From contig NZ_JAPDPD010000025.1 in assembly GCF_026283965.1 (NCBI RefSeq), positions 1 through 64,000 of the forward strand: DNA of 64,000 nt, given 5' to 3'. The stretch is from Dyella subtropica (GTDB lineage: Bacteria; Pseudomonadota; Gammaproteobacteria; Xanthomonadales; Rhodanobacteraceae). Under the pieces are notes generated by a model. It saw only the letters and a program-made list of their open reading frames with translations. It had not been told where the DNA came from and made no database searches. The position numbers and the translations under genes are program-made. This document shows positions 1 to 64,000 of this stretch, piece by piece (the first letter of the stretch is position 1; each line of letters begins with the position of its first letter).

Positions 1-19
1 CGTCCTCCTGCCGGAGGCC

Positions 20-310
20 GGGTCACTTCTCTTTGTTTGGTCACGCCTGAGCAGGAGCGATGGCGAACAGCGCAGCTGGCCCGAAGGGCGGAGGGCATGG
101 ATGCCCGGAGTCAAGAGAAGTAACCAAAAGAGAGGCCACCCCGGTTACGCGCCCTCCGGCTTCGCCTGCGGGTTCGTGAGGGCTGGCCGGGCCTGCTCTT
201 AGATGACATGGGGACACGACGTCCCTGTCGTGTCGAAAAGGCATCGACGTCCTGTCGATGCCCCCTTCGGGGCCTGATCGTCCATCCCTCACCGCTGCAC
301 AGGGGCCCCT
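20..310. repeat. Dispersed hairpin-rich repeat, copy A
   Basis: This stretch shares a long near-identical segment with 28490-28700 (gagaggccac through the Pro/Gly-like GC block to the accgctgcacagggg end). It contains a stem CTTCTCTT/AAGAGAAG (26-33 with 113-120) whose loop holds about 80 extra bases, a stem GACACGAC/GTCGTGTC (213-220 with 227-234), a stem GCATCGAC/GTCGATGC (241-248 with 254-261) and a short CCCCTTCGGGG hairpin. No protein in any frame looks real. The rest of 1-443 shows no gene. It could be a structured RNA, a palindromic mobile element, or both. Confidence 0.8.
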
Positions 311-443
311 GAAGAGCAGCATCAAGAGCGGCAGGTGTTGCTCGCACATGTGGCGTTGTCAGAACGGTGCGTCGGCATGCGCGTTTCGCGATGCCTTTGT
401 GTGCCAAGAGTGATGGGGAAATAGCGTTCCAATCGATGGACTT

Positions 444-1457
444 TCACGTCACCACGACGCGGTTCTTGCCTTTGCGCTTGGCTTCATAAAGCGCTCCATC
501 GGCCGCTTCGATCAGCGCCAGGTAAGAGTCGTCGCCACGAGGTGAGAGTGAGGCGCCTCCGATGCTCACCGTCACGATTTTGGCGATGGTCGAGCCGGAG
601 TGGGGGATGCCTGTGTGTTCCACTTGGTGGCGCAAGTCTTCGCCGAATCGCTTGGCTTCGGTCGGGGTGGAGGGGGAAAGAACGATAACGAACTCCTCGC
701 CCCCGAAGCGCGCGGCCAGGTCTGTTGGGCGTCGGCAGCAGGCTTGAATGGCGGCCCCAACCGCCTTCAAGACCTCGTCGCCGGCGAGGTGGCCGTATTC
801 GTCGTTGTAGCGCTTGAAATCGTCCACATCGATCATGAGCACAGAGAACGAATCGCCCGTCCGAATCGCGTTTCTCCACTGAATGCCCATGAATTCGTCG
901 AGGTAGCGGCGATTGCTCAATCCGGTGAGTCCGTCCACGTGGGTGAGCCGCTCCAGTTCGAGATTCTTCTCCACCAGCTGCCGTTGGCTCTCGTGCAAGG
1001 CGCGAAAGGCTTCGTCGCGCTGGACTTGATTGAGGTAGGACTTCGAATGGCGGCGGATGCGGGCCAGCAACTCGATGTTGTCCGGCAACTTCACCAGGTA
1101 GTCGCTGGCCCCGAGCGAGAAGGCCTCGCTCTTGACCGCCGGATCTTCCTTGGTGGAGAGCACGATGACCGGAATATCCCGCAGAGCAGGTGAGGCTTGA
1201 TATTGCGTCAGCAGCATCAGCCCGTTCACCCCCGGCATAACGAGATCCTGGAGGATCACGGTGGGCTTGACCTGTTCGGCTACCTGGATGGCGGCGAAAG
1301 GGTCCGCGTTGAAGTGAAAATGCATGTCTGGCTGCCCGGCCAGTGCTCGACGAACGGCTTCGCCGATCATGGGTTGATCGTCGACCAGAAGAACCATGAT
1401 CTTGTACTCACTCGACCGGGGCGCTGTCGGGTGCTCGCTGATGTCGGACTTATTCAT
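444..1457 (-). CDS. wspR: Diguanylate cyclase response regulator WspR
   Basis: Output protein of the Wsp surface-sensing system; it makes cyclic di-GMP from two GTP. The 337-residue protein has an N-terminal receiver domain with acidic pair D26/D27 and phospho-acceptor D71, a helical linker, and a GGDEF domain with GGEEF at 252-256 and an RxxD inhibitory site at 243-246. These positions match Pseudomonas WspR closely (D70, GGEEF near 250). The ATG at 1457 overlaps the wspF stop as ATGA, so it is translationally coupled and last in the operon. An upstream in-frame extension to 1712 exists but lies inside wspF and is rejected as coding. Confidence 0.93.
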   Translation of the reverse strand: MNKSDISEHPTAPRSSEYKIMVLLVDDQPMIGEAVRRALAGQPDMHFHFNADPFAAIQVAEQVKPTVILQDLVMPGVNGLMLLTQYQASPALRDIPVIVLSTKEDPAVKSEAFSLGASDYLVKLPDNIELLARIRRHSKSYLNQVQRDEAFRALHESQRQLVEKNLELERLTHVDGLTGLSNRRYLDEFMGIQWRNAIRTGDSFSVLMIDVDDFKRYNDEYGHLAGDEVLKAVGAAIQACCRRPTDLAARFGGEEFVIVLSPSTPTEAKRFGEDLRHQVEHTGIPHSGSTIAKIVTVSIGGASLSPRGDDSYLALIEAADGALYEAKRKGKNRVVVT

Positions 1458-2500
1458 GGACCTAATCCCCCTGATGGACCTGAGGAGCTTCCGAAAGAGC
1501 AAAGATGGGTCAGCCGGGCGGCGATACAGTCCAAGGGAAGGACCTCGGTCGCAGCATTGAGCGCCACCGCCGCCTTTGGCATGCCGTACACCGCGCTGCT
1601 GGCTTTGTCTTGGGCGATGGTGTGGTACCCCTCGTCGCGCATGGCTTTCAGACCGAGCGCGCCGTCGCGGCCCATGCCGGTCAGGAGCACGCCCACAGCA
1701 TCGCCGCGCCAAAGGCGAACGACGCTTTCGAAGAACACGTCGACCGATGGGCGATAGACATAGTCTCGAGGAACCGGTGTGTAGCCGAGGCGATCTTGCG
1801 CCTTCAGCACCAAATGGTCAGCGGTTGCGGCCAATAGCACTGTGGCGGGTATCGGTCGATCACCCTCCAGCGCGAGCTTTACGGGAAGCCGGGAGTGCTG
1901 GTTCAGCCATTGGGCCATGCCTTCGGCAAACTGGGTGTCCACGTGCTGGACCAGTACCACTGCCGCGGAAAAGTTTGCCGGAAGCTCGGCTAGCAGCCGG
2001 GCGAGGGCGACGGGACCGCCTGCGGACGCACCGATCGCGATCAATGGATACGGGTGTTTGGCGGGTATGACCTGATCGCGGGCTGGCGTTGCCGTGGAGG
2101 CTTGCCGGTTTCCGGTCAGCTTGCCGATGGTCTCTATTTTGGTGATGAGCGGCCCGACGTTCAGATGATTGTCGGATTCGAGCGTGGGCGTGTTTACCGC
2201 ATCCAGCGCACCGTGGCCCATCGCTTCGAAAACGCGCGGGGTATTGGCGCCCACGTCGACCGTCACGATCAGGATCGCGCAAGGCGCGGACGCCATGATT
2301 TGCCGCGTCGCTTCCACACCATCCATGCCCGGCATGATCAGATCCATAAGGACGAGATCGGGCGTGTCGCGCGAGCAGTTCGCCACGGCCTGGACGCCAT
2401 TCGTAGCGATCCAGGCCACCTGATGTCCCGACTTGGCAGCGATGGCGCGCCGCAGGGCCTCGACGGCGATCGGGGAGTCGTTGACGATGCCGATCCTCAT
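1454..2500 (-). CDS. wspF: Chemoreceptor methylesterase WspF (CheB family)
   Basis: Removes methyl groups from the WspA receptor and so resets the pathway; loss of WspF in pseudomonads locks WspR on. The 348 residues contain an N-terminal receiver (phospho-acceptor Asp in LVLMDLIMPG) and a C-terminal CheB esterase with GASAGGP (catalytic Ser), VLVQHV (catalytic His) and GMGRDGALG (catalytic Asp region). The start is 10 bp after the wspE stop, with GAGGA upstream inside the wspE end. It ends in ATGA overlap with wspR. Full length, no defect seen. Confidence 0.93.
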   Translation of the reverse strand: MRIGIVNDSPIAVEALRRAIAAKSGHQVAWIATNGVQAVANCSRDTPDLVLMDLIMPGMDGVEATRQIMASAPCAILIVTVDVGANTPRVFEAMGHGALDAVNTPTLESDNHLNVGPLITKIETIGKLTGNRQASTATPARDQVIPAKHPYPLIAIGASAGGPVALARLLAELPANFSAAVVLVQHVDTQFAEGMAQWLNQHSRLPVKLALEGDRPIPATVLLAATADHLVLKAQDRLGYTPVPRDYVYRPSVDVFFESVVRLWRGDAVGVLLTGMGRDGALGLKAMRDEGYHTIAQDKASSAVYGMPKAAVALNAATEVLPLDCIAARLTHLCSFGSSSGPSGGLGP

Positions 2501-2510
2501 AAAGCGATCC

Positions 2511-4745
2511 TCATGGGGTGGCCTCGCCGATCAGGTCCGCCACCGCTTGCAGCAGCGACTCGTCGTGGAAGCTGCCCTTGGCGAGGTAGTAGTCGGCGCC
2601 GGCTTCGAGTCCGCGCTGCCGGTCCTCCTCCCGATCCTTGTAGGACACGATCAATACCGGAATCGCGCTCAGATGCGGGTCTCGTTTGATCAGCGCCACC
2701 AGTTCGATGCCATCCATGCGTGGCATGTCGATGTCCGTCACCACGAGGTCGTAGCGCCCCGTGCGCAAGGTATTCCACCCCTCCATGCCGTCGACCGCCA
2801 CCTCTACCTCATAGCCGGCGTTGCTCAGCAGCGCCCGCTCCAACTCGCGAACCGTCAACGAGTCGTCGATGACAAGAATGCGTTTGCATATCGCGTGCTT
2901 CGTGTCGCCGTCGGTCCGCAACCGGTTCAAGCCGCGGTTGGTGATGAGTTTTTCCACGGAGCGGAGCAGGTCCGCGACATCGACGATCAGGGCGGGCGAC
3001 CCATCCTCCAGCAGCGCCCCTGCGGTGATGTCCTTGACCTTGCGGAGCCGTGCATCGAGCGATCGGACCACGAGCTCGTGCTCACCGAGAAGACGATCCA
3101 CCGCCAGTCCATAGATGCCGCCGCCATCGCCGACCACGATGACCGACAGGTCCTCGGCGCTGGTGACCGGTTCGCCGCTCTGCAGCAGTTGATGGGCGCT
3201 TATCAGCCCCACGGAGCGGCCGTCGAGCACGAAGAACTGGCGTCCTTCCAGCGTATCGATTCGATTCTTGGGTAGCTTGAGGGTTCGAACGATGGCCGCC
3301 AATGGGAACGCATAGGGCTCGCCACCGATGTCGGCCACCAGCGCGCGCACGACCGACAAACTCAACGGCAGCATCAACTGAAAGCGCACGCCCTTGCGGG
3401 GTTGGGTCGAGACACGGATGGTCCCGCGCACCTGCTTGATCATGGTCTGCACCACATCCAGGCCCACGCCGCGTCCTGAGATATCCGTGACGCTGTCTTT
3501 CATGGTGAAGCCGGGCAGGAACAGAAACTCCAGGAGTTCGTTCTCCGAGAGTTTGGCGGCAGTCTCCGCGTTGGTGAGGTTGCGCTGGAGCACCGCCTCG
3601 CGCAGTTGTTCCAGGTCGATGCCGCGCCCATCGTCGGACACATGGATCTGGAGCATGCCACCGCTGTGCCTGGCCTCCAGGGTCACCCGGCCTTCCGCGG
3701 GCTTGCCGATGGCCAGCCGTTCTTCGGGAAAGCCGATGCCGTGATCGATGGCGTTGCGCACGAGGTGCCCGAGGGGCGGTTCGAGCTTTTCCAGGATGTC
3801 GCGATCCACTTGGGTCGACTCGCCGATGACCTCCAGGCGAACCTGCTTGCCCAGCGAGCGCGCCACATCGCGCACCATTCGCGGCAGGCCGCGCACGCCG
3901 TCGGCAAACGGGCGCATGCGACAGGCCAGCGCTTCGCTGTAGAGCCGATGGGCGAGGTTGGACGAACGATGATCGAACATTTCCAGTTCGCCCAGATGCT
4001 GGGCCAGCAGCTGGTGGGATTGCAGCGCGCGATGGCGAACCTCTCCCAGGGCAAGGCGCGCTCTTTCGCCGATGGCTTGTTCCGGCAGCGCTTCGTGCAA
4101 GCTCTCAATGGACTTGCCGAGTTCGTAGTGCAGACGCTTGAGCTTCAACAACGACCCGACGAATGGCTGAAGCCAGCGCGATTCCACCAAAGCCTCGCCG
4201 GTAAGCCCAAGCAGTCGATTGAGATGATCGGCTGTGACGCGAAGTACCCGCTCCTGGGACTCGTGGATGTCCGCCGGCACGTTCGCTGCCGGTGGGGCGG
4301 CCACCACGGGCTCCAAGGGGGGCGATACGGTCGCCGGCTCCGTTCGACCTTCCTCGCTGGGCAGCTCGAGCAAACCCTTCAGGTCAGCCAATATCCGCGC
4401 GACCTCTTCGTGCTTATCGCCCTGCCATTGGGCGAGATTCGCCTCGCTCGTGCCGGCGATACGGTGCAGCAGGTCGACGCCGCCCAACAGCACGTCGATG
4501 TGCGCTTGGCCTAGCTCGACGGTGCCGCGTTGCGCGGCGACGAAGCTGTCCTCCATGACGTGGGCGATATCGACGCCGACGTCGATGCCTACGATGCGCG
4601 CAGCCCCCTTGAGCGAATGCGCCGCACGCATGCAGGCCTCCAGCTGGTCGCTGGCCGTGGGCTCCTGTTCCAGCGCCAACAGGCCGGCCGTCAGCACCTG
4701 CACCTGGCTGTCGGTCTCCAGGCGAAACAGGTCGAGCATCGACAT
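2511..4745 (-). CDS. wspE: Hybrid histidine kinase WspE (CheA-REC)
   Basis: CheA-type kinase that phosphorylates WspR and WspF. The 744-residue protein has an Hpt domain with phospho-accepting H43 in AAHSLKGAAR, a middle dimerisation segment, a HATPase domain (HLVRNAIDHGI, DDGRGID, GRGVGLDVV), a CheW-like domain and a C-terminal receiver with Asp in YDLVVTDIDMP. The fused receiver is the hallmark that separates WspE from flagellar CheA. It starts 5 bp after the wspD stop; a second ATG two codons downstream is possible. Confidence 0.93.
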   Translation of the reverse strand: MSMLDLFRLETDSQVQVLTAGLLALEQEPTASDQLEACMRAAHSLKGAARIVGIDVGVDIAHVMEDSFVAAQRGTVELGQAHIDVLLGGVDLLHRIAGTSEANLAQWQGDKHEEVARILADLKGLLELPSEEGRTEPATVSPPLEPVVAAPPAANVPADIHESQERVLRVTADHLNRLLGLTGEALVESRWLQPFVGSLLKLKRLHYELGKSIESLHEALPEQAIGERARLALGEVRHRALQSHQLLAQHLGELEMFDHRSSNLAHRLYSEALACRMRPFADGVRGLPRMVRDVARSLGKQVRLEVIGESTQVDRDILEKLEPPLGHLVRNAIDHGIGFPEERLAIGKPAEGRVTLEARHSGGMLQIHVSDDGRGIDLEQLREAVLQRNLTNAETAAKLSENELLEFLFLPGFTMKDSVTDISGRGVGLDVVQTMIKQVRGTIRVSTQPRKGVRFQLMLPLSLSVVRALVADIGGEPYAFPLAAIVRTLKLPKNRIDTLEGRQFFVLDGRSVGLISAHQLLQSGEPVTSAEDLSVIVVGDGGGIYGLAVDRLLGEHELVVRSLDARLRKVKDITAGALLEDGSPALIVDVADLLRSVEKLITNRGLNRLRTDGDTKHAICKRILVIDDSLTVRELERALLSNAGYEVEVAVDGMEGWNTLRTGRYDLVVTDIDMPRMDGIELVALIKRDPHLSAIPVLIVSYKDREEDRQRGLEAGADYYLAKGSFHDESLLQAVADLIGEATP

Positions 4746-4750
4746 CTGGC

Positions 4751-5461
4751 TCAGGTCGTGGCTAATGTCAGGCTCCTATTCAAGGTGAAGATCAACAGTT
4801 GCTCGTCCAGCAAGCCGATCGATTCGTCCCGCCAGGGGAGCAGCGCCTTGATGTAGGTGGCGGTGGCGCTAGCCACCGTAGCGGGGACTTCGCCGAGTTC
4901 GTGTGAATGAAATCGACGGATGCCGTGCACCTCGTCGACGGGAAAGGCAGTGCGGACACCTTCGAGTTCGATCACGAGGAACCGGCGGTGCAGTAACTGA
5001 TGCTTTTCGGGGCGAGACGGCGCGGTGGGTTCGAGTCCGAGCAACTCGGTGAGCGACGCGCATACAACCAGCTCCCCGCGGACGTTGACCAGTCCGAGCA
5101 CGACGCCGTTGCGCCGATGAGGGATGGAATGGATGGTGCGATGACCGACGATCTCCTTGAAGGCGCTGGTCGGCAGGGCGAGCCACTCCGCGCCGACGCG
5201 GAACGCGACCACCGACTGCGCCCCCGTGGCTTCGGCCGTCGCCTGCTTCTGGGCGACGTGCGCCGTCCATAGCGACATATGGCCCGCCGGCAGCTCCATG
5301 TTCAGCAGATCGGACGCCGCCGCGGAGTAGATCGGACAGTTGCGGCAGTGCACGTGCTGCTCCAGCGCCGGACAGGACCCATCCCCGCGCACACCGATCT
5401 TGTTCCAGCAATCGTGGATCGCGGCCTGGTTCGAGCTGGAGACGTCAACGAGAGCCGCCAT
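4751..5461 (-). CDS. wspD: CheW-like adaptor WspD with Cys-rich N-terminus
   Basis: Scaffold that links the WspA receptor to the WspE kinase. The 236-residue protein has a C-terminal CheW domain (VAFRVGAEWLALPTSAFKEI onward, GLVNVRGELV) and an N-terminal extension of about 75 residues with four cysteines at 18, 30, 39 and 42 in the pattern C-x11-C-x8-C-x2-C, with His36 and His38 nearby. That cluster could bind a metal or act in redox sensing; this is inference. The ATG at 5461 is 1 bp after the wspC stop. A longer in-frame start at 5518 lies within wspC. Confidence 0.9.
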   Translation of the reverse strand: MAALVDVSSSNQAAIHDCWNKIGVRGDGSCPALEQHVHCRNCPIYSAAASDLLNMELPAGHMSLWTAHVAQKQATAEATGAQSVVAFRVGAEWLALPTSAFKEIVGHRTIHSIPHRRNGVVLGLVNVRGELVVCASLTELLGLEPTAPSRPEKHQLLHRRFLVIELEGVRTAFPVDEVHGIRRFHSHELGEVPATVASATATYIKALLPWRDESIGLLDEQLLIFTLNRSLTLATT

Positions 5462-5462
5462 G

Positions 5463-6737
5463 TCAGCCCTCCGCTCGCGGCGCCAGCCGCTGCAGGCGTT
5501 TGCGCAGTACCTGCGCACCGGATACGTCCCCTTGCTTGTCCAGCAGAAGGGTCAGATGGGCCAGCGACTCGTAGTGGTTAGGGTCGAGATAGAGCGCTTT
5601 GCGGAAATGCTGCACGGCGTCCGTGGGAGCCCCGGCCGCGTTGCGGATCAAGCCCAGCAGATAACACGCCTGGGCCGATGTCCCATGGGCACGCACATGC
5701 GCGGCACACACCTTGCCGGCATCTTCCAGGCGACCCAGGTCGGCGAGCCGGGCGGCCTCGGCCAGGTCAAGTAGGGATGATGATGTGTCGGCAGCGCGCG
5801 CTGGCGCGGCGGGCTTCGACGTTGCCGCCGTTGCGGATGGGGCGGGTGATTTCGCCGTGATCGGAACGGTTGGCACCTTCTTGTGGGATAGGCCGGGCGG
5901 TTTCTGGTTGGCCTGAGAGGAGGGGGCCGGACGCGACTTGGCCGCGCGGCTTTTCCGGAAAGCGAAGGCCAGCGGCATTCGCGTGGACGCGAAGCCATGA
6001 CTGAGTGCCAATCCGGTTTCGGCCGAACCGACGAACAAGGTGCCGGTGTCCTTCAACAGGCGTCGCAGCACGCGCATGGCGCGATCTTGCGTCTCCTGGT
6101 CGAAATAGATCAGGACGTTGCGGCAGAAGATGACGTCATAGATGTCCGCACCCGGAAGGAACGACGGATCAAGCAGATTTCCCTGCTGGAAATGCACATC
6201 GGTGCGCACCACGTCGTTCAGTCGCCACGATGGCGGCACCCATTCGAAATAGGTGTCGCGGAATTGAAGGTCATCGCCCCGGAAGGAGTTCGCCCCATAG
6301 TGGGCACGCTTCGCCAACGCTACGGCGCGGGTGCTGATGTCGAACGCATCGATGCGAAACTGGCCGGGCGCCAACCCGCATCCGAGCAAGGTCATGGCGA
6401 TCGAGTAAGGTTCCTCCCCGCTGGAACAGGGCACGCTCAGAAATCGCAAGGTCGCTGTCGTGGAGGGCTTCGTCCGTTCATGACCGGCCCATGTGGCGAG
6501 TGCGGCATACGCTTCGCGATCGCGAAAGAACCAGGTCTCGGGCACCACCACCGCGTCGATCAGCTCTTGCAACTCGGACGATGACGCGCATACATGCGTC
6601 CAGTAGGCGTCAAGGTCGTGCAGATCGCAGGCTGCCAAGCGGTCTCGCACGGCACGTTCCACGGCGGAGCGGCCGATCGACACGGCATCGAGCCCCATGG
6701 TCTCCTTGAGCAAGCGCTCGAATGCCGGAAGCATCAT
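5463..6737 (-). CDS. wspC: Chemoreceptor methyltransferase WspC (CheR plus TPR)
   Basis: SAM-dependent glutamate methyltransferase acting on WspA. The 424 residues hold a CheR N-terminal helical domain, a methyltransferase core (VVPETWFFRD, SSGEEPYSIAM, CRNVLIYFD), a Ser/Ala/Pro-rich linker of about 60 residues and a C-terminal TPR region (YLLGLIRNAAG, HFRKALYLDPNHYESLAHL), the usual WspC layout. The ATG at 6737 is followed by a second ATG. It overlaps the wspB stop (ATGA), and GGGGG lies just upstream. Confidence 0.92.
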   Translation of the reverse strand: MMLPAFERLLKETMGLDAVSIGRSAVERAVRDRLAACDLHDLDAYWTHVCASSSELQELIDAVVVPETWFFRDREAYAALATWAGHERTKPSTTATLRFLSVPCSSGEEPYSIAMTLLGCGLAPGQFRIDAFDISTRAVALAKRAHYGANSFRGDDLQFRDTYFEWVPPSWRLNDVVRTDVHFQQGNLLDPSFLPGADIYDVIFCRNVLIYFDQETQDRAMRVLRRLLKDTGTLFVGSAETGLALSHGFASTRMPLAFAFRKSRAAKSRPAPSSQANQKPPGLSHKKVPTVPITAKSPAPSATAATSKPAAPARAADTSSSLLDLAEAARLADLGRLEDAGKVCAAHVRAHGTSAQACYLLGLIRNAAGAPTDAVQHFRKALYLDPNHYESLAHLTLLLDKQGDVSGAQVLRKRLQRLAPRAEG

Positions 6738-7198
6738 GAATCCCCCGCCGGTGCTGCGGACAGCACCTCGCGCATCGGCGCGGAGAGCAGATGGTCCGCC
6801 TGCACCCATTGGATCCATTGATCATGGTGGAGGCATACCGGCCCCAGGTAGGGCGTCGCCTCGGCGTTGACGCCTGAGGGCGCGAAGTCGGACGGCTCGC
6901 GACGCAAGGTCTCGGTGGCTCTCTCGGCAATCAGGCCGAGCGGACGCATCTCATCGCCGGTGAAGGCGCAGCGCATCACGACGATGCGGGTGCTCAGGCG
7001 AGGCTGGGCAGCGTGCCCCAGTGTCAGTTGACTCAGGTCGATCGCCGGTATGGGCGTGCCCCGGTAGTTGATGAGCCCGGCGAGCCCCGGAGGGGCATGA
7101 GGGATGTGCTTGATGCTTACCAAGGGCACGATTTCGGCGATCTGGGCCGTGTCCAGGGCGTAACGGTCTTTGCCTAGTCGAAACAAGAGGAAGAGCAT
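6734..7198 (-). CDS. wspB: CheW-like adaptor WspB
   Basis: Second CheW adaptor of the Wsp signalling complex at the inner membrane. The 154-residue protein is a single CheW domain (LLFRLGKDRYALDTAQIAEI, GLINYRGTPIPAIDL) with a short C-terminal extension. Its ATG at 7198 is about 120 bp downstream of wspA, an unusually wide gap for this tightly packed operon. The gap holds a 15-bp-period repeat array. It overlaps wspC by 4 bp. Confidence 0.9.
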   Translation of the reverse strand: MLFLLFRLGKDRYALDTAQIAEIVPLVSIKHIPHAPPGLAGLINYRGTPIPAIDLSQLTLGHAAQPRLSTRIVVMRCAFTGDEMRPLGLIAERATETLRREPSDFAPSGVNAEATPYLGPVCLHHDQWIQWVQADHLLSAPMREVLSAAPAGDS

Positions 7199-7229
7199 GC
7201 CGGTCTCTCTTGATCATGGCCCTTTGGAG

Positions 7230-7285
7230 CGGCGCCTATTGAAGCGGCGCCCTTTGGGTCGGCGCCTATGGGATCGGCGCCGATG
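7230..7285. repeat. 15-bp-period CGGCGCC array between wspA and wspB
   Basis: CGGCGCC recurs at 7230, 7245, 7260 and 7275, exactly 15 bp apart, separated by variable 8-base linkers. Each core contains the palindrome GGCGCC. The array lies between the wspA stop and wspB start, so it would be in the intercistronic mRNA. It differs in sequence from the array upstream of wspA but has the same period. Confidence 0.85.
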
Positions 7286-7317
7286 AACCGCTTTTCGAAC
7301 GTCGTGCCCCTGGTGAT

Positions 7318-8955
7318 CTACTCCACGGCCAGCTTGAAGCGGGAGACGCCGCCACGCAGCACACCGGAAGCCTGGTTCAAACCTTCGATCGCCGAGTTCG
7401 ATTGGCGCAGGGACTCCACGGTTTGCTGCGCGGCCTCGCTCAGCTGCACCAGCGCCTGCGTGATCTGTTCGGCACCGTTGGATTGCGCCTGCATACCCTC
7501 GTTGACTGATTCCACTCTTGGCGCCAGTGCCTGCACCTGCTGGATGATCTGCGTCAGCTGGCCACTGACTTGTTGTATTTCATTGACGCCTCGGCGTACT
7601 TCCTCCGAGAACTTGTCCATGCCCATCACGCCTGCCGACACGGCGGACTGGATTTCCTTGACCATCTGTTCGATGTCATAGGTCGCTACCGCTGTTTGGT
7701 CGGCGAGTCGCCGGATTTCGGTGGCGACCACCGAGAACCCCCGCCCGTACTCGCCTGCCTTTTCCGCTTCGATCGCAGCGTTGAGCGAGAGCAGGTTGGT
7801 CTGGTCGGCCACTTTGGTGATGGTGGTGACGACCTGGTTGATGTTGCTCGCCTTTTCGCTGAGCACGGAGAGCTTGGCGTTGATGGAGCCGGCCGCGTCC
7901 ATGACGTTGCGCATGGTCTCTTCCATGTGGAGCAGGCCGGCGTGACCCTCGCCCGCCAGTGTGGCCGAGTGCTCGGCCACCGCCGCGACTTCGCCCAGCG
8001 TCTTGACCAGTTCTCGCGACGTCGCGGAGATCTCCTTGGACGTGGCGCCGATCTCGACCGTGGTGGCGGCGATTTCGCTGGCGGTGGCTTGTTGCTCCCG
8101 CGCGGTCGAGGCAATCTCGGTGGCGGACGTGTTGACCTGGATCCCTGATGTCTGCACTTGGCCGACCAGGTGCGTCAGCTCGTCGCGCATGCGGTTGAAG
8201 CCGTTCGCCAGTTCGCCGAATTCATCCTGTCGGGTCAACGACAGGCGATCGGAGAAGTCACCCGTACGCATTTTGTCGACCGCTGCGAGCACTCTGGCCA
8301 GGGGCCGGTTGATGGATTGGGTGATCAGGAACACCAGCGCCACGCCCACGACGAGCGTCACCAGCATGAGAGCAATAAGGGTCAGGCGAGTGTCTTGAAA
8401 AGCATTCTCCACCGCCGTGCGTTCGTTTCGGACAACGTCTCTTTCCACGTCAATCAGCTTGAACGGCTGGGCAATGGCAGCCAGCTGGGCAGGGCGGGTT
8501 CTGGTCAGCAGCATGGTCTTCGCCTCTGTGAACTTACCCGCCTGAATCAACTGGAGGTATTCGTCTTCCAGCGGCACATAGACATCAAGCGCTTCGATCG
8601 CGCTTGCCAGCGCGGCCTTTCCCTGTGGGGTGACAATGTTGGCTTTCAGCAGGTCTATGTATTGGGTCCGCTTAGGCTTGCCTTGATAAACGGCATCAAT
8701 TTCCTGTTTGACTAGGTCAGGATCGTCCAAGATCAGTACGTTGCGGGTGTGGCGCGCAGCCTGCAGTAACTCCACGATCAAGTCGTCTGCTGCCATCAGG
8801 TTCGCCAGTTTCGTTCGGCTGAGATCCTCGAATTGCCCGTACATAGAGGACATGCGCCACAGGGCGCTCGCGGTAATCAGGCACGTAATCAGCAGCATGG
8901 CACCGAACGCAAGCATGAGGCGGTGCGCGACCTTCAGGTTGCTCATCCAGTTCAT
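7318..8955 (-). CDS. wspA: Surface-sensing methyl-accepting receptor WspA
   Basis: Membrane chemoreceptor that starts the Wsp cascade on surface contact. The 545 residues show an N-terminal transmembrane helix ([18 protein letters not shown]), a periplasmic four-helix-bundle domain, a second helix ([20 protein letters not shown]), a HAMP segment and a long cytoplasmic coiled coil with the receptor tip signature [20 protein letters not shown]. No C-terminal CheR-binding pentapeptide is seen. ATG 8955 is preferred over an upstream TTG because TTGGGGA lies 6-12 bases before it. It heads the operon. Confidence 0.9.
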
Positions 8956-8967
8956 GGGTGTCCCCAA

Positions 8968-9034
8968 GTCGTTTTAGCCCGAATCGTTTAACCGCAGGTC
9001 GTTTCGCAACAAGTCGTTTCACAACAAGTCGTTT
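8968..9034. repeat. 15-bp-period AAACGAC array in the wspA leader
   Basis: On the plus strand (g/a)tcgttt occurs at 8968, 8983, 8998, 9013 and 9028, exactly 15 bp apart; on the coding strand this is AAACGAC/T. The two outermost units share the full 15 bases. The array ends about 12 bp before the wspA ATG, so it sits in the leader or promoter. The period also gives an open frame encoding a five-residue Lys-Arg repeat, judged accidental. Confidence 0.9.
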
Positions 9035-9281
9035 CACAACAGGAAGCAACACGTACTTCGAATACGAACGGATCATCAGGTACGGCTAGTCGGAGCGGAT
9101 CGGTGGCGGTCGAGCCAGGAAGCTATGGCAGCTCCCACCGTCTCCCTGAAGGGGCTGCCGTGATGCGGGTGGTGCAAGATCAGGTCACATCGCACATCGC
9201 CCGGAAACGCGGACTGGGCGATCGACTTATAGCGATGACCCCGTCGACGCGGTGTGGGCGGCGCCTCAGGGGTCATCAAAG

Positions 9282-9297
9282 TGTGATGAATATCACA
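9282..9297. promoter_or_regulatory. Clp/CRP-type palindrome upstream of wspA
   Basis: TGTGATGAATATCACA is a perfect TGTGA-N6-TCACA, the consensus of CRP and of Clp in Xanthomonas. It lies 58 bp past the stop of the glutathione transferase gene and about 330 bp upstream of wspA. Both flanking genes run on the minus strand, so wspA is the likely target. The rest of 8956-9354 holds only the repeat array and no convincing gene. Confidence 0.7.
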
Positions 9298-9354
9298 TTT
9301 TCTGGTGCGGCGCCTGGGCGGAGCTTCTGCTAGGGGCCTTGTCTGCCGCCGCCA

Positions 9355-10119
9355 TCAGAAGGGGGCGGCGGCGCGCGCGTTTTGCGACGCCTGGGTGGTC
9401 CAGGGCTGGTCGGGGAAATAGCGCTGCATCATGCGATCGGTGTACGCGACCAGATTGGGGTAGTGCTCGGCCGCATCGCGTAGAGGCGAGGTGAAAAAGG
9501 GGGTAAGCACGCCGGCCAGCATGGCGAAGGCGGTGGCGTCGATGGCGGTAGGGCGGGCGCCGATGAAAAAGGGCTGGTCGCCGAGCAGGGCAGCGAGGGT
9601 CGATAGCGAGCGCTTGCCAAGTTCAAGCACTTCCTCGGGGGTGTGGCGGCCCAGGCCATGGATGCGCAGGTTGTCGGTTACGCGCGCCTGTATCTCGATG
9701 CGCAGCTGCGCTCGCTTGTCCTCGGGCGCGTTGTCGACGAAATGCGCTGGCCCTTTGGCGAAATTGTCCGGGTCGACCCAGCGGTAATACAGCAAGGCCC
9801 AATAGAGGTGATCTTCCAGCAGGCGTTCGATGGCCCATGACTCGGCGCGTTGGCGCGGGGTAAGGCCTTCGTCCAGGTCAAGCTCGTATTTGCGCTCGAT
9901 ATGCGCGCGGATGAAGGTGGAGTCGGCGATCCGTTCGCCCTCGTCTTCGAGGTAAGGCAGCTTGCCTTTCGGTGCGCTATCGCGATTGCCCGGATGTTTG
10001 CGATAGGCCAGGCCTGCCATCTTCAGCTGCATCTCGGTCTTGAGCACGAACGGGCTCTTGTCGGGCAGATCGAAACCGGTGCCGGAGCCATACAAGGTGA
10101 TGGGGGCGGCTGGTGTCAT
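9355..10119 (-). CDS. Glutathione S-transferase family protein
   Basis: 254-residue cytosolic protein with a thioredoxin-like N-terminal half (ITLYGSGTGFDLPDKSPFVLK, GKLPYLEDEGERIADSTFI, the cis-Pro and Glu/Asp-Ser glutathione-binding region) and an all-helical C-terminal half. The arrangement resembles the metaxin/Fax-like branch rather than classical GSTs. Substrate unknown. The ATG at 10119 follows GGAGTAACCGC. It stands alone between the slipin operon and the wsp leader. Confidence 0.8.
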   Translation of the reverse strand: MTPAAPITLYGSGTGFDLPDKSPFVLKTEMQLKMAGLAYRKHPGNRDSAPKGKLPYLEDEGERIADSTFIRAHIERKYELDLDEGLTPRQRAESWAIERLLEDHLYWALLYYRWVDPDNFAKGPAHFVDNAPEDKRAQLRIEIQARVTDNLRIHGLGRHTPEEVLELGKRSLSTLAALLGDQPFFIGARPTAIDATAFAMLAGVLTPFFTSPLRDAAEHYPNLVAYTDRMMQRYFPDQPWTTQASQNARAAAPF

Positions 10120-10215
10120 GCGGTTACTCCGTACGGATATTCAAGGAAGACGGGCGCAGCGTAATCGCACGCTGCTGCCAGCGTGCTGTCAGCAGAGGGG
10201 TGCCTGCCTGCGCGC

Positions 10216-10983
10216 TCAGCTGCGGGGCAGGCTATCGAGCAGCGGCTTGATCATGTCCAGTGGCAGCGGGAAGACAATGGTGTGGGTGTTGCCGCTGCTG
10301 GACATGTCGGCGAGGGTTTGCAGGTAACGCAGTTGTAGCGCCTGTGACTGTTGCGACAGGGTGGCGGCGGCATCGCGCAATTTCTCGGCGGCCTGCAGTT
10401 CGCCTTCGGCGTGGATGACTTTGGCGCGGCGCACGCGCTCGGCTTCGGCCTGGCGGGCGATGGCGCGGATCATGGTTTCGTTGAGGTCCACGTCTTTCAG
10501 TTCCACATTGCTGACCTTGATGCCCCAGGCGTCGGTGGCTTCGTCCAGGATGGTCTGCAGGATGCGGTTGATCGTATCGCGCTGGGACAGGATTTCGTCC
10601 AGTTCGTGCTGGCCCAGAACAGAACGCAGACGCGTCTGCGCGAGCATGCTGGTGGCTTGCAGGAAGTCGGCCACTTTCAGCGTCGCCTTGTCCGGCTCCA
10701 CCACGCGGAAATACACCACGGCGTTGACGCGCACCGAAACGTTGTCGCGCGAGATCACATCCTGCGGCGGCACGTCCATCACGGTCACGCGCAGGTCCAC
10801 GCGCATCATGCGTTGTATCACCGGCACCAGGATGATCAGGCCGGGCCCTTTGGTGCCGGTATAGCGGCCCAGGGTGAGTACCACGCCGCGCTGGTATTCC
10901 GGCAGCACGTTGATCGACATGAACAACAGGACGAAGGCCAGCACCACCACGACACCGAGGAATCCGAACATGGGAATCTCCAT
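10216..10983 (-). CDS. Slipin (SPFH/band 7) membrane protein
   Basis: 255-residue stomatin-like protein: an N-terminal membrane helix ([19 protein letters not shown]), then a band-7 domain ([36 protein letters not shown]) and a coiled-coil tail ([20 protein letters not shown]). It assembles into membrane microdomain complexes. It starts 19 bp after the nfeD stop with AGGTG upstream; the pair is the common NfeD1b-slipin operon, in which the protease can cleave the slipin C-terminus. An upstream extension to 11187 lies within nfeD and is rejected. Confidence 0.9.
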
Positions 10984-11002
10984 GATGTTCACCTGAAGAG
11001 GG

Positions 11003-12397
11003 CTAAAGAGGGGCGACCCACAGTTGCAAACCCTCGCGACGCAACACGCGCACGCGCGCGCCGGCGGGTAGCGCCGTTTCACAATGCACACGCCAGCGTT
11101 CACCACCCACCAGTGCCCAGCTCTCGCTGCCAGGCTGCACGGCCTGAAGCAGCTCGCCGGTGGTTTGAAGCATGTGTTGCTCGCCACTGAACGGGCGGGT
11201 ACTCCTGGCGCGCATGACCAGGCGCAGAATCAGCGCCAGCAGCGCCACAGCACAGAACGCAATGCCGCCGATCACGCCCAGGTTCACCGCGTAGCCGGGC
11301 ACGCCGGTGTTGAACAGCATGATCGAACCGATCACGAAAGCGATTACGCCGCCCACGCCGACAGCGCCAGCGGCGGGTGTAAGCGCTTCGGTCAACAGCA
11401 AGGCGACACCGAGCGCCATCAAGGCCAGGCCGGCGTAGTTCACCGGCAGCAGCTGCAACGCATAAAGACCGATCAGCAGGCAGATGCCGCCAGCGATACC
11501 GGGCAGCAGCGCGCCGGGATGGAAGGCTTCCAGAATCAGTCCGTAGATGCCGGCCAGCAGCAGCATGTAGGCGATGGTGGGGTTGGTGATGATGCCGAGA
11601 AAACGCGTGCGCCAGTTCGGCGCGTAGTCGCGCACGGCAAGTCCGGCGAGTTTCAGGGTGAGTGCCTGGTTGGCGACACGCACGGTGCGTCCGTTCGCCT
11701 GCGTCAGCAGCGCCGAGGTATCGGTGGCCATGAAATCCACCACATGCCGCTCGACGGCTTCGCTCGCGGTGAGCGTGGCGGCGCCGCGCACGGCCTGTTC
11801 CGCCCAGGCGGCATCGCGGCCACGCAGTTGGGCCAGCGAACGGATGTAGGCGATAGCGTCGTTGAGCACTTTGTTCGCTTCCGCGTCGCGGGCGACGCTC
11901 TCGCTGGCGCTGGGTTTTTCCGCGCTTTTCGCTGGCGCCGGCCCGCCCAGGGGGGAAGGCACGGGTGGAGGCATGGGCGTGTTGCCGCCGCCGAGGCTGA
12001 CCGGCGTGGCGGCGCCCAGATGCGTAGCGGGCGCCATGGCGGCGATGTGGCAGGCATAGAGGATGTAGGTGCCAGCGGAGGCCGCGCGCGCACCGTCCGG
12101 GGCGACGTAGCCGAGCACCGGTATGTGCGAGGCAAGGATGCTGCTGACGATCTGCCGCATCGAATCGGCCAGCCCGCCCGGTGTATCCAGCCGCAGCACG
12201 ATGGCAGTGGCGCCTTCGCGGGTGGCGCGCTGCATGGCGTCGTCGACGTATTCCGCGGCGGCGGGGCCGATGGCGCCATCCAGTTCGATGCGGGCAACGA
12301 AACCCTGGCCGGCCACAGGCACCGGTTCGGCAAGCCCGACCGTGCCCAGCGCCAGGCAAAGCAGGGCGCTCCACAGGGTCCACATGCATCGCGACAT
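11003..12397 (-). CDS. NfeD-family membrane serine protease
   Basis: 464 residues: signal peptide ([15 protein letters not shown]), a ClpP-like protease domain ([14 protein letters not shown]; catalytic Ser in AASAGTY; a Lys-containing helix after a Pro/Ala-rich insert), four to five transmembrane helices ([45 protein letters not shown]) and a C-terminal OB-fold NfeD domain. It is the long NfeD1b form. GGAGA lies 8 bp before the ATG. It is the first gene of the slipin operon and divergent from the pseudouridine synthase. Confidence 0.9.
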
Positions 12398-12519
12398 GGG
12401 TGCCGTCTCCTGGATGCTGCGCCACCAGATTGCGCCGATCGATGTTGTCGCGATGTCGACAAGCGAAGGCGGGGACGGTGGCCGCTAGAATCGGTATCCG
12501 CTCCCTCCCGCACGCCTTC

Positions 12520-13389
12520 ATGGAAAGCATCGCCGCCAGCACCCTGCACCTGCCACCGGGACCGTGGGCCACCGTGCTCGATTGCCTGTGCGCGCATTTC
12601 GCGGCGATCCCGCGCGAGCAATGGCTGGATCGCATGGCGCGTGGGCGGGTGCTCGATGCAGCAGGCGCGCCGGTCGACCCGCAGACGCCTTACCGGGTTG
12701 GGCTGCGCGTGCAGTACTACCGAGAAGTGGCGGATGAAGCGCCGATTCCGTTTCGCGAACGTCTGGTGCATGCCGACGAACACCTGGTGGTCGTCGACAA
12801 GCCGCATTTCCTGCCCGTGGTGCCGGCCGGTGGTTTCGTGCGGGAAACGCTGCTGACCCGCCTGATCCACACGCTCGGCAATCCCCAGTTGGTGCCGTTG
12901 CACCGAATCGATCGCGCCACCGCGGGTCTGGTGATGTTTTCGGCGAACCCCGCCAGCCGTTCGGCGTACCAGGCGTTGTTTCGCGAGCGGCGTATCGAAA
13001 AACGTTACCAGGCATGGGCGCCTGCGCTACCTGCGCTGGCGTTTCCGCTCACGCGGCGCTCCCGCATCGTGGCCGGCGATCCCTTCTTCCGCATGCACGA
13101 AGTACCCGGCGAGCCCAACAGCGAAAGTTGGATCGATGCGATCGACCGCACAGGTGAGCTCTGGTGCTATGCGTTGCAACCCATCACCGGACGCAAGCAC
13201 CAGTTGCGCGTGCACATGGCGGCGCTCGGCGCACCCATTCATAACGACGGGTTCTATCCCGTACTGGCCGAGCAGGCTGACGACGACTACACGAAACCAC
13301 TGCAGCTGCTGGCGCAGTCGTTGTCGTTTATCGATCCGCTCAGCGGTGTCTTGCGCCGCTTCGAAACCGAGCTAACGCTGCAGGGCTAG
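12520..13389 (+). CDS. RluA-family RNA pseudouridine synthase
   Basis: 289-residue cytosolic enzyme that isomerises uridine in RNA. The catalytic motif is VPLHRIDRATAGLVMF with the nucleophilic Asp in HRID. RKHQLRVHMAALGAPIHNDG is the conserved C-terminal motif of RluA enzymes. The N-terminal 90 residues resemble a degenerate S4-like region. The exact RNA target cannot be told from sequence. The ATG at 12520 is chosen; earlier in-frame starts run into the opposite nfeD gene. Confidence 0.88.
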   Translation: MESIAASTLHLPPGPWATVLDCLCAHFAAIPREQWLDRMARGRVLDAAGAPVDPQTPYRVGLRVQYYREVADEAPIPFRERLVHADEHLVVVDKPHFLPVVPAGGFVRETLLTRLIHTLGNPQLVPLHRIDRATAGLVMFSANPASRSAYQALFRERRIEKRYQAWAPALPALAFPLTRRSRIVAGDPFFRMHEVPGEPNSESWIDAIDRTGELWCYALQPITGRKHQLRVHMAALGAPIHNDGFYPVLAEQADDDYTKPLQLLAQSLSFIDPLSGVLRRFETELTLQG

Positions 13390-13644
13390 TGCGCAAACCG
13401 CAACATGTTTTGGCTGCTTGTTAGTGCCAAGTTGATTCGCAGCATCTGTCCCGTGCCGCGCGCCTTGCATCATCAAGGCCATGGGCAGCAAGAAGAATCT
13501 TGTGGAATTTTGGTTTGCGATCTTCGTGCTGCAGCGCATGTAGTGCACGCATAGCGGATCAGATGTTTCTCATCGCATCACGAGGTTGATGTCCATCCAC
13601 ATTGACGTGACCATGAGGGAAAGAATGAGCTAGGAGTTGTGCGC

Positions 13645-15324
13645 ATGCGCTCAAGGAAGGCGGTGTTTGCTGGCGTGGCGTTACTGGCGGCTGTGGTTGT
13701 CGGCCTCTATGGCTCCGGCCTTCTCACATTCATGCTGCTGGGTCTGCATGACCAGCCCGTGCAGTGGAATACCTACGGGCAATACATTCGCGCGCTTGAC
13801 CAGCCGCAGTTCGCACCTTACGCACTGCGCATCAAGATCGCCGGAATCATCGGCTTCGGTGTTCCGGCGCTTTCCTGGCTGGGTTTGCTGGTTCTGCTAG
13901 TCAAGTCGAAGAAACGGTCGCTGCACGGCGAAGCGCACTTCGCCACGGCAAGCGATCTGGCCAAACAAGGCATGTTCACGCCATCGCCCACCAGCCTCAT
14001 CGTCGGCAAGATGCGCGGCAAGTTCGTCTATATGTCCGGGCAGCAATTCGCGATCCTCGCCGCACCGACGCGCAGCGGCAAAGGCGTAGGTATCGTCATC
14101 CCGAACCTGCTGAGCTATCCCGGTTCGATAGTGGTGCTCGATATCAAGCAGGAGAACTTCGATCTGACCAGCGGTTGGCGTCAATCGCAGGGCCAGGACG
14201 TTTTCCTCTTCAATCCCTTCGCGGAAGACATGCGCTCGGCACGCTGGAACCCGCTGCATTACGTGTCCGATGGCGTGTACCGCATTTCCGACCTGATGGC
14301 ATTGGCAGAGACTTTGTACCCCGACGGCTCGTCGGACCAGAAATTCTGGGTCAGTCAGGCACGCAACGCGTTCGTCGCGTTCACGATGTACCTGTTCGAG
14401 AAGCGTGACGCACAACGTGTCAAAGATCGTCCATCCAGGAACATCCAGGAGCCGACACTCGGCCAGGTATTCCGCCTGTCTTCCGGCGACGGCACTGAAC
14501 TGAAGGCCTGTCTGCGTGGGTTGTCGCAACAACCCTTTCTGAGCGGCGACGCCAAGAATGCGTTCAGCAACCTGCTATCACAGGCGGACGACACCTTCTC
14601 ATCCATCATGGGAAGCTTCCGCGAGCCACTGAACATGTTCATCAATCCAGTGCTCGACGCCGCCACCAGTGGCAACGACTTTCTGTTGACCGATGTGCGC
14701 AAGAAGCCGATGACGATCTATATCGGTATCCAGCCCAACAAACTGGCCGAGAGCCGCATCATCATCAACATGTTCTTCAGTCAGCTGGTCAAGCTCAATA
14801 CCAAGGAGCTGCCCTCGCAGAACACCGAGCTCAAGCACCAGTGCCTGCTGCTGATGGACGAGTTCACCGCCATCGGCAAGGTGGACGTGATCGCTAGTGC
14901 GGTGTCCTTCATCGCTGGCTACAACCTGCGCATGCTGCCGATCATTCAAAGCACTTCGCAGCTAGAGGCCGTGTACGGCAGGGACGTTGCGCGCACCTTC
15001 GTGACCAATCATGCGCTACAAATCGTCTACACCCCGCGCGAGCAGCGTGATGCGAATGAGTATTCGGAGATGCTTGGCTATACCACCGTGCGCAAGCAGA
15101 ACATTACGCGTGGTCGCGATGTGAGTCGGAGCGAATCAGAGGAGCGGCGCGCCCTCATGCTGCCGCAAGAACTCAAGGCGATGAGTGGTGAGAAGGAGGT
15201 CTTCTTCTACGAAGGTATTCCACATCCGGTGATGTGCGACAAGATCCGGTATTACCAGGACAAGTTATTTACTCGGCGGTTGCTACCGAGGGTGGAGGTG
15301 CCAGCACTCGATATACGGGGATGA
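13645..15324 (+). CDS. virD4: VirD4 type IV secretion coupling protein
   Basis: 559-residue inner-membrane ATPase that brings effectors to a type IV secretion channel. Two N-terminal membrane helices (VFAGVALLAAVVVGLYGSGL; IAGIIGFGVPALSWLGLLVL) are followed by the ATPase domain with Walker A APTRSGKGVG at about 140-149 and Walker B CLLLMDEF, plus the IIQSTSQLEA segment. AGGAG lies 8 bp before the ATG. A GTG two codons upstream would be too close to it. No virB genes lie in the window, but an XVIPCD-type effector follows, as expected of the Xanthomonadales bacteria-killing system. Confidence 0.92.
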   Translation: MRSRKAVFAGVALLAAVVVGLYGSGLLTFMLLGLHDQPVQWNTYGQYIRALDQPQFAPYALRIKIAGIIGFGVPALSWLGLLVLLVKSKKRSLHGEAHFATASDLAKQGMFTPSPTSLIVGKMRGKFVYMSGQQFAILAAPTRSGKGVGIVIPNLLSYPGSIVVLDIKQENFDLTSGWRQSQGQDVFLFNPFAEDMRSARWNPLHYVSDGVYRISDLMALAETLYPDGSSDQKFWVSQARNAFVAFTMYLFEKRDAQRVKDRPSRNIQEPTLGQVFRLSSGDGTELKACLRGLSQQPFLSGDAKNAFSNLLSQADDTFSSIMGSFREPLNMFINPVLDAATSGNDFLLTDVRKKPMTIYIGIQPNKLAESRIIINMFFSQLVKLNTKELPSQNTELKHQCLLLMDEFTAIGKVDVIASAVSFIAGYNLRMLPIIQSTSQLEAVYGRDVARTFVTNHALQIVYTPREQRDANEYSEMLGYTTVRKQNITRGRDVSRSESEERRALMLPQELKAMSGEKEVFFYEGIPHPVMCDKIRYYQDKLFTRRLLPRVEVPALDIRG

Positions 15325-15529
15325 TATCGGATGTCATGAGGGGGCCTCGTGACGAATAGACCTCCTGAGAGCTTTATCCTCGGACGGAGAGGTGATGCGC
15401 GTGGCGTGATTGTTTGTGATGTGCGGTGTCAAGAAGCAGGCGCTGTTCTTGATGACTGTTAGGAAGGTGTATGGCTTGCTCTGCAAGTTACCGCCTGATC
15501 ATGTGTGAACCCGACTAGGGGAGAAGGTC

Positions 15530-16336
15530 ATGCTAGGAAAGCTGTTTGGTTGGAAAGGGAAGAAGGTTGGCGAGTCAAAGGAGTCTGCGGAAATGCAGGC
15601 AGAAACAAAGCCTTCAGGCGAGGCATCATCTTCTGGCGATCAGATGCACCCCGGTGATGCGATTTTGTTGCAAACCATCGCCAGTAAGCGCGCTGAAGAT
15701 CCTTTGATAGGTGCCAGGGTGGCTGGCGATGCCATCTTTCGGTTCCTCCTGAAAGCGTTGAAGAACGAGCAGGGTGTGCATATTGAAACGCTCCTCACCG
15801 TGCTTGGCGCATTGGCGGGTTATGCGTGTCAGATGGGCATCCGCAAGATATACGAATCTAGACCAACGGAGCCGCTCCCTTTTGTTGTCGCCACTACTAC
15901 CTCGGGCCAGACGCTCTACTTCGGCGATGTTTTGAACAGGCCATTAGTTGAAACCGACTACTCGGTATGGGGGCTTTGTTTCGGCCAGGCTATGCAGCTC
16001 GGCGCGCAGCTACCGGACATGCAGGAGATGTTTAGCCATGTGAGTGCTACCGCGGGGAGCAGCGAGTTTGGTGTCCCGCGCTATCCGGGCGAAGGGGCGG
16101 CGGCAGACCTGCCGGTCAATTACCTTCGTGTGTTCTGGCCCCATATTCTTCCAGTGCTGGAGAGGTGGTGCTTCGAACCCACCGAATGGCATGTCGCCAT
16201 CAGTATCGCTGCTCAGAACGCTATCGTTGCCGCCAAGGATGCGATCGATCCGGGGTTTGCTGCCACCATAGTGATGGAGTGCGCGATACCTATGTCGAAG
16301 ATGGATGCCGCCGACATCTTCAAGAGCGTGGAGTAG
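15530..16336 (+). CDS. Unknown protein in VirD4 island
   Basis: 268 residues, not recognised. A charged, low-complexity N-terminus (Lys/Glu/Ser-rich, to about residue 45) precedes a mainly helical body with a hydrophobic patch around TVLGALAGYACQMG and a Trp-rich stretch (FWPHILPVLERWCF). No signal peptide and no clear membrane helix. GGGAGAAGG lies just upstream of the ATG. It sits 205 bp after virD4 in the same direction, so it may serve type IV secretion (chaperone, adaptor or immunity), but that is inference from position only. Confidence 0.7.
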   Translation: MLGKLFGWKGKKVGESKESAEMQAETKPSGEASSSGDQMHPGDAILLQTIASKRAEDPLIGARVAGDAIFRFLLKALKNEQGVHIETLLTVLGALAGYACQMGIRKIYESRPTEPLPFVVATTTSGQTLYFGDVLNRPLVETDYSVWGLCFGQAMQLGAQLPDMQEMFSHVSATAGSSEFGVPRYPGEGAAADLPVNYLRVFWPHILPVLERWCFEPTEWHVAISIAAQNAIVAAKDAIDPGFAATIVMECAIPMSKMDAADIFKSVE

Positions 16337-16390
16337 AGCTGCCTGTTGAGGGCTGCATTTTGAATGCAAGCATGGAAAGGAGATTCGCAC

Positions 16391-16954
16391 ATGACGGTTA
16401 GCTTCAAACTTCCCCCGGGTTGGGCTGGTCCGCTGGAAGGCAAAGACCCTTGGCCGTTGCGGTTTTATCACCACAACTTTGGCGCGCGTCATTTCAATAC
16501 GCAGCGTTGCTGGATTATCTATAGCAACAACTGCTTTACTCGCCTGACGGGAGACAAGCCTGCGGGACCACCATCTGTACCGAACTGGCGAGATGATTGG
16601 AGCGGGCACTTTGGTGTCCTACCTGATGATTACGGCGGGCGCACTTTCCCCGGCCCGGTCGACATCCACTGGACCTCGCTGGATGGCACCGCGCACGAAG
16701 CCGTCATCGACCTGGATGCGCTGTTCAAAGAGCGTCTGGTGTTGCACAACCTTTCCAAGGACGAGATTCCCGAAGGTTGGCTTGCTAGCTGTGCAGGTCA
16801 TCCTGTAACGCCGCACATCTTGGTCGAAGTCAACGATCGCACCGTCAGCGTTTACATGCGGGCTTTGGTGGCTACCAAGGAAGAGCAAATTCCTGGTAAC
16901 CCACATAGCAAAGGACGCAACGACCTGATGCTGGCCTGGACCCATACCTACTGA
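16391..16954 (+). CDS. Putative immunity protein
   Basis: 187 residues, family not recognised. Trp-, His- and Asn-rich with WRDDWSGHFG and MLAWTHTY near the C-terminus; no signal peptide. AAAGGAG lies 9 bp before the ATG, and the stop is 16 bp before a truncated effector-like gene. The order small protein then effector head matches the immunity-effector order repeated at 17237-21345, which is the sole reason for the call. Base composition is close to that of the surroundings. Confidence 0.55.
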   Translation: MTVSFKLPPGWAGPLEGKDPWPLRFYHHNFGARHFNTQRCWIIYSNNCFTRLTGDKPAGPPSVPNWRDDWSGHFGVLPDDYGGRTFPGPVDIHWTSLDGTAHEAVIDLDALFKERLVLHNLSKDEIPEGWLASCAGHPVTPHILVEVNDRTVSVYMRALVATKEEQIPGNPHSKGRNDLMLAWTHTY

Positions 16955-16970
16955 GCAAGGAGTGCTGATC

Positions 16971-17225
16971 ATGAGCGTGCCTAGGGACCAAATGAACGTA
17001 GACGGCCTGCCCAGCGACGGTGTAGGGCACGATGTCGCCACGCCGGAGCAGCTGGCCAAGTTCGACCAAGCGCGCGGGGCATTGTCGCGATTCCGAGTGC
17101 CGATCCTGGTGCATGCGGACAACCCGCACGAATGGCTTTATCGTGAGCTTTGCAAATCGATGACACCTTGCATGGATCGAAGGCTTCATAACGTATTTGC
17201 TATCGCGCCATCACACACTTTCTAG
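16971..17225 (+). pseudogene. Truncated effector-like gene
   Basis: 84 codons from an ATG with AAGGAG 9 bp upstream. Residues up to about NPHEWLY look like the N-terminus of a large secreted toxin; an arrangement of this kind precedes the catalytic GxDGTG region in phospholipase effectors of the DUF2235 type, but that comparison is from memory. After that point the frame runs into unrelated AT-richer sequence and stops. Read as the 5' remnant of an effector whose body was lost when the next cassette arrived. It could still be expressed as a short peptide. Confidence 0.5.
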
Positions 17226-17236
17226 TGAGTATTGTC

Positions 17237-17740
17237 ATGCCTCTACATTTCGAAGCAGCCAACGGTTCAGCGATTGATCATCAACATGGCTTGGAAGTAT
17301 TTCAGCCAAGAATGGAGCCAACAGAAAATCAGGGTGAGGTGGAATATCAGTATTGGATTTTTCGTGGCGAAAGTCAGTATTCACTGGGGTGCTTTGGAAC
17401 TTTTAACTCTATTAAAAATGAAGGCCGAAATGTGGATGTTTTCACCCTGAATCTTGGTCAAAACTGGGTGATCGAATCAATCTTTAAGACGAAAGATCGA
17501 CTCAACATTTTGGGCGATAAGTTCAGCTTTCTAGTTGGCCTATCCGAGGGATTGGTCAGGGTTTTCCAAAGTAGAAGAGACAATGACAACGAGGTGCGCT
17601 ACTTGGCTTTGAGCCAGGAAGCAGTCCTTCATGATCACGGGATCGCTATTCCCGATGGACTACTTCGTCTACCCAATGGGGATATCGTGCTCGCCGAAGT
17701 AACGGTGCCTGCGCATCCATCGGCGAGCACCGTGTCATGA
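17237..17740 (+). CDS. AT-rich putative immunity protein for the effector
   Basis: 167 residues, family not recognised, predicted soluble and beta-rich (EYQYWIFRGESQY, VDVFTLNLGQNWVIES). By hand count 17341-17460 is about 39% GC, far below the surrounding genes. Its stop overlaps the effector start as ATGA, so the two are translationally coupled. Coupling to a toxin gene plus foreign composition supports an immunity role. ATG 17237 is used; an in-frame GTG at 17225 is possible. Confidence 0.65.
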   Translation: MPLHFEAANGSAIDHQHGLEVFQPRMEPTENQGEVEYQYWIFRGESQYSLGCFGTFNSIKNEGRNVDVFTLNLGQNWVIESIFKTKDRLNILGDKFSFLVGLSEGLVRVFQSRRDNDNEVRYLALSQEAVLHDHGIAIPDGLLRLPNGDIVLAEVTVPAHPSASTVS

Positions 17741-20700
17741 CTCAGTTTGTCTTCGATGACTACGTGCGAACCACCATGGGTGGTGCTACCAATGTTGCTG
17801 ATGGCACCAAGTTGTCGCCGGCCCAAGTCGAAAGGGTAGCTGCCTACTTGAGGTCATCTGACTCAGGAGTAGACGCTTCATCAAGCTTTGAAGCCTACGT
17901 GTCAAAAAGCATGACGACACATCCGCCTGCGTTGCCAGCCGGGGTCGACTACGTGGGCTTTTCAGGCAAAGATAGATCTGGAAAGGCCAACTTCTACAAT
18001 GCTGATGACTATGTGAAAGAGGTCGGCGGAAGAGCCGGCATCATAGGAAATACGGCTTGGGGGAAGTTTGTCGCTCGAACATCATCCGATGCGACTTTTG
18101 ACATTGTCGAAGGAAAGTTCAAGAGCTTTCTAGAATCAGAAGGCATTGCACCGCTCGGCAACAATGTCAAAGGCGCCTTGCAGGACATGATGTGGAATGC
18201 CGGAAGCGAGCCCTTCATGTCCAACGCCATCAAAAATGGGCGGCCGATCGTGGCGTTTGTTGAAAACGCGCCACTCAATCGTGGATTCTCCACCTTCGAG
18301 CTGCCTACCGCGCTGAGTAGCCCCGGCGCAGTGATGAATGGCTACCCCATGCGCGCCTTCACGGGAGACACGCTCGCATTCTCCAGTCAATCGGCCACCG
18401 AGTTCCGCGAGCTCGAACACCACCTTGCAGCATCAGCTACCCAACAAAGCGGTCGCCCCGTCAGCGTAGCGGACCTTCGCGCGAAGGTCGATGTCATCGG
18501 CGGCTACCACGCCGTGCAGAAAACGATGTTCGGCCTACCATTGTCCGAGTTCAGTCAGCTCAATCTCGATGGCATGGCCGCGGCCAGCAAAGCCTGGTCC
18601 GCCGCCCATGCGGCCGAGGCGCAGGTCGCGCTCGAATCGGCGAAAGCCAGCGAAATGCGTCCGCCCGTGATGGAACAGCACCTGACTACTGGACCTCCAT
18701 CGGTGGAAGGCGGGGGCCTGACCCGTGGCCGCGTGCCTGCTGCACCGGGCGTCACGACAGCGGGTTCATCAGGACCCGAACTGGCCATCAAGGGCTTGGG
18801 TCTTGTTGGCGCCGCCGCCGTGGTCCACGACGCCACCACCACCGTAAGCCACGCTGTGGATCTGCAGCACCAGGGCAATATCACGGGCAGCCAGTCGGCC
18901 ATTGTGCATTTCACCGGCCGCACCGTCGGCATGCTGGCCGGCGCCGAAATCGTGGGGGCGGCGGCCACCCTGGCCGGCGCGGAGTTGGGGCTGGGCGCGC
19001 TGCCCCTGGGCGCCGCGGGAGCCATCGTCGGCGCCATCGGCGGCGACAAGCTGGCCGATGCGGTCGACCAGCAGCGCATCCACACCCAGCAAGACGCCGC
19101 CGGCAACACCTGGACCTATGCAGATCAGCAGGGCTGGACGCGTATGGAGCGCACGCTCGATACCGACGCCATGCGTCTGAATGATGGGTTTCCGGTGTAC
19201 CGACAGCACACGATCCCCGCCGATCCGGCACTGACCGACCGGCTCAACTACCAGGCCAGCAACACCTCCGTGGAACTGCAACTGGCGCGGCCGTTCACCC
19301 CGGCCGACCCCTATACGCAGCCGGCCGGGCCGGGCGATACGCATAGCGACTTTGGCGCGACGCCTTGGCAGCGCGATGCGCAGACACACGCTTGGACCCG
19401 CCAGGTGACCGAGCAGGTCATCGAGCGCCATGCGGCGCAACAACGGATCGAAACCGCCAGCCCGACGCGGGCCGCGCAACTCGATCAGGCGGCGCAACAC
19501 ACCATCGCCGACAACCTGGCGCAGTCGTCGCAGCGTATCGCGCAGCACTACCAGGCGGCGTATCAGCAATACGGCTGGTCGAAGCACGGCCCCATACCCC
19601 AGCACGTCAGCCACGCGCTCGAGACATCCGAATACGCCCTGCAAGCTTCGGACGGCCATACTTACACCCGCAGCGCGGATGGGTCATGGACCACGCCTGG
19701 CACGGTGTGGGGCACCAACACCGCCGAAGGCAACGTGCGCGACGAACTCAACGCCACGCAACTTGCCAATAGCCACGCGAACGCCGCAGCCGCATCGGGA
19801 GAAACCGCCGCAGCACCCCATGCACCGGCAGCAGGCCTGTCGCGCACCATGACCTCGCCCGGTGTAGGTGAGCACGCGCGCGCCCAGGCAGCGATGCACG
19901 GTGGCGATGCCCCGGCTCAGCGACAGGCCGCGAAGATCCTGAGCGACCAGCAACGAGCGGAGCCTTTGACCACGGATCCGACGCCAGGACGTGGGCAGCC
20001 TTCACCGACTACACCGCACATGGCGAGCCATCGGGACTCGCCGAATGGAAACGGATCACCAGCACGCGGGCACGAAAGCCCGTCACCCGCCGATGCGGCC
20101 AGGCATGCGGCCGACGCACAGGCACAGACACAAGCGACCAGGGCCGCCGAGGCGCATGTGCAACAACACCTGGCATCGCATGCCTCACAGGTTCGGACGG
20201 CGGAACAGGTGCGAGAGGCGGTAGGGTCCGTTCGCCATGACGCCGCACCACAGCGAGGCGCCGATACGCATCGCGCATTTGATCGGCAGCGTTATCTGGA
20301 GGTGGGCAATATCCCGGTGCCGGCCTCGTTCGACCAGCCGGAGACCCTCAGTCCTCGTTCGCTTACACCCGTCCTCCGCGAGACTCACCCGGACCCTGCG
20401 CACGAGCAGACGCTGTTGCGCGACGTGTCCATGATCAACAAGCGCACCGAACAGGAACTTGGCAAGCGCCCGGCATGGCAGGAGACACCGTCGTTGTCGC
20501 GCCATCATGCGCAGGCGCGCGTTGTTCCCGATCACACGATGGAGCGAACGACGCCGGTGGAATCGATGCGACACGATCATCCAGCAATGCGCCCGATGGA
20601 ACCGCCTAAAGAACAACCGGCCGTTGCACCGGCGATGCCCGCCCCGGTCGCGCCCCAACAGAGTGCGCCCAGCCATCACGGGTCGCCAGCGATGGATGCG

Positions 20701-21345
20701 TCAGTACCGACACAGGCTTCATCGGCACGGACGGCGGAGCCCGTCACGCGGACGGAGCCGCTCCATCATTCGACGGAGCCACTGCACCCGGTTGGGGAGG
20801 ACGATACCTATGCTCGACCGACACCTCCGATGCCATCGACCCATGCGCCGGCGATCCCTGTGCAGAGGTCCATGGAATCCACGGCTGAGGTCGATCGCGA
20901 CGGGCGGCTGCTCGATCCGAGACACGCGGCGCATCCCGATCACGCCATGCACGACACGATCCGCGATCAGCTCGTTACCCTCCATGACGAAGCCGGCCTG
21001 CCTCTCAGTCGAGAGCAGTTGGACCGATTGACGGCGAGCGTCTTGATCGAGGCCAAGCGGTCGGGCCTGACGGACGTCACCCATCTGGAGTTCGGCGAAA
21101 ACCCCGAGACCGGAAAGATCGTGCCGACGATCCACGTTCTCCAGGCGTTCCGGGGCGATCTCGATGACCCGCGCACGGGATGGGGTGCGGTGGATGCGCA
21201 ACAGGCCGTTAACATCCCCGTGGAGCAATCGCATCAGCAGCTGCAAACCGTTAATCAGCAACTCGAACACCAGCAACAGCAAAACCAGCAGTTGCGTTTG
21301 CAGGAACAACAACAGCAGGGCATGGGGCTGACCATCACGCGGTGA
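17737..21345 (+). CDS. Type IV secretion effector (X-Tfe) with C-terminal XVIPCD
   Basis: 1202-residue protein. The C-terminus (about 1066-1202) fits the Xanthomonadales VirD4-interacting domain: HPDHAMHDTIRDQL, REQLDRLTASVLIEAKRSGL, PVEQSHQQL, then a Gln-rich tail. Residues 1-290 form the likely toxin region, with ALQDMMWNAGSEPF and GFSGKDRSGKANFYN; they resemble muramidase/chitosanase-like folds only loosely. The middle has a Gly/Ala-rich hydrophobic stretch (about 345-440), which may insert in membranes, a QQGWTRMERT region and a long Pro/His/Ala linker. The 5' quarter is AT-richer than the rest. Predicted to be injected into rival bacteria with the help of the upstream immunity gene. Confidence 0.85.
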   Translation: MTQFVFDDYVRTTMGGATNVADGTKLSPAQVERVAAYLRSSDSGVDASSSFEAYVSKSMTTHPPALPAGVDYVGFSGKDRSGKANFYNADDYVKEVGGRAGIIGNTAWGKFVARTSSDATFDIVEGKFKSFLESEGIAPLGNNVKGALQDMMWNAGSEPFMSNAIKNGRPIVAFVENAPLNRGFSTFELPTALSSPGAVMNGYPMRAFTGDTLAFSSQSATEFRELEHHLAASATQQSGRPVSVADLRAKVDVIGGYHAVQKTMFGLPLSEFSQLNLDGMAAASKAWSAAHAAEAQVALESAKASEMRPPVMEQHLTTGPPSVEGGGLTRGRVPAAPGVTTAGSSGPELAIKGLGLVGAAAVVHDATTTVSHAVDLQHQGNITGSQSAIVHFTGRTVGMLAGAEIVGAAATLAGAELGLGALPLGAAGAIVGAIGGDKLADAVDQQRIHTQQDAAGNTWTYADQQGWTRMERTLDTDAMRLNDGFPVYRQHTIPADPALTDRLNYQASNTSVELQLARPFTPADPYTQPAGPGDTHSDFGATPWQRDAQTHAWTRQVTEQVIERHAAQQRIETASPTRAAQLDQAAQHTIADNLAQSSQRIAQHYQAAYQQYGWSKHGPIPQHVSHALETSEYALQASDGHTYTRSADGSWTTPGTVWGTNTAEGNVRDELNATQLANSHANAAAASGETAAAPHAPAAGLSRTMTSPGVGEHARAQAAMHGGDAPAQRQAAKILSDQQRAEPLTTDPTPGRGQPSPTTPHMASHRDSPNGNGSPARGHESPSPADAARHAADAQAQTQATRAAEAHVQQHLASHASQVRTAEQVREAVGSVRHDAAPQRGADTHRAFDRQRYLEVGNIPVPASFDQPETLSPRSLTPVLRETHPDPAHEQTLLRDVSMINKRTEQELGKRPAWQETPSLSRHHAQARVVPDHTMERTTPVESMRHDHPAMRPMEPPKEQPAVAPAMPAPVAPQQSAPSHHGSPAMDASVPTQASSARTAEPVTRTEPLHHSTEPLHPVGEDDTYARPTPPMPSTHAPAIPVQRSMESTAEVDRDGRLLDPRHAAHPDHAMHDTIRDQLVTLHDEAGLPLSREQLDRLTASVLIEAKRSGLTDVTHLEFGENPETGKIVPTIHVLQAFRGDLDDPRTGWGAVDAQQAVNIPVEQSHQQLQTVNQQLEHQQQQNQQLRLQEQQQQGMGLTITR

Positions 21346-21474
21346 CCGCCCCCTGTGACTGACTTGGGGATGGAGACCCGTCGGCGAGGTGTGTTGTGAT
21401 GACTCCGTTAGCGAACGCCGAGCGCTGCGGTTACTCGCCTGCGTGATCCAGATCGCCAGGCGTGCATTCCCGTT

Positions 21475-22458
21475 TCAAGGTTGGCCTGCAGGGAAGACGG
21501 CTGCATCCAGCGTGGGTACGGATGTGCTCTGGCCAGGATTGGCCTGGGCGTGCAGGCGCCGGAAGCGCGCTGGCGTGATCCCGCTGTACTGGCGGAACGC
21601 CTTGCCGAACGCCGCTTCGGACTGGTAGCCCACGTCCTGCCCGATATCACCGGTGCGTCGGCGAGATTGCATCAGCAGGTCGCTGGCGATGTGCATGCGC
21701 AAACGGGTCAGGCATTCCCAGGGCGTCATGCCGGCGCGTTCGCTGAAGTGGCGCGCGAAGCTCGCGCGAGACATGGCGGCGATGCGGCCGAGCTCCTCCA
21801 GCGTCCACGCACGTGCGGGCTCGGCCAGCATGGCTTGCACGGCGGCGCCGAGTCGTGCGTCCGCTAGCAGGGTCAGCACGCCGGCCTCTTGTTGGCGGCG
21901 TGTGCTGTAAGCGCGCAAGACCATGGCGAACAACGCATGGGTAAGTGCGGTGACGATGGCCAGGGCTCCGGGCTGGCGGTGTCCGGCTTCCGTGCGCATC
22001 AGCTCGACGAGTGCCCGCAGCGGTGTCGCGGCGCCGGGCTGGTTCAAGGAAACCTGCACGGTTTCGGGAAGGGCTGCCATCAGCAAGGTGGCGGAAGCGG
22101 GGGCGTAATGAAAGCGGCCGCACAGCAGATCCAGCTCGACTTTGTCCTCGGTGTTGCGCCGCAGCGGCAGCATGCCGTCGTGCTCCTGCCGGATCGGCGC
22201 GGCAGGTGTCGTGCTGGCGGTGGCGCGGATCAGGTGGGCGGCCCCGTGCGGAAACAGCACCAGATCGCCGGCCGACAACGGCAATGGCGACCCGCCGGCC
22301 GGTTCGACCGTGCAATGACCGTCCAACACCAGATGAAACAGTGCTTCGCCCTGCGGCGAAGGTGCGTGGTCCACCGCAAAATCACCGGCGAACTGGCAGC
22401 GCAGATCGAGACTGCCTTGCAGGTGAGCGAGCTGGATCAGGCGACTCAAAGCATCCAT
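21475..22458 (-). CDS. AraC-family transcription regulator
   Basis: 327 residues: an N-terminal cupin-like sensor domain (PLPLSAGDLVLFPHGAAHLI) and a C-terminal pair of helix-turn-helix motifs (WTLEELGRIAAMSRASFARHF; GDIGQDVGYQSEAAFGKAFR). Transcribed away from the AhpD-like gene 112 bp off, the usual arrangement in which such regulators switch on a small redox protein. Effector molecule unknown. Confidence 0.88.
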   Translation of the reverse strand: MDALSRLIQLAHLQGSLDLRCQFAGDFAVDHAPSPQGEALFHLVLDGHCTVEPAGGSPLPLSAGDLVLFPHGAAHLIRATASTTPAAPIRQEHDGMLPLRRNTEDKVELDLLCGRFHYAPASATLLMAALPETVQVSLNQPGAATPLRALVELMRTEAGHRQPGALAIVTALTHALFAMVLRAYSTRRQQEAGVLTLLADARLGAAVQAMLAEPARAWTLEELGRIAAMSRASFARHFSERAGMTPWECLTRLRMHIASDLLMQSRRRTGDIGQDVGYQSEAAFGKAFRQYSGITPARFRRLHAQANPGQSTSVPTLDAAVFPAGQP

Positions 22459-22570
22459 GAGACGATCGCGCTAGAAATAGAGCGCATGGAGTATTCATCG
22501 TGATGGCGAGCGGCGCAACACTGCGCAGCACGGCGGGCACGGTGTCCGCCGCCTCATAAGGAGAGGCGTC

Positions 22571-22912
22571 ATGCTCGATTGGGTTGCTTATCACAAAGAA
22601 TTGCTGGGTCGCATCGGTGAAGTCGGCAAGCTGAGTCCGGATACCGTCGCGGGTTACCAGACCCTGTCCAACGCCGCCAAGAAAACCGGCCATCTCGATC
22701 CCAAGACGCACGAACTGATTGCGCTAGCCGTGGCCGTAACCACGCGCTGCGACGGTTGTATCACCGTGCACTCGGCACAGGCGCTGAAGAACGGTGCCAG
22801 CCGTGAGGAGATCGCCGAGGCACTAGGCGTGGCGATTGCGTTGAACGCGGGTGCGGCCTTGGTTTACTCGGCACGCGTGATGGACGCGGTCAGCGCCCAC
22901 AGCGCTGCATAG
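22571..22912 (+). CDS. Carboxymuconolactone decarboxylase / AhpD-like protein
   Basis: 113-residue helical protein with the redox CxxC in TTRCDGCITVHS followed by the conserved His region, as in AhpD alkylhydroperoxidases. It probably reduces peroxides or a partner protein; the true substrate is unknown. GGAGAGG lies just upstream of the ATG. Divergent from the AraC regulator and followed by a REP hairpin. Confidence 0.88.
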   Translation: MLDWVAYHKELLGRIGEVGKLSPDTVAGYQTLSNAAKKTGHLDPKTHELIALAVAVTTRCDGCITVHSAQALKNGASREEIAEALGVAIALNAGAALVYSARVMDAVSAHSAA

Positions 22913-22932
22913 TCATCTCCGCTTGGCCCGCT

Positions 22933-22961
22933 TGTAGGAGCGCATCCTGTGCGCTCCTACA
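22933..22961. repeat. REP hairpin (GTAG type)
   Basis: TGTAGGAGCGCA and TGCGCTCCTACA form a perfect 12-bp stem with a 5-base loop, between the AhpD-like gene and the TDT transporter. The same GTAGGAGCGCA motif recurs at 63291. This is the GTAG-headed REP class common in Xanthomonadales and Pseudomonas. Confidence 0.85.
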
Positions 22962-22999
22962 GCAGGGATGCAGGCCCTTACTCTTCTGGTTATTTCCCT

Positions 23000-24004
23000 A
23001 TGCGTAACTCGCCGGTTGTCCCGCGCGCTTCGGGCGCGCGTGTTGCAGAGTGGCCGGTCAGCCTGTTTGGCGCGGTGATGGGCCTCAGCGGACTGGCCCT
23101 GGCCTGGCGTCTGGCGACGCGAAACTTTGGAGCGCCGGGTTGGATCGGCGACGTGTTTGCTGCGCTCGCCTGGCTGGCGTTTGTCGCTTTGGTGACGATC
23201 CAGATCCGCCGTGCCGTGCGCGATCCTTCTGTCTGGATGGCCGAGCTTCGGCATCCGATCACGGGCAGTTTTCTTGGCACGTTCTGGATCAGTCTGTTGT
23301 TGCTGCCAATGTTGCTTCCCGCCCCAATGGGGATGGCGGCGCGCGTGATGTGGATGGTGGGTGCCGTTGGCATGACGGCGTTTGCGTGGTTCAGCATTCA
23401 GCGCTGGATCGGCGCGCGACAGGAGGCGGCGCATGCGACGCCGACCTGGATCATTCCGGTGGTGGGGCTGCTGGATATTCCGCTCGCCTATCCCACGTTG
23501 GGCTTGCCTTCGTTGCAGGAGCCCATGCTGTTTGCGCTGGCGGTGGGCCTGTTCTTTGCCGTGCCGTTGTTCGCCATGATTTTTTCGCGGCTGATGTTTC
23601 ATGAGCCGTTGCCGCCGGCTTTGCAGCCGACGTTGCTGATCCTGGTGGCGCCGTTTGCGGTGGGTTTCTCGGCCTACGTCGCCGTGATGGGGCAGGTGGA
23701 TGTCTTCGCGCGTGGGTTGTTCTATCTGAATTTGTTTGTGCTGGCCGTGTTGCTCGGGCGCCTGCAAGGCACGGCGCGGGGGGAGGCGTTTCAGTTGTCG
23801 TGGTGGGCAGTGAGCTTCCCCGTCGCTGCCAGTGCCGTCGCCGCGTTGAAATTTTCCGTCGCTATGCCGTCATCGCTGAGCCAGGTGCTGGCCCTGGGCA
23901 TGCTGGCATTCGCGACGTCGGTGATCGTTGTACTGCTGTTGCGCACGCTGATGGGCATCGCTCGCGGCGAGACGCTGCTGGCGGGCGCAGTGGCGAAGGC
24001 TTGA
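23000..24004 (+). CDS. TDT/TehA-SLAC1 family transporter
   Basis: 334-residue integral membrane protein with about ten helices (FGAVMGLSGLALAWRL, FLGTFWISLLLLPMLL, WIIPVVGLLDIPLAYPTLGL, LFALAVGLFFAVPLFAMI, LLILVAPFAVGFSAYV). FGAVMGLSGL and APFAVGFSAY are typical of the tellurite-resistance/dicarboxylate transporter family, which forms trimeric anion channels. Substrate not determinable. ATG 23000 is used; an earlier in-frame GTG lies inside the REP hairpin and is rejected. Confidence 0.87.
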   Translation: MRNSPVVPRASGARVAEWPVSLFGAVMGLSGLALAWRLATRNFGAPGWIGDVFAALAWLAFVALVTIQIRRAVRDPSVWMAELRHPITGSFLGTFWISLLLLPMLLPAPMGMAARVMWMVGAVGMTAFAWFSIQRWIGARQEAAHATPTWIIPVVGLLDIPLAYPTLGLPSLQEPMLFALAVGLFFAVPLFAMIFSRLMFHEPLPPALQPTLLILVAPFAVGFSAYVAVMGQVDVFARGLFYLNLFVLAVLLGRLQGTARGEAFQLSWWAVSFPVAASAVAALKFSVAMPSSLSQVLALGMLAFATSVIVVLLLRTLMGIARGETLLAGAVAKA

Positions 24005-24009
24005 TGCCG

Positions 24010-24453
24010 TCAATGGCTGGGCGCAGGCGAGGGCAGGCGCCGGTAATTGCCTGAAAGCGCTTCGCCGCCATGGCAGAAGTAGGTCAGGCTGAAGCGGTCG
24101 TCCTCCTGCTCGCTCAGCACATCGACGCTGTCGCTGGGCGCGTGACGCACGGTAAGCAAGGCCCCCGCTTTCCATGCCTGCAGCGACACCTGCAACTGAT
24201 CGCCGATGAGCATGCCTGTTCCCTGGAACGCGCACGCATTCGCACCGGTACCTACGAAGTTCAGCCAGTAGCCGCCGTCGTTGCGGGTGATGTCGAGTCG
24301 TTGCGTGCCGTGGGCGTAGTGGCCGTCGAAGGTGGCGCGCGGCGGTGCGGTTGGCGCCTCGGCCGACGGCGGTGCGCGTCCCGGTTCGCAGCCGGAGAGC
24401 GCACAGGCCAGTGCGAGTAGAGCCCAATGGGAGCGGGGCGGGTGTCGACACAT
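24010..24453 (-). CDS. Small putative lipoprotein
   Basis: 147 residues. Signal peptide with lipobox LACALSGC (Cys near residue 22), then a Pro/Ala-rich spacer and a beta-rich domain (FDGHYAHGTQRLDITRNDGGYWLNF; EEDDRFSLTYFCHGGEAL with one more Cys). Family not recognised. It faces the TDT gene tail to tail with 5 bp between them and is divergent from the rsmC-like gene. A longer in-frame reading to 25560 runs antisense to that gene and is rejected. Confidence 0.75.
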   Translation of the reverse strand: MCRHPPRSHWALLALACALSGCEPGRAPPSAEAPTAPPRATFDGHYAHGTQRLDITRNDGGYWLNFVGTGANACAFQGTGMLIGDQLQVSLQAWKAGALLTVRHAPSDSVDVLSEQEDDRFSLTYFCHGGEALSGNYRRLPSPAPSH

Positions 24454-24537
24454 GCGGTGACAGTAGCGCAACTCTTTCGAACATGCGGCGGGCGGGCCGC
24501 GTAAAATGGCTACCTTCCCCTGCGAGAAGGTCGGCAA

Positions 24538-25602
24538 GTGAGTGCTGCCGCGTTGTCCTCCGCCGATACGGCGTTGGAGGCTTTGTTCGTTCCCTTCGCG
24601 ACCGGCGCGCTGACGCTGTCGGCGGATGGCCGCGTGCTGTTTCTGCATGCGCGCGACGGTTTTCGCCTGCGCGAAATGGCGCGTGCGGGCTGGGTGTGCG
24701 AGCAGAGCTTCAAGCCCTTTGCCGATGGCTTGATGCGGAGCGGTTTGCAGGTGGCCGAGCCATCGCTGAAGGACCGTTTCGCCCTGGTGCTGGTATTGCC
24801 GCCGCGGCAGCGCGATGAGGCGCGAGCCTTGTTTGCGCGCGCTGTCCACCATGCCTGGCCAGGCGGGATCGTGCTGGCCTGCATTCCCAATGCCGAAGGC
24901 GCCAAATCCGGCGAGGCCGACCTGGCGCGGCTCGCCGGCCCGCTCGCCCATCTTTCCAAGCACAAATGCCGGGTGTTCTGGAGCGCGCCGCTGGGCGATC
25001 GTGTCGATACCGCGCTGCTGGACGAATGGCTCGCGCTGGATGCGCCGCGCACCAATCCCGCCGGTTACGTCAGTCGCCCCGGCCTGTTCGCGTGGGATCG
25101 GGTGGATGTGGCTTCCGCGCTGTTGGCCGGACATCTGCCGACCGATTTGCAGGGGCGCGTGGCCGATCTCGGCGCCGGTTACGGCTACCTTTCCGCGCAA
25201 GTACTGGCGCGCTGCCCCAAGGTGGCGGCTATCGATCTCTATGAGGCGGAAGCACGCGCGCTGGAGCCGGCGCGCATCAATCTGGCCGATGCACAGCGCG
25301 AGAGCGGGCGCGAGGTGGCGGTGTCGGTGCACTGGCACGACGCCACCGTCGGCCTGCCGCAACGCTACGACGCCATCGTCAGCAACCCGCCGTTCCACCA
25401 GGGACGCGAAGACCTGCCCGCGCTGGGGCGAGCCTTCATCCAGACCGCTGCCGATGCGCTGTTGCCGCACGGCCGGCTGTGGATGGTGGCCAACCGACAT
25501 CTGCCTTACGAAGCGACGCTGGCGTCGCGATTCAACCATGTGCGCACGGTAGTGACGCAAGAAGGATTCAAAGTGATCGAAGCTCAGGGTGTTCGCGGAT
25601 GA
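24538..25602 (+). CDS. RsmC-like rRNA guanine-N2 methyltransferase
   Basis: 354-residue cytosolic enzyme with the RsmC layout: a degenerate N-terminal methyltransferase-like half and a C-terminal catalytic half with SAM motif VADLGAGYGYLSAQVL and active-site motif IVSNPPFHQG. RsmC methylates G1207 of 16S rRNA in E. coli; the same target is likely but unproven. Start GTG 24538 follows GAGAAGG. It overlaps the next gene as ATGA, tying two 16S rRNA modification genes together. Confidence 0.85.
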   Translation: MSAAALSSADTALEALFVPFATGALTLSADGRVLFLHARDGFRLREMARAGWVCEQSFKPFADGLMRSGLQVAEPSLKDRFALVLVLPPRQRDEARALFARAVHHAWPGGIVLACIPNAEGAKSGEADLARLAGPLAHLSKHKCRVFWSAPLGDRVDTALLDEWLALDAPRTNPAGYVSRPGLFAWDRVDVASALLAGHLPTDLQGRVADLGAGYGYLSAQVLARCPKVAAIDLYEAEARALEPARINLADAQRESGREVAVSVHWHDATVGLPQRYDAIVSNPPFHQGREDLPALGRAFIQTAADALLPHGRLWMVANRHLPYEATLASRFNHVRTVVTQEGFKVIEAQGVRG

Positions 25603-26303
25603 AACTGGTCAAGCTGATTGCCAATCTCGGTTATGGCAGCCGCAAGGACGTCGCGCTGATGTTCCGCGAAGGACGCATTACCGATCCGGATGGCGAGGTG
25701 CTGTATGCCGACGACAAGGTGCCGCACGAGCACATCCGCGTCGACGACGAGCCGCTCGATCCACCGACCGGCCTGGTGTTGATGATGAACAAGCCACTGG
25801 GTGCCACCTGCTCACGCAAGGATCAGGGCCGTGTGGTCTACGACCTGCTGCCGCCGCGCTATCGCATGCGCGACCCGTCGCTGTCCACGGTGGGGCGGCT
25901 CGACCGTGATACTTCGGGCCTGCTGTTGTTCACCGACGACGGCGCGCTGCTGCATCGGATCATTTCACCGCGTGCTCAGGTGACCAAGGTGTACGAAGCG
26001 GTGCTGGCGCACGACCTGCGCGGCGACGAGGCCGTGCTGTTCGCCAGCGGCAGCATGATGCTGGAGTCGGAAAAGGAGCCGCTTGCCCCGGCGCAGCTCG
26101 AGGTAGTCGAGCCGAGGCTTGCGCGTCTGACCATCACGGAAGGTCGTTACCACCAGGTACGCCGCATGTTCGCCGCGGTCGGCAACCATGTCGAAGCCCT
26201 GCACCGAATCTCGGTGGGCGGGCTGACGCTGGATACGCTACCCGCCGGTGAATGGCGGGCACTCCTGCCGAACGAGGTGGAGCGGATCTTCCGTAGCGCG
26301 TAA
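25599..26303 (+). CDS. rsuA: RsuA-family 16S rRNA pseudouridine synthase
   Basis: 234 residues: an N-terminal S4 RNA-binding domain (LVKLIANLGYGSRKDVALMF) and a catalytic domain with VGRLDRDTSGLLLFTDDG (Asp nucleophile) and GRYHQVRRMFAAVGNHVEALHR. RsuA makes pseudouridine 516 of 16S rRNA; RluB/RluE/RluF relatives are alternatives, but the short length without a tail favours RsuA. Translationally coupled to the rsmC-like gene. Confidence 0.85.
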   Translation: MKLVKLIANLGYGSRKDVALMFREGRITDPDGEVLYADDKVPHEHIRVDDEPLDPPTGLVLMMNKPLGATCSRKDQGRVVYDLLPPRYRMRDPSLSTVGRLDRDTSGLLLFTDDGALLHRIISPRAQVTKVYEAVLAHDLRGDEAVLFASGSMMLESEKEPLAPAQLEVVEPRLARLTITEGRYHQVRRMFAAVGNHVEALHRISVGGLTLDTLPAGEWRALLPNEVERIFRSA

Positions 26304-26307
26304 GCGC

Positions 26308-26523
26308 TCAGGTCTCCGCAGCGATGGACAAGGTTTGCCGCTCGCGACTTCGCGCGAGTTCATCCTCGCGGCGAGAGCGCGCTCCAGCACTCCAGGAAAC
26401 CAGTTTGAACCCTTCGTGGGTATTCTTTGCGGGTTTTGCGTCCAGGCCCGCTTTCGCGGCAAGCATCCCTGCGACCCGCTGCATTCCGCGCCCCAGGGCG
26501 GAACGAGCAAGAGACATATGCAT
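26308..26523 (-). CDS. Possible small basic protein (uncertain)
   Basis: A 71-codon open frame starting ATGCATATG with GGGAG 7 bp upstream. It would give a basic, Arg/Ala-rich, soluble peptide with no recognised domain. It lies in the otherwise empty 26304-26742 interval between rsuA and selO. Nothing else in that interval looks coding; 26560-26640 is AT-richer and probably holds the selO promoter. Chance open frames of this size are common at this GC, so the call is weak. Confidence 0.25.
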   Translation of the reverse strand: MHMSLARSALGRGMQRVAGMLAAKAGLDAKPAKNTHEGFKLVSWSAGARSRREDELARSRERQTLSIAAET

Positions 26524-26742
26524 GGTCAGTGCTCCCGGCTGCCCCTGTGCAACCGTAAATTCATAGTAAACAAATTTCAGCTTTGTGTGTGAAATGTGAC
26601 GACAGTCATGAGGGTCCGTCTTGCCTTTTTTTTCAGGGCGGCGCTGTCATATTCGCCAGGTGGTCGCAAGGCTTGCGTAAGGCTCTTTTCGCCCGGATAT
26701 GAAGTAAGTCTGCCGACAGGCCTCACCGGATTTCAGTACGTC

Positions 26743-28302
26743 ATGCACAAGCTCCATTTCGACAATGCCTTTGTTCGTGAGCTGCCTGGCGATCCCATGC
26801 ATGGCATCGGCACGCGACAAGTGGACGGGGCGTTGTACTCGCTGGTCGAACCCACGCCCGTCGCCGCACCGAAGGTGGTCGCCTATTCGGCGGAGATGGT
26901 CGAACAGCTCGGCTTGAGCGCAGCGGATATCGCCCGGCCAGAATTCGTCGAGGTGTTTGGAGGCAACGCACTGTTGCCGGGCATGCAAGCCTGGGCGGCC
27001 AATTACGGTGGGCACCAGTTCGGCGTATGGGCAGGGCAGCTGGGCGACGGGCGGGCGATTTCGCTGGGCGAACTCGTCAACGACGCCGGCGAACGTCTGG
27101 AGCTGCAACTCAAGGGCGCGGGGCCCACACCGTATTCGCGCGGCGCGGACGGCCGCGCCGTGTTGCGTTCGTCCATTCGCGAATTTCTGTGCAGCGAGGC
27201 CATGCATCACCTCGGTGTGCCGACCACGCGCGCACTGAGCATCGTGCTGACCGGCGATACGGTAGTGCGCGACATGTTCTATGACGGCCATCCGCAGGCC
27301 GAGTTGGGTGCCATCGTGTGCCGCGTGGCGCCTTCCTTCATCCGCTTCGGCAACTTCGAGTTGCCGAGTTCACGTGGCGACGTGGCACTGCTGCGCCAGC
27401 TGGTCGATTTCACCATCCGCCGCGATTTCCCCGAACTGCAGGGTGAGGGTGAAGCGCTCTACGCCGAGTGGTTCGGTCAAGTGTGTGAGCGCACCGCAGC
27501 GATGGTGGCGCACTGGATGCGGGTGGGCTTTGTGCACGGCGTAATGAATACCGACAACATGTCCATCCTCGGCCTCACCATCGACTATGGCCCGTACGGC
27601 TGGATCGACGATTTCGATCCCGACTGGACGCCCAACACCACCGACGCCGGACGTCGCCGCTACCGTTTCGGCCAGCAACCGAACGTGGCCTGGTGGAACC
27701 TGAGCCGCCTGGCCGGCGCGCTGGCGCCGCTGTTCACTGGCGTGGAGTCATTGCAAGCCGGGCTGGATCGCTACGCCGCCACGTTCGCCGCTGCCGACCG
27801 CCTCACCACGGCTGCCAAACTGGGTCTGGCCGAATGCCGCGACGGTGATGTCGAGTTGATGCAGTCCTTGCATCAGCTGTTGCACGAAGGCGAGGTGGAC
27901 ATGACGTTGTTCTTCCGTGCTCTGTCCGATGTGGACGCCTACGCGCCATCGTTGGACCCCTTCCGGCATGCGTTCTATGACGAGGCGAAGATGTGGAGCA
28001 CGGAGCAGGGTTTTCAGGCCTGGTTGGCGCGCTACACCGCGCGGTTGGTGGAGGACTCGTTTTCTGCCGATGAGCGGCGTGCGCGCATGCACGCGGCCAA
28101 TCCTTGTTACGTGCTGCGCAATTATCTGGCGCAGGAGGCGATCGATCGCGCGGAGCAGGGTGACTATGCCGGTATCGATGAGTTGCTTGATGTGATGCGG
28201 CGTCCTTATGAGGAGCAGCCGGGGCGTGAGCGTTATGCGGGGAAGCGGCCGGATTGGGCGAAGCAGAAGGCGGGGTGTTCGATGTTGTCGTGCAGCTCGT
28301 GA
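26743..28302 (+). CDS. selO: SelO protein AMPylase
   Basis: 519-residue pseudokinase-fold enzyme that transfers AMP to Ser/Thr/Tyr of target proteins and is linked to redox stress. Seen: [78 protein letters not shown] (metal-binding Asn/Asp). The C-terminus ends SCSS, with Cys at the place where many SelO proteins carry selenocysteine. The codon there is TGC and TGA is the normal stop. The ATG has no strong Shine-Dalgarno; a longer in-frame start at 26596 is less likely. Confidence 0.93.
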
Positions 28303-28316
28303 GCGCCGCGTTGACT

Positions 28317-28410
28317 CCCTCTCCCCGCCGGGGAGAGGGTTGGGGTGAGGGGTGGGTGCTCGCGATAACCTCTCACTGTCGTCATTCCGGCGAAGGCCGG
28401 AATCCAGTGC
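28317..28410. repeat. Two dispersed palindromes after selO
   Basis: CCCTCTCCCC/GGGGAGAGGG (28317-28339) and ATTCCGGC/GCCGGAAT (about 28384-28403) are perfect hairpins separated by a GGGTGCTCGCGA segment. Degenerate relatives of the same string occur at 53840-53910. They may also end selO transcription. The rest of 28303-28795 is the second copy of the large dispersed repeat. Confidence 0.65.
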
Positions 28411-28489
28411 CTGAGCGCTTCGACTATCGCGTTATTGCAACCTGGCTCGCCTGCCGCGGGCTTTCGAACCGCTGCCGCGGTCCGAGTCA

Positions 28490-28700
28490 CTTTTCTCTGT
28501 TTGGCCAGAGAAAAGTAACCAAAAGAGAGGCCACCCCGGTTACGCGCCCTCCGGCTTCGCCTGCGGGTCCGTGAGGTCTGGCCGGGCTTTTCGACACGAC
28601 GTCCCTGTCGTGTCGAAAAGGCGCAGGCATCCCTGCCTGCGCCCCCTTCGGGGCCTGATCGTCCAGCCCTCACCGCTGCACAGGGGACCCCTTAAGATCA
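28490..28700. repeat. Dispersed hairpin-rich repeat, copy B
   Basis: Second copy of the element at 20-310, compact form. Stems: CTTTTCTCTG/CAGAGAAAAG (28490-28499 with 28506-28515, six-base loop), GACACGAC/GTCGTGTC (28593-28600 with 28607-28614), GCGCAGGC/GCCTGCGC (28621-28628 with 28635-28642) and CCCCTTCGGGG. The first and third stems have other sequences than in copy A yet pair perfectly. It ends about 100 bp before the next gene. Confidence 0.85.
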
Positions 28701-28795
28701 GGAGCAACATCAAGAGCGGAGCGGCGGGCGTTGCCCGCGCGCTAGCGCTCGGCGTGGCGTCGGGATCAATACATGCGCAGAGCAACGAGCACGGT

Positions 28796-29272
28796 ATGAC
28801 TCATCAATACGACAAGGCGGATCAGGTTTCCGTGTCGATGCGCGCGCTGCAGGTTGCCGGCATCTGCTGGACCCTTCCCAATACTTTGCTGGGTTTGATT
28901 GCGGGCCTGGCATGCATGTTGTTCGGCGCGCGCCCGCAATGGCGTCGTCGCGATTTGGCTCTGGCATTTCGGCGGGTGCCGTGGCGTGGTGCGGGTGGGG
29001 CGGTGACGCTGGGCAATGTGATTTTGTATACGGGCGGCGAGCTGGATACGCCGTGTTTGACCTATGCGCATCGCACTGGCCAGTGTGTTGAGCTGCCGGT
29101 TTCACTGGCCGACCATGAGCGTGCGCATGTCTATCAGTACATGGTGCTGGGGCCGTTGTTTCTACCGGTGTACGCATTGTGCGGTGGCGTGAGTGTGCGC
29201 AATCCGTTTGAGCGTGCGGCCGATCGTTACGCGCGGCTAGGTTCGGGGTGGTGGCCGTCTCAGAGCGGGTAA
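28796..29272 (+). CDS. Small membrane protein with HExxH motif
   Basis: 158 residues, family not recognised. One clear membrane helix near the start (WTLPNTLLGLIAGLACMLFG), a Tyr-Thr-Gly-Gly loop region and then DHERAHVYQYMVLGPLFLPVY: an HExxH zinc-metalloprotease-like motif running into a second hydrophobic segment. The motif may be catalytic or chance. Start uncertain: ATG 28796 lacks a strong ribosome site and an in-frame ATG at 28838 is an alternative. Overlaps the end of the beta-barrel gene tail to tail by 13 bp. Confidence 0.6.
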   Translation: MTHQYDKADQVSVSMRALQVAGICWTLPNTLLGLIAGLACMLFGARPQWRRRDLALAFRRVPWRGAGGAVTLGNVILYTGGELDTPCLTYAHRTGQCVELPVSLADHERAHVYQYMVLGPLFLPVYALCGGVSVRNPFERAADRYARLGSGWWPSQSG

Positions 29273-30882
29273 CGCACCACCAGATTCATGCTGTTGTTCC
29301 AGTACCCCGAACCGCCGTTGCTGGCAGAGGCGGCAGAGCTGCGTCCTAGTTGCAATTCAAGACGCCCGTTGCCGGGCAGGCGGCCCTCGAGGGAGAGACC
29401 GACGGTGTAGACGCCGGCGCCGGCGCCATTGACCACCTGGCGGCCTGCTGAGGCCACCGCACGCAGCTTCCACTCCGGACTCAGGCTGTACACGCCGACC
29501 AGTCCGAACTGGGCCGTACGATAGTGGGCGGGATTGAAGTACACCCCGTGGCTGGGACGGTCGCTGTGGAAGATGCGTGCGGAGAACTCGCCGCCGATGG
29601 CTGCGCGGGTGTCCGCCACGTCATAGGGGCTAAGTAATACGCGCAGCGAACCGCCATCGCGGTGATTGCCGTCGTTGAAGTTCTGCCGGTAGTAAGTGGG
29701 CAGCACGTACCAGCGAGCTGCGGGTCGGAAGTTCGCGCCCACGCTGTACAGGTTGTAGATCAGGTGGTTGGCGACGGCGGTATCGGTGGGCACCGGCGCG
29801 CGTTCGGCGCCTGCCGATAGACCGAAGCTGTCGCTAGGCTGCAAGGTCCAGCGCGCCATGCCTTGCAGATAGTGCCAGCGGCCGCTGCGACCCGGGCCGA
29901 GGTTCAGGTCGATGCTGTGGTTGTCGCCGATGCGCAGCTGTCCAAGCAAGGACAGATCGTCGAGGCGACGTGACTGCTTGCGGTCTTCGACGCGCGTGGT
30001 GCTCGCGGCGACACCCCAGCGTTGCGTCCAATCGCCGCGCGAGAAAGGCGCGAAGCGATAGGCCGCGCCAACGTGCCAGGTATCCAGGCCGTCGCTGTCG
30101 TGGCTGTAGCCAAAGTTGCCTTCGAGCTGTGGCGCCAGGGCGAACTGCATGTCGTCCTTCAGCAGCCGGTATTGCGTCCCCAGGTAACCCTGCGGCAGTG
30201 GCGGCAACGCGGCATCGAGATAGGGCGTGCTGCGATCCTGCCAGCCTAGGGACTGCACGGCGCGAAGCAGCTCGACGGTCGGCTTGGTTTGACCCTGGGC
30301 ATACGGTGCGACCAACGCATAAGCCGCACGCGGATAGTCCTGTGCGTTGAGCGCCTGCGCGAGACCGGTATCCGCGGCCTGTTGCGCGGTGGCGTCGCCG
30401 GCTGCTTCGCGCGCTGTCCGGAAGGCGGTTGTCGCAGTGGGATAATCACCCAGCCAGAGTGCGGATTGGCCAAGGCCCATGGCCGCGGCGTAGCGGTCTT
30501 CGCGAGAGATGTCGGGTTGAGCCAGTGCCGCGGCGAACCGTTCGCGTGCTTGAGCGGGGAGGTTGTCGGCGAGCGCGGCGCGACCCTCGCGAATGTTGCT
30601 TGCTGGGTCACTCGCCGAATCGATCGCTGAATCGATCGCTGAATCAATCGCTGAATCAATCGCTGAATCAATCGCTGAATCAATCGTCGAATCAATCGTC
30701 GAATCAATCGTCGAATCAATCGTCGAATCAATCGTCGAATCAATCGTCGAATCAATCGTCGGGTCACTGGCTCGCGCATGCGCTGCCGGAACCAGCAGCA
30801 GCGAGAGTAAGAGCCCGCCCAAAGTTTCCGCGTAGCCCGCGTTGAACCTTTGAGGGGGCTGTAACGGCCGCTGCGCGCTCAT
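29260..30882 (-). CDS. TPR/beta-barrel outer-membrane protein (exopolysaccharide export type)
   Basis: 540 residues: N-terminal signal-like segment (ETLGGLLLSLLLVPAAHARA), a 12-unit Thr/Ala-Ile-Asp-Ser repeat at about 40-90, a helical TPR-like region (about 95-230) and a C-terminal region of alternating strands ending in YWNNSMNLVVRYPL, an outer-membrane barrel ending. The layout recalls PgaA/BcsC-type exporters but is shorter. Its ATG overlaps the glycosyltransferase stop (ATGA). Function inferred from that partner. A fused reading up to 32310 is an artefact of frame continuity. Confidence 0.75.
   Translation of the reverse strand: MSAQRPLQPPQRFNAGYAETLGGLLLSLLLVPAAHARASDPTIDSTIDSTIDSTIDSTIDSTIDSTIDSAIDSAIDSAIDSAIDSAIDSASDPASNIREGRAALADNLPAQARERFAAALAQPDISREDRYAAAMGLGQSALWLGDYPTATTAFRTAREAAGDATAQQAADTGLAQALNAQDYPRAAYALVAPYAQGQTKPTVELLRAVQSLGWQDRSTPYLDAALPPLPQGYLGTQYRLLKDDMQFALAPQLEGNFGYSHDSDGLDTWHVGAAYRFAPFSRGDWTQRWGVAASTTRVEDRKQSRRLDDLSLLGQLRIGDNHSIDLNLGPGRSGRWHYLQGMARWTLQPSDSFGLSAGAERAPVPTDTAVANHLIYNLYSVGANFRPAARWYVLPTYYRQNFNDGNHRDGGSLRVLLSPYDVADTRAAIGGEFSARIFHSDRPSHGVYFNPAHYRTAQFGLVGVYSLSPEWKLRAVASAGRQVVNGAGAGVYTVGLSLEGRLPGNGRLELQLGRSSAASASNGGSGYWNNSMNLVVRYPL
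30615..30762. repeat. In-frame 12-bp tandem repeat array
   Basis: About twelve tandem 12-bp units, in two sub-types (atcgctgaatca and atcgtcgaatca), encode (Ala-Ile-Asp-Ser)5 and (Thr-Ile-Asp-Ser)7 just after the signal peptide of the barrel protein, bracketed by Ser-Asp-Pro on both sides. Unit number can change without frameshift. There are no spacers, so this is not CRISPR. Confidence 0.92.
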
Positions 30883-32279
30883 TTCGTGCCCCAGCTCTTG
30901 CGCAGCTTGAGCAACTCGGCGAAGTAGCCCATCACACAACCGGGTTGCAGCACGATGCCGTAGAACAGGGTGTAGATCACCAGCCCCAGCGGGTTGTAAC
31001 GGACTTTGAGGCCCTGCGCGCGGAACATGCGTGACTGGATCGCGTACATCAGGAAGTTCACCAGGAACGCCAGCGGCAGCACCAGCAGCGTCATCGGGCC
31101 GGCGAGCCAGTAGATACCGAAGCACGCCAGCAGCAGGCCGGGGATGAAGACCAGGGTGTAGATCATGTCCATATAGGGGAACAGCAGGTTCCACCAGATG
31201 AACAGCGTGCTCATGCGGCGATGGAACAGCAGCTCGCCATGCGCCTTGAACGCTTCGATCAGCCCGCGTGACCAGCGTTGCCGCTGGCGGATGAACTGGT
31301 GGAACGTGGCCGGTGCGTTGGTGAAGGCGATGGCATCCTCGCAGTAGCCCACACGATGGCCGCGCCGCAGGATCGCCCAGGTCAGCACGATGTCCTCGCC
31401 CACGCACTCCGGCCAGCCGCCGACGCTGCGCAGCGTATCGGTGCGATACAGCGAGAACGCGCCCTGCGCCACCAGCGTGCCCTGAAACAAACTCTGCAAC
31501 CGTTTCACTGCGGCGATGCCGTGGAAATAATCCCATTCCTGCATGCGTGTGATCAGGTTCTGCCGCGAATTGCGTACCAGCACGGCACCCGCGACGGCGG
31601 CGGTGCCCGGCGGATCGCTGAGGAAGCGCTCCACCAGGCGGCGCAGCGCCTGGCGATAGAGATAGGAGTCGGCATCCAGCGTGATAGTGAGTGGATGCGT
31701 GGCGTGACGAAGGCCGACGTTCAGCGCATTGGCCTTGCCGCCGTTGCATTTGAGGTCGATCACCTGCAGCCACGGATAGGACACGCTGCGCAAACGCTCC
31801 ATAGTGCCGTCGGTGGAGCCGTCGTTGATCACGATCACTTCGACCGGCGCGGGATAGCTCTGGTTGTTGATGCTGGCCAGCGTGGTGAGGATGGAATCCT
31901 CCTCGTTGTAGGCGGCCACCAGCAACGTGACGCCGGGCAAGTCGCCTAATGCGAAGCGCCGACGCGGCGGCCGCCGATCGAACAGCAGCCCCACCACCAG
32001 AAACGCATTCATGAAGCCCGGCAGGATAGCGATGCCGAAGATCATCAGATCGGCCAATGCGCTGCCTTCCACCGCGGAAAGCGTAAGGATCCAGCCCCGC
32101 GCCAAGCTGTAGGAAAACACCGCCCAGGCCAGGGCAAGGATCAGGGTCAGTGCGAACTTGTAATGCACCGACAAGTAATAGCGCCGACGCGTTTCGGCTT
32201 CGTCGGGCGTCGTCGGCAATGGGACGATCGCCGGCAATGCTGGGGTGTACTTCGGCCAATCCTGCGCTTGGATGCTCAT
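30879..32279 (-). CDS. Processive membrane glycosyltransferase, GT2 family
   Basis: 466-residue inner-membrane polysaccharide synthase. Two N-terminal membrane helices, a GT2 domain with VAAYNEE, VINDGSTDGT, TLDADSY (DxD), CVGEDIVLTW (GED base) and QRQRWSRG (the Q-x-x-R-W motif of processive enzymes), then three to four C-terminal helices. Closest in layout to PgaC/IcaA poly-N-acetylglucosamine synthases; cellulose or another beta-glycan is possible. No PilZ domain and no PgaB/PgaD neighbours. First gene of a two-gene operon with the barrel protein. Confidence 0.85.
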   Translation of the reverse strand: MSIQAQDWPKYTPALPAIVPLPTTPDEAETRRRYYLSVHYKFALTLILALAWAVFSYSLARGWILTLSAVEGSALADLMIFGIAILPGFMNAFLVVGLLFDRRPPRRRFALGDLPGVTLLVAAYNEEDSILTTLASINNQSYPAPVEVIVINDGSTDGTMERLRSVSYPWLQVIDLKCNGGKANALNVGLRHATHPLTITLDADSYLYRQALRRLVERFLSDPPGTAAVAGAVLVRNSRQNLITRMQEWDYFHGIAAVKRLQSLFQGTLVAQGAFSLYRTDTLRSVGGWPECVGEDIVLTWAILRRGHRVGYCEDAIAFTNAPATFHQFIRQRQRWSRGLIEAFKAHGELLFHRRMSTLFIWWNLLFPYMDMIYTLVFIPGLLLACFGIYWLAGPMTLLVLPLAFLVNFLMYAIQSRMFRAQGLKVRYNPLGLVIYTLFYGIVLQPGCVMGYFAELLKLRKSWGTK

Positions 32280-32471
32280 GGGGTTTTCCCGTGGCTTGGC
32301 AGCAGGGCAATGTCAGGGACGAGCGACCTCAGACTTGCCGGAGGTGGATGCCGGAGTGAGGGTATCGTTCGTGGCGGTATCGATCTGCGACCCTGGTGGT
32401 ACGTAGGCGTAATGCGTTCATCGAAAAAGTTAGGCCTTGCCGCACATGCTTTTGCAAAAGCCACGCCAGGC

Positions 32472-32511
32472 TATTCATTTAATTTTCTATTTGAAAATCA
32501 ATTAATTAGGC
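32472..32511. promoter_or_regulatory. AT-rich palindromic region upstream of the GT2 operon
   Basis: A 40-base AT-rich island in a GC-rich context, about 200 bp before the GT2 start. It contains ATTTTC-tattt-GAAAAT (32482-32498), flanked by TTAA-type sequence on both sides. It looks like a promoter/operator or an H-NS-like target. The remainder of 32280-32655 shows no convincing gene. Confidence 0.5.
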
Positions 32512-32655
32512 GCCACCTAATAATCCGAGACGGATGAGCGCCGCGGACGGCAGGACGCTTCGAGGCACAAACTGACCGGGAGTGCGTGGGTACTCAACGA
32601 CCAACGCCACGGCAGGCCGTGGCGTTGGTGGGGAAGCTGGCGAATGGAGGACCCA

Positions 32656-33300
32656 TCAGTTGCCGCTGCTTTGGGTGGGTGTGGGGGCAGGGCGAGTCTG
32701 CGGCTTCGGGCGCGTTCCGCCGCCCGATCCATTACCCGGTCTTGGAGGACGTGTACCGCCACCCGATCCGTTGCCCGGTTGCGGCTTCGGGCGCGTTCCG
32801 CCACTCCATCCATTGCCCGGTCCCGGACGATGCCCACCACTCCAGCCTGGCGGACGCGGCCGCACTGGGGGACGGTGGATCGGCCGGTGAGGTGGCCGGA
32901 TCACGATCGGGCGATGGAACCAGTAATCGCGCTGGCGATAGAACGGGCGGTCGCGGTAGTAACTACCCCAATAAGTGCCGATCACGAACGAGACGATCGG
33001 GATACCGATGCGCGCGCCGTTGTCCTGCACCACCACACGCTGATCCTGATAGACGTACTGGATGTAATCGGCAGCCACCCAGCCGCGCGTGCCCATGGTG
33101 ACTACATCGCACCATCCCCAACCTTCGGTGCAGCCCTGGATGGACACGTTGGTGCCAAGGGGGACGACGGTGATGATGGGGTATGCCGCATCCGGACCGG
33201 CACGCAGATTCACGTTGCCAGTGACAAAGCCGTCGGCCGCCATGGCGGGTAGGGCGACAAATGCAAGCAAGCCAACGGCGTACTGCAGGAGACGTCTCAT
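32656..33300 (-). CDS. Exported SH3-domain protein with Pro/Gly-rich tail
   Basis: 214 residues: signal peptide (YAVGLLAFVALPAMAADG), one bacterial SH3 domain (VNLRAGPDAAYPIITVVPLG, GWGWCDVVTMGTRGWVAADYI) and a long tail of Pro/Arg and Gly-Ser-Gly-Gly-Thr-Arg-Pro repeats. Likely periplasmic, perhaps binding cell wall. GGGAG precedes the ATG at 33300. The repeats in the tail are imperfect and could vary in length. Confidence 0.82.
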   Translation of the reverse strand: MRRLLQYAVGLLAFVALPAMAADGFVTGNVNLRAGPDAAYPIITVVPLGTNVSIQGCTEGWGWCDVVTMGTRGWVAADYIQYVYQDQRVVVQDNGARIGIPIVSFVIGTYWGSYYRDRPFYRQRDYWFHRPIVIRPPHRPIHRPPVRPRPPGWSGGHRPGPGNGWSGGTRPKPQPGNGSGGGTRPPRPGNGSGGGTRPKPQTRPAPTPTQSSGN

Positions 33301-33448
33301 TGCGGTTACTCCCAAGCAGTCATCGAGAAGGTTGAGCCAGAAGGTCGGCCGGCCGGCGCACTGTGGCGTCTCGATGAACGCCGTGCAAGCGGGAAGACCA
33401 AGCCCTCCACGTTGTCCGTGCGGGGCTATCGAGGGCAGGCCCTGAGCT

Positions 33449-34564
33449 TCATGCGAGTTCGCTTCGACCGTGATCCTGCGTTTCGCGATACGCGCGGCGC
33501 AGCAGTTCGTGAAAGTGATGCACGGCATTTTCGCGCAGCGGATTAAGCCGTCCGGCTTCATACGAACCGGAGGCGAGGCCGCGCTGCACGTCCTCGCAGA
33601 TGGTCACGTCTTCCACCTGCACTTCGTCGCTGAATGCGATGTCCCTGGCGCGGCGTGCCTGGCTCTCGGGGCTGCTATCCGGGCCAGCATCGGGGATGTA
33701 GTAGAAATCAAACTCCACACGACAGCGGTCCACACCCAGCGGCAGCACGCGGTTGGTCTGCAGGCGTCCAGGCAGGATGTTGAGCATGGTGTTGGGATAC
33801 AGGAAGTAATACAGCGCTTCGCCGCTGCCGTAGAGATCGGCGGCGCTTTCCAGCGGGCTGTACTGGAACGAGTACCACTCGGCGGTCTCGGTGATGTAGC
33901 TGCGATAGTCGAGCAGGCTGTTCAACCCAGGATGGATGTGCGGAACGTGGTAGCCCTCCAGATAGTTGTCCACGTACACCTTCCAGTTGCAGGCCACGTC
34001 GTAGCTGGAGCGATGATGGAACTCGAAGCCGGCCAGCGAACGCTCCGCGCCAAGCCGAGCATCGATACCGGCGACCATCTCGTCGAACGAAGCCGCCTCG
34101 CCGGTAGCGACAAATACCAACCCCTGCCACACCTGCACACGGACTTCGGGAAGACGGATGTCTGAAGGTTCGAAGTCTTCTGTGCGACCCATCTCCGGCG
34201 CACCGCGCAGCACACCATCCAGCCCGTAAGTCCAACCGTGGTAATGGCAGCGCAACGCCTTGGCGCCGCGTCCGTCGCAACGTGCGATGGGGCCGGCGCG
34301 ATGGCGGCACACATTGTGGAAAGCACGGATGGTCGCTTCATCGCTGCGCACGACCAACAGTGGCAGACTGGCGATGGCAGTAACGACATGATCGCCCACG
34401 CCGCTGAGTTGCGATTGATGGCAGACCAGCTGCCAGCTGCGACGGAACACCGCCTGCGCGTCGAGTGCAAGCATGCGCGAATCGGTGTAGTAGCGCGCGG
34501 GCAGGGCGAGCGCGTGATCCAGCGGCTGCGAGGCGAGCGTGCGAGCTTCGAGCAGATCGGTCAT
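33449..34564 (-). CDS. Rieske-type ring-hydroxylating/demethylating oxygenase, large subunit
   Basis: 371 residues with the Rieske 2Fe-2S site CRHRAG...CHYHGWTYGL and mononuclear iron site DNYLEGYHVPHIHPG. Such single-subunit oxygenases hydroxylate aromatics or demethylate betaine-like compounds (choline monooxygenase, stachydrine demethylase). Substrate unknown. No ferredoxin reductase gene is adjacent, so electrons must come from elsewhere. ATG 34564 is used; GTG 34573 is possible. It follows the MFS gene by about 110 bp in the same direction. Confidence 0.85.
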   Translation of the reverse strand: MTDLLEARTLASQPLDHALALPARYYTDSRMLALDAQAVFRRSWQLVCHQSQLSGVGDHVVTAIASLPLLVVRSDEATIRAFHNVCRHRAGPIARCDGRGAKALRCHYHGWTYGLDGVLRGAPEMGRTEDFEPSDIRLPEVRVQVWQGLVFVATGEAASFDEMVAGIDARLGAERSLAGFEFHHRSSYDVACNWKVYVDNYLEGYHVPHIHPGLNSLLDYRSYITETAEWYSFQYSPLESAADLYGSGEALYYFLYPNTMLNILPGRLQTNRVLPLGVDRCRVEFDFYYIPDAGPDSSPESQARRARDIAFSDEVQVEDVTICEDVQRGLASGSYEAGRLNPLRENAVHHFHELLRRAYRETQDHGRSELA

Positions 34565-34675
34565 GGACGGCACCCCGGCAGACGTGTTGCCGGAGTATTG
34601 AGCGCTTTGGTGGTGCTGGGAAGGTGTCCCGGCACCGGCAAGCCTCGCTCTAGCTACCCTCTCTTCGACTCACCC

Positions 34676-36013
34676 TCAGTCGCGCGCTGCCAGCGCCCGG
34701 TTGACCCGCAAGGCCATCAACGTACAAGCCGCACCGGAAAGCAGATAAACGCTTACGGCAGCCAAGCCGAACTTGGACGACAACCCCAGCGCCACCAGCG
34801 GGGCGAAGGCGGCGCCGATGAGCCAGGCGACGTCGGAAGTTAGCGCCGCGCCGGTGTAGCGGAAGCGGATGGGGAAGTTGGACGTGACAGTGCCGGCCGC
34901 CTGGCCGTAGGACACACCCAGCAAGGCGAAGCCCACCAGGATGAACGCGTCCTGCGCTGCCCGTCCGCCGCCCAGCAACCAAGGCGCGAAGAAGCTGAAG
35001 ATGCCGATCAGGCAGGCGAGCAGGCCGAGCGTGGTGCGGCGGCCGATGCGGTCGGCGATGAAGCCGGAGGCGATGGTGCCGAGGATGCCGACGCAGGCAC
35101 CGATGATCTGCACGGTCAGCACGTCACCTACAGATTGCGTCGTGCCCAGGGCGATCCAGGACAGTGGAAACACCGTGACGAGGTGGAATAGCGCGTAGCT
35201 GGCCAGTGCCGCGAAGGCGCCGAGGAAAATGTTGTGGTCCTGGGTGCGCAGCATCTCGATCATGCCGATCGGCTCGAGCTCGCGCTCTTCCATCAACTGC
35301 GTGTATTCCTCGGTGACCACCAGGCGCAGGCGCGCGAACAGGGCGACTACGTTGATCGCAAATGCGACGAAGAACGGATAGCGCCAACCCCAGCTCAGGA
35401 AATCGTCGATGGAAAGTTCGGTGTACAGGAACAGGAACAGTGCGCTGGCGATCATGAAACCGATCGGTGCGCCTAGCTGGCCCAGCATGGCGTACCAGCC
35501 GCGGCGCTGCGCCGGTGTATTCAACGCCAGCAGCGACGGCAGGCCGTCCCAGGAGCCGCCTAGGGCAATGCCCTGAAGCATGCGGAAGAACGCCAGCAGG
35601 GCGATGGCGCGGCCGCCGAGCACGTCGTAACCCGGTAGGAAGGCCATGCCAGCGGTGGCGGTGCCGAGCAGGAACAGCGCCGCGGTGAGCTTGGTGCCAC
35701 GGCTCCAGCGTCGCTGCATGGCCATGAAGATCGCGGTGCCCAGTGGGCGGGCGACGAAGGCCAACGCAAAGATCACGAACGACAGCAGCATCCCATCAAG
35801 GCGATCCTTGAACGGGAAGAACACCGTCGGGAACACCAGCACCGAGGCGATGCCGAACACGAAGAAGTCGAAATATTCCGAGGCCCGGCCGATCACGACG
35901 CCGATGGCGATCTCGCCCGGCGCGACCTTGGCATGGTCGGCATGGAGACGTTCCGAGCCTTGCGCCAGGGCGCTTGCTGAAGGCTCGTGATGGTGCTCAA
36001 ACGTGCTCGACAT
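34676..36013 (-). CDS. MFS transporter, metabolite:H+ symporter type
   Basis: 445 residues with about twelve helices. Signature features of the MHS subfamily (ShiA, ProP, KgtP): IGRASEYFDFFVFGIASVL near the start, RMLQGIALGGSWDG, and a FIADRIGRRTTLG loop between the halves. It probably imports an organic acid or betaine, possibly the substrate of the downstream Rieske enzyme (inference). ATG 36013 is chosen; the longer frame to 36397 overlaps cyoA. Divergent from the cytochrome oxidase operon. Confidence 0.85.
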   Translation of the reverse strand: MSSTFEHHHEPSASALAQGSERLHADHAKVAPGEIAIGVVIGRASEYFDFFVFGIASVLVFPTVFFPFKDRLDGMLLSFVIFALAFVARPLGTAIFMAMQRRWSRGTKLTAALFLLGTATAGMAFLPGYDVLGGRAIALLAFFRMLQGIALGGSWDGLPSLLALNTPAQRRGWYAMLGQLGAPIGFMIASALFLFLYTELSIDDFLSWGWRYPFFVAFAINVVALFARLRLVVTEEYTQLMEERELEPIGMIEMLRTQDHNIFLGAFAALASYALFHLVTVFPLSWIALGTTQSVGDVLTVQIIGACVGILGTIASGFIADRIGRRTTLGLLACLIGIFSFFAPWLLGGGRAAQDAFILVGFALLGVSYGQAAGTVTSNFPIRFRYTGAALTSDVAWLIGAAFAPLVALGLSSKFGLAAVSVYLLSGAACTLMALRVNRALAARD

Positions 36014-36160
36014 CGTGGTGGCTCGACTGGGGTAGTAAATGTGGACGTTGAAAGCATCGCACTGACGGGTTTCCGCTGCCATGAGACAAAATGTCCCATT
36101 CCTGCTTCGTGCCGTTGCGGGTATTTTTTTCGTACCCCTCCCCAGGTTTCCCCGCCGGTC

Positions 36161-37141
36161 ATGTCCATCAAGGCTCTCCGCGGACTGTTGTTGCCCGCCG
36201 TTCTGCTGCTGACGGGCTGTCAGACCGTTCTCATGTCGCCTTCCGGTGATGTCGCGCTTCAGCAGCGCAATCTGATTGTCACATCGCTGGTGTTGATGTT
36301 GCTCATCATCGTGCCGGTGATCGCGCTGACGCTGTTCTTCGCCTGGCGCTACCGCGCGTCGAACAAGAAGGCCGCCTACGATCCGGAGTGGAATCACTCC
36401 ACCATGCTGGAGCTGCTGATCTGGTCAGCCCCGTTGCTGATCATCATCGCGCTCGGCGCCATCACCTGGGTCAGTACGCACAAGCTCGATCCATTCCGTC
36501 CGCTCGATCGCGTCTCGGAAGGGCGTGCGACACAAGCGGACGTCAAGCCGCTGACGGTGGAAGTGGTCGCGCTGGACTGGAAATGGCTGTTCATCTATCC
36601 CGAGCAGGGCATCGCCACGGTGAACGAGCTGGCGGCGCCGGTGGATCGGCCGATCCAGTTCAAGATCACGGCGTCAACCGTGATGAACTCGTTCTTCGTG
36701 CCCGCGCTCGCCGGTCAGATCTACGCCATGCCGGGCATGGAAACCAAGCTGCATGCCGTGATCAACAAGCCGGGCGTGTTCGAAGGCTTCTCGGCCAATT
36801 ACAGCGGCGCGGGCTTCTCCGGCATGCATTTCAAGTTTCTCGGCATGAGCGACGGTGAGTTTGCGCAGTGGGTCGATCGGGCGAAGGAGGGCGACGCGTT
36901 GACTCGCGAAAGCTACCAGCAGCTCGAAAAGCCTAGCCAGAACGATGCGGTACGGCGTTACGCCAGCGTGGCGCCGGGTCTTTACGAGGCCATCGTCAAC
37001 CTGTGTGTCGAGCCCGGCCGCGAGTGCATGAACGAAACCATGGCCAAGGACGCGCGCGGCCACGGCGCGCATGGCTCCAAGTCCGACGACTCCAAGCCCG
37101 ATGACGGCAGGGGCGACATGCCCATGAGTCACTCGCCGTGA
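36161..37141 (+). CDS. cyoA: Quinol oxidase subunit II (CyoA type)
   Basis: 326-residue lipoprotein (LLLPAVLLLTGC lipobox) with two membrane helices (LVLMLLIIVPVIALTLFF; LIWSAPLLIIIALGAITW) and a periplasmic cupredoxin domain. The CuA-binding Cys pair expected in cytochrome c oxidases is missing (FSANYSGAGFSGMHFKF instead), so it takes electrons from quinol. It has a charged tail with Lys/Asp/His-rich residues. First gene of cyoABCD. Confidence 0.93.
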   Translation: MSIKALRGLLLPAVLLLTGCQTVLMSPSGDVALQQRNLIVTSLVLMLLIIVPVIALTLFFAWRYRASNKKAAYDPEWNHSTMLELLIWSAPLLIIIALGAITWVSTHKLDPFRPLDRVSEGRATQADVKPLTVEVVALDWKWLFIYPEQGIATVNELAAPVDRPIQFKITASTVMNSFFVPALAGQIYAMPGMETKLHAVINKPGVFEGFSANYSGAGFSGMHFKFLGMSDGEFAQWVDRAKEGDALTRESYQQLEKPSQNDAVRRYASVAPGLYEAIVNLCVEPGRECMNETMAKDARGHGAHGSKSDDSKPDDGRGDMPMSHSP

Positions 37142-37189
37142 ACTGCGCGATGAATGCTTCGCGCCACGTCTACCGCCCCGGTAACCAAG

Positions 37190-39193
37190 ATGTCTGATCA
37201 TCCCGACCTAGCCAAACTGATCTTCGGCCGCCTCACCTGGGACGCGATTCCGTTCCACGAGCCGATCCTGCTGTATACCTTCATCGCGGTGGCGCTGGGC
37301 GGTATCGTGACGCTCGGCGCCATCACGTATTTCCGCCTGTGGGGTTATCTCTGGCGCGAGTGGTTCACCAGCATCGATCACAAGAAGATCGGCATCATGT
37401 ACATGGTGCTCGGCCTGGTGATGCTGCTGCGCGGCTTTGCCGACGCCATCATGATGCGCCTGCAACAGGCCGTCGCCTTCGGTGATGCAACGGGGTATTT
37501 GCCACCGCACCACTACGACCAGATCTTCACCGCGCATGGCGTGATCATGATCTTCTTCGTGGCGATGCCGATCGTGACGGGCCTGATGAACTACATCGTG
37601 CCGCTGCAGATCGGCGCGCGTGACGTGGCGTTTCCGTTCCTCAATAACTTCAGCTTCTGGATGACCACCAGCGGCGCCGTGCTGGTGATGATGTCGCTGT
37701 TCGTGGGCGAGTTCGCGCGCACCGGCTGGCTGGCTTATCCGCCGTTGTCGGGCATCGCGGCAAGTCCCGATGTGGGCGTGGACTACTACATATGGGCGTT
37801 GCAGATAGCGGGCGTAGGTACGCTGCTATCGGGCATCAACCTGCTGGTGACCATCATCAAGATGCGCGCGCCGGGCATGAAGCTGATGCAGATGCCGGTG
37901 TTCACCTGGACCGCGTTGTGCACCAACGTGCTGATTGTCGCGGCCTTCCCGGTGCTGACCGCCGTGCTGGCGCTGCTGTCGCTCGACCGATACGTCGGCA
38001 CTCACATGTTCACCAACGAACTTGGCGGCAACGCCATGATGTACGTGAACCTGATCTGGATCTGGGGCCATCCGGAGGTCTACATCCTGATCCTGCCGAT
38101 GTTCGGCGTGTTCTCGGAAGTGGTCTCCACCTTCAGTCGCAAGCGCCTGTTCGGCTACACCTCGATGGTCTACGCCTCGATCGTGATCACCGTGCTGGCC
38201 TACCTGGTGTGGCTGCATCACTTCTTCACCATGGGCTCGGGTGCCAGCGTCAATTCGTTCTTCGGCATCACCACGATGATCATCTCGATCCCCACCGGAG
38301 CGAAGATTTTCAACTGGCTGTTCACCATGTATCGCGGCCGCATCACGTTTGAGCTGCCGATGATGTGGACGGTGGCCTTCATGGTGACCTTCGCCATCGG
38401 TGGCATGACCGGCGTGCTGCTGGCGGTGCCGCCGGCGGATTTCTCGCTGCACAACAGCCTGTTCCTGATCGCGCATTTCCATAACGTGATCATCGGCGGC
38501 GTGCTGTTCGGCGCTTTCGCCGCGATTAACTTCTGGTTTCCCAAGGCCTTTGGCTTCAAGCTTGATCCGTTCTGGGGCAAATGCTCGTTCTGGCTGTGGG
38601 TGGTGGGCTTCTACTTCGCCTTCATGCCGTTGTACGTGCTGGGCCTGATGGGCGTGACCCGCCGCCTGAGCCATTTCGAGGATCCGTCGCTGCAGATCTG
38701 GTTCCAGATCGCCGCTTTCGGCGCCGTGCTGATCGCGTTGGGTATTGCGTGCATGCTGATCCAATTCGTGGTGAGTTTCCGTCGGCGCGAATCGCTGCGC
38801 GATCACTCGGGCGATCCGTGGAATGGCCGCACGCTGGAGTGGTCCACCTCGTCGCCGCCGCCGGACTACAACTTCGCGTTCACTCCGCGTGTGCACGACG
38901 CCGATGCCTGGTGGCAGATGAAGCAGCACGACTATCGCCGGCCTACGAATGGGTTCCTGGCCATCCATATGCCGAAGAACACTGGTGCGGGCATCATTCT
39001 CGCCGGCATCAGCACCGTGCTCGGTTTCACCTTGATCTGGCAGATGTGGCTGCTGGCCGGGCTGTCGTTCGCGGCGCTGCTGGCGGTGGCGATCGGTCAC
39101 ACCTTCAACTACAAGCGCGACTACTACATCCCGGCCGAGGAAGTGGCCCGTGTCGAGGCAGCGCGTACGGAACTGTTGGCCAGCCATGTCTAA
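37190..39193 (+). CDS. cyoB: Quinol oxidase subunit I (CyoB type)
   Basis: 667-residue core subunit with about fifteen helices. Haem and CuB ligands are visible: [11 protein letters not shown] (low-spin haem His), [11 protein letters not shown] (CuB His and cross-linked Tyr), [10 protein letters not shown] (CuB His pair) and [11 protein letters not shown] (haem His pair). Reduces O2 to water and pumps protons. ATG 37190 is used; an in-frame ATG at 37154 adds 12 residues without homology. Overlaps cyoC by 8 bp. Confidence 0.93.
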
Positions 39194-39821
39194 TTCATCG
39201 TCGCTTTCCATGTCCGCTGTCGCGCACGAGTCGCTCCAGTTCCATCTGGAGACCGAGCACCATCCGCAGAACGGCACGCTGCTCGGCTTCTGGCTGTACC
39301 TGATGAGCGACTGCCTCATCTTCGCCTGTATGTTCGCCGTGTATGGTGTGCTGGGTCGAAGCTATGCGGGCGGGCCGACCGGTGCCGAATTATTCGAACT
39401 GCCGCTGGTCGCGCTGAATACCTCGCTGCTGTTGCTGTCGTCGATCACCTACGGTTTCGCGATGCTGGAAATGCATCGTAATCGCCAGCGCGCGACGCTG
39501 ATCTGGCTGGCCATGACCGGCCTGCTCGGCGCCGGCTTCATCGGCATCGAGCTGTATGAGTTCACGCACCTGATCGCCGACGGCGCGGGTCCGCAGCGCA
39601 GCGCGTTCCTGTCCTCGTTCTTTACCCTGGTGGGTACGCACGGCTTGCACGTCAGCTGCGGCATCATCTGGTTGATCACCTTGATGGTCCAGGTGTCGAA
39701 GAAGGGGCTGATCGCTGAGAACAAGCGCCGCTTGTGGTGCTTGTCTATGTTCTGGCATTTCCTGGACGTGGTGTGGATCGGCGTGTTTAGTTTTGTCTAT
39801 TTGATGGGAGTGCTGCCATGA
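39186..39821 (+). CDS. cyoC: Quinol oxidase subunit III (CyoC type)
   Basis: 211 residues with five membrane helices ([76 protein letters not shown]). The short five-helix form is typical of bo3 oxidases. Start overlaps cyoB and stop overlaps cyoD (ATGA), so the subunits are translated together. Confidence 0.93.
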
Positions 39822-40216
39822 GCGCGCACACCGATATCGACGCCATCCACGGTGATGGTCACGAGCACGAGCATGACGACGGCATCGGCCACGTCTCGCT
39901 CAAGGGCTATGCCATCGGCTTCGTGCTGGCGGTGATCCTGACCGCCATCCCGTTCTGGCTGGTGATGAGCGGTGGCTTCAAGAACTCGAGCACGACCGCG
40001 CTGGTGGTGCTCGGCTTCGCTGCCGTGCAGATCGTGGTGCACATGATCTATTTCCTGCATATGAACACCAAGTCCGAAGGTGGCTGGAATATGCTGGCGC
40101 TGATCTTCACGGCGGTGCTCGTGCTGATCACCTTGAGCGGTTCGATCTGGGTGATGTACCACCTCAACCACAACATGATGCCGGCGATGATGCACGACAT
40201 GCAGAATCTGCCATGA
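39818..40216 (+). CDS. cyoD: Quinol oxidase subunit IV (CyoD type)
   Basis: 132-residue small subunit with a His/Asp/Glu-rich N-terminus, three membrane helices (AIGFVLAVILTAIPFWLVM, VVLGFAAVQIVVHMIYFLHM, MLALIFTAVLVLITLSGSIWVM) and a Met/His-rich C-terminus that may hold copper. Assists assembly of the CuB site in known bo3 enzymes. Last structural subunit; 34 bp before the SURF1 gene. Confidence 0.92.
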   Translation: MSAHTDIDAIHGDGHEHEHDDGIGHVSLKGYAIGFVLAVILTAIPFWLVMSGGFKNSSTTALVVLGFAAVQIVVHMIYFLHMNTKSEGGWNMLALIFTAVLVLITLSGSIWVMYHLNHNMMPAMMHDMQNLP

Positions 40217-40250
40217 GTCAGCGCGACGCCCTCGCGCTCGCCGCCGGGTC

Positions 40251-41066
40251 ATGCCTGCGGTAAGCGCCCCGCCGCCGAAGGGCGAAGCCGTACGCGGGCC
40301 GCGTGGGCCGTTAGCCCTGACCGTGCTGGCTATGCTCGCAGTGGTAGCTTTTGCCGGTTTCGTTGCGCTGGGCACGTGGCAGGTCCAGCGTCGCGCATGG
40401 AAGCTCGATCTCATCGCGCGGGTTGACCAGCGCGTGCATGCGCCCGCGGTTGCTGCGCCAGCTCCCGATCAGTGGACGCAGGTGACCGCCAAGACGGATG
40501 AATATCGGCATGTGCGACTTACCGGTGTTTTCCTGCACGACCGCCAGACCCTGGTATCGGCGAGCACAAGTCTCGGCAGCGGCTATTGGGTAATGACCCC
40601 ATTGCGCATGGCCGATGGCGTCGTGGTGTTGGTCAATCGTGGTTTCGTGCTGCCCGACTGGTGTGGCCGCACCGCGCGCTGCGCGGTTGGGCCCAGCGGT
40701 GTAACGACGGTTGCCGGTCTATTGCGCATGACCGAGACCAAGCCCTTCCTGCGGCGTAACGATCCGGCCCAAAACCGCTGGTACGCGCGGGACATCCAGG
40801 CAATTGCAGGCGCCCGCGGACTGACCCGGGTAGCGCCTTACTTTGTGGACGCGGATGCCGCACTCGCAGACGAAACCGCTTGGCCTCGAGCCGGCCTGAC
40901 GGTGATCTCCTTCCCCAACAACCATCTGGTCTACTTGGTGACCTGGTATTTACTGGCGTTGATGGTGGCCGTCGCCGCGGGCTACGTCGGTCGCCACGAA
41001 TACCGCTTGCGTCGCTTGGCGCGAAACGCATCGGTGGCGGTGCGCCCACCCCATGCCCATCGCTGA
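40251..41066 (+). CDS. SURF1-family oxidase assembly protein
   Basis: 271 residues: an N-terminal helix (VLAMLAVVAFAGFVALGTWQVQRR, with the conserved GxWQxxR), a periplasmic domain with VRLTGVF, GYWVMTPL and VLVNRGFV, and a C-terminal helix (YLVTWYLLALMVAVAAGYV). SURF1 helps put haem into terminal oxidases. In the cyo operon, where an E. coli-like set would carry cyoE, it suggests dedicated assembly of this quinol oxidase. No haem O synthase gene is seen here. Confidence 0.88.
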   Translation: MPAVSAPPPKGEAVRGPRGPLALTVLAMLAVVAFAGFVALGTWQVQRRAWKLDLIARVDQRVHAPAVAAPAPDQWTQVTAKTDEYRHVRLTGVFLHDRQTLVSASTSLGSGYWVMTPLRMADGVVVLVNRGFVLPDWCGRTARCAVGPSGVTTVAGLLRMTETKPFLRRNDPAQNRWYARDIQAIAGARGLTRVAPYFVDADAALADETAWPRAGLTVISFPNNHLVYLVTWYLLALMVAVAAGYVGRHEYRLRRLARNASVAVRPPHAHR

Positions 41067-41136
41067 TTTCCATCACCCTTGCTTGTTAAGGCAGCGGCAA
41101 AGGAGAGTCGTTTTGATGTGAATGTCGTTGCGAACC

Positions 41137-41152
41137 TGTGAGATGGATCACA
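41137..41152. promoter_or_regulatory. Clp/CRP-type palindrome upstream of GNAT gene
   Basis: TGTGAGATGGATCACA, a second perfect TGTGA-N6-TCACA. It lies 92 bp before the GNAT start at 41244 and 71 bp after the SURF1 stop. A position this close to a gene start fits a class I/II activator or repressor site. Confidence 0.65.
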
Positions 41153-41243
41153 TGAGTCCAGTCATCCTTCAAGTGACTAATGCGTTTGGAGTAAAGTCGT
41201 TTCCGGGGGGAATCGAATGAATTGTGCTGTGTGAGGGTCTCTC

Positions 41244-41801
41244 ATGTTGATCTTGCCCACCATTGCGAGTCAGCAATTTCGTGCGACGCAGGCAAGGCCC
41301 TGGGACATCATGTTCCTCGTCTCCGAAGTGGCGGCGGGGGCTATGCAAGGGCACTTCGCGGCTGAGCTGTATGCGGATACCCGCAAACGGCGCGCCCTTG
41401 TTTTGCAGTGCGCCAAAGCCATCCTGACCTCTCGGTGGGGGTGGCTGTGGCGGAGCTCCGAGGCCTTGCAATTCATCGTGATTCGCTCCGACCAGGGCAC
41501 CATCGGTGCCGCATTGGCCAGTACTGTGCGCGATGCTGACGGTCTGCAGATCATGACGATCGAATATGTCGTGGTCGATTCGGGGTTCCGCCGGTTGGGC
41601 GTCGGTGAGGCGCTGGTGCGCGATCTGCTCGAGAAGGCCACCCAAGGGGATCAAAAAGTGGTGTGCTATTGCACGCCAAAATCGCAGGGTATGCAGCGAT
41701 TGCTTCGCCAGCTAGGGTTCGTGCGCACGCAGAAAGTGCATGCGCTGAATGTGGGGGATTCAAAACTCCTGCTGCCCGCGCGTTGGTCGTGGCGTCCATA
41801 G
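41244..41801 (+). CDS. GNAT-family N-acetyltransferase
   Basis: 185 residues. C-terminal GNAT fold with acetyl-CoA motif VVVDSGFRRLGVGEALVRDLL and the following strand/helix KVVCYCTPKSQGMQRLLRQLGF. The N-terminal 75 residues are less typical (WDIMFLVSEVAAGAMQGHF). Substrate unknown. Ends in a strong bidirectional terminator and has a Clp-type palindrome in its promoter region. Confidence 0.8.
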   Translation: MLILPTIASQQFRATQARPWDIMFLVSEVAAGAMQGHFAAELYADTRKRRALVLQCAKAILTSRWGWLWRSSEALQFIVIRSDQGTIGAALASTVRDADGLQIMTIEYVVVDSGFRRLGVGEALVRDLLEKATQGDQKVVCYCTPKSQGMQRLLRQLGFVRTQKVHALNVGDSKLLLPARWSWRP

Positions 41802-41863
41802 CCGGGTGTTGAGAGAGGGTCTTCGCGCCCTTTACGCGCACTACCCCTGGCGCCAGCAAAACG

Positions 41864-41893
41864 AAAAAGGCCACCCGCGAGGGTGGCCTTTTT
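41864..41893. terminator. Bidirectional intrinsic terminator
   Basis: GGCCACCC-gcga-GGGTGGCC (41869-41888) with five A on the left and five T on the right. Serves the GNAT gene on the plus strand and the tRNA-Val gene on the minus strand. Confidence 0.93.
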
Positions 41894-41905
41894 CATCGAA
41901 TCTAG

Positions 41906-41980
41906 TGGTGGGCGGTACAAGGATCGAACTTGTGACACCTGCCGTGTGAAGGCAGTGCTCTACCGCTGAGCTAACCGCCC
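41906..41980 (-). tRNA. tRNA-Val (anticodon CAC)
   Basis: 75 nt on the minus strand: acceptor GGGCGGT/ACCGCCC, D arm GCTC...GAGC, anticodon stem CTGCC/GGCAG with loop TTCACAC (anticodon CAC, reads GTG), T arm with GTTCGATCC, and an encoded CCA end. Followed on its own strand by the hairpin at 41864-41893. Confidence 0.95.
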
Positions 41981-42133
41981 GCCGAGAGCGCGCAAATATA
42001 CGGGGTGTTTCGTCTCAGGTCAATGCCTGGCGTTCGAACTTCGGGCTGATGGAGCTGGGGTTCGGTGAATCGAAAAGGGAGGCCAAAGCGGGTGGCGGTT
42101 ACAATACGCCGGCCTTTAGAACGGACCTTTCTC

Positions 42134-42463
42134 ATGCACGATGCCTTCACCCACTTGCACCTGATCACGCTCACGCCCTGGAAGCTCATCGGCCTGCTCG
42201 GCACTTTGCTGTTTACCGCACGCTGGTTCGTGCAGTTCTATGCCACCAAGAAGCAGAAAAAGGTCGTGGTGCCTATGTCGTTCTGGTACTTGTCGGTGGC
42301 TGGCAGCGTGTTGACGTTGGCGTATTTTGTCTGGGGCAAGAACGATTCGGTGGGCATCATCCAGACCGCGTTTCCGATGCTTGTCTCGATCTACAACGTG
42401 TTCGCGCACCTGCGCCAGCACAAGCCGGAGACGGTGTCGCCGGGCGGTCCCGAGGAAACCTGA
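42134..42463 (+). CDS. Stand-alone LABN-domain membrane protein
   Basis: 109 residues equal to the lipid-A-disaccharide-synthase N-terminal (LABN) domain: WKLIGLLGTLLFTARWFVQFYATKKQKK, VPMSFWYLSVAGSVLTLAYFVW, then IIQTAFPMLVSIYNVFAHL. Three membrane helices in a SWEET/PQ-loop-like unit. In other bacteria it accompanies glycosyltransferases that modify lipid A or undecaprenyl carriers; here it stands alone between tRNA-Val and metH. Start chosen at 42134; the longer frame from 42065 has no homology-like content. Confidence 0.82.
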   Translation: MHDAFTHLHLITLTPWKLIGLLGTLLFTARWFVQFYATKKQKKVVVPMSFWYLSVAGSVLTLAYFVWGKNDSVGIIQTAFPMLVSIYNVFAHLRQHKPETVSPGGPEET

Positions 42464-42518
42464 GCGCGTTGTACGCCTCCCCCTTTTAGGGACACTCTGG
42501 GGAGGGAGGCTGGCTCTC

Positions 42519-45209
42519 TCAATCCGGGTCGTAATCCAGATTTGGCGCCAACCAGCGTTCCGCCTCCTCGCGCGTCCAGCCCTTGCGCTTGGCATAGTCC
42601 TCGACCTGTTCACGAGTGAGGCGGCCGACCACGAAGTACTGGCTTTCAGGATGCGAGAAGTACCAGCCGGAGACGGCGGCGGTGGGGTACATCGCAAAAC
42701 CTTCAGTGAGTTCGATGCCGGTATTGCGGGGCGCATCGAGCAGCTTGAACAGCGTGGCTTTCTCGGTGTGATCAGGGCAGGCGGGATAGCCGGGGGCCGG
42801 GCGGATGCCGCAGTATTTCTCGTGGATCAGCGCTTCGTTGTCGAGTGTTTCGTCCGGCACATAGCCCCAGAACTCGCGGCGCACGCGCTCGTGCATACGT
42901 TCGGCGAACGCTTCGGCGAGACGGTCGGCGAGGGCCTTGAGCAGGATGGAAGAGTAGTCGTCGTGCGCGGCTTCGAAGCGTGCGACGTGTTCCTCGATGC
43001 CGATGCCGGAGGTGACGGCGAAGCCGCCGATCCAGTCCGGCTTGCCGGCGTCTTTCGGCGCGATGAAATCGGCCAGCGAGAAATCGGGGCGCTCCATCGG
43101 CTTGTCCACCTGCTGACGCAGGTGGTGCAGCACGGCCAGTTTCTTGCCGTCGGCTGCGTACACCTCGGTGTCGTCGCCGATCTGCGCCGCTGGCCAGAAG
43201 CCGATCACGCCGCGCGCCGTCAACCACTTTTCCTTGATGATGCGGTCGAGCATGTCCTGCGCGTCGCGGAACAGTTCGCTGGCCTGGGTACCGACGATGG
43301 CATCCTGCAGGATGGCCGGATAGTGACCAGCCAATTCCCACGCGTTGAAGAAGGGGCTCCAGTCGATATAGCTGCTCAGTTCGGCCAGGTCGTAGGCGTC
43401 GAACACAGTGATACCCGGCTGGTTAGGCTGCGGCGGTTCGTAGTTGGCCCAATCGCAGGTGAAGCGCTGCGAGCGCGCCTTTTCCAGCGATACCAGCTGC
43501 TTGCCGGGGCCGCGGTTGCGATGGCGCTCGCGCACTTCCGCGTACTCGGCGCGGATCTTCGTCATAAAGGCGTCGACCAGGTCTTTGCTGACCAGCGACT
43601 GCGCTACGCCGACGGCGCGCGAAGCGTCCTTCACCCACACCGTCGGTGATTTGTAGTGCGGTTCGATCTTCAGCGCGGTGTGCGCGCGCGAGGTCGTCGC
43701 GCCGCCGATCAGCAAGGGGATATGGAAATCCTGTCGCTGCATCTCGCGCGCCACCTGACTCATTTCTTCCAGCGACGGCGTGATCAGGCCGGACAGGCCG
43801 ATGATGTCGGCTTTGTGTTCGCGCGCGGTGTCGAGGATTTTTTGTGCCGGCACCATCACGCCGAGATCGATCACCTCGAAGTTGTTACAGCGGAGCACCA
43901 CGCCGACGATGTTCTTACCGATGTCGTGCACGTCGCCTTTCACCGTGGCCATCACGATGGTGCCGTTGTTCTTGCCGACATCGCCGGTGCGCAGCTTTTC
44001 CTCTTCGATGTACGGCAGCAGATAGGCCACTGCCTTCTTCATCACACGGGCGGATTTCACGACCTGGGGAAGGAACATCTTGCCGGCGCCGAACAGGTCG
44101 CCGACCACGTTCATGCCGTCCATCAGCGGGCCTTCGATCACGTCCAGCGGGCGTGTGGAAAGCTGGCGCGCTTCTTCGGTATCCGTTTCGACAAACTGGT
44201 CAATGCCATGCACCAACGCGTGGCTGAGGCGGTCGCGCACGGACTTCTCGCGCCAGGCGAAGTTCTCGACGACGACCTCACCCTTTTTCGCCTTGAACTT
44301 CTCGGCGATCTCGAGCAGGCGCTCGGTGGCGTCAGCGCGGCGGTTGAGCACCACGTCTTCAACGCGCTCGCGCAGTTCTTCCGGCACGTCGTCATAAATC
44401 ATCAACGCACCGGCGTTGACGATGCCCATGTCCATACCCGCCTTGATGGCGTGATACAGGAACACGGAGTGGATCGCTTCGCGCACGGTGTTGTTGCCGC
44501 GGAACGAGAACGAGACGTTGGAGACGCCGCCGGAGATATGGCTGAACGGGAAGCGTCTTTTCAGCTCGCGGGTGGCTTCGATGAAATCCACCGCGTAGTT
44601 GTTGTGTTCCTCGATGCCGGTGGCGATCGCGAAGATGTTCGGGTCGAAGATGATGTCTTCGGGCAGGAAGTCGAGCCGGGTGGTCAGCAATTCATAAGCG
44701 CGCGAACAGATGTCCACCTTGCGCGCGCAGGTATCGGCCTGGCCCTGCTCGTCGAACGCCATCACCACCACGGCGGCGCCGTACTGCTGCACCTTGCGCG
44801 CGTGTTCGAGGAAGGTCTCTTCGCCTTCCTTCATCGAAATCGAGTTGACGATGCCTTTGCCTTGCAGGCAGCGCAGGCCGGCTTCGATCACGGTCCATTT
44901 GGACGAGTCGACCATCACCGGCACGCGCGCGATGTCCGGCTCGGCGGCGATCAGATTGAGGTAGCGAGTCATCGCCGCCTCCGAATCGATCAGGCCCTCG
45001 TCCATGTTGACGTCGATGATCTGCGCGCCGTTGGCAACCTGCTGGCGTGCGACCTCGACCGCTTCCTCGTAACGCTCTTCCTTGATCAGCTTCTTGAACT
45101 GCGCTGAGCCAGTGACGTTGGTGCGCTCGCCGACGTTGACGAACAGCAGGTCTGGTGTGATGACCAGCGGTTCGAGGCCGGACAGGCGGGTGTGGGGAGT
45201 GAAGCTCAT
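42519..45209 (-). CDS. metH: Methionine synthase, C-terminal part (pterin, B12 and activation domains)
   Basis: Second half of a split cobalamin-dependent methionine synthase. The roughly 896-residue protein holds the methyltetrahydrofolate domain ([45 protein letters not shown]), the B12 domain with DxHxxG in [14 protein letters not shown], and the SAM-dependent reactivation domain ([26 protein letters not shown]). Works with the 45370-46455 product. ATG 45209 is used; a TTG four codons earlier is possible. Last gene of the operon. Confidence 0.93.
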
Positions 45210-45242
45210 GCGCAGCGACAACCTTCAAGCAAAGCGATGTTC

Positions 45243-45362
45243 TCCTTCTCCTGCGTGTAGCAGGGGAGGGTCGGGGTGGGGTGAGGCCCTGCAAGCCGGG
45301 CAGCGTCGTCGCAAGGGCCTACCCCCTCCCAGCCTCCCCCTGCTAGCAGGGGGAGGAGCAGA
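45243..45362. repeat. Dispersed GC-rich repeat between the metH halves
   Basis: Contains a pair of inverted segments (gtagcaggggaggg and ccctccc...ccccctgctagc) and a gcaagggcctaccccctcccagcc string. The same strings recur at 48866-49018. It lies in the 160-bp gap that splits metH in two. Confidence 0.7.
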
Positions 45363-45369
45363 GCGCGGC

Positions 45370-46455
45370 TCATGCAGCCTCCTGATGGGCGGAGGGTAGC
45401 GCGCGCGGTGCGCAGTTGCGCACGGCGTCGGCGATGGCCTTGATATGTGCGGGCGTGGTTCCACAACAGCCGCCGACCAGGTTGAGCAGGCCGTCGCGGG
45501 CGAAGCTGCCGATCACGGAAGCCATCTGCTCGGGCGTTTCGTCGTACTCGCCGAACGCGTTCGGCAGGCCGGCGTTGGGGTGCGTGCTGACGAAGCAGTC
45601 CGCCACGTTGGCGAGCGTCTGCACGTGTGGGCGCAGGTCCGCCGCGCCCAAGGCGCAGTTGAGGCCAACGGTGAGTGGGCGGGCATGGCGCACCGAGTAA
45701 TAGAACGCCTCGGCTGTTTGTCCCGACAGCGTGCGGCCGGAGCGGTCGGTGATGGTGCCGGAGATCATGACCGGCACACGCACGCCGCGTTGGTGGAACA
45801 GCTCGCTCAGCGCGAACAGAGCCGCTTTGGCGTTCAAGGTATCGAAGATGGTCTCGACCATGATCAGGTCGGCGCCGCCATCGATCAGGCCGCTCGCCGC
45901 TTCGGTGTAGTTGGCGGCGAGTTCTTCGAAGGTGACGTTGCGAAAGCCAGGGTCGTTGACGTCGGGCGATAGCGAGGCGGTGCGGCTGGTGGGGCCGAGC
46001 ACGCCGATCACGAAGCGCGGTTGGTCCGGCGTCTTCGCGGTGTACATATCGCAGGCCGCGCGGGCGAGGCGCGCGCCTTCGAGATTCAGCTCGTGAGCGA
46101 GATGTTCGAGATGGTAATCGGCTTGGCTGATGCGAGTGGAGTTGAAGGTGTTGGTTTCGACCAGATCGGCGCCGGCTTCGAGATAGGCTTCGTGCACACC
46201 GCGGATGATCGCCGGCTTGGTCAGCGTGAGCAGGTCGTTGTTGCCCTTCAGGTCGCAGCTGCCGGGATGGTCGTGATGGTGCGCATGCGTGCTGTCGTGG
46301 CCTTCAACGAAGCGCTCGCCGCGGAAGCCGGCTTCATCCAGCTGATGGCCCTGCAGCATGGTGCCCATGCCGCCGTCGAGGATCAGGATGCGTTGACGCA
46401 GCGCGGCTTCGAGTAGCGCGACGCGGTCGGGGTGCAGCCAGGGAAGGGCGCTCAT
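45370..46455 (-). CDS. metH: Methionine synthase, N-terminal homocysteine domain
   Basis: 361-residue homocysteine S-methyltransferase: [10 protein letters not shown] near the start and zinc ligands in VGLNCALG and VGGCCGTTP (three Cys). Corresponds to the first module of one-piece MetH and must join the other half to make methionine. Two-gene MetH is known in Xanthomonadaceae. It starts 10 bp after the ArsR/methyltransferase gene, with AAGGA upstream. A His-rich loop (THAHHHDH) lies in an early insert. Confidence 0.93.
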
Positions 46456-46465
46456 AGATGGATCC

Positions 46466-47392
46466 TTATGGTTTGCGCGCGAGCAGGCTGATGACTTCGA
46501 AATGCGGCGCTTTGCGCTCGCGGCTCAGGCGGGTGCAGCTCAATACGTCCAGGCCGGCTGCCGTGGCGTAGCGATCGAGTTCATCGTGAGCGAAGCCCAG
46601 GTTGAGGTGGTCGAACGGCTCGACGACGGCGCGGTGATCGTGTTTGCCCAGGGTGACCGCGAGCAGACGGCCGCCGGAGCGCAGCAGTCGCGAGGCTTCG
46701 GCCACGGCCTTGGCCGGATGTTCGGCATAGGTGAGGGCGTGTAGCATCAACACTAGGTCGAAACGGCGCTCGCCGAGGTCGAGCGCGTGCATGTCGCCCT
46801 GGCGCACGTCCACGTTGGCGAATGGCTTGAGTCGTTGCGAGGCGGCTTCGACCACGCGCTCGCTGGAGTCGACGCAGACGATCGAGCGCGCATGCGGCGC
46901 GAGCAGTTCGGCCGTGATGCCGTCGCCGGAAGCGATGTCTAGCACGTCGCCGGTTTCAAGCAATTGCAGCAGTGAGCGTGCGAGCGTTTCCCAGGTGCGG
47001 CCCGGCGAGTAATGGCGCTCCATGTCGCCGGCCACGGTATCGGCCCAGCCTTCTTCGCGGGCGCGCTGAGCCAGCACACCGGGCAGGCGCGCGGCGTCGT
47101 CACGCAGCAAGGCATCGTCGATGCTGTCGCGCAGCGAGCGAATCAGCGTCTGGCGGTGTTCGTCGCCCTCGTTGTTGGCGCGGTAATAAGCGGAGACCCC
47201 GGCGCGGCGGTCGCGCACCAGCTCGGCTTCCTTGAGCTTGGCCAAGTGGGTAGAGACGCGCGGCTGCGCCAGGTGGAGCACGGAGGCGAGTTCGGCGACG
47301 GTGAGTTCTTCGCGTTCGAGCAAGGCCAGCAGACGCACCCGGGTGGGGTCGGCCAGCAGCCGCAGGACGCTGGAAGCGGTGGCGAGATCCAC
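46466..47392 (-). CDS. ArsR-family regulator fused to a SAM methyltransferase
   Basis: 308 residues: an N-terminal winged helix ([38 protein letters not shown]) with no metal-binding Cys cluster, and a C-terminal class I methyltransferase fold ([39 protein letters not shown]). As first gene of the metH operon it probably senses SAM or SAH and controls methionine regeneration, like SahR-type regulators (inference). GTG 47392 with AAGGA upstream; a perfect palindrome lies just before it. Confidence 0.85.
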
Positions 47393-47404
47393 GCTGCATC
47401 CTTA

Positions 47405-47414
47405 TATCGCGATA
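47405..47414. promoter_or_regulatory. Candidate ArsR-type operator of the metH operon
   Basis: TATCGCGATA, a perfect palindrome in the context ttaTATCGCGATAaag, 12 bp upstream of the regulator's GTG and partly next to its ribosome site. Position fits self-repression of the arsR-metH-metH operon. Confidence 0.6.
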
Positions 47415-47625
47415 AAGAGATGCGTAAGGCTAGGCCGCGGCGGGCAAAGCGTCAAGAGCCGCAGAAACGAGTGGAGAGGAGTAAGAAAAGAGAGAAGGGC
47501 AGCCACGCTGGCGCCGGGCCGGCTTCTTCTTGTCTCTCACTTCTCGCTCTTCTGCTGCGCTCGCACAAAGGCTTCCCGCGCCCTCACGCTAAAATAGGCG
47601 GCTAGCCTCACTCTGGAGCCTCCCC

Positions 47626-48786
47626 ATGGATTTCCGTTTTACCGAAGACCAGCTGTCGATTCAGTCCATCGCCCGCGATTTCGCGCAAAAGCGCATCGCA
47701 CCGGTCGCCGCCGAGCTGGATGCGAAGGGCGAATTCCCACTGGAGAACATCCGCGAGATGGGCCAGCTGGGCCTGATGGGTATCGAGGTGCCGCATGAGT
47801 ACGGCGGCGCGGGCATGGACCCGATCGCCTATGTGCTGGCGATGATCGAGATCGCCGCGGCCGACGCCGCCACCTCGACCATCATGTCGGTGAACAATTC
47901 GCTGTTCTGCAACGGCATTCTCAAGCACGGCAACGAAGCGCAGAAGCAGAAGTACGTGCGTGCGATCGCCCAGGGCGAAGCCATCGGCGCTTACGCGCTG
48001 ACCGAGCCGCAGTCCGGCTCGGACGCCTCGGCTATGCACACCCGTGCGACGAAGAACGCCAACGGCGACTGGGTGATCAACGGCAAGAAGAGCTGGATCA
48101 CGTCCGGTCCGGTGGCGCGCTACATCGTGTTGTTCGCCATCTCTACGCCAGGCATCGGCGCCAAAGGCGTGTCGGCCTTCATCATCGATACCAAGCTGCC
48201 GGGGTTCCACGCCGGCAAGACCGAGCCCAAGCTCGGCATCCGCGCCTCGGCCACCTGCGAGATCGAATTCACCGACTACATCTGCCCGAAGGAAGATCTG
48301 CTGGGCGAGGAAGGCAGGGGCTTCTCGATCGCCATGGGCGTGCTCGACGCCGGCCGCATCGGCATCGCTTCGCAGGCTGTCGGCATCGCTCGCGCGGCGT
48401 ACGAAGCGACGCTGCAGTGGTCGCGCGATCGCAAGGCGTTTGGCCATCCGATCGGTACGTTCCAGATGACCCAGGCCAAGATCGCCGACATGAAGTGCAA
48501 GCTGGATGCAGCCATGTTGCTGACGCTGCGCGCGGCGTGGACCAAGGGCGAGACCGAGAAGAAGGGCGGACGCTTTGGTACCGAGGCATCGGTGGCCAAG
48601 CTGGTCGCTTCCGAGGCGGCGATGTGGATCGCACATCAGGCCGTGCAGATTCACGGCGGCATGGGTTATTCGAAGGAAATGCCAATCGAGCGTTACTTCC
48701 GCGATGCCAAGATCACCGAGATCTATGAAGGCACCAGCGAGATTCAGCGCATGGTGATTGCGCGCGCCGAGACTGGTTTGCGCTAA
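47626..48786 (+). CDS. Acyl-CoA dehydrogenase
   Basis: 386-residue FAD flavoenzyme of beta-oxidation or amino acid breakdown. Signatures: GAYALTEPQSGSDASAM (FAD/substrate loop), KKSWITSG, and C-terminal QIHGGMGYSKEMPIERYFRD with IYEGTSEIQRMVIAR, where the Glu of YEGT is the usual catalytic base. Short-chain or butyryl type fits best by length and motif. Stands alone, divergent from the metH operon, ending in a terminator. Confidence 0.92.
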   Translation: MDFRFTEDQLSIQSIARDFAQKRIAPVAAELDAKGEFPLENIREMGQLGLMGIEVPHEYGGAGMDPIAYVLAMIEIAAADAATSTIMSVNNSLFCNGILKHGNEAQKQKYVRAIAQGEAIGAYALTEPQSGSDASAMHTRATKNANGDWVINGKKSWITSGPVARYIVLFAISTPGIGAKGVSAFIIDTKLPGFHAGKTEPKLGIRASATCEIEFTDYICPKEDLLGEEGRGFSIAMGVLDAGRIGIASQAVGIARAAYEATLQWSRDRKAFGHPIGTFQMTQAKIADMKCKLDAAMLLTLRAAWTKGETEKKGGRFGTEASVAKLVASEAAMWIAHQAVQIHGGMGYSKEMPIERYFRDAKITEIYEGTSEIQRMVIARAETGLR

Positions 48787-48809
48787 GTCGAATCTCACAG
48801 GCTGTAACG

Positions 48810-48843
48810 AACGCCCGGCGGGGGAACCTGCTGGGCGTTTTTG
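48810..48843 (+). terminator. Intrinsic terminator after acyl-CoA dehydrogenase
   Basis: AACGCCC and GGGCGTT arms (48810-48816 and 48833-48839) around a GC-rich loop, followed by a T run, 24 bp past the stop. Confidence 0.85.
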
Positions 48844-48865
48844 TTGGTGGGTTGTCTTGAGAGGT

Positions 48866-49018
48866 TGTTGCAAGGGCTTACCCCTCCCCAACCCTCCCCT
48901 GCAAGCAAGGGAGGGAGCAGGTTGTCGCGAGCTTTTAGCCCTCCCCTTGCTTGCGACGCGAAGCTAGTCCCGTGGGACAGGGGGAGGCTGGGAGGGGGTA
49001 AGGCCCTTGCGACACCCT
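48866..49018. repeat. Dispersed GC-rich inverted repeat
   Basis: caagggcttacccctccccaaccctccc on the left and gggaggctgggagggggtaaggcccttg on the right form a large imperfect inverted repeat. The inner parts (gcaagcaagggaggg, ccctccccttgcttgc) also pair. Shares strings with 45243-45362. It fills most of 48787-49083; no gene is seen there. Confidence 0.75.
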
Positions 49019-49031
49019 TCCCTTGAAACAC

Positions 49032-49061
49032 AAAAAAAGCCCCGGCTTTTCAGCCGGGGCT
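49032..49061 (-). terminator. Intrinsic terminator of the RND operon
   Basis: On the minus strand AGCCCCGGCT-gaaa-AGCCGGGGCT followed by seven T, 23 bp past the transporter stop. Confidence 0.93.
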
Positions 49062-49083
49062 CCAGGTTTCCACTATCCGCCGA

Positions 49084-52000
49084 TTACGACCCGCGCCGCG
49101 GATCCGAATCGAATGGCTGCATGCTGCCAGCCTGCGGACCCTCCGCTTCGCCCAGATGCGGGTGGGTTTGCGGAATTTGGTGCGAAGGCTCGTCGAGCTT
49201 ATCGCCCAGCAGGCGGCGCACCACCACATAGAACACCGGGATCAGCAGCAGGCCGAGGAAGGTGGCGAACATCATGCCGCCGATCACGCCGGTACCGATC
49301 GAATGACGGGAGTTCGCGCCCGCGCCGGTCGAGATCGCCAGCGGGAACACGCCGAGGATGAAGGCCATCGAGGTCATCAGGATCGGGCGCAGTCGCAGGC
49401 GGGAGGCGGTGACCACCGACTGGAACAGGGAGTGGCCTTGCTGCTGCTGCTCCACGGCGAATTCCACGATCAGGATCGCGTTCTTCGCGGCCAGGCCGAT
49501 CACCGTGATCAGGCCGATCTTGAAGTACATGTCGTTCGGCAGGCTACGCAGCATGGAGAAGACCACCGTGCCCAGCAGGCCCAGCGGCACCACCAACAGT
49601 ACGGCGACGGGGATCGACCAGCTCTCGTAAAGGGCCGCAAGGCACAGGAACACGATGACGATCGACAGCACCATCAACAGCGTGGCCGAGTTGCCAGCGA
49701 GGATTTCCTGATACGACTGACCGGTCCAGTCGGCGCCGAATCCTTTGGGCAGATCGTTGTCGACGATGTTTTGCAAAGCCGCCATGGCCTGGCCGGTGGA
49801 ATAGCCCTTGCCTTCGCTGGCCACGATTTCCACGGCGGCATAGCCGTTATAGCGGGTCAGTGCCGGGGAGCCCGTATTCCAGTTGGTCTGCACCACGCTG
49901 GAAATCGGGATCATGTTGTACGGATGGGTGAGCGACCTGGTCGAACTGTTCGACAGAACGCTGGGCGAGAATACGTGCTGCAAGGATTCCGGCCCCATGC
50001 GATAGGGCTGGTCGGCCTGCAGGTACACGCGTTTCACGCGGCCGCGGTAGACGAAGTCGTTGACATAGATCGGCGCCAGCGTCAGCTGGACGGCGGTATA
50101 GACGTCGCTGACCGAAAGCCCCATCGACTCTGCCTGCACACGGTCGACCTTGATGTCCAGCTGCGGTGCATCGGGCAGGGAATTGGGGCGCGTGCCGAGC
50201 AAGGCCGGGTTGCCCTTGGACTTACCCAACACCGTGCCCATGGCCTGCATCAGTTCTCCGTGTGTCTGGCCGGCACGTGCCTGCAGGTACATGTCGATGC
50301 CGCCGAACTGGCTGAGGCCGCGGATGGTCGGCAAGTTCACCACGAAGATCTGCGCGTCGCGGATGCCGTGCAGCACGCCGTTGGCCTGCTGGATGAGCTC
50401 GTCCGCGGTGATCTTGCGTTCGCTCCAGTCCTTCAACTTGATGAAGGCCATGCCCGCGCTTTCGCTCTGGCCGACGAAGCTGAAGCCGCTGATCTGGTAC
50501 ATGCCGACGATGGCATCGTTCAACGGGCTGTTCTTCAATCGCTCGCGCATCTCGCCCATCACGGCTTCGGTGCGCTGAAGGGTTGCTCCCGGCGGCAGGT
50601 TGACAATGGCCAGGGCAAAGCCCTGGTCTTCGCTGGGCACGAAGCTGGTCGGCAGCTTGGTGTACAGGAAGCCCGCCAGGACCATGATCAGCGCGAACAC
50701 GACCATCCAGCGTGGCGCATGGCGTGCCGCGCTGCTGATGTGGCCGCTGTAAATGTGCGTGACCTTTCCGAAAAGCGTGTTGAATCCTCGGTAGACGAGG
50801 TTCTTCTTCTCGTTATGCGTCGGCGTGAGCATGGTGGCGCACAGCGCCGGGGTGAACGACAAGGCAAGGAAGGCCGAGAAGCCCATCGATACCGCGATGG
50901 TCAACGCGAACTGCTTGTAGATCACGCCCGAAGCACCGGCCTGCAGCGCCGAGGGTACGAACACCGCCGTCAGCACCACCGTGATCGCCACGATCGCGCC
51001 GGTGATCTGACCCATGGCTTTGCGTGTGGCTTCCTTCGGCGGCAGGCCTTCCTCGGTCATGATGCGTTCGACGTTTTCGATCACCACGATCGCGTCGTCC
51101 ACCACGATGCCGATGGCCAGCACCATACCGAACAGGGTCAGCTGGTTGATGGTGAAGTCCAGCGCGATCAAGCCGATGAAGGTGCCGAGCAGGGCGACCG
51201 GAATGACCAGGGTAGGAATGATGGTGGCGCGGATGTTCTGCAGGAAGATCAGCATCACCAGGAACACGAGGATGATCGCCTCGATCAGGGTGTGCACCAC
51301 CTCCTTGATCGAGACTTTCACGAACGGGGTCGTGTCGTAAGGCGCGAACCAGGTCACGCCCTGCGGGAAGTCCTTGGCCAGTTCGTCCATCTTGGCACGC
51401 ACGGCGGTTCCCACGTCCAGCGCGTTGGCGCCGGGCAGCAGCTGCACACCGAGGCCACCCACGGGCTGTCCGTTCCAGGTGGAGGCCAGGCCATAGGCCT
51501 GCGGACCGAACGAGACGCGAGCCACGTCACTGAGCCGGACCACCGTGCCGTCGCTGTTCGCGCGCAGGATGATGTTGCCGAATTCCTCGGGCGAGGAGAA
51601 ACGCCCTTCGGCCGACACCGTGGCGGTGAAGCCTTGATTGGCGGGGGCCGGATCGGCGCCCAGCGAACCGGCGGCGAACTGCACGTTCTGTGTGGAGACC
51701 GCCTCCCGCACGGCGCTGGCGGACAGGCCATAGCCCTGCAGCTTGTCCGGGTTCAGCCAGACGCGCACGCCGTACTCCGCACCGATGACGCGGGTGCTGC
51801 CCACGCCGGGGATGCGGCCGACCTGGTCAGAGACTTGCGAGGCGATGATGTCGGCCAGGCGGTTGCCGTCGATTTCCGGGTTGGTGGAGACCAGCGACAC
51901 GAACATCAGGAAGTCTGGATTGTTCTTGGCGACCACCACGCCTTGCTGGGTCACCGCCGAAGGCAGGCGCGGCTGGGCCAGCGAGACTTTGTTCTGCACC

Positions 52001-52317
52001 TGCACCTGGGCGATGTCCGGGTTGGTGCCGGTCTCGAAGGTGAGGGTGATGGAGGCCGAACCGTTGGCGTTGGAGGAGGAGCTGAAATACAGCAGGTGGT
52101 CGATACCAGTGAGCTGCTGCTCGATCACCTGGGTGACGTTTTTCTCCATGGTGTCGGCATTGGCGCCGGGGAAGTTCGCCGACACCACCACCTGCGGCGG
52201 TGCGATGTTGGGGTAGGACTCAATACCCATGTTCAGCATCGCAATCGTGCCGACCATGGTGATGAGGATGGCTACCACCCAGGCGAAAATCGGGCGGTCA
52301 ATAAAGAAACTCGGCAT
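49084..52317 (-). CDS. RND multidrug efflux transporter (AcrB/MexB type)
   Basis: 1077-residue inner-membrane proton antiporter of the HAE-1 family. Seen: N-terminal FIDRPIFAWVVAILITMVG, TM4 proton relay GIVVDDAIVVIENVERIM (Asp pair), the second-half GLAAKNAILIVEFAVEQ and two large periplasmic loops. Exports hydrophobic drugs or toxic compounds with the membrane-fusion partner encoded just upstream. No TolC-like outer-membrane gene lies nearby, so a shared one must be used. The C-terminal tail of about 35 residues is charged and variable. Confidence 0.94.
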   Translation of the reverse strand: MPSFFIDRPIFAWVVAILITMVGTIAMLNMGIESYPNIAPPQVVVSANFPGANADTMEKNVTQVIEQQLTGIDHLLYFSSSSNANGSASITLTFETGTNPDIAQVQVQNKVSLAQPRLPSAVTQQGVVVAKNNPDFLMFVSLVSTNPEIDGNRLADIIASQVSDQVGRIPGVGSTRVIGAEYGVRVWLNPDKLQGYGLSASAVREAVSTQNVQFAAGSLGADPAPANQGFTATVSAEGRFSSPEEFGNIILRANSDGTVVRLSDVARVSFGPQAYGLASTWNGQPVGGLGVQLLPGANALDVGTAVRAKMDELAKDFPQGVTWFAPYDTTPFVKVSIKEVVHTLIEAIILVFLVMLIFLQNIRATIIPTLVIPVALLGTFIGLIALDFTINQLTLFGMVLAIGIVVDDAIVVIENVERIMTEEGLPPKEATRKAMGQITGAIVAITVVLTAVFVPSALQAGASGVIYKQFALTIAVSMGFSAFLALSFTPALCATMLTPTHNEKKNLVYRGFNTLFGKVTHIYSGHISSAARHAPRWMVVFALIMVLAGFLYTKLPTSFVPSEDQGFALAIVNLPPGATLQRTEAVMGEMRERLKNSPLNDAIVGMYQISGFSFVGQSESAGMAFIKLKDWSERKITADELIQQANGVLHGIRDAQIFVVNLPTIRGLSQFGGIDMYLQARAGQTHGELMQAMGTVLGKSKGNPALLGTRPNSLPDAPQLDIKVDRVQAESMGLSVSDVYTAVQLTLAPIYVNDFVYRGRVKRVYLQADQPYRMGPESLQHVFSPSVLSNSSTRSLTHPYNMIPISSVVQTNWNTGSPALTRYNGYAAVEIVASEGKGYSTGQAMAALQNIVDNDLPKGFGADWTGQSYQEILAGNSATLLMVLSIVIVFLCLAALYESWSIPVAVLLVVPLGLLGTVVFSMLRSLPNDMYFKIGLITVIGLAAKNAILIVEFAVEQQQQGHSLFQSVVTASRLRLRPILMTSMAFILGVFPLAISTGAGANSRHSIGTGVIGGMMFATFLGLLLIPVFYVVVRRLLGDKLDEPSHQIPQTHPHLGEAEGPQAGSMQPFDSDPRRGS

Positions 52318-52331
52318 GTCGGTCGACTCCC

Positions 52332-53549
52332 TTACTGCTTGCCGGCGGCAGGCTTGGTGCTACCTGGTGCGCCTGCGGGACCGTTGCTGTCCTTGTTTGG
52401 CTGCCAGGGCGCGGCCTTGGCGGGCGCACCCGGCTGCACGGCCTGGAGTCCCGACACAATGATCTGGTCGCCGGCGGCCAGGCCGCTGGTGACGATCCAG
52501 TTGCCAGCACTCAGGTTGTTGGCGACCACATTTTTGCGCGCGACCTTGCCATCCTGACCGACCACCAGTGCATAAGCGCCGGCGACGTCGCGCGCGATGC
52601 CCTGTTGCGGGATCAGGAACACATTGCTTTGCTCGCCGAGGTTCGCGGTGATGGTGACGTAGGCGCCCGGCAACAGACGATGCTGCGGGTTGGGCAGCTG
52701 TGCGCGCAGATTCACCGAGCCCGTGGTCGGGTCGACGTTGACGCCGGAGAAGTCGAGCGTGCCGCGCTGGTCGTACTTGCTGCCGTCGGGCAGGGTGACT
52801 TCCACGGTGGTCTGGTTCTGCTCCGACAGCACGACGTGGCCGGCCGTCTGGGCCGCGCGCAGGCGATCGAGATCGGAAGCGCTCACCGTGAAATTCACGT
52901 ACAGCGGATCGAGCTGGTCGACGGTGGTGAGCAAGGTCGAATTGGCGCCGCCGTCGGCGCTGCTGTTACCTACGATGGCGCCTTCGGTGAGCTGCTGCTG
53001 ACCGGCGCGGCCGTCGATTGGCGAGGTGACGTGGGTAAAGCCGAGATTGATGCGCGCGCTTTCGATCGCGGCCTGAGCCTGCTTCACCTGGGCGGACGTG
53101 GTGCGCTCGCTGGCCTCGGCGTTATCCAGGTCGGATTGCGAGATATAGCCCTGGGGGCGCAACTGGCGGAAGCGCTCTGCAGCCTTGTGGGCATTGGTGT
53201 ATGAGGCCTGCGCCGAAGTCAGATTGGCCTGGCTGGAGGCCAGGGTGGCCTGGTAGACCGACGGATCGATCTCGAACAGCACCTGGCCTTTCTTGACGTC
53301 GGTGCCTTCCTGGTAGACGCGCTTGAGCAGGACGCCCGATACACGGGCTCGTACGTCCGCGCTGCGATAGGCAGAGAGGCGGCCCACCAAATCCTTGCTC
53401 AGCGGTGCGCTCTGCGGTTGAGCTTTCACCACGCCCACTTCGGGCGGGGGCGCCTGCGGCGGACCTTGCTCCTTGGCCTTACCTCCACAAGCGGCTAGTG
53501 CCAGCAGGCCCAGGCACATCACAGGTGTGCGCAGCGACGACGACTTCAT
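52332..53549 (-). CDS. RND efflux membrane-fusion lipoprotein (AcrA type)
   Basis: 405 residues: lipobox LALAACGG (Cys near residue 20), a lipoyl/barrel-sandwich region (VRARVSGVLLKRVYQEGTDVKKGQVLFEID), a helical hairpin (about 100-170), beta-barrel and membrane-proximal domains and a Pro/Gly/Ala-rich tail. Bridges the RND pump to the outer-membrane channel. GGAG precedes ATG 53549; the longer frame to 53603 has no lipoprotein signal at its start. First gene of the pair, 14 bp before the pump. Confidence 0.93.
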   Translation of the reverse strand: MKSSSLRTPVMCLGLLALAACGGKAKEQGPPQAPPPEVGVVKAQPQSAPLSKDLVGRLSAYRSADVRARVSGVLLKRVYQEGTDVKKGQVLFEIDPSVYQATLASSQANLTSAQASYTNAHKAAERFRQLRPQGYISQSDLDNAEASERTTSAQVKQAQAAIESARINLGFTHVTSPIDGRAGQQQLTEGAIVGNSSADGGANSTLLTTVDQLDPLYVNFTVSASDLDRLRAAQTAGHVVLSEQNQTTVEVTLPDGSKYDQRGTLDFSGVNVDPTTGSVNLRAQLPNPQHRLLPGAYVTITANLGEQSNVFLIPQQGIARDVAGAYALVVGQDGKVARKNVVANNLSAGNWIVTSGLAAGDQIIVSGLQAVQPGAPAKAAPWQPNKDSNGPAGAPGSTKPAAGKQ

Positions 53550-53733
53550 GGGGACTCCATTCAATTGAATTGCGTATCGGGGGTAAGTGGGCGCTGATCT
53601 CACGGATCGGCGGCCAAACCTTGAACTTTACGGCTCACGAACCATCTGCCCAGTGCCTGTTGTCCCGCTTTGGGCGGAAATCCTGGCATGGGCAGGTCTT
53701 GAAATAGCACAGTGAGCCGGGTTTGAGAGCTTG

Positions 53734-53748
53734 ACTATACCGTACAGT
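53734..53748. promoter_or_regulatory. Operator-like palindrome upstream of the efflux operon
   Basis: ACTATACCGTACAGT is palindromic about its central C with one mismatch pair. It sits inside TTGACTATAC...TTTACAATTTG, 185 bp before the membrane-fusion gene. TetR-family repressors of RND pumps bind such sites, but no tetR gene lies nearby. The interval 53550-54105 otherwise holds degenerate copies of the palindromes seen at 28317-28410 and no convincing gene. Confidence 0.45.
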
Positions 53749-54105
53749 TTACAATTTGCTTGCGCGCATGGTCCAGCCTTGAATTCTTGTTGCCTTTGTT
53801 GACAAGAGAGAGTGATAGCGAAGGGGCATGTTTTGGCTCCCTCTCCCCCGTTCACCGATTTGTGCACGGGGGGCGGGTGCTCGCGACATCATCTCTACTT
53901 CGTCATTCTTCGCTCCCTGTGTGGCGGAGAAGGCCTGCCCCGAAAGAGTGAGCGAAGCGAATCACCACGGCTATGGGTTCGCAGTGCGGGCGGGTGTATA
54001 CCTGCGGTTGCACAGGCGGTTGCCGGAGCCGATAGCGGCTTTGAACCGGAGTCGCCAAACTGGGCATGGACACGCAACGAGGGCAAATGCGTTCCGAGGG
54101 CGATC

Positions 54106-54684
54106 ATGTCGATCCTGCCAGCCGGTACACGACGCAAAGGCACGCCGCTGGACGAAGTGGCGCTGCTTGGCCGCGTCGCCGCGGAGGAGATGGAAGCCTT
54201 CGAGGTGCTTTACCTGACCTACCGTCCACGACTGTTGCGCTTCATCCAAGGCATGCTGCGGCAGCGGCCGCTGGTGGACGAAGTGCTGGACGACACCATG
54301 ATGGTGGTATGGCGCAAGGCGCATACCTATAACCACAGCTCGAAGGTCTCCACCTGGATCTTCGCCATTGCTTACCGCCAGGCGCTGAAAGCGCTCACCC
54401 GTCCTGAAAGCGCGCCGGTGCTGGATCCGCCGGAAAGCGCCAGTCTGGCCCCCGAGCCCGAGCTGGAGTGCCAGCAGCGCGAACTGCACCGGCAGATCGC
54501 CTTGGCGCTGGAAGCGCTCTCCCCGGAACATCGCGCGGTGATCGAGCTGACCTATTACCTCGGCTATAGCTGTCGCGAGATCGCCGAGATCATGGATTGC
54601 CCGGTCGACACAGTGAAAACGCGCATGTTCTACGCGCGCCGCAAGCTCCGCGCCCTGCTTGAAGCGCGCGAGGAGGCCATATGA
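54106..54684 (+). CDS. ECF RNA polymerase sigma factor
   Basis: 192 residues with sigma region 2 (FEVLYLTYRPRLLRFIQGML, DEVLDDTMMVVWRKAHTY, STWIFAIAYRQAL) and region 4 (LEALSPEHRAVIELTYYLGYSCREIAEIMDCPVDTVKTRMFYARRKL, split by normal linker). Directs transcription of a stress or envelope regulon, probably including its own operon. GAGGG precedes the ATG at 54106. Coupled to the anti-sigma gene by ATGA overlap. Confidence 0.92.
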   Translation: MSILPAGTRRKGTPLDEVALLGRVAAEEMEAFEVLYLTYRPRLLRFIQGMLRQRPLVDEVLDDTMMVVWRKAHTYNHSSKVSTWIFAIAYRQALKALTRPESAPVLDPPESASLAPEPELECQQRELHRQIALALEALSPEHRAVIELTYYLGYSCREIAEIMDCPVDTVKTRMFYARRKLRALLEAREEAI

Positions 54685-55352
54685 GCGGACGGGTGCTGCG
54701 ATTCGGAGGGACGGCCCACGCCGAGGCCGAGCGACTGCTGCCGTGGCTGGTAAACGGCACGCTGCAAGGCGATGAGCGTTCGCAGGTAGAGCAGCACCTG
54801 GCGGACTGCGTGCAATGCCAGCGCGATGTGGCGCTGCTGCGCTCGCTGCAGTGGGCGTGCCGCGATGGAGGTGTGGACGAGGTGGACGCATCCCAGGCCG
54901 ATCAATCGATGCAGCGTCTGCGTCGATGCATCGACGCCGAGCGCCATGGCCGGTCCGTCGTGCCGCCACGCCGCTGGGGCGTACGCCGCGCGTGGTTGCA
55001 CGGCGCCATAGCGGCGCAGGCCGTCCTCATCTTCGCGCTGGCTTTGGGATGGTTCCAAGCGAGCGCGCCGGCCACCTACCGCACCTTGGGCGCTGCCAGC
55101 CTGCCCACGGCACGCTTGGTGGTGGTCTTCGACCCGCGTCTGAGCGAGATGCAGATGCGTCGCCTGATCCGTGCGAGCGATGCGCGGATCGTCGATGGTC
55201 CTACCGATACTGGTGCCTACGTGCTGAGCGTGCCTGCTTCGCGTTCCGAGGCGGTGCGCGAGGCGTTGCGCGCTGCCTCGGGGGTTACCCTGGTCGAACA
55301 TCTCGATGATGATCGGCCCGATATCGGCCGGCTCGACGGCGAAGGCCGCTGA
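54681..55352 (+). CDS. Membrane anti-sigma factor (zinc-finger type)
   Basis: 223 residues. The N-terminal cytosolic zinc-binding anti-sigma domain has His39-x3-Cys43-x2-Cys46. One membrane helix lies at about 107-124 (GAIAAQAVLIFALALGWF). The periplasmic part (about 144-207) reads ARLVVVFDPRLSEMQMRRL, then ASDARIVDGPTDTGAYVLSV, then VREALRAASGVTLVEHL. That strand-helix-strand-strand-helix-strand order resembles the inhibitor I9/propeptide fold of subtilases. It holds the sigma factor inactive until signalled; the next gene encodes a subtilase. Confidence 0.88.
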   Translation: MSGRVLRFGGTAHAEAERLLPWLVNGTLQGDERSQVEQHLADCVQCQRDVALLRSLQWACRDGGVDEVDASQADQSMQRLRRCIDAERHGRSVVPPRRWGVRRAWLHGAIAAQAVLIFALALGWFQASAPATYRTLGAASLPTARLVVVFDPRLSEMQMRRLIRASDARIVDGPTDTGAYVLSVPASRSEAVREALRAASGVTLVEHLDDDRPDIGRLDGEGR

Positions 55353-55354
55353 TC

Positions 55355-56629
55355 GTGTGCCGGCTAGCGATACTCGCGCTGTGCTGTCTCGCACTGGCCG
55401 GATGCGCGGCAGGTACCGCGCGACCGTTGCCGACGCCGGATGCAGCAGCGGAACATAGCCGGCTCCTGGTGATGCTGCGCGCCGCACCGCCGCACTTCAA
55501 TCCGGTCGACGGTTACTCGGGCAGCTACCAGTCAGCACCCGATCGCGAGGCGCATCGCCGCATCGCCTTGCAGTTGGCGCGCGAACATCAGCTGGTGCTG
55601 GTCACTGACTGGCCGATGCCCGCGCTCGGCTTGGACTGTTTCGTGATGCAGGCGGCGCGAAGCGAGGACGTCATGCCGGCGGTGCAGGCGCTGGCGGCTG
55701 ATGCGCGGGTGGAATCCGTCGAGCCCATGCAACTGTTCCACGTGCTGGGCCAGGGCGATCCGCTTTATTCCCTGCAGCCCGCGGTCAAGGCCTGGCATTT
55801 GTCCGAGCTGCATGCGCTGAGCACCGGTAAGGGGCAATTGATTGCCGAGTTGGACAGCGGCGTCGAGTTATCGCACCCCGATTTGCTCGGGCAGGTGGCG
55901 CAGGCCCGCAACTTCGTGGGCGATGGCGACAGCGGCTTTTTTCCGGCGGAGATTCATGGCACCGAGGTCGCGGGCATCATCGCCGCCAAGGCGGGCAACG
56001 GCATCGGCATCGCCGGCATCGCGCCCGACGCACGCCTGCTGACCTTGCGCGCGTGCTGGCAGGAACGGACCGATGCGCCTGCCGCCGTCTGCAGCAGCTT
56101 CACTCTGGCCAAGGCGCTGCAATTCGCGCTGCAGAGCCGGGTGCGGATCGTCAACCTGAGCCTGGCCGGTCCACATGATCGCCTGCTGGAGCGACTGCTG
56201 GATGTCGCCTTCGCGCACCAGGTGACCGTGGTGAGCGCGCTGGATGAAGCATCGTCAGATGGCGGCTTCCCGGCGGCTTATCCGGGCGTGCTGCCCGTCG
56301 CGGGCGAGCACGCCGCCAGCACGCTGAAAGGCCTGTTGCGGGCGCCAGGCGAAGATATCCCAACCACCAAGCCGGGCGGGGCCTTTGGCTTCGTCGCCGG
56401 TGCCTCGTTCGCGGCGGCGCAGGTCAGCGGACTGGTGGCCTTGCTGCGCGAATTGTCGCCAGCGATCCGGCCGGACGCCTTGCAGGCCGCTTTGGGCTCC
56501 GGAACTGCGCTAGGCTTGACGCCGCCGCGGTCCGCGATGATCGATGCCTGTGCCGCCGTGGCGCGCGCCAGCGGGCGTTGTGCCTGCGACTGTCGCGCGG
56601 CGAGCGCGACCCTGTCGGTGTCGCGTTGA
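55355..56629 (+). CDS. Secreted S8 (subtilisin-like) protease lipoprotein
   Basis: 424 residues: lipobox LALAGC (Cys17), a propeptide-like region (about 35-130) and a catalytic domain with Asp167 (AELDSGV), His201 (IHGTEVAG) and Ser351 (GASFAAAQVSG). The usual oxyanion-hole Asn motif is not obvious: the matching stretch reads VVSALDEASSDGG. Activity may be weak, altered or absent. GTG start, 2 bp after the anti-sigma stop. Likely in the periplasm or anchored to a membrane, and a candidate to cut or bind the anti-sigma factor. Confidence 0.88.
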   Translation: MCRLAILALCCLALAGCAAGTARPLPTPDAAAEHSRLLVMLRAAPPHFNPVDGYSGSYQSAPDREAHRRIALQLAREHQLVLVTDWPMPALGLDCFVMQAARSEDVMPAVQALAADARVESVEPMQLFHVLGQGDPLYSLQPAVKAWHLSELHALSTGKGQLIAELDSGVELSHPDLLGQVAQARNFVGDGDSGFFPAEIHGTEVAGIIAAKAGNGIGIAGIAPDARLLTLRACWQERTDAPAAVCSSFTLAKALQFALQSRVRIVNLSLAGPHDRLLERLLDVAFAHQVTVVSALDEASSDGGFPAAYPGVLPVAGEHAASTLKGLLRAPGEDIPTTKPGGAFGFVAGASFAAAQVSGLVALLRELSPAIRPDALQAALGSGTALGLTPPRSAMIDACAAVARASGRCACDCRAASATLSVSR

Positions 56630-56641
56630 TGAGAGCGTTCA

Positions 56642-57346
56642 GTGCGGAGAGCTGCGGTTGCACTCATTGCTCTTTTGTTTGCCGCCGAGGCCCATGCTCA
56701 GGTCTCGGGACGGATCGCGTTGCTCTCCGATTACCGCTTTCGTGGCGTGTCTCTCAGCAGTGGCGATCCAGCGCTGCAAGCAACTATCGCTTATGACCAT
56801 GCCGACGGCTGGTACGGGGGCGCGCTGTTGTCCAGCGCCCGATTGGCTCCCGATGAGCCGCGCAGCGCGCAATGGCTGGTCTATGCAGGGTATGCCCGAC
56901 GCATCAGCGACAGTCTCAGCTGGGAACTGGGCGTGGACTACACGCGCTTCACTGGGCACGAGCACTACGCTTATCCAGAAATCTACGTAGGGCTCGCCTC
57001 GGAACATCTCGCCGGTCGGATCTACTACGCGCACAACTATTTCCGGTCCGGTGTGCCGGAGGTGTACGCCGAACTCAACGGCACGCGGCCGATCTCAGGG
57101 CGCTTCTATGTTTTTGCACACCTGGGCATGTTGCGGCGCAACGGCCAGGGGGCGGATTACGTGCATGTCGGCCACACGCGTTTTGACATACGCGCAGGTA
57201 TTGGAGCGGCATGGCGCGCATGGAATGCGCAGCTGGGCTGGAGCGATGTGCGCGGTGCCTCAGGCGGGCCCGATGCATTCGGTTATCCCACGGCAGGCCA
57301 TTCGGACGATCACGCGTGGGTGCTGAGTCTTTCGTACGCGTGGTGA
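56642..57346 (+). CDS. TorF-family putative porin
   Basis: 234 residues: signal peptide (VALIALLFAAEAHA) and a run of amphipathic strands beginning GRIALLSDYRFRGVSLSSGDPALQ, the TorF/Gcw_chp hallmark, and ending SDDHAWVLSLSYAW with a terminal aromatic. Predicted small outer-membrane barrel. GTG start 12 bp after the protease stop. Last gene of the sigma, anti-sigma, protease, porin operon, so probably a target or sensor of it. Confidence 0.85.
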   Translation: MRRAAVALIALLFAAEAHAQVSGRIALLSDYRFRGVSLSSGDPALQATIAYDHADGWYGGALLSSARLAPDEPRSAQWLVYAGYARRISDSLSWELGVDYTRFTGHEHYAYPEIYVGLASEHLAGRIYYAHNYFRSGVPEVYAELNGTRPISGRFYVFAHLGMLRRNGQGADYVHVGHTRFDIRAGIGAAWRAWNAQLGWSDVRGASGGPDAFGYPTAGHSDDHAWVLSLSYAW

Positions 57347-57449
57347 AGCATGAATATTGTGTCGCAGTGCGGGTGGCTAAGCCCGCAGTGCCAGCGTATC
57401 CTTTTACGGCTTTTCTGCTCCATTCCGTCCCCACAGACAAGTAGATGCC

Positions 57450-60400
57450 ATGAATGCGATTCGTGCGGCCAGCGATAATCCGATCCAGGCTATCGTTTTC
57501 GAAGAACTGAAAAAAAACGGTTTCCCCACCCAGCGCCTTGATGAGGCGCAATTTTTTATCGGCGCCTTTTTCGCGCGCATGGCTTCCAGCGACCTTGGGC
57601 TGCATACCGCCGCCGAATGGGCCGACCTGTTAGGCGGCCTACTCGATTTCGTGCAGCAGCGCCAGCCTGGTCGAGCCTCGGTGCGCGTAGTCAATCCCGA
57701 GTCCGGTCATGCCGGCCGCAGTTTGGTGCAGATCGTCACCGACGACACACCGTTCCTGGTCGACACCGTGAGCATGATTGTGTCGGCCAAGTTGCAGATC
57801 CACGCCGTGATCCATCCGGTGGTCAAGGCGGTACGCGATGCCAGTGGCCGCCTGCAGCAGCTGAGCGCCGAGAACGGCACGCCGGAATCGCTGATGCATT
57901 TCGAAGTGGACCGCATGGCAGGCGACGCCGAGATGGCGCAGCTGAAAGCCCAGATCGAAGCCGCACTTGAAGACGTGCGCGTGTCCGTTGGCGACTGGTC
58001 GAAGATGCGTGACAAGGCGCAGTCGATCGCCGCCGACCTGACCGGCCGCCAGTTGCCGCTCAGCGAGGCTTCGGTGCACGAAGCGAGCGAGTTCCTGCGT
58101 TGGGTGGCGGACGATAACTTCACCTTCCTCGGTTACCGCGAATACGAAGTGACCCAGGCCGACGGCGACGAAGTGCTGCGCTCGGTGGAAGGCTCCGGCC
58201 TCGGCATTCTGCACAAGAGCGAGCGCTCGATGGCGCCGCGTTCGCTGCGTACGCTGGTGGCCAGCGAGCTGCCGCAGTCCGGTTCGACCGACGCGATCAT
58301 CCTCACCAAGACCAATGCGCGTTCGCACGTGCACCGTCCCAGTCACATGGACTACATCGGCGTGCTCCGTTTCGACGCCAATGGCAAGCCAGTTGCCGAA
58401 CAGCGTTTCCTGGGTCTATTCACTTCCAATGCCTATATGGCGCGTCCGCAGGACGTGCCGTTGGTGCGGCACAAGGTGGAAGCCGTGCTCGCCCGTTCGG
58501 GGCTGAAGCGCGATTCCTATTCCGGCAAGTCGCTGCGCCACATCCTGGAGACGCTGCCGCGCGACGAACTGTTCCAGAGCAATGAAGACGAGCTGTACGC
58601 CACCGCCATCGGCATCCTGGAGCTGCGCCAGCGCGCCCGCACCCGTTTGTTCGTGCGCCGCGACCGCTACGGGCGCTTCTTCACCTGTCTGGTGTTCGTG
58701 CCGCGCGAACGTTTCAACACGTCGGTGCGTGAGCGTATCGAGGTGCTGTTGCGCGACGCGCTGCACGGCGAGCAGAGCGATTCGGCCGTGCTGATGGGCG
58801 AGGCAGCGTTGGCTCGCCTGCACGTGGTGGTGCGTCCGAAGATCGGCGATCACGTGAGCTTCGACACGGCGGCGCTGGAGCAGAGCGTGGCCGCCATCGT
58901 GCGCAACTGGCACGACGACGTGCGCGACGCGCTGGTCAAGCGCCTGGGCGATCATGACGGCGTGGTGCTGGCCAACCGCTACGCCAAGGCCTTGCCGGCC
59001 GGTTATGTGGAAGACGTATCGCCGGCCGCTGCCGCGGAAGATGTGCGTCAGTTGTCGCTACTGAAGGGCGACGATGCCGTGCGCATGTCGTTCTACCACC
59101 CGGCACAGCGTCCGGAAGAGTTGCGCTTCAAGGTCTATCGCAGCGGCGCCGACATTGCGCTGTCCGAAGTGCTGCCGCAGTTGGAAAATCTCGGCCTGCG
59201 CGTGCTCACTGAGCATGTTTACGAGATGAAGACCGACGGCACCCCGCTGTTCATCCAGGATTTCGAGGTGCAGCCGGTCGGCAACCTCGCGTTCTCCGTG
59301 GAGCAGGTGGGTTCGCACTTCGAAGATGCGTTCGAGCACATCTGGCGCGGTAACGCCGAGAACGACGGCTTCAACCGCCTGGTGCTCGGCGCCAAGCTCA
59401 GTTGGCGCCAGATCGCGATGCTGCGCGGTTATTGCAAATATCTGTTGCAGACCGGTGTGGCGTTCTCGCAGAGCTATATGGAAGACGCCTTCAACCGCTA
59501 CCCGGCCATCGCCGGCCTGCTGGTGGAGCTGTTCCTCGCCAAGTTCGATCCGCGCCGCGAACATCTTTCGGCCGACGAATTGAAGACCGCTGGCGAAGCA
59601 CTCGCCGGCGAAATGAAGGCGCTGATTCCCGAAACTGTGCGTACCGCCCACCCGGCTCTTATCGACGGTCTGGTCGCCGCGCTCGCCAAGCCGCGTAACG
59701 AGCAGATCAAAGAGATCGAAGACGCCATCGGCGTGCTGCTGGAGAACGTCTCCAGCCTCGACGATGACCGCATCCTGCGCAGCTTCATGGCCTTGATGCG
59801 CGGCACGCTGCGCACCAGCTTCTTCCAGCAGTGGGATGGCGCGTATCGCGGCTACATCAGCTTCAAGTTCGACTCGCATCGCGTGCCGGACCTGCCCAAG
59901 CCGGTGCCGTACCGCGAAATCTTCGTCTCCGCGCCGCGTGTGGAAGGCATCCACCTGCGCTTCGGCGCGGTGGCGCGCGGCGGTTTGCGCTGGTCTGATC
60001 GACGCGAGGATTTCCGTACCGAAGTGCTGGGCCTGGTGAAGGCGCAGATGGTGAAGAACACGGTGATCGTGCCGGTGGGCTCGAAGGGCGGCTTCTTCGT
60101 CAAGCGCCCGCCGATCAACGGCGACCGCGACGCGCAGCTGGCCGAAGGTATCGCTTGCTACCGCATGTTCATCAGCGGCTTGCTCGACATCACCGACAAC
60201 CTGGTCGAAGGCAAGGTGGTGCCGCCGCATGACGTGGTGCGCCATGACGCGGACGACCCGTACCTGGTGGTGGCGGCCGACAAGGGCACGGCCACGTTCT
60301 CCGACATCGCCAACGCGATCTCGGTGGAGCACGGCTTCTGGCTGGGCGACGCGTTCGCTTCCGGCGGCTCCAACGGCTACGACCACAAGGGCATGGGCAT

Positions 60401-62384
60401 CACCGCCAAGGGCGCGTGGGAGTCGGTGAAACGCCACTTCCGTGCCATGGGCCGCGACAGCCAGACGCAGGACTTCACCTGCGCGGGCGTGGGTGACATG
60501 TCAGGCGACGTGTTCGGCAACGGCATGCTGTTGTCGCAGCACATCCGCTTGCTGGCCGCGTTCGATCATCGCCACATCTTCCTCGACCCGAATCCGGATG
60601 CCGCGCGTTCCTTTGTCGAGCGTGAGCGCATGTTCAAGCTGCCGCGTTCGAGCTGGGAGGATTACGACAAGTCGCTGATCTCGGCCGGCGGCGGCATCTA
60701 CCCGCGCGCGCTGAAGTCGATTCCGATTTCGCCGGAAGTGCGTGCGTCGCTGAGCCTGAAAGCCGACGTGACGCAGTTGGCGCCTACCGATCTGCTCAAC
60801 GCCATCCTCAAGGCGCCGGTCGACCTGTTGTGGAACGGCGGTATCGGCACTTATGTGAAGGCCAGTAGCGAAACGCATGCCGACGTGGGCGATCGCGCCA
60901 ACAACGGTTTGCGCGTCAATGGCGCCGAGCTGCGCTGCAAGGTGGTGGGCGAGGGCGGCAACCTGGGCATGACCCAGAAGGGCCGCATCGAAGCCGCGCA
61001 GCACGGTGTGCTGCTCAACACCGACTTCATCGACAACTCGGCCGGCGTGGACACCTCCGATCACGAGGTGAACATCAAGATCCTGCTGGACGATGCCGTG
61101 CAGCGCGGCGAGCTGACCGTGGAAGCGCGCAACCAGCAGCTGGCATCGATGACCGACGAAGTCGGTCAGCTGGTGCTGTGGGACAACTATCGCCAGAACC
61201 AGGCGATCACCCTGATGGAGCACCAATCGGTGCGCCGCCTGGGTTCGATGGCCCACTTCATCCGCGTTCTCGAAGGCGAAGGTCTGCTCGATCGCCAGGT
61301 GGAGAACCTGCCGAGCGAAGCCGAGCTGACCGAGCGCAAGACGCGTGGCCTCGGCATGACGCGTCCTGAGCTTTCGGTGTTGTTGTCCTACGACAAGATC
61401 AAGCTGTTCCAGCAGCTGCTCGATTCCGACGTGCCGGAAGATCCGTACCTCTCCAAGGAACTGGTGCGCTACTTCCCCGAGCCGCTGCACGACAAGTACG
61501 CCGCGCACATGCAGCGCCACCGCCTGAAGCGCGAGATCATCGCCACCGCGGTGACCAACTCCACCATCAACCGCATGGGCGCCACCTTCATGCTCCGCAT
61601 GCAGGAAGACACCGGGCAGGGTCCGGCGGCGATCGCCAAGGCCTATACCGCGGCACGCGAAATTCTGGGTGCGCGCGAGTTTTGGGCGGAGATCGAGGCG
61701 CTGGACAGCAAGGTCGCGGAAGACACCCAGATCGACGCCATCATGCAGATATGGTCGCTGCTGCGTCATCTGACCCGCTGGCTGCTCAACCGCCCAGGCG
61801 GCACGCTGGACATCGCTGCCAATGTCGAGCGTTATCAGGCGGGCGTGACCGCACTGCTTGCGGCGCTGCCGGATGCGCTCACCGAAACGGGCAAGGCCGA
61901 CTTCTCCACCAGCCAGGAGAAATGGGAAGGCCTTGGTCTGCCCGTCGAACTGGCGATCCGCCTTGCGCGTCTCCCGGAACTGCACGCCATGCTCGACGTG
62001 GTGGAGGTGGCTCAGCAGGGCAACCAGCCTGTCGACAAGGTGGCGGGTGTGTTCTACGAGTTGGGCGAGTCGCTGGACCTGGAATGGCTGCGCAGCCAGA
62101 TCGAAGCGTTGCCGGTGGAAGGCCATTGGCATGCCCAAGCTCGCGGTTCGCTGCTGGACGAGCTGAACCACCAGCATCGTGCGTTGGCCTTGCAGGTGCT
62201 GGCGTTGGCCGGTGGCAGCAAGGGTGTCTCGCCGGTGCAGGCATGGCTGCAGCGTGACGACGCCACGCTCAAGTACACGCGCAGCATGCTGGCGGAAATC
62301 CTCACCCAGAACGCGGATTACCCGATCGCCTCGGTCGCCGTCCGTCGCCTGGCACAGCTGGCGCAGGTGCCTGTGAACCAATAA
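57450..62384 (+). CDS. gdhB: NAD-specific glutamate dehydrogenase, 180-kDa class
   Basis: 1644-residue enzyme that deaminates glutamate to 2-oxoglutarate with NAD+. A long N-terminal part (to about 700) carries ACT-like regulatory folds (IVTDDTPFLVDTVSMIV); the catalytic part has RGGLRWSDRREDFRTEVLGL, KAQMVKNTVIVPVGSKGGF (catalytic Lys) and the NAD-binding CAGVGDMSGDVFGNGML, and a helical C-terminal domain follows. The length and order match the L_180 class of Pseudomonas and Streptomyces. Single gene, ending near a strong hairpin. Confidence 0.95.
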   Translation: MNAIRAASDNPIQAIVFEELKKNGFPTQRLDEAQFFIGAFFARMASSDLGLHTAAEWADLLGGLLDFVQQRQPGRASVRVVNPESGHAGRSLVQIVTDDTPFLVDTVSMIVSAKLQIHAVIHPVVKAVRDASGRLQQLSAENGTPESLMHFEVDRMAGDAEMAQLKAQIEAALEDVRVSVGDWSKMRDKAQSIAADLTGRQLPLSEASVHEASEFLRWVADDNFTFLGYREYEVTQADGDEVLRSVEGSGLGILHKSERSMAPRSLRTLVASELPQSGSTDAIILTKTNARSHVHRPSHMDYIGVLRFDANGKPVAEQRFLGLFTSNAYMARPQDVPLVRHKVEAVLARSGLKRDSYSGKSLRHILETLPRDELFQSNEDELYATAIGILELRQRARTRLFVRRDRYGRFFTCLVFVPRERFNTSVRERIEVLLRDALHGEQSDSAVLMGEAALARLHVVVRPKIGDHVSFDTAALEQSVAAIVRNWHDDVRDALVKRLGDHDGVVLANRYAKALPAGYVEDVSPAAAAEDVRQLSLLKGDDAVRMSFYHPAQRPEELRFKVYRSGADIALSEVLPQLENLGLRVLTEHVYEMKTDGTPLFIQDFEVQPVGNLAFSVEQVGSHFEDAFEHIWRGNAENDGFNRLVLGAKLSWRQIAMLRGYCKYLLQTGVAFSQSYMEDAFNRYPAIAGLLVELFLAKFDPRREHLSADELKTAGEALAGEMKALIPETVRTAHPALIDGLVAALAKPRNEQIKEIEDAIGVLLENVSSLDDDRILRSFMALMRGTLRTSFFQQWDGAYRGYISFKFDSHRVPDLPKPVPYREIFVSAPRVEGIHLRFGAVARGGLRWSDRREDFRTEVLGLVKAQMVKNTVIVPVGSKGGFFVKRPPINGDRDAQLAEGIACYRMFISGLLDITDNLVEGKVVPPHDVVRHDADDPYLVVAADKGTATFSDIANAISVEHGFWLGDAFASGGSNGYDHKGMGITAKGAWESVKRHFRAMGRDSQTQDFTCAGVGDMSGDVFGNGMLLSQHIRLLAAFDHRHIFLDPNPDAARSFVERERMFKLPRSSWEDYDKSLISAGGGIYPRALKSIPISPEVRASLSLKADVTQLAPTDLLNAILKAPVDLLWNGGIGTYVKASSETHADVGDRANNGLRVNGAELRCKVVGEGGNLGMTQKGRIEAAQHGVLLNTDFIDNSAGVDTSDHEVNIKILLDDAVQRGELTVEARNQQLASMTDEVGQLVLWDNYRQNQAITLMEHQSVRRLGSMAHFIRVLEGEGLLDRQVENLPSEAELTERKTRGLGMTRPELSVLLSYDKIKLFQQLLDSDVPEDPYLSKELVRYFPEPLHDKYAAHMQRHRLKREIIATAVTNSTINRMGATFMLRMQEDTGQGPAAIAKAYTAAREILGAREFWAEIEALDSKVAEDTQIDAIMQIWSLLRHLTRWLLNRPGGTLDIAANVERYQAGVTALLAALPDALTETGKADFSTSQEKWEGLGLPVELAIRLARLPELHAMLDVVEVAQQGNQPVDKVAGVFYELGESLDLEWLRSQIEALPVEGHWHAQARGSLLDELNHQHRALALQVLALAGGSKGVSPVQAWLQRDDATLKYTRSMLAEILTQNADYPIASVAVRRLAQLAQVPVNQ

Positions 62385-62439
62385 GCGGTTAGAAGTAAGT
62401 GGTCAGCTGCGGCCCGAAAGCGTCGTGGCTGCAGTGACG

Positions 62440-62478
62440 GGAAAGGGCGCGGGCCGGTGACGGTCTTGCGCCCTTTCC
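62440..62478 (+). terminator. Hairpin after the glutamate dehydrogenase gene
   Basis: GGAAAGGGCGC and GCGCCCTTTCC arms, 11 bp, with a 17-base loop; only a weak T-rich tail (ttatct) follows. Lies 56 bp past the stop and before nadK. Confidence 0.7.
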
Positions 62479-62529
62479 TTATCTGAGCTCAACTGACGTC
62501 CTCACGGACTGACTTCCTCACGGCTCCCA

Positions 62530-63294
62530 ATGGCCTACGCCTTCGTCGCCAGCGATACCCACGTTGCCCAGCAGGCGCATCGGAAACTGGTCGAGCGATA
62601 TGGCGAAGTACCGCCGGAGCAGGCGGAAGCCATCGTGGCGCTCGGTGGCGATGGTTTCATGTTGCGCACGCTGCACGCGCATCGCGCCCTGGATCTGCCG
62701 GTCTACGGTATGAAGCTGGGGCGGGTGGGCTTTCTGATGAACAAGCATCGCATCGATGACCTTGAAGGGCGCATTGCCCGCGCTCATGCGGCGGAGCTGT
62801 ATCCGCTGGAGATGCAGGTCACCGATGTGAGCGGCAAAGTGCACCGCGCACTGGCCTTCAACGAAGTCTCGCTGCTGCGCCAGAGCAATCAGGCGGCGCA
62901 TCTGGAAGTGAAACTCAACGAAACGGTGAAGCTGGAAACGCTGGTTTGCGACGGCATTCTGGTCTCCACGCCCGCCGGTTCCACCGCCTACAACCTTTCC
63001 GCGCACGGCCCGATTCTGCCGCTGGACGCCAACGTGCTGGCGCTGACGCCGATCAGCCCGTTCCGCCCGCGCCGCTGGCGCGGCGCGATCCTGCCGCACC
63101 GCACCCAGGTCACCCTGCGCGTACTCGATCCCGGCAAGCGCCCGGTGAGCGCCACCGCTGACTTTCACGAAGTACGCGACGTGCGCAAAGTACTGGTGAA
63201 GCAATCCGACGGGCCGGGCGTGCGTTTGCTGTTCGATCCGGAGCACAATTTGGAACAGCGCATTCTCGACGAGCAATTCGCACCAGACCTGTAG
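62530..63294 (+). CDS. nadK: NAD kinase
   Basis: 254-residue cytosolic enzyme making NADP+ from NAD+ and ATP. Seen: [13 protein letters not shown] (GGDG ATP/phosphate motif), [10 protein letters not shown] (the NE pair), and [25 protein letters not shown]. It is the short proteobacterial form, without extra domains. The TAG stop is supplied by the first bases of a REP hairpin that begins at 63291. Confidence 0.94.
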
Positions 63295-63358
63295 GAGCGC
63301 ACCCTGTGCGCGACCCGCGTAACGCTTCGTAGGTGTCGCGCACAGGGTGCGCTCCTAC
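63291..63358. repeat. Paired REP element (BIME-like)
   Basis: Two GTAGGAGCGCACC...GCGCGAC units in opposite orientation pair over 24 bases (63291-63314 with 63335-63358) around a 20-base loop. Same family as 22933-22961. Its left end overlaps the nadK stop codon, and the hairpin may also end nadK transcription. Confidence 0.9.
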
Positions 63359-63415
63359 GGGCAATTCCCGACGCTCTTTGCTAGATTCAACGGCGACATT
63401 GACGACAGCACCTCC

Positions 63416-64000
63416 ATGACCCGCGCAGGCACCACTCAAGACGCTTCCGCCGCCACCGACAATCGCCTGGTGGTGGCCATTTCCTCGCGCGCGTTGTTCG
63501 ACCTCGGCGATAGTCACGCCTTGTTCGAGCGCGACGGGCTGGATGCGTATCGCGCGTTCCAGATCGACCACGAGAACGAAATCCTCAAGCCCGGCGTGGC
63601 TTTCCCGCTGGTGCAGAAACTGCTCGGCCTCAACAAGCTGGGCGGCGATGTGCCGCCAGTGGAAGTGATCCTGCTGTCGCGCAATTCCGGCGACACGGGG
63701 CTGCGCATTTTCAACGCCATCCAGCATTACGGGCTGGAGATCAGCCGCGCCGCATTCACCAGCGGGGCGCCGACGTCGGATTACATCGCGCCGTTCAAGG
63801 CGGACCTGTTCCTGTCCGCCAACGCTGAAGACGTCGGTCGCGCACTCGCCGCTGGCGTGGCCGCTGCCACCATTCTTCCTTCCGTGGCGCCACCGCGGGC
63901 CAGCGAGCAATTGCGCATCGCTTTCGACGGCGATGCGGTGATCTTCGGCGACGAGGGTGAGCGTGTATCTCGCGAAGAAGGCCTGGAAGCCTTCCATCGC
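63416..64000 (+). CDS. 5'-nucleotidase (partial, runs off the window)
   Basis: The first 195 codons are in the window. The reading frame from ATG 63416 gives LVVAISSRALFDLGDSHALF (DxxxL start motif), VEVILLSRNSGDTGLRIFNAI (Ser/Asn/Asp phosphate site) and LRIAFDGDAVIFGDEGERV (DGDAV metal site), which fit the cytosolic 5'-nucleotidase family that hydrolyses nucleoside monophosphates. The 3' end lies beyond 64000. Follows nadK in the same direction with the REP between them. Confidence 0.85.
   Translation, partial: MTRAGTTQDASAATDNRLVVAISSRALFDLGDSHALFERDGLDAYRAFQIDHENEILKPGVAFPLVQKLLGLNKLGGDVPPVEVILLSRNSGDTGLRIFNAIQHYGLEISRAAFTSGAPTSDYIAPFKADLFLSANAEDVGRALAAGVAAATILPSVAPPRASEQLRIAFDGDAVIFGDEGERVSREEGLEAFHR

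Follow-up and report, generated by a model that had tools for sequence, protein, structure and literature searches.

A dispersed, non-coding hairpin repeat of Dyella subtropica with a candidate pseudoknot-locked triplex module

Introduction

Two sites in a 64,000-nucleotide stretch of the Dyella subtropica genome (NZ_JAPDPD010000025.1, positions 1 to 64,000; hereafter the window) carry copies of one element in which two hairpins differ in sequence and nevertheless stay paired. A preliminary description read this covariation as selection on a folded RNA or DNA, and not on protein, and suggested either an undescribed structured RNA or a hairpin-based mobile element. The question raised by the locus is what keeps such hairpins paired, and whether the element belongs among the structured RNAs or among the dispersed DNA repeats.

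High-copy palindromes that lie outside genes and have a mosaic structure are known as REP, BIME and REPIN repeats, and REP and BIME repeats have been reported to be bound by an architectural protein or by gyrase. A GTAG or CGTC tag next to the palindrome is a mark of REP and REPIN repeats that depend on a RAYT transposase. In Escherichia coli, the triplex repeat TM_ECO is intergenic, lacks a strand bias, forms five inverted pairs, each of unlike types, and shows no connection to known mobile elements (PMC4666352; Holder 2015). Another point of comparison is the RNA family TwoAYGGAY (RF01731), for which binding to CsrA has been proposed (PMC4333381). The analysis reported here describes a real, structured, high-copy intergenic repeat that is partly known and one module of which, M5, appears to be new.

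The two copies in the window

Read directly, copy A occupies window positions 1–292, where the beginning of the contig truncates it, and copy B extends over about 28317–28690. The element had been placed at 20–310 and 28490–28700; both sites were correct, but its size was not, as copy B is longer and copy A is cut. The contig begins within copy A, at window position 1, and the assembly break there was probably caused by the repeat. The long identical segments shared by the two copies were borne out, and so were both hairpin swaps: GCATCGAC/GTCGATGC (241–261) in copy A corresponds to GCGCAGGC/GCCTGCGC (28621–28642) in copy B, with four changes per arm, and CTTCTCTT/AAGAGAAG (26–33 and 113–120) corresponds to CTTTTCTCTG/CAGAGAAAAG (28490–28515). 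The first loop of copy A, previously credited with about 80 extra bases, holds an insert of 69; its arms stand 95 bases apart as against 26 in a copy with the same 5′ arm (L070), and the insert recurs in four of the 51 copies collected from the genome. The next hairpin also has a longer form in copy A.

Copy B opens with M1 (28317–28352, plus strand), of which 28317–28351 matches the strict TM_ECO intrastrand-triplex pattern. The modules that follow carry no strand assignment: M2 (28384–28403) is a hairpin with arms ATTCCGGC/GCCGGAAT, replaced by other types in other copies; M3 (28445–28461) is a short, imperfect hairpin; and M4 (28464–28485) is a hairpin with a TGCC loop and a single mismatch. 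The M2 hairpin and its variants, here and in other copies, bear what we take to be a resemblance to the Neisseria dRS3 repeat. M5 (28490–28533) consists of a Y arm (28491–28498), a lock (28502–28506), the strand R1 (28507–28514), GTAACC (28515–28520), the mirror strand R2 (28521–28528) and the lock partner (28529–28533), and it is this module that covaries in three ways across genera. After M6 (28547–28567), a hairpin with internal mismatches, an outer stem spanning 28571–28673 (28571–28581 with 28663–28673, one mismatch) encloses M7 (28587–28620; loop GTCCCT, or AGGGAC on the minus strand), M8 (28620–28643; the hairpin GCGCAGGC/GCCTGCGC, loop ATCCCT, or AGGGAT on the minus strand) and M9 (28644–28653), a small hairpin with a TTCG loop. 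An automatic search for such long-range stems is noisy, since 90 of 169 shuffled elements also yield one. The shared sequence closes at 28679–28690 on the plus strand.

In copy A, again without strand assignment, a truncated M4 of another type (1–21) precedes M5 (26–138), which comprises a Y arm (26–35), the 69-base loop insert, R1 (113–120), R2 (126–133) and the lock partner (134–138). This M5 is a chimera: its R2 type differs from that of its arms, so that the third strand is mismatched. The 3′ part (176–292) repeats the arrangement of copy B, with the outer stem at 176–186 and 282–292, M7 at 213–234, M8 of the GCATCGAC type at 241–261 and M9 at 262–272. Copy B folds with a z-score of −6.5 on the minus strand and −5.7 on the plus strand, none of 200 shuffles being as good on either; for copy A the value is −2.3 on the minus strand, with none of 100 shuffles as good.

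A mosaic repeat family in the genome

A pattern for the core of the element was found at 49 places in the Dyella subtropica genome (30 forward and 19 reverse; backward control 0), and a DNA search of the same genome returned at least 43 matches. Collapsing the fetched loci left at least 51 distinct copies, a lower bound because the DNA search scored 40 of 105 candidates. The order of the modules, M1 to M9, is fixed, and the arms of individual hairpins fall into types: 21, 14, 12, 3 and 1 of the 51 copies for M8; 35, 8, 6 and 2 for M7; and 31, 17, 1 and 1 for M4, with one copy unread. Both forms of each hairpin that differs in the window are common types in this genome. Complete quartets of type combinations occur for five of six module pairs, the exception being M4 with M5. 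Such free combination implies that hairpins are exchanged between copies as blocks, and hence that copies A and B display a swap of types rather than four separate compensations. The comparison of two copies cannot serve as proof of selection on the fold, as the preliminary description had it, since common types were swapped as blocks; the case for selection comes from the wider comparison below.

Blockwise change of arms and reassortment of types are also what would be seen if the fold had no function and template switching and gene conversion between copies kept the arms paired. Over a broader set of 169 elements, perfect hairpins number 2.2 per element, compared with 0.38 after letter shuffling, and six-base arms of 19 different sequences are found around the loop TCCA. 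Constant loops with variable arms of this kind speak against a fold without function, and M7 and M8 are the modules for which template switching or gene conversion may be a partial explanation.

The earlier statement that selection does not act on protein holds: the core of the element is free of predicted genes in all 51 copies. A coding origin was rejected on this ground and because the three-way match in M5 is at the level of letters. Beyond the 3′ end, the sequence is not common to the copies. At three loci (L004, L005 and L020), tandem repeats such as (AAAGGC)n, (AAAAGCCAAGAGC)n and (AACAGCTGAAGAGC)n come right after the shared 3′ end.

Three-way covariation in M5

The plus-strand order of M5 is Y, loop, R1, GTAACC, R2. 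Y and R1 pair, R2 is the mirror image of R1, and the loop is locked by pairing between the five bases that precede R1 and the five that follow R2. The pattern used to search for it fixed GTAACC, one C and the Y and R classes and left the choice between A and G free. Matches were found in 29 of 59 genomes and 14 of 26 genera of the family, in 17 of 369 genomes and 16 of 272 genera of the class, and in 7 of 299 genomes and 7 of 154 genera of the phylum, these last all within the same class; at every level the count for the backward control was 0. Genera with listed M5 stretches include Dyella, Xanthomonas, Stenotrophomonas, Lysobacter, Luteimonas and Pseudoxanthomonas, as well as Burkholderia, Silvimonas, Halopseudomonas, Aggregatibacter and Actinobacillus.

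The family and class matches listed gave 72 genus-by-sequence rows (59 distinct sequences, 22 genera). In these rows, Y pairs with R1 at 99.3% of letters, R2 agrees with the mirror of R1 at 99.5%, compared with 59.9% when read directly, and the lock pairs at 91%, G-T counted as pairs. Collapsed by genus, mirror agreement is 0.990 against 0.765 (sd 0.027) in shuffles and lock pairing 0.878 against 0.703 (sd 0.018), with none of 20,000 shuffles as high in either case, although the shuffles leave relatedness in place and independent events are fewer than rows. In an alignment of 40 of the 59 distinct sequences, both sides vary in 12 of 13 pairs, and the cells that pair make up 96.7%, a share that drops to 47–63% when the sequences are slid by one to three columns. 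Four of five covariation measures exceeded all 500 shuffles; the fifth, the number of further pair types, did not (487 of 500 as high). Alignment across related genomes followed by a covariation test, the check proposed in the preliminary description, thus finds M5 covarying beyond shuffles, and selection on a fold is upheld by this wide comparison.

Further searches gave a similar picture. With four A/G positions free, a collection of genomes from 84,980 species held at least 118 stretches; among the matches in the stretches listed, 126 of 129 fell within the 4 mirrored of 16 combinations, against 77.6 expected under independence, and 104 of the 107 distinct ones did so. With R2 wholly free, 25 places were found in which 188 of 200 letters are mirrored and 130 of 200 agree directly; these represent a variant with a shorter downstream part, and 12 of the 25 rows are off the mirror by one letter. 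The phylum search supplied nine further rows, of which six mirror perfectly and three do not fit in this register: one (from G010) mirrors at 6 of 8 letters, and two (from G641) at 5 and 4 of 8, with direct agreement at 7 and 8. By eye, the latter two fit the mirror if the register shifts by one base.

Ordinary copying errors do not produce a mirror strand. The joint variation of three strands from genus to genus therefore counts as direct comparative evidence, and it points to M5 as a pseudoknot with a triple helix that is under selection. What template switching and gene conversion copy is inverted or direct sequence; they make no mirror strand, nor would such copying make a loop lock with bases more than 20 positions away. 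These processes hardly explain M5, and we consider it improbable that they account for the fold as a whole.

M5 shares with TM_ECO and the related PIT class an intergenic location, the absence of strand bias, close inverted pairs of unlike members and a pyrimidine–purine–purine order (PMC4666352). It differs in being A/T-rich, in its covarying loop lock and in lying within a 300-base chain of hairpins; M5 is not TM_ECO. The main text of that paper contains neither 'covari' nor 'pseudoknot', and it describes TM_ECO as commoner upstream of genes, whereas the present element avoids divergent spacers (PMC4666352). The strict TM_ECO pattern itself occurs in 15 of the 47 copies in this genome with enough upstream sequence, and in 22 of 47 if one substitution is allowed. 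The literature searched, in which most subscription papers are not included, yielded no description of either M5 or the element as a whole.

The 3′ half and its likeness to TwoAYGGAY

Perfect hairpins number 373 in the 169 elements, and 272 of them carry TCC in the loop or within two bases of it, which on the minus strand is GGA. The 111 distinct TCC hairpins read ANGGA on that strand in 60 cases and AYGGAY in 28. M7 stems in other genera (for example, L075, L079 and L141) carry a conserved A-A or A-G mismatch, which is missing from the common M7 type of the Dyella subtropica genome. Two adjacent GGA-loop hairpins within an outer stem, on the minus strand, are a likeness to TwoAYGGAY (PMC2864571 and PMC4333381), from which the present element differs in being a high-copy repeat joined to M5. 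RF01731 finds 28 minus-strand places in this genome at E ≤ 0.001, 8 of them above 43 bits, and 24 of the 28 coincide with copies of the element. Both window copies lie below the gathering cut-off: copy B matches weakly at 28584–28647 on the minus strand (37.3 bits, cut-off 43), and copy A is absent from the 28. No Rfam RNA exceeds its cut-off at the window sites, the only passing match being a tRNA elsewhere; weak matches below cut-off to miRNAs, sX12 and others were taken as chance. The idea of an undescribed structured RNA therefore survives in part: the 3′ half resembles TwoAYGGAY on the minus strand and M1 fits TM_ECO, and for M5 no description was found.

These features make a structured minus-strand RNA the main rival to a repeat that acts as a single strand. 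According to this proposal, the GGA-loop hairpins bind CsrA/RsmA, the pseudoknot-triplex caps or protects the RNA, and tens of copies form a scattered sponge. RF01731 matches on the minus strand, mostly at copies of the element, the frequency of ANGGA loops, the CsrA binding proposed for TwoAYGGAY, the single CsrA match in the genome and the better folding of copy B on the minus strand all agree with it. The passing of the RF01731 cut-off by L087, among 18 other sources, and by L110, among 20 loci from relatives, also fits; that only one of these 20 loci passes counts against an RNA, as do the lack of a promoter or terminator at copy B in a search for the sigma-70 type and the unshared sequence past the 3′ end, which leaves no common promoter there. 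Given also the position data below, we regard this explanation as possible but doubtful. In Burkholderia seminalis (L205), another candidate sRNA, Bp1_684 (RF02421), is found at 958–1070 and 1724–1836, beside both M5 modules of a convergent pair, which suggests that it belongs to the same kind of repeat; it has no match in the window.

Which strand folds

M5 on the plus strand has the class II order of pyrimidine arm, purine arm and mirror purine strand, and the minus strand reads lock, pyrimidine third strand, pyrimidine arm, purine arm. An H-type pseudoknot with a pyrimidine third strand is the arrangement of known RNA triple helices, and the minus-strand letters of M5 would give such a fold. 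The intrastrand triplex classes, including the class II purine motif, are those defined in PMC4666352. Mismatches offer a further hint: on the plus strand A-C exceeds G-T by 11 to 3 in the M5 stem and lock, by 28 to 7 in the noisy long-range stem search and by 37 to 5 over hairpins (recurring sites included), and A-C there is G-T on the minus strand. This lean weakly suggests the minus strand as the one that may fold. A lower stem, GGTYAC/GTAACC, is also possible in M5 and would be in competition with the triplex; these two folds may thus alternate.

Genomic position, pairs and mobility

For the 46 of 51 copies in the Dyella subtropica genome with both neighbors known, the flanking genes are convergent in 21 cases, sense in 12, antisense in 11 and divergent in 2. 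For 46 single elements in other genomes, the counts are 14, 15, 15 and 2, based on loci of at least 3 kb and at least 58% G+C with a predicted gene on either side. The genes were predicted with a simple finder for which the window was the training sequence, and 20 paired elements (9 antisense, 7 sense, 4 convergent) were set apart. The combined 92 elements comprise 35 convergent, 27 sense, 26 antisense and 4 divergent. With 27 sense against 26 antisense, an element of sense-strand 3′-UTRs is unsupported; the lack of strand preference relative to neighboring genes speaks against the minus-strand RNA, and position argues against a plain cis-acting RNA.

Neighboring gene pairs at the other-genome loci, the only source of the background, are tandem in 258 cases, convergent in 53 and divergent in 52. 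The excess of convergent positions (35 of 92 against 53 of 363) would also follow if the repeat, with gyrase or an architectural protein bound to it, served its host between convergent genes, for instance by buffering topology or as a bidirectional insulator. However, avoidance of promoters alone yields the same pattern, the repeat is missing from many relatives, and the evidence is one of pattern; we give this role only a slim chance.

In several genomes, elements occur as convergent pairs about 380–700 bases apart. The members of 42 such pairs have a stem type in common in 7 cases, against 16.7 expected from random pairing within genomes, and both stem and lock in 2, against 12.2; these pairs come from the family matches listed, and duplication of composites makes them partly dependent, so that the chance estimate overstates their independence.

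Comparison at the selO locus, next to copy B, shows that in the nearest relative (G001) the element is shorter and its M5 of a different type, that another genome (G004) has the neighboring gene only a few bases on, and that three others (G002, G003 and G005) have different neighbors. These differences between species indicate that elements come and go. A gene that looks thioredoxin-like by eye adjoins selO in G001 and G004 and was not seen at 28303–29260 in the window. The relatives compared offered no clean empty site at selO and only short matches to the flank of copy A, and neither a target duplication nor a clean insertion point was found. The Y1 transposase domain (PF01797) has no match in the Dyella subtropica genome, as against 5 of 14 control genomes that were positive, and mobilization by a Y1/RAYT enzyme was rejected on this ground. 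A phage or plasmid origin was likewise rejected, as the core had no match there and the lone stretch in viral contigs that fits the M5 pattern has no Y arm. The proposal of a hairpin-based mobile element is consequently possible in view of the differences at selO, and is not helped by the lack of a Y1 transposase, a target duplication or a clean insertion point.

Interpretation and significance

The reading that we favor, with a confidence just short of even, is a non-autonomous repeat, dispersed and non-coding, in which the folded single strand is kept by selection or moved as such. It draws on the three-way covariation of M5 and the constant TCC loops with many arms, the many copies per genome and patchy spread, the absence of strand preference beside tandem genes, the unlike halves of pairs, the locus differences between species and the lean of plus-strand mismatches to A-C. 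Hairpin order, loops and pairing are kept and the letters of the arms are free. The minus strand would be the one that folds, and an enzyme may spread or maintain the repeat in this folded, single-stranded form, after the fashion of REP-like DNA repeats, with copies surviving mostly where they would do least harm, behind genes. The unlike halves of close convergent pairs would let each half fold on itself and avoid a long perfect palindrome. Counted against this reading are the Y1 transposase, target duplication and clean empty site that were sought and not found, the three of nine further M5 rows off the mirror, the chimeric copy A and the competing lower stem. Like REP, BIME and REPIN repeats, the element is high-copy, extragenic and mosaic; it differs in being much longer, in its putative triplex module and in the Y1 transposase not found.

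A more far-reaching formulation would make M5 a widespread, selected and so far unnamed pseudoknot-locked intramolecular triplex that is kept by three-way covariation over many gammaproteobacterial genera and reaches tens of copies in certain genomes. It would also put M5 at the center of a new class of folded repeats, with two unlike halves, that move or organize chromosomes as a single strand. We offer it tentatively, as an idea with less than an even chance by a clear distance. Motif counts alone cannot settle the long-standing question of selection for intramolecular triple helices in living genomes, and the covariation of M5 supplies natural variants with which to test it. The element also unites two items that have been described separately, one a triplex repeat and the other an RNA family with proposed CsrA binding, and this union makes it questionable to read TwoAYGGAY, in these genomes, as a plain sRNA.
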